Positions 1 to 32,593 of a stretch of DNA of 32,593 nt are shown here, in pieces. The position numbers were made by a program, and so were the translations under genes. The notes below the pieces were generated by a model. It was not told the origin of the DNA and made no database searches. It worked only from the letters and a program-made list of their open reading frames with translations. The stretch comes from an uncultured Gammaproteobacteria bacterium (GTDB lineage: Bacteria > Pseudomonadota > Gammaproteobacteria > Ga0077536): contig CALJHG010000047.1 in NCBI GenBank assembly GCA_938075585.1, positions 1 to 32,593 of the forward strand, in the 5' to 3' direction. The stretch's first letter is position 1; each line of letters starts with the position of its first letter.

Positions 1-367
1 ATAAAATACCCGTTAATACTAGAAGCAGCCAAGAGAACATGATGGTCACACCGCCTATAGGAGTCGCATATAAAAGTTTAGGGATATCAAATGATACAGA
101 CAGATAGATACTAAAACTAAACAACATAGTGCCGATAATAAATAAAATGCCACTCCATCGGAGCGTTGGTGTAGTTCCAAGTTTTCCTTTTTGTAACATT
201 ACAAAGCCTAGGGTGATTATCACAGCTGCATGAACTTGGTTGTAGCGCACAGCAGTCATCAGAAAGCGGAAATTTTCGTCGCTGACCACTTCATGTAGTC
301 CGTGTTCGGCATATGCTCCAAACGCAACCGAGACAAGCCCCAATAATGCACCCAAAATCAATATCAC
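1..367 (-). CDS. DUF423 family membrane protein (YgdD-like), 3' part cut by window edge
   Basis: A minus-strand reading frame runs off the left edge of the window and is absent from the ORF track. It starts at a GTG (365-367) preceded by AGGAG six bases upstream. The translation begins VILILGALLGLVSVAFGAYA and continues with EHGLHEV, RYNQVHAA and a hydrophobic stretch around ATPIGGVTIMFSWLLL. This AFGAHGL/YNQVHALA-type pattern is typical of small DUF423 integral membrane proteins with about four helices. About 122 codons are visible, so little is missing. Family function is unknown; I assign it by recognising the pattern. It is followed by about 210 bases without a gene before the tRNA-Ser. 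Confidence 0.8.
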   Translation of the reverse strand, partial: MILILGALLGLVSVAFGAYAEHGLHEVVSDENFRFLMTAVRYNQVHAAVIITLGFVMLQKGKLGTTPTLRWSGILFIIGTMLFSFSIYLSVSFDIPKLLYATPIGGVTIMFSWLLLVLTGIL

Positions 368-575
368 GACTTACTCCTGTATTACCTTGCGTAGCCAGCA
401 TTATAATTTTTTTAAAGCACTGACTAATTGTTTAAGAACTTACATCTGATACGTATTATTCTAGCAATGAGCTCAAAGCTGTGATGATTTATGAGTTGCT
501 GAACTGTCTGGAATGTTTTTTCTCATTCAGAATTCATCTCGCACTTAAATCGTATGAATTTGATTTGGAGTGAAA

Positions 576-667
576 TGGCGGAGAGAGAGGGATTCGAACC
601 CTCGATGGGCGATAAAACCCATACTCCCTTAGCAGGGGAGCGCCTTCAGCCACTCGGCCACCTCTCC
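576..667 (-). tRNA. tRNA-Ser(GCU)
   Basis: On the minus strand the sequence reads GGAGAGGTGGCCGAGTGGCT and ends in an encoded CCA (576-578). It has the long variable arm of a class II tRNA (GGGAGTATGGGTTTTATCGCCC) and the TTCGAATC T-loop. The anticodon loop CTGCTAA gives anticodon GCU (631-633), reading AGC/AGU serine codons. A TATACT -10-like hexamer lies 17 bases upstream, but no clear -35 was seen. The 89-aa plus-strand ORF at 554-823 is only a shadow of this tRNA. Confidence 0.97.
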
Positions 668-760
668 AGAAAAATTGAGTGTGCAGTATATCAGTTTAGA
701 AAATGTGCGTCGCTAATCGCAGAGATTTTTAGCGCAGGGTTCGTGAGATGTCGGCCTTTT

Positions 761-1624
761 CTATGCAGTCGCATGATTAATCGCACGTTCAGAACGCGAG
801 TCACCTGCCACTCGGGTATGTAGCATGAGTCTTTCTTCCGTCAGAGGATAAGGCAGAGCGCGATGCAGGACACATCGGTTGTCCCAAACCACTAGGTCGC
901 CTGGCTTCCATTTGTGGAGTAATGTTGTACCTTTTTTACAGGCTATATCGGTTAACTTCGCTACCAATTTTTCTGTCTTTTTTTCGGACAAGCCCTGAAT
1001 AATGTGAATATGGCGCCCGATGAATAGTGCAGGTATTTTAGTTTCGGGATGAGTTTTTACAAGCGGGTGTAGCGGAGCGTCACTTGCATTGAAGCCATAA
1101 CCCGCCCCCTGTTTAACAGTGTGTCCTATTTTTGCCTGCGAGTGGAAGTATGAGTGATAAGCATTGAGATGTTCGATTTTCTTTTGAGTGGCATTATCCA
1201 GAGCTTCATATCCTGCACGCATATCGGCCCATTCTGTCTCCCCACCAGTTGTAGGTACAATTCTTGCGGACAAAATAGACGCTTTGGCCGCTAGTGGCAT
1301 ATAAGAACTGTCTGTATGCCAGCCTTCGTTTCCTTTAAGCAGCTTCATCCACTCCGAGTCTTGCTCATAGAGCTCGCCATTAGATGCCTTATTGGTTAAG
1401 GGTATTGTTTTTAGGTTGTCCACTAGGTTTTCAATTTTTCCGAACCGAGCAGAGAACTGTTCCTGCTCTTCTTGTGTCAGGTGTTGTTCGGGAAAAATTA
1501 AGACAGCGTACTTCAGAAACGCCTTATGCACTTCAATCCAATCTTTTTCAGAGAGCGCATTTAATTTGAGTCCACGGATTTTTGCTCCCAGACTTACGTT
1601 CGATTCCTCTATCTCAATGGTCAA
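761..1624 (-). CDS. TauD/TfdA family Fe(II)/2-oxoglutarate dioxygenase
   Basis: This 287-aa protein has the length and motifs of the TauD/TfdA family: the iron-binding H103-T-D105 in GWHTDSSY, the distal His254 in CVLHRA, and Arg271 (HTRVAGD), which would bind 2-oxoglutarate. These enzymes hydroxylate small organic acids, releasing sulfite from sulfonates such as taurine or cleaving ethers such as 2,4-D. The actual substrate cannot be told. The start lies only 2 bases beyond the stop of the upstream serine hydrolase gene, so the two are almost certainly co-transcribed. No sulfonate transporter is next to it, so the name taurine dioxygenase is not supported. Confidence 0.9.
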   Translation of the reverse strand: MTIEIEESNVSLGAKIRGLKLNALSEKDWIEVHKAFLKYAVLIFPEQHLTQEEQEQFSARFGKIENLVDNLKTIPLTNKASNGELYEQDSEWMKLLKGNEGWHTDSSYMPLAAKASILSARIVPTTGGETEWADMRAGYEALDNATQKKIEHLNAYHSYFHSQAKIGHTVKQGAGYGFNASDAPLHPLVKTHPETKIPALFIGRHIHIIQGLSEKKTEKLVAKLTDIACKKGTTLLHKWKPGDLVVWDNRCVLHRALPYPLTEERLMLHTRVAGDSRSERAINHATA

Positions 1625-1626
1625 AA

Positions 1627-2829
1627 TTATTCCGTCATTGCCGCTAATAGTAGGCTTGCAATCACTCCTATTCGCTCGAAATGATAGCTGTCTTCCATGA
1701 GCCCAGTGGATAAAAAAGAGAGCGTGAGTTCTCGTTCGGGATCAACGGTGAACCCGGTGGAACCAGCGCCAAAGCCTCCGAAAGTTCTTGCGGAGTTCAT
1801 CACGCTAAATAGACCTGGCAGGTTGCCTTCGCCTCTCATAAAAAAACCTACCCCTAGACTAGCTGGATACAATAGCCAATTTCGAGTTCCTCCCCACATG
1901 TCAAAAAGTATATTTCTCATTTCTCCGGTATGGTTGCGAGTACAAAAATCTAACATTGCGGGAGATAATACGCGAGCCCCATCTAACTCACCACCGCGTC
2001 GTAACATTTCTGAAAAACGGTGGACATCATGCGCAGTCGTAAAGCAACCCGCGCCAGGTAACTCGCAACCGGGCGAAGCTAAAAGCGCACCTATTCCCTC
2101 TACTGCCTCTGGAGGAAGCAGCGCTGGGATATCTTTATAAGATACTTTTACAGGGCAGACTCGCCCCATTAGGTCATCCCTTGGCCCTAAGCTTGTGTTT
2201 ATCATACCTAGTGGCTGAAAGATCTCATCAGATAACATTTGAGCATAGCTGCGACCATTACCGGCAGCTCGCAAGCATAAGGCCGCTATAATGCTATGAC
2301 CTAATAAGATAGCGTAGTTCACGCGCTCGCCGGGTTGATTTTCTAACGGTAAGCCGCATGCAAATTCCAGGAGTTTCTCGATATTTGCGAGTACCTCAGG
2401 GGCAACTGGGGGTACCGCTGACATGATCCCGCTAGTATGGGTAAGGAGATGATACAAATTTACTTTTTCTTTACCTAAAGTTGCAAATTCGGGTATGAGT
2501 TCGGCGACCGGTGCATGCAGTTTTAAAAGCCCTTTTTCAACGAGAGACAGGGCAAGAACATTAGTGAACTGCTTGGCAACGGACATAGTAACGAAAACCG
2601 AGTCGGAGGTTAGCATTTCACCATTCTCTTTATGGGCATAGCCTTCCACTATATCCAGAATCACCTTTCCCTTTCTCGCGGCGATCATGGAAACCCCGTG
2701 ACAAGCTCCAAGCTCTATATCGTTTATAATTTTTTCTCTCACTCGTTGAAGTCTATTATGGTCAAAGCCGAGTGCTTTAATTTCATCGTTACTTGCAACT
2801 TGTATCGCTTTTGGTGTATCTGCAGACAT
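1627..2829 (-). CDS. beta-lactamase-family serine hydrolase (class C / EstB-like)
   Basis: The 400-aa product has the class C beta-lactamase/esterase nucleophile motif S83-V-A-K86 (TMSVAKQF) and a likely catalytic tyrosine at 172 (NYAILLG), where the usual YxN is degraded to Y-A-I. A GSTG segment near the C-terminus replaces the KTG/HTG box (GFGAGSTGFTVDP). LLTHTSGI at about 128-135 is typical of this family. There is no signal peptide, so a cytoplasmic esterase or lactone/amide hydrolase is more likely than a periplasmic beta-lactamase. It is the first gene of a two-gene unit with the TauD-like dioxygenase. The start is an ATG preceded by AAGGGG (rc of ccctt) a few bases upstream. Confidence 0.88.
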   Translation of the reverse strand: MSADTPKAIQVASNDEIKALGFDHNRLQRVREKIINDIELGACHGVSMIAARKGKVILDIVEGYAHKENGEMLTSDSVFVTMSVAKQFTNVLALSLVEKGLLKLHAPVAELIPEFATLGKEKVNLYHLLTHTSGIMSAVPPVAPEVLANIEKLLEFACGLPLENQPGERVNYAILLGHSIIAALCLRAAGNGRSYAQMLSDEIFQPLGMINTSLGPRDDLMGRVCPVKVSYKDIPALLPPEAVEGIGALLASPGCELPGAGCFTTAHDVHRFSEMLRRGGELDGARVLSPAMLDFCTRNHTGEMRNILFDMWGGTRNWLLYPASLGVGFFMRGEGNLPGLFSVMNSARTFGGFGAGSTGFTVDPERELTLSFLSTGLMEDSYHFERIGVIASLLLAAMTE

Positions 2830-3108
2830 TACTTATCCCCTTTGAAGTCTGTCCATATGGTCGTGCGCGCGCTATGGTCTTAGTGCGTAAGGCCCATGTT
2901 TTGACTATTATTCTGTCAATTATGACTTATTGTTTAAGAAATTCTAGTTTTCTCTAGATTTGCTAGGTTCTGGCAAGAGTTAGATTGCCGCAAAAGAATT
3001 TCTTGTATTAGCTTAAGTCACTGTGTCAGAGTGACGTTGGCTTGATTTAGGAGCTTGCATTTAAAAAATTGATGCGATTTATTCTTTAATGGAGGATGGT
3101 TTGGCTTT

Positions 3109-4638
3109 ATGTTTGATACGACACCAATTCTAGTTGGAGCCGGGCAGTACGTTGATCGCGATGGGCCGGTACCCGACAAAAGTTTGTCCCCTGCTGACAT
3201 TGCGTCTTTTGTCGCTGATGCGGCATTGAAGGATTGTAATGCGACGCGGGGCTTGGCTGACATAATTGATGTTCTGGCTGTCGCCCGCTTATTCGAGCAC
3301 TCGGTGAAAGATAGAGTGATGTGGCCTAATCCGTTCGGCTGTTCTAAAAATATGCCTGGTTCAGTAGCGCAGAGGTTGGGAATAAGGCCTAGTCGATTGG
3401 TTTACGCAGAAGTAGGCGGCGAGACACCGCAGCGGTTAGTGAACCAAATGGCCGAAGCAATTTACCGGAACGAGATCCGTGGTGCTTTGATTACGGGAGC
3501 CGAAGCGTTAGCTACTATCAAGAACGCTAGACGTGCGGGTGTGGAATTCGATTGGGATGAGGAGGTCTCTGGAGATTTTGAGGATCTTTGGCCTGACAAG
3601 CCGATGAGTTCTGACTATGAAAATAGACACGGGGTTAATGTCCCTATTCAGGTTTACGCGTTGTTCGAGCAGGTTCGAAGAAATCAATTAGGATATAGTA
3701 CAAAGGAATATCGGGAATCAATAGGTAAGTTATTTACCACTTTTTCCGAAGTGGCAGAAGGTAACCCGTTCGCACAATTTCCGACCAGGCGTTCGATAGA
3801 CGACATCTCTAATGTGTCTAGTGAGAATTTTCTTTTGACTGAGCCGTATACTAAGTGGATGGTAGCGCAGGATACAGTCAATCAAGGTGCGGCAATAGTC
3901 ATGACGTCAGTGGGTATGGCACGGGAGTTGTCGATACCTGAGAGTAATTGGATTTATTTGACAGCATATGCGGACGCTGACGATCTTATGGTATCCGAAA
4001 GACCTAATTTGAGTGCATCTCAAGCTCAGGGTGATGCCCTAAGTTACGTGGTAGATAAATCAAATTTAAAGCCCGAAAAAGTCGACTTGATGGATCTATA
4101 CAGTTGTTTTCCTATTGCCGTTACCAGTACCTGCGGACATCTCGGCATTACTCCGGCAAATCGACGACTTACCCTCACGGGAGGCTTACCGTTTTTTGGT
4201 GGGCCGGGAAATAATTATAGTTTGCATGCAATAGCAGAAGTAGTTTGGCGGCTAAGAGGTAAGGCTATGGGAGATGCTTTAATTGCGGCTAATGGAGGAT
4301 ATTTATCAAAGCACTCTGTTGGGGCTTACTCCAAAAAGATAAAGGGTCATTGGCTACCCAGTGATTTTCGACCCGATCGAGGAAAAAATGCAAAAGTCTT
4401 ATTAACTGAGTCGCCAAATGGCGCGGGAGTTGTAGAGAGTTATTCAGCAATTTACCAAAAGAACAAGCAGTATGGGGGTTATATTATAGGTCGTTTGATC
4501 GAGACCAATCTCCGGTTTTTGGCAGTTGCATCGCCTAGCGACGCGAAGGCTTTGAGTGTTTTATTTAGCGACAACCCCATCGGCAGTAAGGTCAGTGTAA
4601 CTCACCGTGATGGAATCAATAGGTTCACAGCCGCTTAG
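3109..4638 (+). CDS. thiolase-fold (acetyl-CoA acetyltransferase-like) protein lacking the canonical nucleophile Cys
   Basis: The 509-aa product begins TPILVGAGQYV, has ALITGAEAL at about 126-134 and MDLYSCFPIAV and GGLPFFGGPGNNYSLHAIAEV further on. This is the SCP2/acetyl-CoA acetyltransferase branch of the thiolase superfamily. Where biosynthetic thiolases carry the N-terminal nucleophile cysteine, this protein reads AEVGGETPQRL (102-110), with no Cys. The C-terminal CxG loop is replaced by NGGYLSKHSVGAYS, which keeps a histidine. The last ~100 residues form an extra domain seen in this branch. It may act on CoA esters by a different route or be a non-catalytic partner. The gene stands alone, opposite the NTF2-like gene, from which it is separated by 6 bases. 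Confidence 0.85.
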   Translation: MFDTTPILVGAGQYVDRDGPVPDKSLSPADIASFVADAALKDCNATRGLADIIDVLAVARLFEHSVKDRVMWPNPFGCSKNMPGSVAQRLGIRPSRLVYAEVGGETPQRLVNQMAEAIYRNEIRGALITGAEALATIKNARRAGVEFDWDEEVSGDFEDLWPDKPMSSDYENRHGVNVPIQVYALFEQVRRNQLGYSTKEYRESIGKLFTTFSEVAEGNPFAQFPTRRSIDDISNVSSENFLLTEPYTKWMVAQDTVNQGAAIVMTSVGMARELSIPESNWIYLTAYADADDLMVSERPNLSASQAQGDALSYVVDKSNLKPEKVDLMDLYSCFPIAVTSTCGHLGITPANRRLTLTGGLPFFGGPGNNYSLHAIAEVVWRLRGKAMGDALIAANGGYLSKHSVGAYSKKIKGHWLPSDFRPDRGKNAKVLLTESPNGAGVVESYSAIYQKNKQYGGYIIGRLIETNLRFLAVASPSDAKALSVLFSDNPIGSKVSVTHRDGINRFTAA

Positions 4639-4644
4639 CTAGAG

Positions 4645-5025
4645 TTATGCAGCACCTTCGATGTGAAATAGTTTATTGTATATAGACCATTGATCGTGCA
4701 GTTTAATTAATGACAGCGTATCTAAAAAAGTAGAGCCCAGATAATCGTCTCGTACTAGAGCAACTGCGGTATTTCCCGCAATATCAATACTAATAATATC
4801 TAGCCTAGCGATATCGCCATTTTCCTTCGCAGAGGGTTGATTCCTTTCAACAAACTGACCGAACTCCTCGCGGCTCATTTCAACGAATTTTCCGTGAAAA
4901 ATTCCGGCAATAACTGCGTTGGGATGGAATGAAGCATCGACTTTATTTTTTGAGGATTCGAACATACTGTCAAAGTATGTTCGAATCAGGATGCCTATTG
5001 ATGCTTCATCAGGCGAAACACTCAT
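4645..5025 (-). CDS. nuclear transport factor 2-like (lumazine-binding-2 type) small protein
   Basis: The 126-aa protein has the cone-shaped NTF2/SnoaL-like pattern: an N-terminal helix (IGILIRTYFDSMFESS), FHPNAVIAG, then alternating beta strands (IDIAGNTAVALVRDDY) and a final strand with LIKLHDQWSIYNKLFHIE. It is closest to the small lumazine-binding-like proteins annotated as nuclear transport factor 2 family. Such proteins bind or isomerise small ligands, and no catalytic residues can be assigned here. It lies 11 bases downstream of the aldehyde ferredoxin oxidoreductase gene on the same strand, so it may be co-expressed with that enzyme. Confidence 0.8.
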   Translation of the reverse strand: MSVSPDEASIGILIRTYFDSMFESSKNKVDASFHPNAVIAGIFHGKFVEMSREEFGQFVERNQPSAKENGDIARLDIISIDIAGNTAVALVRDDYLGSTFLDTLSLIKLHDQWSIYNKLFHIEGAA

Positions 5026-5036
5026 TGTATTGCAGG

Positions 5037-6824
5037 TTACCCCGCCGGTGACTTGGAATAAAAGCCTTCAGTATTAGGTTGGCGGATTTTAGCCTTTGCG
5101 ATGAGATCATCGCTCACATCAAACTTATACATTTGATCAGGGCCTATACCTTCATCCTTAAGGCAATCGGCCATATCATCATCAGCTACGGTGAAGCCGG
5201 CTGCATCGTTAAATGCCCACTCATCCTCTAGGCACTGCCAACCGATGTCCGCAATTTGTTCCGATGTTATTTCCTCACCAAAAAATGGGGTAAAGAATTG
5301 TCGAGTTTCATCAATTGTAGGTCCGAGGAACATACAGAAACCGGTCGAGTCACAAATTGCATTAACTATTTGAATTTCCTGGGAAGCGATTACTGCCTCA
5401 TCACCACTAATTTTGGGGTCGATGACTAATCCGGCCGTATGATCCGCGCCCATAGCACTACTAGCATAAGTTATGCCGGTAGCCTTTAAAGGACGAGGGT
5501 CCCAAGCAGGCATAGCCTGACCTTTCGCTACTGGTATCCGGTGATGTTTTCTTTCTGTTCCAATTGCGAGCGCACCATGACCTATATTTTTCCCAAGCTC
5601 GCTCCCTGATGCGAGTTCTTTCCTGAGCAGGTCTTTAGCACCCTCCGCATCTCCCCAAGCCATACCGCCTGAGTCCATATAAACAGCGATAGCTGCTCCA
5701 GTTTCGATGGTGTCCAGCCCTAACTCATCACACAATCTATCGAGGTCTGCCACATCTTCCCAATTATTAATCGCGCAACAGGAACCCAATAGAGTGAGTG
5801 TCTCAAACTCTAAAGCGGATGTTAAATAGTTCCCATCAGCATCATGCACTACGTTGGAGCATTGAACTATACAACCGGTCATACAGTTGTGCATTTCGCC
5901 ACCTCGGGACTCGAAGGACTCTCGAATTCTTGCACCATCGAGTTTTTCAAATTCTGGATTTCTTCCTTCAATTCGATTTTTATAAGGAAAAGTATGGAGC
6001 ATGTTGGCCGCAGGGACTACCGCGCTTGTGCCATATTTGAAATTGCTGTGTCTGCTGGAGAGATAGTCTTTACTGAAATCTTTATTGTACTGAGCATAGG
6101 CTTTTCGATCGACGGGTTTGCGCGTAGCTTTCTTTCCTGGATCAACCAAAACCCATTTAAGGCACTTAGACCCCATAACAGCACCCACTCCTCCACGCGC
6201 CGCTTGGCGAGCAGGTCGCCGATCTTTATCGCTATCCGTGCAGGCGATAGAAGCGCCTTTGAGCATCATTTCTCCAGCAGGACCAATTGAAATTACAGAG
6301 GCTTTATCAGACTCCCCATCCAGCAACTTTTCGCAACAGGCATAGTTCCACATCCCTTTATACTCTGTAGCATCAACCAACTCGGCATTGCCGTCAGAAA
6401 CTCTAAGTCCCCAGAGTTTATTACGATCGACAGGTTGCCCAGTCACAATGACCGCGCGATAACCTATTTTCATGAGGTCTTGTCCAGGATTTCCCCCAGC
6501 ATTTGCTTCCTTAATTCCTCCAGTCAATGGACTTTTACATCCCATCGAGATCCGACCAGAAGTGGGCGCAGATGTTCCACTCATAGTTCCCGGGGCAAAA
6601 ACTAAGACGTTTTCGGGACCTAATGGGTCACATTTTGGGTTACATTCCTCCAGCATTACTTTAGCGGATAAGGCTCGACCACCCAACAATTTCCATTCTT
6701 CCCGAAAGTCTTTAATGGTCACTTTCAGCGTACTCATATCTACGTGTATTGTTTTGTCGTTATCCCAAGCCTGACCCATTTTAAATTGCTCCCAATTTTT
6801 GCTTATGCGCTTAATCGCATTCAT
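5037..6824 (-). CDS. aldehyde ferredoxin oxidoreductase family protein (tungsto/molybdopterin enzyme)
   Basis: The 595-aa protein matches the AOR family over its length. It has LLGGRALSAKVML near residue 47, PLGPENVLVFAPGTMSGTSAPTSGR (67-91), RGGVGAVMGSK (210-220), and the pterin-contact motifs DELGLDTIETG (366-376) and D492-STGF-C497. The [4Fe-4S] ligands should be C314, C318, C322 (NCMTGCIVQCS) and C497. The first two cysteines are spaced C-x3-C, one residue more than the C-x2-C that I recall for the archaeal enzyme. The family oxidises aldehydes to acids, or the reverse, with a bis-pterin W or Mo centre and ferredoxin. No ferredoxin or NADH-coupling subunit gene is adjacent. The substrate is unknown. 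The ATG start is at 6824. Confidence 0.93.
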   Translation of the reverse strand: MNAIKRISKNWEQFKMGQAWDNDKTIHVDMSTLKVTIKDFREEWKLLGGRALSAKVMLEECNPKCDPLGPENVLVFAPGTMSGTSAPTSGRISMGCKSPLTGGIKEANAGGNPGQDLMKIGYRAVIVTGQPVDRNKLWGLRVSDGNAELVDATEYKGMWNYACCEKLLDGESDKASVISIGPAGEMMLKGASIACTDSDKDRRPARQAARGGVGAVMGSKCLKWVLVDPGKKATRKPVDRKAYAQYNKDFSKDYLSSRHSNFKYGTSAVVPAANMLHTFPYKNRIEGRNPEFEKLDGARIRESFESRGGEMHNCMTGCIVQCSNVVHDADGNYLTSALEFETLTLLGSCCAINNWEDVADLDRLCDELGLDTIETGAAIAVYMDSGGMAWGDAEGAKDLLRKELASGSELGKNIGHGALAIGTERKHHRIPVAKGQAMPAWDPRPLKATGITYASSAMGADHTAGLVIDPKISGDEAVIASQEIQIVNAICDSTGFCMFLGPTIDETRQFFTPFFGEEITSEQIADIGWQCLEDEWAFNDAAGFTVADDDMADCLKDEGIGPDQMYKFDVSDDLIAKAKIRQPNTEGFYSKSPAG

Positions 6825-6968
6825 GCACTTTGTATAATACTTTACACAAACTCACTTACTTTAAAGTTTTTCGAATGACAATACTTTAACTTCAATGGGG
6901 GCAATTGTATATATTTCGTTGGACTAGAATGATAAAGTCCGGATTTAATTAGTAATCTGGAGTGAGGT

Positions 6969-7256
6969 GTGGCTATGAGGGCAGTATGGAACGGGAAAAT
7001 AGTAGCTGAGTCAACTGAAACGATAGTCATTGAGGGGAATCACTATTTCCCACCTCAGTCTCTCGATCAGTCTGTTGTGGTATCTAGTGAAACGACTAGT
7101 GTGTGCGGCTGGAAGGGTACCGCAAGCTACTGGAGCTTGAACGTCGAAGGTAAAATAAATACTGATGCTGTTTGGTCTTATCAGACACCAAAGGAAGCCG
7201 CTAGTGAGATAAAAGGATATTTCGCTTTTTGGAAAGGAGTTGATTTCGTTCAGTGA
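6969..7256 (+). CDS. DUF427 domain-containing protein
   Basis: The 95-aa protein is a complete DUF427 domain: AVWNGKIVAES, VVIEGNHYFPP, a Cys-Gly-Trp-Lys-Gly-Thr segment (VCGWKGTASYWSL) and AVWSYQTPKEAA with FWKGVDF at the end. The family is small, widespread and of unknown function, often next to redox genes. The start could be the GTG at 6969 (GGAG six bases upstream) or the ATG at 6975 (GAGG seven bases upstream); the difference is two residues. Its TGA overlaps the GTG start of the ybaK-like gene by four bases, so translation is probably coupled. Confidence 0.88.
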   Translation: MAMRAVWNGKIVAESTETIVIEGNHYFPPQSLDQSVVVSSETTSVCGWKGTASYWSLNVEGKINTDAVWSYQTPKEAASEIKGYFAFWKGVDFVQ

Positions 7257-7714
7257 CTCCTGCTATCGATGTGTTAACGGAGGCTGGCATCGACTACAAG
7301 TTGCACTCCTACAGCCATGATCGCGCCAACCAATCTTTTGGTTTAGAGGCAGCTACGAAGTTAAAGGTTTGCCCAGAGAGAGTATTTAAAACGTTGATTG
7401 CCGAGACCGACGGATATATGTGCGTTGGAATAATACCGGTGAGTGCCCAATTAAACTTAAAACGGCTCGCTAAAGCTTTTGGAAAGAAAAGATTGGCTAT
7501 GGCAGATTCGAGACGAGTTGAGCGAGTAACGGGATATGTAGTGGGAGGTATAAGTCCTTTAGGGCAGAAGCGGGAGCTGCCGGCGTTTATGGATACATCC
7601 GCAGAACTATTTAAAACAATTTTTATTAGCGCTGGCAGACGTGGTCTCGATATTGAAATTAGGACGTTTGATTTACAAAGTTTAATAAAGGCGGAACTGT
7701 GCCGCCTAATTTGA
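7253..7714 (+). CDS. ybaK: Cys-tRNA(Pro)/Cys-tRNA(Cys) deacylase, YbaK/EbsC family
   Basis: The 153-aa product has the YbaK fold signature: TPAIDVLTEAGIDYKLHSYSHD at the N-terminus, VFKTLIAE around residue 42, RLAMADSRRVERVTGYVVGGISPLGQKRELP and FISAGRRGLDIEI near the end. YbaK clears mischarged Cys-tRNAPro in trans of prolyl-tRNA synthetase. The start is a GTG overlapping the preceding TGA by four bases. It is the middle gene of a DUF427-ybaK-LLM oxidoreductase unit, and its neighbours do not share an obvious role. Confidence 0.92.
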   Translation: MTPAIDVLTEAGIDYKLHSYSHDRANQSFGLEAATKLKVCPERVFKTLIAETDGYMCVGIIPVSAQLNLKRLAKAFGKKRLAMADSRRVERVTGYVVGGISPLGQKRELPAFMDTSAELFKTIFISAGRRGLDIEIRTFDLQSLIKAELCRLI

Positions 7715-7727
7715 TTCGAGGTGCAAT

Positions 7728-8642
7728 ATGATGAAGTTTGGGATCTCTCTTATCGTAAGAGGAGATGACGCAAACCCGGATACTCTGCAGAAAATGGCTG
7801 AGTTAGCTGAGCGGGATAGTTGGGATTGTCTTTGGGCGAGCGACCATCTAATCATGCCGGCTATGAAGACATCGCATTATCCCGGAAGAGAGGATGGGCA
7901 ACTCCCGGGGCCTTGGAAAAACACTTACTATCAGCCTTTTAGCGTCCTAAATTTTTTGGCAGGTATTACGTCGACGGTCCGATTAGGGATGAGTGTTCTG
8001 ATATTACCTATGCGAAATCCTTTGGAAGTAGCAGCACAAGTTGCGGAAATGGATCGACTCAGTTCTGGACGAGTCAATTTCGGTGTAGGTGTTGGTTGGT
8101 ATAGGGAGGAGTTTGAGGCATTAGGCTTTGACTTTGCAAATAGAGGGCAGAGAACCGACGATGGTTTAGAAATAATACGCAGGTTGTGGACGGAGCGACA
8201 TGTTTCGGTTGACGGACCATTTTATAGGTTTACTGATGCTCAAATGGGCCCCAAGCCGCAGCAAACTCGATTGCCGATCTATATTGGTGGGAATACACCA
8301 CATGCTCTTCGCCGGTTAGCTCGCTATGGCGATGTATGGCATCCGTTTAAGATCAGTCCGAAGCAATTGTCAGATTCAAGGATCATTTTAGACGCGGAAC
8401 TAAAAAAACAGGGAAGAAGTGTGATTGACTTCCCAATAGCGGTGAAGATTCCATTAGTTTTTTCAGATGGTGCGTCCACTAGAAGTAAAAAAGGTTCGCA
8501 GGAGGTCATTGATAGTCTAAGACGTTATCAAGATGTCGGCGCAACAGAATTTTGTTTTGATATATTAACGGAAACCTGTGGAGTCGCTTTAGATACTATG
8601 CGGCGATTCGTAGAGGAGGTTCGCCCTCACATGGTTTCTTAG
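7728..8642 (+). CDS. LLM-class (luciferase-like) oxidoreductase, probable F420/FMN-dependent
   Basis: The 304-aa protein is a luciferase-like monooxygenase fold. Visible marks are CLWASDHLIMPA (34-45), VRLGMSVLILPMRNPLEVAAQVAEMDRLSSGRVNFGVGVGWYREEFEALG in the middle, and GPKPQQTRLPIYIGGNTPHALRRLARYGDVWHP. This resembles the Rv2161c-type subfamily often annotated as F420-dependent. Whether F420 or FMN is used cannot be decided from sequence alone, and no F420 biosynthesis genes are in the window. The gene starts 13 bases after the ybaK-like gene, with GAGGTGC upstream, and closes the operon. Confidence 0.9.
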   Translation: MMKFGISLIVRGDDANPDTLQKMAELAERDSWDCLWASDHLIMPAMKTSHYPGREDGQLPGPWKNTYYQPFSVLNFLAGITSTVRLGMSVLILPMRNPLEVAAQVAEMDRLSSGRVNFGVGVGWYREEFEALGFDFANRGQRTDDGLEIIRRLWTERHVSVDGPFYRFTDAQMGPKPQQTRLPIYIGGNTPHALRRLARYGDVWHPFKISPKQLSDSRIILDAELKKQGRSVIDFPIAVKIPLVFSDGASTRSKKGSQEVIDSLRRYQDVGATEFCFDILTETCGVALDTMRRFVEEVRPHMVS

Positions 8643-8651
8643 AATAACGCT

Positions 8652-9146
8652 TCACCAGTTCCCTGTTAAGACTAATAGGCCTGGTATCCAACATGTGAAA
8701 ACTCCCACGCATATCGTGGCGTATGGTAGAAAAGTTCCAAAGTCTTTTTGATGTGCGCTAGATAAATAAAAGCCGAACCAGAGGGCACCCCATATAATCC
8801 AGAAGGATCCGAACCTATAGTCGCCTCCGCTGAACGCAACAATTGAACAAGGGATTGCTGTGACGGCAACAAAAAAGCAGAACCAACCAAATCCACGCAT
8901 ATCTAAATCGAACCACATCGAGATTGCAACGTACAAGTAGGTGAAAGTAAATAAGAAAAACGTGGCTACTGCAAAAAAGTCTCCGGACGTTTCTGCGCGG
9001 ACTAGCAGCAGTAGACTTACAAACAATCCTAGGCCACCAACCATGAAATTCAGAACCGCTGTCGACCTAGGTTCTATTTTACCCAAGCCTCCGACGCCAT
9101 TTATTAACAGCACACAACCAACGTAAAGAAGCATTACTCCCAACAT
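8652..9146 (-). CDS. AmiS/UreI family urea/amide channel
   Basis: The 164-aa protein is made of about six hydrophobic helices and matches the AmiS/UreI family: MLGVMLLYVGCVLLINGVGGLG, ATFFLFTFTYLYVAISMWFDLDMRGFGWFCFFVA, FWIIWGALWFGFYLSSA, and the ending CWIPGLLVLTGNW. Family members form hexameric inner-membrane channels for urea or short-chain amides. No urease, amidase or amide-sensing regulator gene is adjacent, so the physiological substrate is open. It is divergent from the truncated haemoglobin gene, with about 100 bases between them, and convergent with the LLM oxidoreductase gene. Confidence 0.88.
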   Translation of the reverse strand: MLGVMLLYVGCVLLINGVGGLGKIEPRSTAVLNFMVGGLGLFVSLLLLVRAETSGDFFAVATFFLFTFTYLYVAISMWFDLDMRGFGWFCFFVAVTAIPCSIVAFSGGDYRFGSFWIIWGALWFGFYLSSAHQKDFGTFLPYATICVGVFTCWIPGLLVLTGNW

Positions 9147-9191
9147 ACCAATTACTCCCCGAAAGTTGCAGTATTTGTAAGTTAAATATAG

Positions 9192-9207
9192 TTGCGTCGT
9201 GACGCAA
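9192..9207. promoter_or_regulatory. Perfect palindrome TTGCGTC-GT-GACGCAA, candidate operator
   Basis: Between the divergent AmiS/UreI and truncated haemoglobin genes lies a perfect 7-bp inverted repeat with a 2-bp centre. It is followed at 9214-9234 by GTTAAGTTAAATTAAGTTAAG, an internally repeated AT-rich stretch. Position and symmetry suggest a dimeric regulator site controlling one or both genes. The regulator is not identified. Confidence 0.4.
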
Positions 9208-9249
9208 GCACAAGTTAAGTTAAATTAAGTTAAGATATAAGGGGCCCAG

Positions 9250-9615
9250 ATGAAAATGAAACAATCTTTGTATGAGAGGCTTGGTGGTAGCGAAAATATT
9301 ACCAAAATAGCAAGTGATCTGACGGATCTTCATATTGTGAATCCAAGGATTGCCACTAGATATGCTAATTCAGATCCGGTTTTAGTGAAAAAACAGGTGT
9401 CTGCTTTTTTTATTGCGGGCACGGGTGGTCCAGATAATTACACGGGTCAAGATATGATAGCCGCACATCGTGGGATGAATATTGATAATGACGAGTTCAT
9501 GGCTGTTCTTGATGATGTAATGCAAGCCTTAGACATGAACGGTATTGGGCAAAGAGAAAAAGAAGAAGTTCTATTTATTTTATACAGCTTGAAATCTGAG
9601 GTTGTCTATCTCTAG
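9250..9615 (+). CDS. group 1 truncated haemoglobin (TrHbN-like)
   Basis: The 121-aa protein fits group 1 truncated haemoglobins: SLYERLGGSENITKIASDL at the N-terminus, VKKQVSAFFIAGTGGPDNYTGQDMIAAHRGMNI in the middle, with the proximal haem ligand expected at His73. By my mental alignment the B10 tyrosine of TrHbN (in the FY pair of typical members) is replaced by Thr25 (LTDLHIVNPRI), which would change the ligand pocket. Such proteins bind O2 or NO and often detoxify NO. The ATG follows GGGGCCC, and the gene is divergent from the AmiS/UreI channel with a palindrome between. Confidence 0.88.
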   Translation: MKMKQSLYERLGGSENITKIASDLTDLHIVNPRIATRYANSDPVLVKKQVSAFFIAGTGGPDNYTGQDMIAAHRGMNIDNDEFMAVLDDVMQALDMNGIGQREKEEVLFILYSLKSEVVYL

Positions 9616-9632
9616 AACAAATTGACCTCTTA

Positions 9633-10601
9633 TTATTTTTTTTGCTCGAATTGCCAGGCGTGTTGGATAATTGTTTCAAGATCTGTGTAGCGTGGTCGCC
9701 AATCTAATACTTGTCTAGCTAACTTGGAGTCTGCGACTAGGATAGCAGGATCGCCTTCGCGTCGATTTTCATAAACGATATCAAAGTTTTTACCAGTTAC
9801 TTTTTTCACTGTCGCTATCACCTGTTCTACAGAAAAGCCTTCGCCATTGCCTAGGTTAAAACAATTTGAGGCTTGTTCTTTATTTAGATAGTTAAGAGCG
9901 GCCATGTGAGCTTTGCATAAGTCTGAAACATGAACATAATCTCTAATACAAGTGCCATCTTGAGTCGGATAGTCGGACCCAAAAACAACCACCTTTTCTC
10001 TGATGCCTAATGCAGCTTCTAATAATATAGGGATCAGGTGTGTCTCTGGGAGGTGTCGCTCTCCAATATCGCCAGATTCATCTGCGCCCGCGGCATTAAA
10101 ATAGCGGAGGCTTACGGATTTAAGTTCGAAGGCTTGATCTAGATCCTGTAAAATGTGCTCGACCATGAGTTTACTTCGACCGTAAGCATTTATCGGTAAT
10201 TTCGGGTGTGATTCATCTATGGGGATGTGCTGTGGCTCGCCAAAAATAGCCGCGGTTGAAGAAAAGACGAACTGCTTGATATTCGCATTAATCATTGCAT
10301 GTAACAGGTTGATCGTGCATGCCACATTATTTAAGTAGTAAACATCAGGTTTTTTAACTGATTCAGCAACCTGACTAAATGACGCAAAATGCATCACTGC
10401 ATCAAATTCATGAGTATTGAATAGTTTTTTAAGAGTACGAGAGTCAGCTAAATCACCTTCGATCAATTGTGCATCATGGACCGCATCTCGATGCCCTGTG
10501 GACAGGTTGTCGAAAACAATGGGATCGTGTCCGCATTGCATTAGATGTTTCACCATATGTGACCCAATGTACCCCGCGCCGCCTACTATCAGTAATTTCA
10601 T
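9633..10601 (-). CDS. galE: UDP-glucose 4-epimerase
   Basis: The 322-aa protein is a short-chain dehydrogenase/epimerase with the NAD-binding GGAGYIGSH at the N-terminus, catalytic YGRSK (Y-x3-K), SLRYFNAAGADESGDIGE, and a C-terminal GDPAILVADSKLARQVLDWRPRYTDLETI. This is the GalE pattern, interconverting UDP-glucose and UDP-galactose (possibly the N-acetyl forms). It is the last of three minus-strand genes for surface polysaccharide, supplying a nucleotide sugar. The ATG lies at 10601 with GAAAGGATTCC-type purines around it on the sense strand (AAAGGA is on the other strand), so no strong ribosome site is claimed. Confidence 0.95.
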   Translation of the reverse strand: MKLLIVGGAGYIGSHMVKHLMQCGHDPIVFDNLSTGHRDAVHDAQLIEGDLADSRTLKKLFNTHEFDAVMHFASFSQVAESVKKPDVYYLNNVACTINLLHAMINANIKQFVFSSTAAIFGEPQHIPIDESHPKLPINAYGRSKLMVEHILQDLDQAFELKSVSLRYFNAAGADESGDIGERHLPETHLIPILLEAALGIREKVVVFGSDYPTQDGTCIRDYVHVSDLCKAHMAALNYLNKEQASNCFNLGNGEGFSVEQVIATVKKVTGKNFDIVYENRREGDPAILVADSKLARQVLDWRPRYTDLETIIQHAWQFEQKK

Positions 10602-10656
10602 TGAAAGGATTCCAGCTCCATGACAGTTTTTATTCTCAATTTATAGAGTGACTTAA

Positions 10657-11820
10657 TTAACCCCATTTTTGGTCCACTTTCCCAGTTCGAGTGAACTCTT
10701 CAATAATCCGTGCGCCACGTTCAGCTGAGGAGATATCGTTAATTTCGAAAGTATGAGTAAACGCTCGCTTCTGAACGTCGATGTAATTTAAATGATTAGC
10801 AAGTGCTCTATTTATTGTCATCCCTAGATCTTCCACAGAGTCTACTATAGGTCCGAAGTTCCAGCAGTAATAGGGTAGAGTTGGCCCATCAGTTTTTATC
10901 CCAAGTGTATTTAAAAACACGCATGGTCTTGGATGGGCAAGAAATTCATATATTTGGCTGCTACAGTCGCCAAGATAGAGATCGGCGGCTCGCATGTAAG
11001 TCATATCAACTGAGCGCCGACTTCCTGGGTCAATAATAATATTATCCGTCGTTTGATATTTGCTCGGTAGCTTGAATCCCTTGCCCCATTTGCGTTTGAA
11101 GAGTAGGACATGTGGCGCGAATATGAAATTAAAATTTTGGTTACTATTAAAGTACTCTAGGATATCTTCACCGAGTAACGGCCACGAAGAGTAGGACGGA
11201 TGATGGTGTGGATTGTAGACAATAGTAGGTCTCGAGTTTTCAAACAACTTTATCGGCTTGTGCGGTAGTGCGCGGACTGCTTCAAATTTTGGATAACCTG
11301 AGATGGCAAAGTTGTTATGCTTTAGAAAGCCATGCTCAGTTAGACCTTTAGCATATTTTTGCCCTGGAAGTAGGCAGAGATCAAACTCTGAAAGGCGCTT
11401 GTCATAGGAGCCGAGATTCTCGTTGTCACCAGACCCATGCCCGGTAAAGATTAATTTAACGTCCTTGAAAGAAGGGTGTTTTTTCAACGAAAGGCTTGTT
11501 ACCTCTGGAACCACCAACGCGTCAAAGCTCGAAAAAACCGATATATTTTTTCTGATGACCGCACTTTTCCGAGCAAAGACTAGTTTGGATAAGAAAGGAT
11601 CGATCAGCTCAATTATTAGAGATGCTTTCACATCAATAAATTTACATTTTTGATTTCTGTAGTCAAAAGAGATCTTCTTAGCAAAGTTTTTTTGCTCTTG
11701 GGTGGAGGAGAGGATAACGACTTCAATATCGGGATACAGTTCGGACAATTTAAAGGCATAAGGCACTAGGTGAGGTACCTGATGGGAGTCATAATGATTC
11801 AGGAGAAACCCGATTTTCAT
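10657..11820 (-). CDS. CDP-glycerol glycerophosphotransferase-like GT-B protein (polysaccharide cluster)
   Basis: The 387-aa protein has the features of the CDP-glycerol:poly(glycerophosphate) glycerophosphotransferase/GT-B class: an N-terminal Rossmann start (KIGFLLNHYDSHQVPHL), LIFTGHGSGDNENLG, PTIVYNPHHHPSYSSWP, FIFAPHVLLFKRKWG, and the donor-site motif ADLYLGDCSSQIYEFLAHPRPCVFLN. In Gram-positives relatives build teichoic acid; in Gram-negatives they add polyol-phosphate or related groups to capsule or O-antigen. The precise donor is not determinable. It lies 20 bases after the flippase gene on the same strand and is followed by galE, which supports a role in surface glycan assembly. Confidence 0.78.
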   Translation of the reverse strand: MKIGFLLNHYDSHQVPHLVPYAFKLSELYPDIEVVILSSTQEQKNFAKKISFDYRNQKCKFIDVKASLIIELIDPFLSKLVFARKSAVIRKNISVFSSFDALVVPEVTSLSLKKHPSFKDVKLIFTGHGSGDNENLGSYDKRLSEFDLCLLPGQKYAKGLTEHGFLKHNNFAISGYPKFEAVRALPHKPIKLFENSRPTIVYNPHHHPSYSSWPLLGEDILEYFNSNQNFNFIFAPHVLLFKRKWGKGFKLPSKYQTTDNIIIDPGSRRSVDMTYMRAADLYLGDCSSQIYEFLAHPRPCVFLNTLGIKTDGPTLPYYCWNFGPIVDSVEDLGMTINRALANHLNYIDVQKRAFTHTFEINDISSAERGARIIEEFTRTGKVDQKWG

Positions 11821-11840
11821 GATTGCGCTTCAGCCTTAAT

Positions 11841-13139
11841 TTAACTTATCTGTCGGTTTGTCATGCAAATAAGCGCTATAGCACTCAATACACTAGATAG
11901 AACGGCAGCATATCCCGCACCTACGATCCCGACTGATTGTAGCATTATTAGCAAAGCTGTTAGTTGGGTCAGGGTTACAGAAAATTTAATAAAAAGAGCA
12001 ATATGTGGTTTACCTATTGAATATAGTGCGGCTTCATAGGGATATGTTATTAGCAAAACGGATGTCGCGATGCTTAAAATCACCATCGTACCGTAGGCGT
12101 CACTGAATTGTTGACCAAAAAAGGTCTGTAAGAATAATTCACCGGCAATTACCAGTAATCCTGTGAAGATGAAGCCAATAAAAACAGATGATTTAGCTGT
12201 TTTACGGACGACACTTCGTATTTGAGAGTTTCCTTGAGAAGATGTCGCGAGTCTGGCCAATTCAGGATACAGCGCACTACTGAAAACTACCGCTGCCTTT
12301 GCGCTTGCTTCGGCAAGTTCTTGAGCTACTTTAAATAGCGCTGCGCCAGAAGCCCCGATTAAGCTTCCTACTGCTAATGTCGTGAATTGGATCCCGATCG
12401 AGTTAGTGGAACCATAAAAGTTTGAGGACCATGAAAAACTCCAGATTTTAGGATTTCGCTGAGTGGGTCGAGGTATCTTCCAAGAAAAAGATTGAAGGAG
12501 TTTTTTTCTCGATAACTCATAACCCGCTACTATTAATGATATACAAAAGTACGAGATCCGTGCTGCGAACCACGCCATTAAGTATGCTTGCCAAGGCGAG
12601 TCGGCGTAGAAAGCTATAGTTACTCCTACGAGTCTGATTATAGGCTCTACAATTGCAAGGAATGCGACGATATCAAATCTGTCACAAATTCGGAGAATTC
12701 CTGTCGTAGTATCAGTAACGTTAGAGACAATCAGGAGGCAATATATGACTGCTAGAGGGATAGCATCGGATGGGATCCCGAAATTGTGGCCCCACAGGAA
12801 TACAATAAGTGTACCGAGTAAAATTCCAAAAAATGCGGCAGAAAGGTCCAGTAAAAATGTGAACTTTATTAGGTCTTGAAAATCTTTTTTCTTGTTTGCT
12901 GCTAAAGACTCGGCACCATACTTGATTATGATGTCGTAGGATTTAAATGAGACTACCCTCGTACACATTAGCATGTACGAGTGGATTAGGATCACGATAC
13001 CGAACCCATTTGTTCCTAAACCACGTGCAGCTAGGGCTAAATAGATAAGAGAAATTGCGGCGCCCACTGCTTTTCCAGTAAGGACTTTACCAAAGTTTTT
13101 TGTCGCACGCCGAAAGAGATTTTTTTGTTCAGAGGTCAT
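11841..13139 (-). CDS. polysaccharide/oligosaccharide flippase (Wzx-like, MOP superfamily)
   Basis: The 432-aa protein is almost entirely hydrophobic, with 12 or more predicted membrane segments. It has an N-terminal KNFGKVLTGKAVGAAISLIYLALAARGLGTNGFGIVILIHSY, the usual RxLGxxxFG-type start of Wzx flippases, and SLIGASGAALFKVAQELAEASAKAAVVFSSALYPELARLA in the middle. Family members flip lipid-linked repeat units across the inner membrane. It heads the cluster with the glycerophosphotransferase-like gene and galE. No Wzy polymerase or chain-length regulator is in the window. Confidence 0.88.
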   Translation of the reverse strand: MTSEQKNLFRRATKNFGKVLTGKAVGAAISLIYLALAARGLGTNGFGIVILIHSYMLMCTRVVSFKSYDIIIKYGAESLAANKKKDFQDLIKFTFLLDLSAAFFGILLGTLIVFLWGHNFGIPSDAIPLAVIYCLLIVSNVTDTTTGILRICDRFDIVAFLAIVEPIIRLVGVTIAFYADSPWQAYLMAWFAARISYFCISLIVAGYELSRKKLLQSFSWKIPRPTQRNPKIWSFSWSSNFYGSTNSIGIQFTTLAVGSLIGASGAALFKVAQELAEASAKAAVVFSSALYPELARLATSSQGNSQIRSVVRKTAKSSVFIGFIFTGLLVIAGELFLQTFFGQQFSDAYGTMVILSIATSVLLITYPYEAALYSIGKPHIALFIKFSVTLTQLTALLIMLQSVGIVGAGYAAVLSSVLSAIALICMTNRQIS

Positions 13140-13235
13140 CAGTATTTATTTTTATCGGATCCATTTTCCTATTTTACTTGGAAAGGAGCGAGAAAAATAT
13201 ATAGTGATTATTTTCGACAGCGAATTAAGCGTTTT

Positions 13236-13254
13236 CTTGCCAGCAATTGGCGAG
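13236..13254 (+). other. Small hairpin in the leader of the CoA-transferase/UGSC operon
   Basis: CTTGCCA-GCAAT-TGGCGAG can form a 7-bp stem (one G-U pair) with a 5-nt loop, about 40 bases before the first start codon. There is no following T-run, so it is not a terminator. It may be an operator or leader structure, or chance. Confidence 0.25.
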
Positions 13255-13294
13255 CTTTAGTTAAACTGGAAATTAGTATCTTTAGGAGCTGAAT

Positions 13295-14452
13295 GTGAAG
13301 TTAGATGGTGTCAGAGTTCTAGATTTGTCTCGATTTTTGCCTGGACCTTACATGGGTATGTTGTTAGCAGATCACGGAGCGGAAGTGATAAAAATTGAGC
13401 ATGGCTCTGGCGAGCCTACTCGTTATTTAGGTCCTGAAGTAGAGGGCTTTACCACTTACTTCCGCAACACGCAGAGAGGAAAACTAAGCGTAAAATTAAA
13501 TTTAAAAGAAGACGAAGGGGTTCACATCTTTCTAAAACTGGCTGAAGAAAGTGACATTATCATAGATTCATTTCGACCTGGCGTCGTTGATCGCCTCGGA
13601 ATAGGCTACGAAGTGGTTGCAAAACTAAATCCAGGTATCATCTTTTGTTCTCTATCTGCGTTCGGTCAAACTGGAGATATGTCTCTCAGGCCTTCACACG
13701 ATCTCGGTGCGCAGGCGATCACTGGTGTACTTAGCTTGGGTTCGCGAGGAGCAGATGATACGGCATTGCCAGCTGCGCCGACTGCGGATGTGGCTCTAGG
13801 TTCTCTGGCATTGGTAGGGATCATGATGGCGCTATACAGAAGAGAGAAGAGTGGTCGGGGCGATTATTTGGACATGTCTATGACCGATAGTTTGATGTCG
13901 TGGACGCCTCATATTTTGAGCGAGGTGATTGCTAATAATGCAGCGCCGAACTTAAGCCGCGAACGCCTTTACGGTGGCGCAGCGCTTTATAATATCTATG
14001 CGACATCGGATGGGCGTAGGCTAGTCTTATCAGGATCTGAGATGACTTTTGCTGAAAATTTGTTGAACGCGTTGGGGCGTCCCGATTTAGTACCGTTGTG
14101 TGAGAAACCATGGGGAGACGCCCAAAAGCCTGTAAAGGAATTTTTACAGAAAACGTTTCTTACTAAGACATTATCTCAGTGGCGCGAATGGTTCAGCGAT
14201 CGCAGCGTGTGCTGGGCGCCAGTACTAGAACTGGACGAGGCCTGGGAGCAAAAATTTTTAAGAGACAGAGGAATTATAAGTAAAGGAAAGGATGGCGTTG
14301 AGAGAGTGGGGACTCCAGTGCGCTTTCTTAATGAGCCGGGGACGCCGTCGGATAAGTTGCCGACAGTTGGCGAAGACACGCAGCAAGTACTAGGACTGGT
14401 TGGTTACAATTCCCGCGGTTACTATAGACTAATAGAGAATGGGGTTTGCTGA
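13295..14452 (+). CDS. family III CoA-transferase (CaiB/BaiF/Frc)
   Basis: The 385-aa protein has the CaiB/BaiF signature: GVRVLDLSRFLPGPYMGMLLADHGAEVIKIE at the start, RGKLSVKLNLK, DIIIDSFRPGVVDRLGIGYE, and FCSLSAFGQTG. Asp136 (SHDLGAQAITG) aligns with the catalytic aspartate that forms the acyl-anhydride. These enzymes move CoA between carboxylic acids, for example oxalate/formate, carnitine or mesaconate. The substrate here is unknown. Start GTG at 13295 has AGGAG eight bases upstream. Only 3 bases separate its stop from the next gene, so it is the first gene of the operon that contains the UGSC selenoprotein. Confidence 0.92.
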   Translation: MKLDGVRVLDLSRFLPGPYMGMLLADHGAEVIKIEHGSGEPTRYLGPEVEGFTTYFRNTQRGKLSVKLNLKEDEGVHIFLKLAEESDIIIDSFRPGVVDRLGIGYEVVAKLNPGIIFCSLSAFGQTGDMSLRPSHDLGAQAITGVLSLGSRGADDTALPAAPTADVALGSLALVGIMMALYRREKSGRGDYLDMSMTDSLMSWTPHILSEVIANNAAPNLSRERLYGGAALYNIYATSDGRRLVLSGSEMTFAENLLNALGRPDLVPLCEKPWGDAQKPVKEFLQKTFLTKTLSQWREWFSDRSVCWAPVLELDEAWEQKFLRDRGIISKGKDGVERVGTPVRFLNEPGTPSDKLPTVGEDTQQVLGLVGYNSRGYYRLIENGVC

Positions 14453-14455
14453 AGC

Positions 14456-15520
14456 ATGGACGAAGATAATGACAACCTTTTCGCTGCACAGATCTACGAA
14501 GCAGATAGTTACGATGCGGTACAAGAACGGTGTCACTCCAGTCGCTGGACCGACGGTTTGCCTATCATTCCACCGACCCCTGATCTAGTGCGGAAATTTC
14601 TTGCTGAGGCACTAATACCATCACATCATCTCGTTGGCGTGGAACCGGTAAGAGAACGAGCTATTACAGCTGAGCAACTCGCTATCAATGCAGTCATGGC
14701 TGGTTGCGTGGCGCGACATTTTCCCATTGTAGTAGCTGCGTTCACGGCGATGCTGCAAGATAAATTTGTTTTGCATGGAGCGACCTCTAGTACGGGAGGG
14801 TGCGCGATTTTGGTTGTTATCAATGGGCCGGCTGTTCAGTTCCTAGGTATCGACCCTACTTTTAACGTCCTTGGGTCTAGTGATCGGGCTACTACATGTG
14901 TCGGTCGTGCAATTCGTTTGTCATTACAGAATATTTTAGACGTGCGCCCGGGGGAGGCCGATAGATCGACCTTAGGCCATCCTGGTAAGATAAGCTTTTG
15001 TATGGGCGAGGACGAAGGCAACACTTCATGGTTGCCGCTTGCGCAGGATAGAGGCATCCCTTCAAATACGTCGGCGGTCACGGTGTTTGCCGCTGGCTCG
15101 CCACGTCAGATCATGAATGAATGGACTACTAATCCTGAGGAAATATTAGATACTTATGTCTCCGAAATTAAGGCATCGATGCTCAATTACTCTATTCATT
15201 CAGGTGACTGGGCTATAGTCATTCCTCCTCAATTACGCGCACATTTTGAGCACGCTGGATGGGACAAGCGCCAGATCCGCGAATATGTTAAAAAAAATGC
15301 TTGGGTGATGCGAAAGGATTGGGCGTCGTGTGGTAAGAGGGCCGTTATCGCTAATCAAGGGGAACGCAAGTATTTCGCCTTGAAAAGTATTGATGATCTT
15401 TTAGTCATCGCAGCTGGCGGGCCCGCGGGTGGATTCGGGGCGGTAATACCTCCGTGGTTTGGCAAGACCAGTCGTGCGACTACAATGGCAATCGGAGCGT
15501 GTGTAGACTGCGAGATATAG
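14456..15520 (+). CDS. Conserved protein of unknown function, partner of UGSC selenoprotein
   Basis: I recognise the 354-aa protein only as a conserved family often beside UGSC selenoproteins, without a known domain. It opens with YDAVQERCHSSRWTDGLPIIPPTPDLV, then AINAVMAGCVARHFPIVVAAFTAML, INGPAVQFLGIDPTFNVLGSSDRATTCVGRAIRLSLQNI, and PGKISFCMGEDEGNTSWLPLA. The end has VIAAGGPAGGFGAVIPPWFG and a terminal CxxC (CVDCEI). Many cysteines (RCHSS, AGC, GGC, TTC, SFC, ASC, ACVDC) could serve in redox or metal binding. There is no signal peptide or clear membrane helix. Spacing of 3 and 11 bases to the flanking genes suggests one transcript and a joint function with the CoA-transferase and selenoprotein. 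Confidence 0.8.
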   Translation: MDEDNDNLFAAQIYEADSYDAVQERCHSSRWTDGLPIIPPTPDLVRKFLAEALIPSHHLVGVEPVRERAITAEQLAINAVMAGCVARHFPIVVAAFTAMLQDKFVLHGATSSTGGCAILVVINGPAVQFLGIDPTFNVLGSSDRATTCVGRAIRLSLQNILDVRPGEADRSTLGHPGKISFCMGEDEGNTSWLPLAQDRGIPSNTSAVTVFAAGSPRQIMNEWTTNPEEILDTYVSEIKASMLNYSIHSGDWAIVIPPQLRAHFEHAGWDKRQIREYVKKNAWVMRKDWASCGKRAVIANQGERKYFALKSIDDLLVIAAGGPAGGFGAVIPPWFGKTSRATTMAIGACVDCEI

Positions 15521-15531
15521 GAGACTGATGT

Positions 15532-16059
15532 ATGTCAATAAAGTTTTTAGATCCGACTTATAAACGTAACATTACGGACTTCACGTATGCTCCAAGATTG
15601 GAGTCTTTCAAGGATTCTGTGGTAGCGATTATTTCTAATGGAAAACGCGGAACCGTTCCATTTTTTGACTGCTTAGAGGCCGAATTAAAGGAGCGCCACC
15701 AAGTAGCAGAGGTGGTTCGTATAATTAAATCTAATTATAGCACCCCTGTAGACAGCCTATTACTGAATGATGCTGAACGTTGGAATGCTATGATTTCAGG
15801 CATTGGCGACTGAGGCAGTTGTTCCTCGTGCAGTCTGCATGATGCGATTATTTGCGAGCGATTGGGCATACCTTCTGTTGGCATCATGACTGAGCCCTTC
15901 GGAAGTGCGGCAGCGTTGATGGGGCGGGTGCTTGGTGCGAGCCAATTAGAGTTTGTGACTATTACCCATCCAATATCGAGCGCATCTGCTAACGATCATA
16001 GTACGCGGTCTCGAATTGCTTGCAGTGAGATTACAAATATTTTGAGTGGGAGCGATTAA
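15532..16059 (+). CDS. UGSC-family selenoprotein (Sec94 read through in-frame TGA)
   Basis: The ORF track breaks this gene into 15532-15813 and 15862-16059, but it is one frame: 93 codons, TGA at 15811-15813, then 81 more codons to a TAA. The TGA is followed directly by GSCSSCSLHDAIICERLGIPSVGIMTEPF, giving the motif U94-G-S-C97-S-S-C100, after the family-typical IGD. UGSC-family proteins are known selenoproteins, some with Cys in place of Sec. The N-terminal part has VAIISNGKRGTVPFFDCLEAEL, and the C-terminal part has ITHPISS, like the Grd-type HP motif. AGGAG lies 8 bases before the ATG. Stopping at TGA would cut off the redox centre. Reaction unknown; probably redox or cleavage of a carbon-heteroatom bond. 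Length 175 aa. Confidence 0.92.
15824..15844 (+). promoter_or_regulatory. Candidate bacterial SECIS element for the UGSC selenoprotein
   Basis: Within the coding region just after the TGA, TCGTGCA (15826-15832) pairs with TGCATGA (15836-15842): a 7-bp stem with one G-U pair and a GUC apical loop (15833-15835). A mismatch then a C-G pair can extend it. The loop G is the first loop base, and 19 bases separate it from the TGA, within the range generally given for SelB-binding bSECIS hairpins (about 16 to 37). An alternative 5-bp pairing GACTG/CAGTC (15808-15812 with 15831-15835) competes with it. Inferred, not folded by program. Confidence 0.65.
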
Positions 16060-16121
16060 ATTTTTCGCTAATTTGATTAATAGGGGCAAGCAAATGAATG
16101 GTGGGTAGTGGGGAGGAGATG

Positions 16122-17228
16122 ATGGAAAAATATTTTGATGATGGTCACACTCGTGCCAAAGCCTTGAATAATCGTGGTCCGATCAGGTTCGAGAGTGATG
16201 GCACCTTAGGTCGAGATATCTCGGATGCATATTCCGAATATGGTTTTTATATATTTGAGTCTGTGTTAGCTAGTGATGAGCTTGCTGACATCAAAGCTGA
16301 TGTGGAACATATCTTGAATAGAGCTCCGATTAAAAAAGATGCAGAGAACGATCTGAGTGGCAATAGACCGCTAGGTTTCGGGTGCAAAGCTCCGACTTTT
16401 TTCTGGGCGCCGCCTCTCTCTGATCCTTTTGGAGCGACGGACGCAGCCGGAGGCCGACATCCTGTAAAAATGCCAGAGCCTAAAGCCGAGAAAGGGGTTC
16501 CTGACGAAGCGATATTTCTTATATTAGGTTCTTTGCAATTTTCGAATGCGTGTTTACGCGCATACGGACATCCGGAACTTTTAAAAGTGGCAGAGGCTGT
16601 CAACGGCAGTGATTTCACACCGTTTAATGAAGCCTTATTTATCAAGAAGCCCGGAGTAGGGGCATCGGTTGCCTGGCATCAAGATGGTCTGACTCATTGG
16701 GGTAGTGAGGACTTTGACGAAGGGACTCATGGATTTAATTTTATGGCACAACTATATGGAAGTACCGCTCGAAACGGCGTATGGGTCATTCCTGGAACTC
16801 ATCGATTAGGTAAAATGGATATAAAAGAAATGGTTAATGTGGCTGGTACAGAGTATCTCCCAGATGCTGTCCCAATGGTTTGTGGGGCTGGTGATGTAGT
16901 GATCTCTAATAGACAGTTAGTTCATGGATCATTCGCAAATACCAGTAAAGAGGAGCGAGTGACCGTGAATTTTGGTTTTCATAGAAGAAAGTCGGTATTA
17001 GGAGTTAAGGCAGGTGGGGTCCATAATGCCGAGGCTATTTATGATGAAGCTAGGATTTTGAAACGCTCGCAAGTGATTTCTTTGGCTATTAATGCTCGAA
17101 AGCAAAGGTTTCCTCACGAGGAAAGTTTTTGTTACCAACCTTTAGCTAGTTGCGCCGATGATCATCGATGGGATGAAAACACCCTGACAAAGTTAAAGGA
17201 CTATAATTTACTCGATCTGAGCATTTGA
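16122..17228 (+). CDS. phytanoyl-CoA dioxygenase (PhyH) family Fe(II)/2-oxoglutarate enzyme
   Basis: The protein (about 368 aa from this start) shows the PhyH pattern: YGFYIFESVLASDELADIKADVEHIL near the N-terminus, VAWHQDGLTHW with iron ligands H186 and D188, GVWVIPGTHRLGKM, and the distal H268 (RQLVHGSFANTS) followed by RVTVNFGFHRR. These enzymes hydroxylate CoA esters or small molecules. I chose the ATG at 16122 because GGGAGG sits 5 bases upstream; the track's 16098 start adds 8 residues with only a weak site. It starts 62 bases after the selenoprotein stop, so co-transcription is possible but not shown. Confidence 0.87.
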   Translation: MEKYFDDGHTRAKALNNRGPIRFESDGTLGRDISDAYSEYGFYIFESVLASDELADIKADVEHILNRAPIKKDAENDLSGNRPLGFGCKAPTFFWAPPLSDPFGATDAAGGRHPVKMPEPKAEKGVPDEAIFLILGSLQFSNACLRAYGHPELLKVAEAVNGSDFTPFNEALFIKKPGVGASVAWHQDGLTHWGSEDFDEGTHGFNFMAQLYGSTARNGVWVIPGTHRLGKMDIKEMVNVAGTEYLPDAVPMVCGAGDVVISNRQLVHGSFANTSKEERVTVNFGFHRRKSVLGVKAGGVHNAEAIYDEARILKRSQVISLAINARKQRFPHEESFCYQPLASCADDHRWDENTLTKLKDYNLLDLSI

Positions 17229-17293
17229 CAAAAAGCCAATTGTCGAAGAATTTTTGAGATAAAAAAATATAATATGAGTTATAAGGAGCACGT

Positions 17294-17803
17294 ATGAATT
17301 GGTCTGCGATTTTTAATTGGTCGGCGCTTGGGTCGATATCTGAGACGATTGGTGCCATCGCGGTAGTCGCTTCGCTGATCTATCTTGCGGCACAAATTAA
17401 GCAAAACTCGAATGCGGTCCGCGCGACTATAGAGCAAGAAAGCGCAAAATTAATAAATCAGACGGTGATGTCTATCGGTGCGTCTGAAGAGCTTAGCCTA
17501 CTTTATTTGCGGGCGACCGAGGATTTTTCTGCTCTGAAACCTGCCGAAAAAGCTCGTATGTTTATGATATTGACAGGTATTTTTAGAGCGTTTGAGGTTT
17601 TGTATAGACAGCAGGAGACTGGGCATGTAAGTCAAGAAATATGGTCCGGTTACGAGCATTTCATCAAAGCAGTGGTCCAAACTGACTTATTCGAAAATTG
17701 GTGGGCGGTGAGGAGCGGCACGTTTTATTTCGGGTTTAGAAATCATGTGAATCAAATGGATCTTTCTGACGCCCCGGTAAAACCTATGGCGATTTTGGGA
17801 TAG
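17294..17803 (+). CDS. Hypothetical protein with N-terminal membrane helix
   Basis: I do not recognise a named family. The 169-aa protein has one clear hydrophobic segment, ISETIGAIAVVASLIYLAAQI (about 15-35), followed by IKQNSNAVRATIEQESAKLINQTVM, a likely coiled helix, and a mainly helical soluble domain ending in HVNQMDLSDAPVKPMAILG. The membrane anchor plus helical body is common in small marine-bacterial proteins of unknown role. AAGGAGC lies a few bases before the ATG. It precedes the GTPase-like gene by 8 bases, so they are likely an operon. Confidence 0.75.
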   Translation: MNWSAIFNWSALGSISETIGAIAVVASLIYLAAQIKQNSNAVRATIEQESAKLINQTVMSIGASEELSLLYLRATEDFSALKPAEKARMFMILTGIFRAFEVLYRQQETGHVSQEIWSGYEHFIKAVVQTDLFENWWAVRSGTFYFGFRNHVNQMDLSDAPVKPMAILG

Positions 17804-17811
17804 CTGGGCTT

Positions 17812-18195
17812 GTGGGGATATCTGGATCTCAAGTAAAGATCTTATATGGCGTATATGATGCCGACGGTGGCTTATGGGGCGAGATTAAATATATTTTAGG
17901 CAAAATAAGTGGTTTAGCCCATTGTACTTTATGTGATATGACCCATGGTTGGTCACTAAGAGGGAAGAAGGAATGGATTGGTTTTGCTAATCGCAGTGAA
18001 TTAGAATTTAGGCTTTTGCATCGCAATGAGCAACCTAGCGATCTTGCCAAAACCACTGGCGATAGCATTCCTTGCATCGCACAGAGAATTGGAGACTCCT
18101 ACTCTGTGATTGTCAGTCCTGAAGAGTTGGTGACATGTGAAGCTGATATAAGAAATCTTGAGATATTGCTTGCGTCGAAACTGGGTAGCGTTTAA
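17812..18195 (+). CDS. Conserved small protein with HCxLCD motif (GTPase-like annotation seen in relatives)
   Basis: The 127-aa product carries ILYGVYDADGGLWGEIKYILGKISGLAHCTLCDMTHGWSLRGKKEW, with a C-x2-C pair in HCTLCDMTHG. I recall relatives loosely labelled GTPase, but no Walker A or G-box motif is visible, so I do not support that. The C-terminal part has RIGDSYSVIVSPEELVTC. The CxxC suggests a metal or redox site. The start is a GTG (17812) without an obvious ribosome site, possibly translated by coupling to the preceding gene 8 bases away. It is convergent with the quinone-oxidoreductase-like gene. Confidence 0.68.
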   Translation: MGISGSQVKILYGVYDADGGLWGEIKYILGKISGLAHCTLCDMTHGWSLRGKKEWIGFANRSELEFRLLHRNEQPSDLAKTTGDSIPCIAQRIGDSYSVIVSPEELVTCEADIRNLEILLASKLGSV

Positions 18196-18207
18196 TCAAC
18201 AGCGTTT

Positions 18208-19209
18208 TTAACTGCCACTTACGATAATCTTTCCTATTTGCTGTCCAGCGGCCATATGCTCATAGGCCTGTGTGACTTGACTCAGTGGGAAGACTCTGTC
18301 GATAACCGGCTTATAGGTACCGTTAGCGAGATTCTCTCCTAAGTGCGCCATGGCTCGTTCGGTCCGGTCAACGTGATCAAATAAGTTGTATACCAGATGA
18401 AAGCCACATACCCGCAGACCTTTCCCAATAGCGGGGAATAAGGGAAAAGGTGTGTCGGACATAGCAAGAGCCCCGTATACAACTATAGTAGCCTCTACAG
18501 CTGCACCATCGGCAAGAGTTTCGAGAAAAGGCCCACCAATAGGATCAAAGGCAATGTCGAAACCATTACCTTCTGTGATTTCCATAATTCGAGCTGCGAA
18601 GTCTTCTTCACCGGTGGCAATTACGTGATCTGCACCGGCATTTAATAGCGAGTCTTTTTTAGAAAAGTCTCTGGAAGTTGCTATTACCTTCGCGCCGTGG
18701 TTTTTAGCTATCTGGATTGCGGGAATCCCAACGCTAGAGCTCGCCGCTGATATTACCACGCGTTGTTCTTTATTTTGCTTTAAACCACCAACCTCAACCA
18801 AGCCGCCGTACGCTGTTGGAAAGGCCATCCAAATTGCAGCGGCCTCCTCAAAACTTATATCTGGAGATTTAGGTGCTAATGCTTGAACAGGGATAATAGC
18901 TTTTTCCCCAATAACTCCATACTCAGCAGGAGACATGTTTGGGGTAATGGAAACTTCTTGTCCGACTTTGAAGTTGGTTACATTCGGTCCTACTGCCTCT
19001 ATCACGCCTGAACCTTCGACACCTACACGAGAAGGCAATTTTGGTTCAACAAGATAAAGTCCTTGCATATATAAATATTCTGCGCGGTTAAGCCCAGCTG
19101 CTTTAACATCTACGAGCACCTCGTTATTTTTAGGTGAGGCTAACTCTTCTTCATTGAGTTCTATAACATCTGGACCGCCTATACGGTTAAAGCGAGCGAT
19201 TTTTGACAC
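18208..19209 (-). CDS. MDR-superfamily dehydrogenase / quinone oxidoreductase-like
   Basis: The 333-aa protein is a medium-chain dehydrogenase/reductase of the quinone-reductase-like branch. It opens with ARFNRIGGPDVIELNEEELASPKNNEVLVDVKAAGLNRAEYLYM, has PSRVGVEGSGVIEAVG, and a nucleotide-binding VVISAASSSVGIPAIQIAKNHGAKVIATS. It lacks the cysteine-rich structural zinc lobe. These enzymes use NAD(P)H on quinones, enones or alcohols. The ATG start is preceded by AAGAAAT (rc), a weak site. It lies about 35 bases downstream of the DUF1326 gene on the same strand, so the two may be co-transcribed. Confidence 0.9.
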   Translation of the reverse strand: MSKIARFNRIGGPDVIELNEEELASPKNNEVLVDVKAAGLNRAEYLYMQGLYLVEPKLPSRVGVEGSGVIEAVGPNVTNFKVGQEVSITPNMSPAEYGVIGEKAIIPVQALAPKSPDISFEEAAAIWMAFPTAYGGLVEVGGLKQNKEQRVVISAASSSVGIPAIQIAKNHGAKVIATSRDFSKKDSLLNAGADHVIATGEEDFAARIMEITEGNGFDIAFDPIGGPFLETLADGAAVEATIVVYGALAMSDTPFPLFPAIGKGLRVCGFHLVYNLFDHVDRTERAMAHLGENLANGTYKPVIDRVFPLSQVTQAYEHMAAGQQIGKIIVSGS

Positions 19210-19243
19210 AATTTCTTCCTTCTAAATAATTGAATAGGGATGC

Positions 19244-19876
19244 CTAAGCAGTACCGCTGACTATCATACGCGATGTAAATCCATTAGTTTTTTTATGGCT
19301 CCAACTTGAGGATGAACTTTTATGAGTATGGATTACAGATTGATATTGAATATAATTTCGATAGTTTGTTGACGGTAATCCGGTAATATTTATTTCCGCA
19401 CCCTCTAATCCTCTCAGTTTCTTAATCTCTACTGTCGAATCGGGCACTGAATATTTGATTGTCTCAGAAGTTTTCTCGTAAGACATAGGCACTCGTTCGA
19501 TCTTTCTTGATAGTTTTTTGAACCCAGCGAATGCCACCGGAAAGATCAGATCAAAGCCTTTGTTTTGCCGTTCGTTCAATTTGTCATCTACATAAATATG
19601 AGCCCATTTCCTCATCTCAAATGTGGCAAGAAATGCAATACCAGTTAGGTCAATCTGATCAAATTCTCCCGACAGAATTTGAATTAGCCGCGATCCTTCG
19701 CATTTTTGATCTGTAGGAAAGCCAAAGTTACAGGGGCAAGGTATCGAGCAACTGCAGGCCTCAGTTATATCCGCGGTGAGATTCCATTTAGTTCCTGCCA
19801 TAGCATTTGAGGATAGTCCGGCTGTCCCGGGAACGGCGAACATTGCTAAATATTTATTAAAGTCTCTTCTTTTCAT
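19244..19876 (-). CDS. Tat-like exported DUF1326 protein
   Basis: The 210-aa protein has an N-terminal MKRRDFNKYLAMFAVPGTAGLSSNAMA: a twin-arginine motif (RRDFNK), a hydrophobic core and an A-M-A cleavage site near residue 27, suggesting export by the Tat system. The mature part begins with WNLTADITEACSCSIPCPCNFGFP, the DUF1326 cysteine cluster C41-S-C43-x3-C47-P-C49. The family is usually cytosolic and unknown in function; the Tat signal here is noteworthy. Tat export often goes with a cofactor or metal bound before export. A SASSSSWSHKK stretch near the end is a His/Ser-rich tail. It is followed downstream by the MDR gene. Confidence 0.82.
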   Translation of the reverse strand: MKRRDFNKYLAMFAVPGTAGLSSNAMAGTKWNLTADITEACSCSIPCPCNFGFPTDQKCEGSRLIQILSGEFDQIDLTGIAFLATFEMRKWAHIYVDDKLNERQNKGFDLIFPVAFAGFKKLSRKIERVPMSYEKTSETIKYSVPDSTVEIKKLRGLEGAEINITGLPSTNYRNYIQYQSVIHTHKSSSSSWSHKKTNGFTSRMIVSGTA

Positions 19877-20114
19877 GAGGTATATTTCCTAAAATTAAAG
19901 TCTCTCTACTGAGTTAGACCAAGATTTGAAGCGCTTTACACGCGAGGTAGGCCAAAAAATACGAAAAAAATTAATTTGCAGTTGTTACCACGGTATCAGA
20001 TCCCGATCTGATGCGCTACATCGAGCTCAGACAAATGCCAACTCTAACCCGTCACTAATCGTTTTTTCAGTGTTACAATTTGGCTCCAATAGTATTCTCA
20101 AATTTTTATAAATA

Positions 20115-20594
20115 ATGGTAAACAATGCGTCTTACAAAATCATAGATAAGGTTGGTATGCCACGAGTGATATCGTTTTTTTTAAGCCAACTCGAGGCGTA
20201 CTGCACATCTGAGCTCGATTGGCTCAAACTGTTGCCTTTGGAGCAGAATCATTTATTACATGGCGCTTGCCATTTTCCTGTCAAACCAAAGCCGGGTAGT
20301 CGTATGAAGCCACATGGGTTCAGGATCCGTGCGAGCGTTAACATTGAGATGTGTCCCCCATTCAGTTATGTCCATTGGGGTCGGATACCTTCCGACGAAA
20401 GTAAGCAAGGATGGTTGTCCGGCGAGCAAACTTTTAGATTCAATGATCTGGAAGAATGTGCGGTGCATACTTTAGCCCATGAATGTTTTCATTTTTTGAG
20501 TGGCTCCCAACAGGTGAAGGAAAAGAACACCGAGGCTAATGCGAATTGGTGGGCGGACACTTGGCTGAGACAGTTTCGTGAGCAGGTCGACTAA
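20115..20594 (+). CDS. Small putative metalloprotein with HExxH motif
   Basis: I do not recognise a named family. The 159-aa protein has H122-E-C-F-H126 followed by Glu140 in KNTEANANWWADTWL, as in gluzincin-type zinc peptidases and ImmA/IrrE-like domains (HExxH plus downstream E-x-A). There is no signal peptide or membrane helix. The N-terminal half is helical (VISFFLSQLEAYCTSELDWLKLL) then beta-rich (GFRIRASVNIEMCPPFSYVHWGRI). A regulatory or housekeeping protease is possible; a proteolytically dead metal protein is also possible. The ATG at 20115 follows a non-obvious ribosome site. It stands alone on the plus strand. Confidence 0.7.
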   Translation: MVNNASYKIIDKVGMPRVISFFLSQLEAYCTSELDWLKLLPLEQNHLLHGACHFPVKPKPGSRMKPHGFRIRASVNIEMCPPFSYVHWGRIPSDESKQGWLSGEQTFRFNDLEECAVHTLAHECFHFLSGSQQVKEKNTEANANWWADTWLRQFREQVD

Positions 20595-20694
20595 ATTTAG
20601 ATGGGTTTAGGTGATAAATAGCTGATCATTGGTCCATTGAAGTGGTAGTATATGTCTATCAGCATTACCGGTTAGAACGTAAAGGGGCATAGAT

Positions 20695-21777
20695 ATGAAA
20701 GCAGTTGTGGCGCACGATATTGATGATTTTTCGGTGGTGAACGTTGACTTGGACGCACCCAAAGTTGGTGAGGTCCTGGTAAAAATGAAGGCTACTGGAA
20801 TATGTCATTCTGATTTATCAATTATCAACGGCACAATTCGGTGGAAGTTGCCATCTGTTCTCGGACATGAAGGAGCTGGGATTATAGAGCAGGTTGGAGA
20901 GGGTGTATCAAATGTGAAGGAGGGAGATCACGTTGTATTATCCTTTGTCCCGAATTGTGGGGACTGTTACAACTGCCAAAGAGCCGAGCCGCATTTGTGT
21001 CAAATGAGTAAGCCGCACGGTGGCCTTCTTGATGGTACTAGCCGTGTAAAAATGGACGGTCAAGAAATAGCGGTTATGTCGATGCTTGGAAATATGGCCG
21101 AGTACTGTGTGGTCCCAGAGGCTTGCGTGGTGTCAGTCGATAAAGAGCATGATTTTAAGGCGGCTGCGCTTGTTGGCTGCGGTGTAACGACTGGAGTCGG
21201 CGCGGCTATAAAAACTGCAGAAGTGAAGCCAGGTTCTACGGTGGCTGTTTTTGGTTGTGGTGGCGTTGGCTTGAATGTAATACAAGGTGCAAGAATTGCG
21301 GGTGCTGCTCGTATCATAGCTGTCGATCTCTCTGCCGAAAGGATGGAGCTCGCCCGATCTTTTGGTGCTACCGATGTGATTAATCCGAAAGCTGACTCTG
21401 TCAAGCAAGTACAAGACATTACGGGTGGCATTGGAGCGGATTATTGCTTTGAAGTAGTTGGTAGTGGCAAGTTAGTGGAAGCTTGTTTTAAAGCAACGCG
21501 CTTTGGTGGTACTACGGTATTAGTTGGAGTTGGGCGAGCTGATGATAGGTTTTCAATTAACGCCATGATCGTGCCATTTTCCAGCAAAACCATAAAGGGA
21601 TGTATGTACGGAAGCGCCAATTTCAAAGTTGATTTTCCCATGTATCTTGATTTATATCGACAGAAAAAGCTTGATCTCGATAGCCTGGTGACACGGACCT
21701 ACAGTATCGATGAAGCACCGGAGGCATTCGCCGATCTTGAAAGTGGTAAAAATGCTCGTGGGGTTATCGTTTACTAA
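20695..21777 (+). CDS. zinc-dependent alcohol dehydrogenase (MDR family)
   Basis: The 360-aa protein has the catalytic zinc motifs (GICHSDLSI, GHEGAGIIEQVGEGV), the structural zinc lobe C-G-D-C-Y-N-C-x7-C (CGDCYNCQRAEPHLC), and the NAD-binding AVFGCGGVGLNVIQGARIAGAARIIAVD. The length and lobe fit class III/NDMA-type or benzyl-alcohol-type MDR alcohol dehydrogenases that oxidise primary alcohols. AAAGGGG lies seven bases before the ATG. A strong terminator follows. It is a single-gene transcription unit between the HExxH gene and the LLM gene on the other strand. Confidence 0.93.
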   Translation: MKAVVAHDIDDFSVVNVDLDAPKVGEVLVKMKATGICHSDLSIINGTIRWKLPSVLGHEGAGIIEQVGEGVSNVKEGDHVVLSFVPNCGDCYNCQRAEPHLCQMSKPHGGLLDGTSRVKMDGQEIAVMSMLGNMAEYCVVPEACVVSVDKEHDFKAAALVGCGVTTGVGAAIKTAEVKPGSTVAVFGCGGVGLNVIQGARIAGAARIIAVDLSAERMELARSFGATDVINPKADSVKQVQDITGGIGADYCFEVVGSGKLVEACFKATRFGGTTVLVGVGRADDRFSINAMIVPFSSKTIKGCMYGSANFKVDFPMYLDLYRQKKLDLDSLVTRTYSIDEAPEAFADLESGKNARGVIVY

Positions 21778-21782
21778 AAAGG

Positions 21783-21805
21783 TGAGGCCTAGGCCTCATT
21801 TTTTT
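21783..21805. terminator. Bidirectional rho-independent terminator
   Basis: TGAGGCC-TA-GGCCTCA (21783-21798) forms a perfect hairpin followed by seven T on the plus strand; read on the minus strand it is followed by CC then TTTTT. It separates the convergent alcohol dehydrogenase and LLM oxidoreductase genes. The T-tract overlaps the TAA of the LLM gene (21804-21806). Confidence 0.88.
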
Positions 21806-22832
21806 AAAAATGAGGCATTACCTCCTTGGCGAATAGCTCTACTGAGGACATCGCGTCACTGCCTTTGATTCCCGGCAGGTGCATCCAACAAGAAACCTCC
21901 GATGGATTTACTGCCTTTTCATATAGAGATAACTGTTCAATTGCGAAATCCGGATCCCCAATTATATAACGGTTCTTAAACGTGTCGAAGCCGACTTGAT
22001 CCTTAGCGGTAATAACACTGCCGTCCGCTGACTTTAATACTCTGTCTCCGGCTGCTGAGGCTGCTCCATATAGTTCAGTAAACAGGTAGTTTAAAGCCGG
22101 GGCTGCGATAGCTTCAGCTTTTTGTTTTGTCTCAGCTATAAACACAGATCGCATTACTGGTCTTTCGGGAATCTCCCATCCGATCCTTTTGGCTTCAGCT
22201 TCATAAGGAGCAAAGTGCTCGATCAGCTCCTCCGGCCCATGTCTGGGGGACATTATCTGGATCGCATTTCTGCGTGCAGCTCGTCTCAAAGATCCAGGAG
22301 CGGACACTCCATACCAAATTGGAGGGTGTGGATTCTGCACGGGTCTCGGGGTAAGACTAGTCTCCGGTACGTTGAAATATTTTCCATTAAAAGAAAAGGT
22401 TTCTTCAGTCCAAGCAAGAGTCATTAGATCAAGCGCCTCTTCAAATCTACCAATTCGTTCTTCTCGAGGTATACCGTGTGCTTCAAATTCGGATGCAACG
22501 TAGCCTGGGGCAACCCCAAATATAAATCGGCCATTCGATAAGTTATCTAATACCACAACGTCTTCTGCCAGCTTGAGTGGGGCGTACAGAGGCACGAGGA
22601 GAACACCGGTTCCGATTCGCATCGTATTAGTGACGGCAGCAGCGCCGGCGCAGGCAACAAGGGGACCAGGACACAGACCATCTTTTTGGGCATGATGAGA
22701 TACTTGGAAACTTGAGGTGTACCCTAGTTCTTCCGCTCTCGGCAAGCAGGTCAGCATATCTTGATAGGGTTCTTGCCATGGAATACCACTGCCCGGCGGA
22801 ACTTGAAGAGAAAAGATTAAGCCAAAATCCAT
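21804..22832 (-). CDS. LLM-class flavin-dependent oxidoreductase
   Basis: The 342-aa product is a second luciferase-like monooxygenase, only distantly similar to the one at 7728. It shows GLIFSLQVPPGSG at the start, TNTMRIGTGVLLVPLYAPLKLAEDVVVLDNLSNGRFIFGVAPGYVASEFEAHGIP, a GKYFNVP segment and RPVQNPHPPIWYGVSAPGSLRRAARR. The longer form fits FMN-dependent LLM proteins. It lies 25 bases downstream of pxpA on the same strand, so they probably form an operon, ended by the bidirectional terminator at 21783-21805. Substrate unknown. Confidence 0.9.
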   Translation of the reverse strand: MDFGLIFSLQVPPGSGIPWQEPYQDMLTCLPRAEELGYTSSFQVSHHAQKDGLCPGPLVACAGAAAVTNTMRIGTGVLLVPLYAPLKLAEDVVVLDNLSNGRFIFGVAPGYVASEFEAHGIPREERIGRFEEALDLMTLAWTEETFSFNGKYFNVPETSLTPRPVQNPHPPIWYGVSAPGSLRRAARRNAIQIMSPRHGPEELIEHFAPYEAEAKRIGWEIPERPVMRSVFIAETKQKAEAIAAPALNYLFTELYGAASAAGDRVLKSADGSVITAKDQVGFDTFKNRYIIGDPDFAIEQLSLYEKAVNPSEVSCWMHLPGIKGSDAMSSVELFAKEVMPHF

Positions 22833-22857
22833 AATTTAAATCCTCTTTGAAATTATT

Positions 22858-23622
22858 TTATTCCGTTACTGGGATGATTTCGCACCCGATTTCATCTAAG
22901 GCCAATCGGATCGCGGTGCCTACGTCTGTAGCATTTGGCCCATCACCGTGGATACATAATGCCTCCGCATCAAGGGTCACCAAACTTCCGTCGATCGCCT
23001 CTACTTTTCCGGTTTCAACATACCGTTTCACCTGAGACACAGCAAAATCAACGTCCGTTTCATGTTTTTCGCGTTGTATCACAAGCGTGCCATCGGCTGC
23101 ATATTGGAGGTCTGGATATATCTCTCCAACGACTCGAATGCCTTTTTTTCTTGCCGCTACTGGCATTGCCGCATCAGTGGGAGCAGGCCAATATAACATC
23201 GGGTTGTCGGTTAAGAGGCTTATTGCATCGGCGACTGCCGAAGCTAGCGCCTCATCTGTGCGAAGTACGGAATAGAGTGCACCATGGGGTTTCACATGAT
23301 GCAGTTTCATTCCCGCTGTTTTCAGGACGGCTTGCAGCGCCCCAGTTTGATAAACAGTATATGCAAACGCGTCTTCTGGAGTAATGTTCATCGTTCTTCG
23401 GCCGAATCCAAGTAAATCCGGTAGACCTGGGTGGGAGCCCACGACAACATTATTTTCCTTTGCCATTTTGATCGTATCGAGCATTGTGAGCGGATCTCCT
23501 GCATGAAAGCCACAGGCGACATTCGCTGTAGTAATCAAGGTCATCATACCTTCGTCATTTCCCATGACCCAATTCCCAAAGCTCTCGCCCATATCGCAAT
23601 TGATGTCCATTGATGTAATCAT
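22858..23622 (-). CDS. pxpA: 5-oxoprolinase subunit PxpA (LamB/YcsF family)
   Basis: The 254-aa protein has the LamB/YcsF signature: DINCDMGESFGNWVMGNDEGMM, ANVACGFHAGDP, VGSHPGLPDLLGFGRR, HHVKPHGALYS and the ending VTLDAEALCIHGDGPNA. PxpA works with PxpB and PxpC to open 5-oxoproline using ATP. No pxpB or pxpC is in the window; instead an LLM oxidoreductase follows directly. The family may also act on other cyclic amides. The ATG has GGAG six bases upstream (rc of ctcc). Confidence 0.92.
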   Translation of the reverse strand: MITSMDINCDMGESFGNWVMGNDEGMMTLITTANVACGFHAGDPLTMLDTIKMAKENNVVVGSHPGLPDLLGFGRRTMNITPEDAFAYTVYQTGALQAVLKTAGMKLHHVKPHGALYSVLRTDEALASAVADAISLLTDNPMLYWPAPTDAAMPVAARKKGIRVVGEIYPDLQYAADGTLVIQREKHETDVDFAVSQVKRYVETGKVEAIDGSLVTLDAEALCIHGDGPNATDVGTAIRLALDEIGCEIIPVTE

Positions 23623-24008
23623 AGTTGACTCCTTTTGGCTTTGATGACGGCTATCATACTTAATCTATAGAAGAAGTATGCTCTATAATTAGCTTAATTG
23701 AGCCGGCATGATATAATTTTATTGTTATTTATGTATGATATTTAAAATTTAATTCGAATTAGTTAGATTATTTTAAAATTAGAGTTTAAATAAGGGAAAA
23801 AAGTCCTAGTCGATGCTTCATAAGTTTCTACTTTAAGCCATAGTCTATTCTTAGAATTACCATGTAGCAAAAATTTAACTAGTATAAGCGCCTATCGATC
23901 ACATAGACATCGAAGCTTCTAGCTGTTTAAACGTACACTTCAAAATATTTATTTGTCATCATTATTTGACAGTAGGTATTTGTCATTTGATAATCGCGCT
24001 CCCACTTA
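23623..24008. other. AT-rich intergenic stretch of about 386 bases
   Basis: This is a very AT-rich stretch with no convincing ORF between pxpA and tRNA-Arg. The pxpA ribosome site and presumably its promoter lie at the left end, the tRNA promoter at the right end. TTTGTCAT occurs twice and TTTGACA once near 23951-23990. I see no further feature. Confidence 0.6.
23966..23994 (+). promoter_or_regulatory. Sigma70-type promoter of tRNA-Arg(ACG)
   Basis: TTGACA (23966-23971) and GATAAT (23989-23994) are separated by exactly 17 bases, followed by a GC-rich discriminator CGCGCTCCCAC just before the tRNA at 24009. A GC-rich discriminator is usual for growth-rate-regulated stable RNA promoters. Confidence 0.75.
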
Positions 24009-24085
24009 GCGCCCGTAGCTCAGCTGGATAGAGTACCTGGCTACGAACCAGGGGGTCGGAGGTTCGAATCCTTCCGGGCGCGCCA
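24009..24085 (+). tRNA. tRNA-Arg(ACG)
   Basis: A 77-nt cloverleaf with acceptor stem GCGCCCG/CGGGCGC, encoded CCA, anticodon stem CCTGG/CCAGG and loop CTACGAA (anticodon ACG at 24043-24045, expected to become ICG). The T arm GGAGG/CCTTC encloses TTCGAAT. It differs from the second tRNA-Arg 1.6 kb away at six positions. Confidence 0.97.
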
Positions 24086-24200
24086 TCATTTTTTACCAAG
24101 ATTGGTATAGTATGTAATCTGAGCAGATCTTCCTCATAGAATACGATCAACTTGAGGATGGAAATTTACATAATATATTATATTTTTACAGTAGGTTGTT

Positions 24201-24929
24201 ATGCGTGAGAACTTGAAGCCGACGGGACACCGGTCTGCGCTGGTACTTTTTTCGGGCGGCCAAGATTCGACTATTTGTCTGGCGTGGGCTCTGGAGAATT
24301 TTGACTTGGTCAGTACCGTAAGTTTTAGCTATGGGCAAAGGCATCAAATTGAGTTGGATTGTTGTAAAAGGATCTTAGAGGAAGTTAGGAAAATAGCCCC
24401 GCATTGGTCGAAAAGGCTGTCTGGGCAACACGTAATAAATTTAGATTTTATTTCTACCATTGCTAGTTCAGCTTTGACGTCAGAGGTGGAAATAGAAATG
24501 ACGAATTCGGGCTTACCTAATACCTTTGTGCCTGGGCGTAATATTTTCTTTCTGTCGGCTGCGGCTTCTCTAGCTTATAGATCTGGGATTTTGAATTTAG
24601 TGGGAGGGATGTGCGAGACAGATTACTCAGGTTACCCAGATTGTCGAGAAGAGTTTATCAAAAGTCTCGAGAGAGCTATCGGTCTTGGTATGGATATGAA
24701 GTTCAAAATGCATACGCCCTTGATGTTTCTAAATAAAGCTCAATCATGGCTAGTCGCAGAAAATCTTGGTGGGCCAGAATTGATAGATATTGTCGTTGAA
24801 GAGACCCACAGCTGTTATTTAGGAGTGCGTGACAGTCGTTATGAGTGGGGATATGGTTGTAACAAGTGCCCTGCTTGCGAGCTCCGTAAAGCAGGTTATG
24901 GCCAATATAAGGCGGGAGACGCCGTTTGA
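24201..24929 (+). CDS. queC: 7-cyano-7-deazaguanine synthase QueC
   Basis: The 242-aa protein has the PP-loop ATP motif SGGQDST (18-24), SFSYGQRHQIELDC, TFVPGRNIFFLSAAASLAY, GGMCETDYSGYPDCREEFI and the C-terminal zinc-binding set in HSCYLG and GYGCNKCPACELRKAGY. QueC converts 7-carboxy-7-deazaguanine to preQ0 using ammonia and ATP, on the pathway to queuosine in tRNA. The start ATG is at 24201 with AGTAGG upstream. The stop overlaps the TTG start of queE, so the two genes are coupled and carry out consecutive steps (QueE then QueC). Confidence 0.96.
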   Translation: MRENLKPTGHRSALVLFSGGQDSTICLAWALENFDLVSTVSFSYGQRHQIELDCCKRILEEVRKIAPHWSKRLSGQHVINLDFISTIASSALTSEVEIEMTNSGLPNTFVPGRNIFFLSAAASLAYRSGILNLVGGMCETDYSGYPDCREEFIKSLERAIGLGMDMKFKMHTPLMFLNKAQSWLVAENLGGPELIDIVVEETHSCYLGVRDSRYEWGYGCNKCPACELRKAGYGQYKAGDAV

Positions 24930-25567
24930 GTTATTCAGTAAAAGAGATCTATCTCACTCTGCAAGGAGAGGGCGCACAGCAAGGGAGGGCGGCAGTTTTT
25001 TGCAGGTTTTCTGGTTGTAACCTATGGAGCGGCAAGGAAATAGATCGCAGCACTGCTGCGTGTAATTTTTGTGATACCGATTTTGTTGGGACTGACGGTT
25101 CCGGAGGGTCCAAATATCCTGATGTTGAGTCTCTCGCAGGTGCTATAGAGCTAGAGTGGGTGAAAAATATAGAGTCGAATTCTGGCCGTCTGGTAGTCTT
25201 TACTGGCGGGGAACCCGCTCTTCAGCTTACCGGCGAGCTCACGAGAACCTTGAGGAGTCTTGGCTTTCAATGTGCAATAGAAACAAACGGCACCCTTCCT
25301 ATTAAAGCTGAATTGGATTGGATAACAGTTTCTCCCAAAACTAGTCAAAAATTAGAAGTCCTTGCGGGAGACGAGCTAAAGTTAGTTTATCCGCAGCAGC
25401 ATATTAAGCCTGAGCTATTTGAGACTCTCGACTTCCGTCATTTTTTCTTGCAACCGAAGGATGATGAAAATTTCAATGAAAATCTGAGCAAATCGATTGA
25501 GTATTGCTTGAAGCATCCGCGCTGGCGGCTTTCAGTTCAGACCCACAAATATATAGGTATTGATTAA
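24926..25567 (+). CDS. queE: 7-carboxy-7-deazaguanine synthase QueE
   Basis: The 213-aa radical SAM protein begins SYSVKEIYLTLQGEGAQQGRAAVFCRFSGCN and carries the QueE-type cluster ligands C31-x14-C46-x2-C49 (CNLWSGKEIDRSTAACNFC), in place of the standard CxxxCxxC. VFTGGEPALQ follows and ETNGTLP, with a shared RLSVQTHKYIGI end. It turns 6-carboxytetrahydropterin into 7-carboxy-7-deazaguanine, the substrate of QueC. Start TTG (24926) overlaps the queC stop by four bases (TTGA). queD, queF, tgt and queA are not in the window. Confidence 0.95.
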   Translation: MSYSVKEIYLTLQGEGAQQGRAAVFCRFSGCNLWSGKEIDRSTAACNFCDTDFVGTDGSGGSKYPDVESLAGAIELEWVKNIESNSGRLVVFTGGEPALQLTGELTRTLRSLGFQCAIETNGTLPIKAELDWITVSPKTSQKLEVLAGDELKLVYPQQHIKPELFETLDFRHFFLQPKDDENFNENLSKSIEYCLKHPRWRLSVQTHKYIGID

Positions 25568-25617
25568 GTCCCCCGATCTTCGGTTATTATAGAACATCAA
25601 GTATCAGTGTAATGCAT

Positions 25618-25694
25618 GCGCCCGTAGCTCAGCTGGATAGAGTACCTGGCTTCGAACCAGGTGGTCGGGAGTTCGAATCTCTCCGGGCGCGCCA
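25618..25694 (+). tRNA. tRNA-Arg(UCG)
   Basis: A 77-nt cloverleaf with acceptor GCGCCCG/CGGGCGC, encoded CCA, anticodon loop CTTCGAA (anticodon UCG, 25652-25654) and T arm GGGAG/CTCTC around TTCGAAT. It is a diverged copy of the ACG tRNA upstream of queC, with compensating changes in the T stem. A TATTAT-like -10 at 25585-25590 is possible, but no clear -35 was seen. Confidence 0.96.
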
Positions 25695-25783
25695 TTTAAA
25701 TGTGCGTAATTCAAGTCGGGTGGCATCACTTTTCTCAACTATTGAGGGTTAAATTCAGATCAATTACATGGGGGGGTATTGGA

Positions 25784-28700
25784 ATGGGTGATTTGAAGCG
25801 TGTTCTCGTCGCTAATAGGGGAGAGATAGCCTTACGGATCATTCGGGCAGCGAAGGAGTACGGCTTTGTAGCTGTCGCAATTTACTCTCAGGATGATGCC
25901 AACAGTCTTCACGTGTCGCGTGCAGATGAAGCAATATTGTTAGAAGGAAACGGCCCATCTGCGTACCTTAATGCGGAGCAAATTGTTCAAGCTGCGGTTG
26001 ATAGTAACTGTTTTGCTATCCATCCTGGGTACGGATTTCTGTCCGAGCAAGTATCATTTTTGGATTTAGTGGAGAGGTCGAGTTTACTATTTATAGGACC
26101 TACGCAAAAACAACTTGCCTTATTAGGTGATAAGGAAAAAGCTTGCTCGTTTGCCAGAAAACTGGGAGTGCCCACGTTGTTATCTTCTGGAGTTTTGGCA
26201 GATAGTTCTGATTTGGCGACATTCCGCGAAAATGGAGTTGCAGATCGCCCTGTAATATTAAAAGCGGTCTCTGGGGGAGGAGGTCGTGGGCTTAGGATTG
26301 TTCAATCAAAAAAAGATGGTGAACTGCTGTTTGAACAGGCCAGTGCCGAGGCGAAGCTAGCATTCGGTGATAGCAGGCTATACGCAGAGGATTACCTATC
26401 AGATGTGCGACATATCGAAGTTCAGATCATCGGCGATGGTCAACACGTGTGTCATCTCTGGGAAAGGGATTGTTCGTTACAAAGGCGCCATCAGAAAGTA
26501 ATTGAAATCACACCCGCGCCTGGTTTACCTGATAAGTTGCGTCGAAAAATTTTAGATGCGGCCATCAGTTTAGCCTCCGCTCTTAACTATAAGGGGCTGG
26601 GGACGATAGAATTTTTAGTTGACGTAGATGAACACAAATTCTTTTTTATTGAAGCTAATGCAAGATTACAGGTAGAGCATACCGTAACCGAAGAAGTGTT
26701 AGATATGGACTTAGTGAGCTTGCAGTTTGATATTGCGCTAGGTAAGACACTTAAACAGCTAGGCTTAGAAAAGCCACCAGAGTTACGTGGAACTGCTCTT
26801 CAGTTGAGAATCAACGCGGAAGAGTTGACCGCCAATGGCGATCTTATTTCCGCGGCGGGTACGCTAAATAATTACGAGCCGCCATCAGGGCTCGGCATCC
26901 GAATTGATAGCTGTGCTTTTTCTGGATACCAAATGAATCCTCTTTTTGATTCGCTGATAGCGAAATTGATAATACATGTCAACTCAGATGATATTCGTAA
27001 GTTATTCCATAGAGCGGAATGTGCTGTTTCAGAGTTTGTTTTGGAAGGCATGAGTAGTAATTTACCTTTCCTCAATGCGTTAGTACGCAGAAAAGAGCTT
27101 TTAACCACTAATTACAGGACTACATTTTTAGATGATCAGTACGAAAGTTTGTTACAAGAGTCTCAATTTTTCATAAAAAAAGAAGTCGTCTCTCAGGGCA
27201 ATACCCTAGAGTGTCGGAGTAAAAATATTCCTGACGGCCTCAAGGCTGTTGTGGCGCCTATGCGCGGTAGTGTTGTGAGTATTTTAGTAGGTGTAGGGGA
27301 CGAGGTGTGCGCTGGTCAGCACTTGGGCTTCCTAGAAGCGATGAAAATGCATCATGACATAGTTTGTCCGATGGCTGGCGTTATTCAAGCGATATTAGTT
27401 GAGGCTTCTGAGATTCCGGATCAGGGTGATCATCTTTTTTACATTAAACCTCTCGACAGCGTTACCGAAGATGCTAGGCCAATAATCGAATATGATTTGG
27501 GTGCGAAAAGAGAAGATCTGTCAGAAGTGATACAGTTGCATTCTTTGGGATTGGATGAGAATAGAGGTGATGCGGTAGAAAAAAGAGTTAGGCGCAAGTC
27601 TAGGACTGCTCGCGAGAATATTGAACACCTTTGTGACTCGGATACTTTTATAGAGTATGGCGCGCTGACAATTGCGGCTCAGAGAAAACGACGCTCTATT
27701 AAAGATCTTCGCTTAAAAACTCCGGCAGACGGAATGATAGCGGGTTTTGGTAATGTAAATGGGACTCAATTCGAAGACGATAAATCTAGATGCGCCGTGC
27801 TAGCTTATGACTTTACTGTTCTTGCGGGAACACAGGGGCACAATAATCATAAGAAGAAAGATCGGATTTTTGAACTGGTGCAACAGTGGGAAACCCCGGT
27901 AGTATTTTTTACAGAAGGAGGCGGAGGGCGGCCCGGAGATGTGGACACTGATGACCTTGTCATGAGCTGGCTAGATCTCAAAACCTTTGCGACTTGGCCT
28001 AAGTTAAGTGGTGTCGCTCCGAGGATTGCGATTAATTCAGGACGTTGTTTTGCAGGTAACGCGGTAATATTTGGATGCGCCGATATTACGATTGCTACTA
28101 AGAATTCTAATATCGGCCTTGCTGGACCTGCAATGATAGAAGGTGGGGGGCTAGGTCATTTTACGCCGGAAGATATAGGTCCAATCGAAGTGCAGGAAAC
28201 TAATGGCGTCGTCGATCTCGTGGCAGATAATGAATACGACGCTACCACGGTCGCTAAGCATGTTTTAAGTTTTTTTCAAGGAAAAGTGAGTGACTGGTCT
28301 TGTGTGGACCAGCGAATATTACGGCACATTATTCCTGAAAATAGACTACGTATTTATGACATGCGTCTAATAATAAATTCTTTAGCCGACAAAGACTCCT
28401 TCGTTGAGCTTAGAAGGTCCTATGGGATAGGTTTGATTACAGGTCTTATCCGGATCGAGGGTGAAGCAATGGGCGTGATTGCAAATGATCCAAGTCACCT
28501 GGGAGGAGCGATAGATGGAGATGCGGGTGAGAAAGGTGGACGGTTTCTGCAATTGTGCGATGTTTATGGGATCCCAGTCCTTTCTCTTTGCGATACCCCT
28601 GGATTTATGGTCGGCCCTGATAGCGAGAAAACAGCGGCAGTAAGACGGGGATCACGACTAATAATGGCTAGCGCCAACTTGAGTGTTCCCTTATTTTCTA

Positions 28701-29059
28701 TTGTTACGCGAAAGGGATATGGGTTAGGGGGGCAGGCTATGATGGGAGGAAGCACCCATGAGCCTTTTTTTACGATTGCCTGGCCGACTGCTGAGTTAGG
28801 TCCTATGGGGCTTGAAGGTGCGGTCGAGTTAGGTTTTAAGAAAGAGCTTGATGCGACTATTGATAGTACTGCCAGACAGGCACTATTTGATAAGTTGGTT
28901 AGCGAGTTATATTCGAAGGGTAAGGCGGTATCAGTTGCGTCAGTATTTGAGATTGACGCAGTGATCGATCCTGCCGAAACTCGGACATGGGTGAGTCGTG
29001 GATTAAAAACAGCTCAAAGGACAAGTAGAAAATCGAAACGTTACGTGGATGTTTGGTAG
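25784..29059 (+). CDS. single-chain biotin-dependent acyl-CoA carboxylase (BC-BCCP-CT)
   Basis: One protein of about 1091 aa carries biotin carboxylase (KRVLVANRGEIALRIIRAA at 4-22; ATP-grasp KAVSGGGGRGLRIV; ANARLQVEHTVTEEV), a biotinyl domain with K521 in EAMKMHH, and a carboxyltransferase (FFTEGGGGRPGDVDTDD; ANDPSHLGGAIDGDAGEKGGRFLQLCDVYGIPVLSLCDTPGF; RKGYGLGGQAMMGG). Most acyl-CoA carboxylases split these over two or three subunits. The CT half resembles propionyl/long-chain acyl-CoA types rather than AccA/AccD. Substrate unknown. I start at the ATG 25784 (MGDLKRVL), preceded by GGGGGG; the track's 25700 start adds 28 residues and begins 5 bases after the tRNA. Confidence 0.93.
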   Translation: MGDLKRVLVANRGEIALRIIRAAKEYGFVAVAIYSQDDANSLHVSRADEAILLEGNGPSAYLNAEQIVQAAVDSNCFAIHPGYGFLSEQVSFLDLVERSSLLFIGPTQKQLALLGDKEKACSFARKLGVPTLLSSGVLADSSDLATFRENGVADRPVILKAVSGGGGRGLRIVQSKKDGELLFEQASAEAKLAFGDSRLYAEDYLSDVRHIEVQIIGDGQHVCHLWERDCSLQRRHQKVIEITPAPGLPDKLRRKILDAAISLASALNYKGLGTIEFLVDVDEHKFFFIEANARLQVEHTVTEEVLDMDLVSLQFDIALGKTLKQLGLEKPPELRGTALQLRINAEELTANGDLISAAGTLNNYEPPSGLGIRIDSCAFSGYQMNPLFDSLIAKLIIHVNSDDIRKLFHRAECAVSEFVLEGMSSNLPFLNALVRRKELLTTNYRTTFLDDQYESLLQESQFFIKKEVVSQGNTLECRSKNIPDGLKAVVAPMRGSVVSILVGVGDEVCAGQHLGFLEAMKMHHDIVCPMAGVIQAILVEASEIPDQGDHLFYIKPLDSVTEDARPIIEYDLGAKREDLSEVIQLHSLGLDENRGDAVEKRVRRKSRTARENIEHLCDSDTFIEYGALTIAAQRKRRSIKDLRLKTPADGMIAGFGNVNGTQFEDDKSRCAVLAYDFTVLAGTQGHNNHKKKDRIFELVQQWETPVVFFTEGGGGRPGDVDTDDLVMSWLDLKTFATWPKLSGVAPRIAINSGRCFAGNAVIFGCADITIATKNSNIGLAGPAMIEGGGLGHFTPEDIGPIEVQETNGVVDLVADNEYDATTVAKHVLSFFQGKVSDWSCVDQRILRHIIPENRLRIYDMRLIINSLADKDSFVELRRSYGIGLITGLIRIEGEAMGVIANDPSHLGGAIDGDAGEKGGRFLQLCDVYGIPVLSLCDTPGFMVGPDSEKTAAVRRGSRLIMASANLSVPLFSIVTRKGYGLGGQAMMGGSTHEPFFTIAWPTAELGPMGLEGAVELGFKKELDATIDSTARQALFDKLVSELYSKGKAVSVASVFEIDAVIDPAETRTWVSRGLKTAQRTSRKSKRYVDVW

Positions 29060-29083
29060 TTACGAACAATTTGGAGTAAAGAT

Positions 29084-29605
29084 ATGAAATACTGCTCGTT
29101 TTGCGGTCAACAGTTAATCAAGCTACCCCTTGGAGGACGAGAGCGTTCAGCATGTCCGGACATAAAGTGTGGTTTTGTGCATTGGAATAATCCGATCCCA
29201 GTTGTAGCGGCTATAGTTGAGCATGACGGTGATATTGCTCTTATACAGAATGTTGGTTGGCCTGATAATTGGTTTGGTTTAGTGACAGGATTTCTAGAGT
29301 CTGGTGAAATGCCAGCGGACGCGGTGCTTAGAGAAGTAGAAGAAGAAATCGGCTTGCAAGCGACGCTACAATCTTACGTTGGAATGTACGAATTTTATCG
29401 AAGCAACCAACTGATCATTGCTTATCACGTAACCGTCGAAAGTCACGAAGTTAATCTGGATCGGCATGAGATAGCTGATCAGAAATGGGTTCCTATCACG
29501 GAAGTTCAACCTTGGTCGGCTGGCACAGGTAAAGCTCTGCGCGACTGGTTGAAAACGAAAGGGATTGACCGGGACCTAGAAGAATTTGGGACTACGAACA
29601 CTTAG
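29084..29605 (+). CDS. Nudix hydrolase with N-terminal zinc ribbon (NudC-like)
   Basis: The 173-aa protein has four cysteines in the zinc ribbon C4-x2-C7 ... C24-x4-C29 (CSFC, CPDIKC), then the Nudix box G69-x5-E75-x7-REVEEEIGL (83-91). The zinc ribbon plus Nudix order is that of NADH pyrophosphatase NudC, but the protein is shorter than E. coli NudC, lacking its N-terminal domain. It may hydrolyse NADH or other nucleoside diphosphates. It begins 24 bases after the carboxylase stop with GGAG upstream, and may share its transcript. Confidence 0.88.
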
Positions 29606-29847
29606 GCAGTTTTATCAGCCTGCTTTTTTTTCACTGGATCGTAGCCAGATCCTCCCCACGGATGGCATCGGGAAATACGCTTCAGTGACCGTAGCGAGCC
29701 AGAAAGGAAACCGTAGACTTGAATGGATTCAATTGCATATTCAGAACAGGACGGTGCGAATCGACAACTTCTGGGTAACACAGGCGAAAGATATTTTCTG
29801 TAAAGTTTAATAATGTCTATTATTAAAGTTGCAGGCGACCATTTCAT
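29602..29847 (-). CDS. yidD: membrane protein insertion efficiency factor YidD
   Basis: The protein (about 81 aa from this start) reads [65 protein letters not shown], a textbook YidD with its conserved Arg/Cys/His cluster. YidD assists YidC in membrane insertion. I start at the ATG 29845-29847; the track's GTG at 29922 would add 25 residues and overlap the upstream zf-CHCC gene. It is separated from rpmH, rnpA and yidC, which usually accompany it in gammaproteobacteria; none are in the window. Confidence 0.93.
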
Positions 29848-29875
29848 GCCTTTTAAACCTGAGGCTCTTTCGGGT

Positions 29876-30058
29876 TTAACAATTTTTTCGATTATATTCT
29901 GCGGTGGCAAAACGTTGTCCACAGTAGTAGCAGTCCACCCAGGTTTTTCCTTCTAAAGAAAGGTATATCCGTGGGTGGCCCAGAGCGCCACCGCCCCCAT
30001 CACAGTATGCTCCGCCGCTTTTTGCTTCTATTATGCGAATGCTTCTTTGATCGCTCAT
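29876..30058 (-). CDS. zinc-finger (zf-CHCC, NDUFS6-like) protein
   Basis: The 60-aa protein has [34 protein letters not shown]: a Cys, GGG..GHP (His), and a C-x2-C pair, which is the zf-CHCC domain of the small proteins related to mitochondrial NDUFS6. The function in bacteria is unknown. It lies 28 bases upstream of yidD on the same strand, so they are probably co-transcribed. The ATG at 30058 has no clear ribosome site. The opposite ORF at 29971-30174 is a shadow. Confidence 0.85.
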
Positions 30059-30300
30059 TTTGTATCACTACGTCCCTGAGGGCTTACTTTTTAGATAATT
30101 TTACAAGTCTAGCCGAGTTAATATTTTTGATATTATATCTTAATAGTGCTGGCTACCAAAGCGAGTACGATTAATAAGCCCCGATGGGCTGGATGAGAGA
30201 TTTGATTAATTAACATTTTTATCGATCATGACCGCTCTGGCGAATAGGTTTGGTCAAAAAATAGAGTACTATTAAATAAAATTAGCGCAGTCGAAAAAAT

Positions 30301-30585
30301 ATGAATCAAGAATTAAGTAACAGAGATCGTAAAAATTTGCGTAAATTAGCGCACTCGCTCAAACCAATTGTGATGATTGGACAGCATGGCGTCACCGCCG
30401 CGGTCGTCAGTGAAATAGATATGGCATTAATCTCTCACGAGTTAATAAAGATTCGTGTTAGGGGCTTCGGGCGAGAGGAGCGGCGAGCTAAAGTCGAAGA
30501 GATTGCAAAAGAACTAAATGCAGAAATTGTTAGTATGATAGGTGGCGTTGTTACAATGTACCGTGAGGTTCGCGAGACTGATTGA
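30301..30585 (+). CDS. yhbY: ribosome assembly RNA-binding protein YhbY (CRM domain)
   Basis: The 94-aa protein is a single CRM domain: LSNRDRKNLRKLAHSLKPIVMIGQHGVTAAVVSEIDMALISHELIKIRVRG, with the GxxG-type loop MIGQHG. YhbY binds RNA of the precursor large subunit. It usually lies divergently next to rlmE/ftsJ in gammaproteobacteria; here it is beside a zf-CHCC gene on the other strand. An upstream TTGGTC-N17-TAAATA is a weak promoter candidate. It is followed by the ABC-F gene. Confidence 0.95.
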   Translation: MNQELSNRDRKNLRKLAHSLKPIVMIGQHGVTAAVVSEIDMALISHELIKIRVRGFGREERRAKVEEIAKELNAEIVSMIGGVVTMYREVRETD

Positions 30586-30638
30586 CATCTTTGAGTATGT
30601 TTCTACTTCGATGCGATGTGTAATGAGATGTGAGGTCT

Positions 30639-32528
30639 ATGATTAAGGTAACTAACGTGTCCTTACGACGGGGCGGCGAACTCCTATTTGAGGATGCTAG
30701 CTTTTCAATTTATCCCGGTCATCGTGTTGGTTTGATAGGTGCTAATGGTGTCGGTAAGACAAGTTTATTCAAATTGCTCGATTCTACATTACCCCTAGAC
30801 AGTGGCGATATCGCATTGCCTTCATCTGCAAAATTGGCATGTGTGTCTCAAGAAATTTTTGATACTGAATTATCAGCAATTAATTATGTCATGGCAGGGG
30901 ATACGGACCTTGTGATGGCAAAACAGGAATTGATTGCAGCAGAGGTGAAGAACCAAGATGAGGCCTTAGCATTAGCATACGATAAGATCGAACAGGCAGG
31001 TGGATATACTGCGGAGACTCGAGCGGCTAAATTGCTAGCAGGTCTAGGTTTTTCGATTGAAGAGCAAAGTCAGTTGTTTAATACTTTCTCAGGTGGGTGG
31101 CGTATGCGTTTAAATTTAGCTCGCGCCCTGATGACTCCTTCAGATATTTTAATGCTAGATGAACCAACTAACCATCTCGATCTGGACGCTATTGTGTGGT
31201 TAGAAAATTGGTTGGTGAGATACCAAGGGATGCTGATAGTTATTTCGCATGATAGAGATTTTTTAAATACAGTTACTACTAACATAATTAACATTGAGAA
31301 TAAAAAAATCGATGCCTATACGGGTAATTATGCCGATTTCGAAAGACAAAGAGCTGCAAGATTGTCTACTCAAAACGCTGCCTATCTCAAGCAACAAAAA
31401 GACATACTTCACATACAAGCTTTTGTAGATAGATTTAAAGCCAAAGCAAGTAAGGCTAAGCAGGCGCAGAGCAGACTAAAGGCATTGTCACGGATGAAGA
31501 GAGTGAGTTCGGCACACATTGACTCTCCGTTTTCTTTTAGTTTCTTCGAGCCTGAAAAAATGCCAGCACAACTATTAACTATGAACGATTGTGATATAGG
31601 CTATGACAATATTCGAGTTTTGAGAGAACTAACGTTAACTATTGCGCCAGGTGACCGGATTGGTTTGTTGGGTGCAAATGGGGCAGGAAAATCCACCTTC
31701 ATTAAAGCTTTAGCACATGAAATATCTATAATCAGCGGGACGGTTGAGCGCGCCAATAGTTTAACGGTCGGATACTTCGCTCAGCATCAGGTGGAACAAT
31801 TACGAAGCGATGAAACTCCTTTAGAGTTTTTAACACGATTAGATCGCTCGATACCTGAAAGAGACCTGCGGACTTATCTAGGTGGGTTTGGTTTCTCTAA
31901 CGAATGCGCCCTACGCGCTATCGGGCCATTATCTGGTGGGGAAAAAGCGCGATTAGTTTTAGCGGCTATTGTTCGGCAAAAACCAAACCTATTGCTGTTA
32001 GATGAGCCAACCAACCATTTGGATTTACAAATGCGGCATGCTTTAGGCGTTGCGCTTCAGGGGTACGAAGGAGCATTAGTGGTAGTATCGCACGATAGAT
32101 ATTTGCTTGAATCAGTTAGTGATAAATTTAAGTTGGTAGCCAACGGAAGGATAGAGGAATTTGATGGGAGTCTAAGCGATTATACCAAATGGCTAACAGA
32201 TACTCGCTCCCAAAAGTCTGCATTGTTGAAGGAAGAGGTTTTGAGACATGAGTCTAAAAAAGACAAACGTAAAAGAGAGGCAAAATCGAGAACTAGAAAG
32301 AGTGAGCTCGTTAAACGTGTGAGCTACTTAGAAGAAAGTGTAAACATTTTAAGTAAACTCGTATCTGAAACTAATGCGAAGTTAGCGGATAGTAGTATTT
32401 ATGTAGAAGGACGACAGGGTGAACTTAAAGAGCTCTTAGGTGAGCAAAAGATCCAATCTAAAAAATTGAGGTGCGCGGAAAAAGAGTGGTTAGAGGCTAC
32501 AACTCAATTAGAAGGGTCTCAGCTTTAG
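30639..32528 (+). CDS. yheS: ABC-F family ATPase (YheS-type)
   Basis: The ~629-aa protein has two ATP-binding cassettes: Walker A GANGVGKT and GANGAGKS, signatures FSGGWRMRL and LSGGEKARL, and Walker B LMLDEPTNHLD and LLLDEPTNHLD. A linker with AFVDRFKAKASKAKQAQSRLKALSRM joins them (the P-site tRNA interaction motif), and a C-terminal coiled coil follows. The order and wording fit E. coli YheS. ABC-F proteins act on the ribosome to relieve stalls. I prefer the ATG at 30639 (MIKVTNVSLRRGG); the track's GTG at 30630 adds three residues. Confidence 0.94.
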   Translation: MIKVTNVSLRRGGELLFEDASFSIYPGHRVGLIGANGVGKTSLFKLLDSTLPLDSGDIALPSSAKLACVSQEIFDTELSAINYVMAGDTDLVMAKQELIAAEVKNQDEALALAYDKIEQAGGYTAETRAAKLLAGLGFSIEEQSQLFNTFSGGWRMRLNLARALMTPSDILMLDEPTNHLDLDAIVWLENWLVRYQGMLIVISHDRDFLNTVTTNIINIENKKIDAYTGNYADFERQRAARLSTQNAAYLKQQKDILHIQAFVDRFKAKASKAKQAQSRLKALSRMKRVSSAHIDSPFSFSFFEPEKMPAQLLTMNDCDIGYDNIRVLRELTLTIAPGDRIGLLGANGAGKSTFIKALAHEISIISGTVERANSLTVGYFAQHQVEQLRSDETPLEFLTRLDRSIPERDLRTYLGGFGFSNECALRAIGPLSGGEKARLVLAAIVRQKPNLLLLDEPTNHLDLQMRHALGVALQGYEGALVVVSHDRYLLESVSDKFKLVANGRIEEFDGSLSDYTKWLTDTRSQKSALLKEEVLRHESKKDKRKREAKSRTRKSELVKRVSYLEESVNILSKLVSETNAKLADSSIYVEGRQGELKELLGEQKIQSKKLRCAEKEWLEATTQLEGSQL

Positions 32529-32593
32529 TGAATTCTAGCGTCAAAATTTATTTACGTGAGTGTAAATAGCTAGTAAAAGAAAAAAATCGACCA

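Follow-up and report, generated by a model that had tools for sequence, protein, structure and literature searches.

Proteins with a UGSC motif were described in a 2008 survey as a major group, among the most abundant selenoproteins of ocean and aquatic metagenomes (PMC2398784). The same survey supposed a thioredoxin-like fold for them, reported a fusion to a domain called "Unknown_1" and gave no function. A 2026 review (PMC13188914) counts them among the selenoproteins whose functions are largely uncharacterized. We found no biochemical data for any member of the family and, subscription papers and the texts of database entries aside, neither a link between UGSC and GrdB nor a name for the protein that accompanies it.

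The second group of described systems comprises the selenoenzymes that contain protein B of glycine, sarcosine and betaine reductase (GrdB, GrdF and GrdH) and the related D-proline reductase subunit PrdB. A further system for comparison is the fluoroacetate reductase FarB/FarE of Cloacibacillus, in which a GrdB-like protein was assigned to a non-amine leaving group on the basis of transcriptomics and comparative genomics (PMC10838667). It sets a precedent for chemistry of the GrdB kind with a leaving group other than an amine, and its Far partner lacks the processing cysteines; it differs from the genes studied here in consisting of GrdB and GrdE homologues and in occurring in anaerobes.

In this work, we place UGSC with the active-site domain of protein B and tie one specific, unannotated partner family to it. 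Together, the placement and the partner yield a concrete, testable enzyme hypothesis as well as an unannotated family to name, and abundant aquatic selenoproteins that have been filed as thioredoxin-like receive a candidate enzyme role. If the hypothesis is true, a classic anaerobic reductive chemistry has a non-Stickland counterpart in marine bacteria and haloarchaea.

The window, that is, the whole stretch of 32,593 nucleotides that was analysed, comes from an uncultured gammaproteobacterium and carries the gene in a series of closely spaced genes on the forward strand, in the order CoA-transferase III, partner, UGSC and PhyH-type dioxygenase (Table 1). A preliminary description of this DNA had reported a motif order of UGSCSSC, 11 residues, GIPSVGIMT and later THPISS. 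All of these elements are present in the translation, as U94-G-S-C97-S-S-C100, residues 101-111, G112-I-P-S-V-G-I-M-T120 and T145-H-P-I-S-S150.

Table 1. Features of the window around the UGSC gene (positions within the window)
Feature	Position	Strand	Remarks
CoA-transferase family III (CaiB type)	13295..14452	+	385 aa; PF02515, 307 bits
Partner protein	14456..15520	+	354 aa; CVDCEI C-terminal tail; adjoins UGSC; unannotated family
UGSC-family selenoprotein gene	15532..16059	+	175 aa when TGA is translated as Sec; ATG 15532; stop TAA 16057
Predicted Sec codon 94	15811..15813	+	in-frame TGA (GD-U-GSC); from frame reading
Bacterial SECIS-type hairpin (predicted)	15825..15843	+	8-pair stem, 3-nt GUC loop, 11 nt after UGA
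Phytanoyl-CoA dioxygenase-like (PhyH) protein	16098..17228	+	376 aa; PF05721, 65 bits
Two closely spaced ORFs past the PhyH gene	17294-17803, 17812-18195		169 and 127 aa; no Pfam match

The same description had suggested a small relative of the protein B active-site domain; the protein is not an unnamed relative but a member of a family known in the literature since 2008. The Pfam model "UGSC" (PF24696) matches it with 138.3 bits (gathering cut-off 25), residues 5-172 aligning with positions 2-171 of 172, and the UGSC motif contains a predicted UGA-encoded Sec with a SECIS-type element downstream. The NCBI equivalog model NF041046, "UGSC family (seleno)protein", gives 111.8 bits, which is under its cut-off of 125. 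By the broad Pfam definition the protein is therefore a family member, while it falls outside NCBI's equivalog threshold. It shares with the family the whole-length match, the motif and the occurrence of Sec or Cys forms; it differs in the NF041046 score and in that its model does not support the thioredoxin-like fold of the literature.

With the standard code, an ORF finder ends the frame at 15813, which gives a 93-aa product. The TGA could thus be a true stop, so that the gene either encodes 93 aa or has decayed and the 3' similarity is a relic, but it would be very surprising if this were so. Similarity continues past the TGA under purifying selection (compared with its closest relative, the window has a dN/dS of 0.13 upstream and 0.096 downstream), and a covarying hairpin follows. 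Nearly every copy from the taxonomic family of the window likewise has TGA here, with a Cys codon instead in some more distant genomes, plasmids and haloarchaea. Finally, the window's genome encodes tRNA-Sec (anticodon UCA), SelB and SelA, all on one contig. In an alignment of 25 copies, the hairpin has eight aligned pairs and a loop of GUU, GUC or GUG, with 95% of cells paired (slid pairings, used as a control, reach at most half), and the window copy forms seven of the eight stem pairs. One pair is compensatory, changing from C-G to G-C between subfamilies. The covariation score was reached by none of 500 shuffles, although kinship among the sequences alone can beat shuffles. The thermodynamic fold of the single segment is unremarkable (z -0.31 over 50 nt), so the support for the hairpin comes from covariation and not from single-sequence folding. 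Judged from sequence, Sec decoding of the window's UGSC gene is well supported. A gene of the beta-lactamase family (PF00144; L041:7737-8996) lies between selB and the tRNA-Sec gene of the same genome.

To compare UGSC with protein B, we aligned real GrdF, GrdH, GrdB-like and PrdB sequences from plasmid records; a GrdB bait sequence served only for finding such records, and only sequences from actual records entered the profile comparisons. Real GrdB, GrdF and GrdH proteins read U-G-T-C-T-R-C, followed after 11 residues by GI[PT] in four out of five, so the spacing is identical to that of UGSC. The HMM-HMM comparison that the preliminary description had proposed as a check was run with hhalign. 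A profile of 40 UGSC proteins matched the GrdB/GrdF/GrdH/PrdB profile with a probability of 95.3, an E-value of 2.4e-8 and a score of 61.5; the E-value was 1.4e-7 for GrdB-type sequences alone and 3.8e-5 (probability 71) for PrdB alone, all of these E-values being pairwise and not database-wide. In the alignment, UGSC residues 82-173 lie on GrdB 335-422 with UGSC on UGTC, and the UxxCxxC segment is followed in register by GIP and an HPLG-type motif in the C-terminal domain. The match extends beyond the motif, as masking its seven columns left the register unchanged and a score of 36.2. The best of 200 column shuffles reached 22.3, the reversed profile 27.0 and the best of 24 unrelated profiles 19.2. 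Independently, the Pfam UGSC model matches residues 322-422 of the GrdB bait sequence (E 0.001).

On this profile-profile evidence, the active-site half of UGSC is homologous to GrdB. The N-terminal half shows no detectable similarity to it (score 12.9, with shuffles up to 15.2). PF07355 (GRDB) did not match any of the 40 family members at E-values up to 10, which tests the upstream part only, since this model ends just before Sec. No relatives of UGSC were found in the PDB, and the GrdB bait had no match in viral_contigs. The relationship to the active-site domain of protein B that was put forward earlier is therefore supported at the level of sequence profiles, for the C-terminal half only.

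Several features are common to UGSC and GrdB, GrdF and GrdH: the homologous active-site domain with UGSCxxC on UGTCTRC, the 11 residues, GIP and a later HP or YP, as well as a modular organization with many paralogues and a second subunit. In contrast, UGSC lacks the N-terminal approximately 220 residues, its partner is unrelated to GrdE/PrdA and there is no GrdA. PrdB, a Sec subunit of only 241 aa with a UGTCxR motif, belongs to the same superfamily as UGSC. It gives the weaker profile match of the two and has no HP motif past the Sec segment, and UGSC in turn lacks a PrdA-type partner.

The AlphaFold model of UGSC (pLDDT 88.7) predicts five strands alternating with helices in a Rossmann-type fold and puts Sec94 after strand 86-92 and before helix 95-110. 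Its best PDB matches are flavodoxin-like proteins, lumazine synthase and other Rossmann-type folds (TM about 0.5). No thioredoxin-fold chain occurs among the best 50 matches, and a thioredoxin-like fold is likewise absent from the predicted model.

Of the glycine reductase system, GrdA, GrdE/PrdA and GrdB were sought in genomes that carry UGSC; the absence of grdA was among the checks that the preliminary description had offered. Neither GrdA (PF04723) nor GrdE/PrdA (PF09338, Gly_reductase) was found in the window's genome, which is 92% complete, or in five other genomes with the UGSC pair, and the positive controls (three records) were recovered. PF07355, which covers the pre-Sec part only, has no match in the window's genome either. 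On this sequence evidence, UGSC is not a GrdB orthologue and is placed outside the glycine reductase system. Unlike the Grd systems, the window has a dioxygenase-type neighbour and no Stickland cluster.

UGSC had also been described as stand-alone, which did not survive the analysis of its neighbours. Relatives of the 354-aa partner lie at most 250 bp from UGSC, on the same strand and in either order, in 45 of 46 copies; the remaining copy sits at a contig end. Among 399 Pseudomonadota genomes, six contain UGSC, and the partner was found in exactly those six. It also accompanies UGSC on plasmids of haloarchaea, actinobacteria, alpha- and betaproteobacteria. Within-family distances of the two proteins correlate with r 0.97 over 37 pairs (reached by none of 2000 permutations), a value that is expected for co-inherited neighbours and means that the pairs were not reshuffled. 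Seven of the copies, all in one relative (G006), are in-frame fusions of UGSC and partner, with linkers of 49-75 residues. That genome carries nine or more UGSC copies, including the seven fused ones (L065-L068), a large in-genome expansion. It is likely that the partner family is the same as the "Unknown_1" fusion domain (PMC2398784).

The partner has no match in Pfam, NCBIfam or the PDB, either alone or as a 40-member family, and none in phage records. Its comparison with the GrdE/PrdA profile gave a probability of 0.1, which rules out this identity. The AlphaFold model is confident (pLDDT 86.8, pTM 0.89) and has no convincing structural match in the PDB. A 3Di likeness to class I fumarase (7xky, E 1.2e-4) was rejected as its TM is 0.3 and global superposition fails (rmsd 15.6), and the likenesses to fumarase and to cyclic-amide hydrolase reach TM values of 0.2-0.3 only. 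Conserved polar residues include D33, R151, N159 and E185, while C84 and C182 are near-invariant. The CVDCEI ending is specific to the window's clade.

The CoA-transferase gene ends 3 bp upstream of the partner gene, and each of the six loci of the window's clade has a homologous gene ahead of the pair; CoA-transferase III is also found near the pair in haloarchaea and Roseovarius. The PhyH gene begins 38 bp downstream of UGSC and is not conserved in the clade. It is possibly part of the same transcript, which may end with the two ORFs that follow. Thioredoxin reductase genes recur in other loci: trxB together with trxA adjoins or lies near the pair in Arthrobacter, trxB in Variovorax and Roseovarius, and genes for TrxB-like flavoproteins in G193, G006, Haloterrigena and V. 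boronicumulans. The window has no TrxB adjoining the pair, and the same is true of most loci of its family. Haloarchaeal loci contain a CoA-transferase, a CoA ester lyase and TRAP transporters, several loci have carboxylate-type transporters (TRAP, tripartite), and some have an acyl-CoA dehydrogenase. In one locus (L064), domain matches identify selA and selB immediately 3' of the pair, and clustering assigns homologous genes to the same place in two others (L073, L076).

UGSC is almost always beside or fused to its partner, so the pair is probably one reductive enzyme. A predicted selenolate where a helix starts, a GrdB-type loop, a putative resolving Cys three positions further on, an obligate partner and recurrent thioredoxin reductase neighbours all fit a two-component enzyme of this kind. 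We therefore propose, with about even confidence, that UGSC and the partner act together as a two-component selenoenzyme for the reductive cleavage of a bond in organic acids or their CoA thioesters, in the manner of protein B. The two proteins would form one complex and bind the substrate at their interface. The selenolate of Sec94, modelled at the start of the helix after the third strand of the Rossmann-like domain, would attack the substrate, an organic acid that is probably activated by CoA, at an activated carbon or heteroatom, displacing a leaving group or cleaving a bond. The selenium adduct may then be resolved by C97 and C100, possibly also by the CxxC tail of the partner, and thioredoxin reductase or thioredoxin would carry out the final reduction. 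By analogy, the chemistry would be that of protein B of glycine, sarcosine and betaine reductase with another partner and without GrdA. Organic acids or CoA thioesters are suggested as substrates by the nearby CoA-transferases and carboxylate-type transporters, and the neighbours vary between UGSC subfamilies and so do not point to any one substrate. The presence of several paralogous UGSC pairs per genome has a parallel in Grd systems, whose protein B modules are substrate-specific. As the partner is not GrdE/PrdA and has no good match to a solved fold, no pyruvoyl group or other electrophile is accounted for. More tentatively, the UGSC pair could be a Sec/Cys reductive-cleavage family that shares its descent with the active-site domain of protein B and is widespread in haloarchaea and apparently aerobic bacteria, in which a new substrate subunit has no pyruvoyl group, thioredoxin reductase is the direct reductant and paralogous pairs of one genome serve different substituted organic acids (C-N, C-S, C-O, C-halogen).

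Two other functions have to be weighed against reductive cleavage. UGSC could be a thioredoxin-fold thiol/selenol oxidoreductase acting on protein or low-molecular-weight disulfides or on peroxides, with the partner as its chaperone or client. The UxxC motif, the fold supposed in the literature (PMC2398784) and the TrxB and GST genes near some loci would suit this, but the confidently predicted Rossmann-type domain and the lack of thioredoxins among its 50 best PDB matches speak against it. Moreover, thioredoxin proteins do not usually come with an obligate partner of 350 aa, and in relatives many paralogous pairs lie next to catabolic genes of different kinds, which makes such an oxidoreductase unlikely. 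Alternatively, the pair may be an acyl-transferase, lyase or hydratase that works without net reduction: the CoA-transferase would supply an acyl-CoA, and the acyl group would become bound to Sec as a selenoester or to Cys as a thioester. This agrees with the constant CoA-transferase upstream of the pair in the clade and its presence near the haloarchaeal pairs, with the CoA ester lyase and acyl-CoA dehydrogenase neighbours and with the weak 3Di likeness of the partner to class I fumarase. That likeness fails on global superposition, however, recurrent thioredoxin reductase neighbours imply redox turnover, and Sec rarely serves non-redox chemistry; we regard non-reductive acyl chemistry as rather improbable.

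Some members of the family depart from the common arrangement. On haloarchaeal plasmids (L131, L132, L137, L138), two diverged partner genes flank one Cys-type UGSC gene, which suggests a hetero-oligomer. In a fusion protein of Sporomusa termitida (L135:5308-7032), GDMGTSS replaces U/CGSC, so the nucleophile is gone while the partner domain is kept; at least one member therefore works without U/C or is inactive. Although the G331 copy (L113:8850-9292) is of Cys type, its frame contains a TGA (at SEKFUPAGQ) and is broken, so it is probably decaying. In Paracoccus ferrooxidans, a Sec-type UGSC gene (L140:5429-5998) spans two annotated "hypothetical" fragments, with selB, TusA, DsrE and cysteine desulfurase genes nearby. 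Only one of five members of the genus carries a close relative of the window's UGSC copy. The window's genome contains a second Sec-type pair (G000:C28:3260-4802, L042); matches at the level of its UGSC also occur in the other members of the genus, and its thiolase/SDR neighbourhood is common to two further loci (L070/L071).
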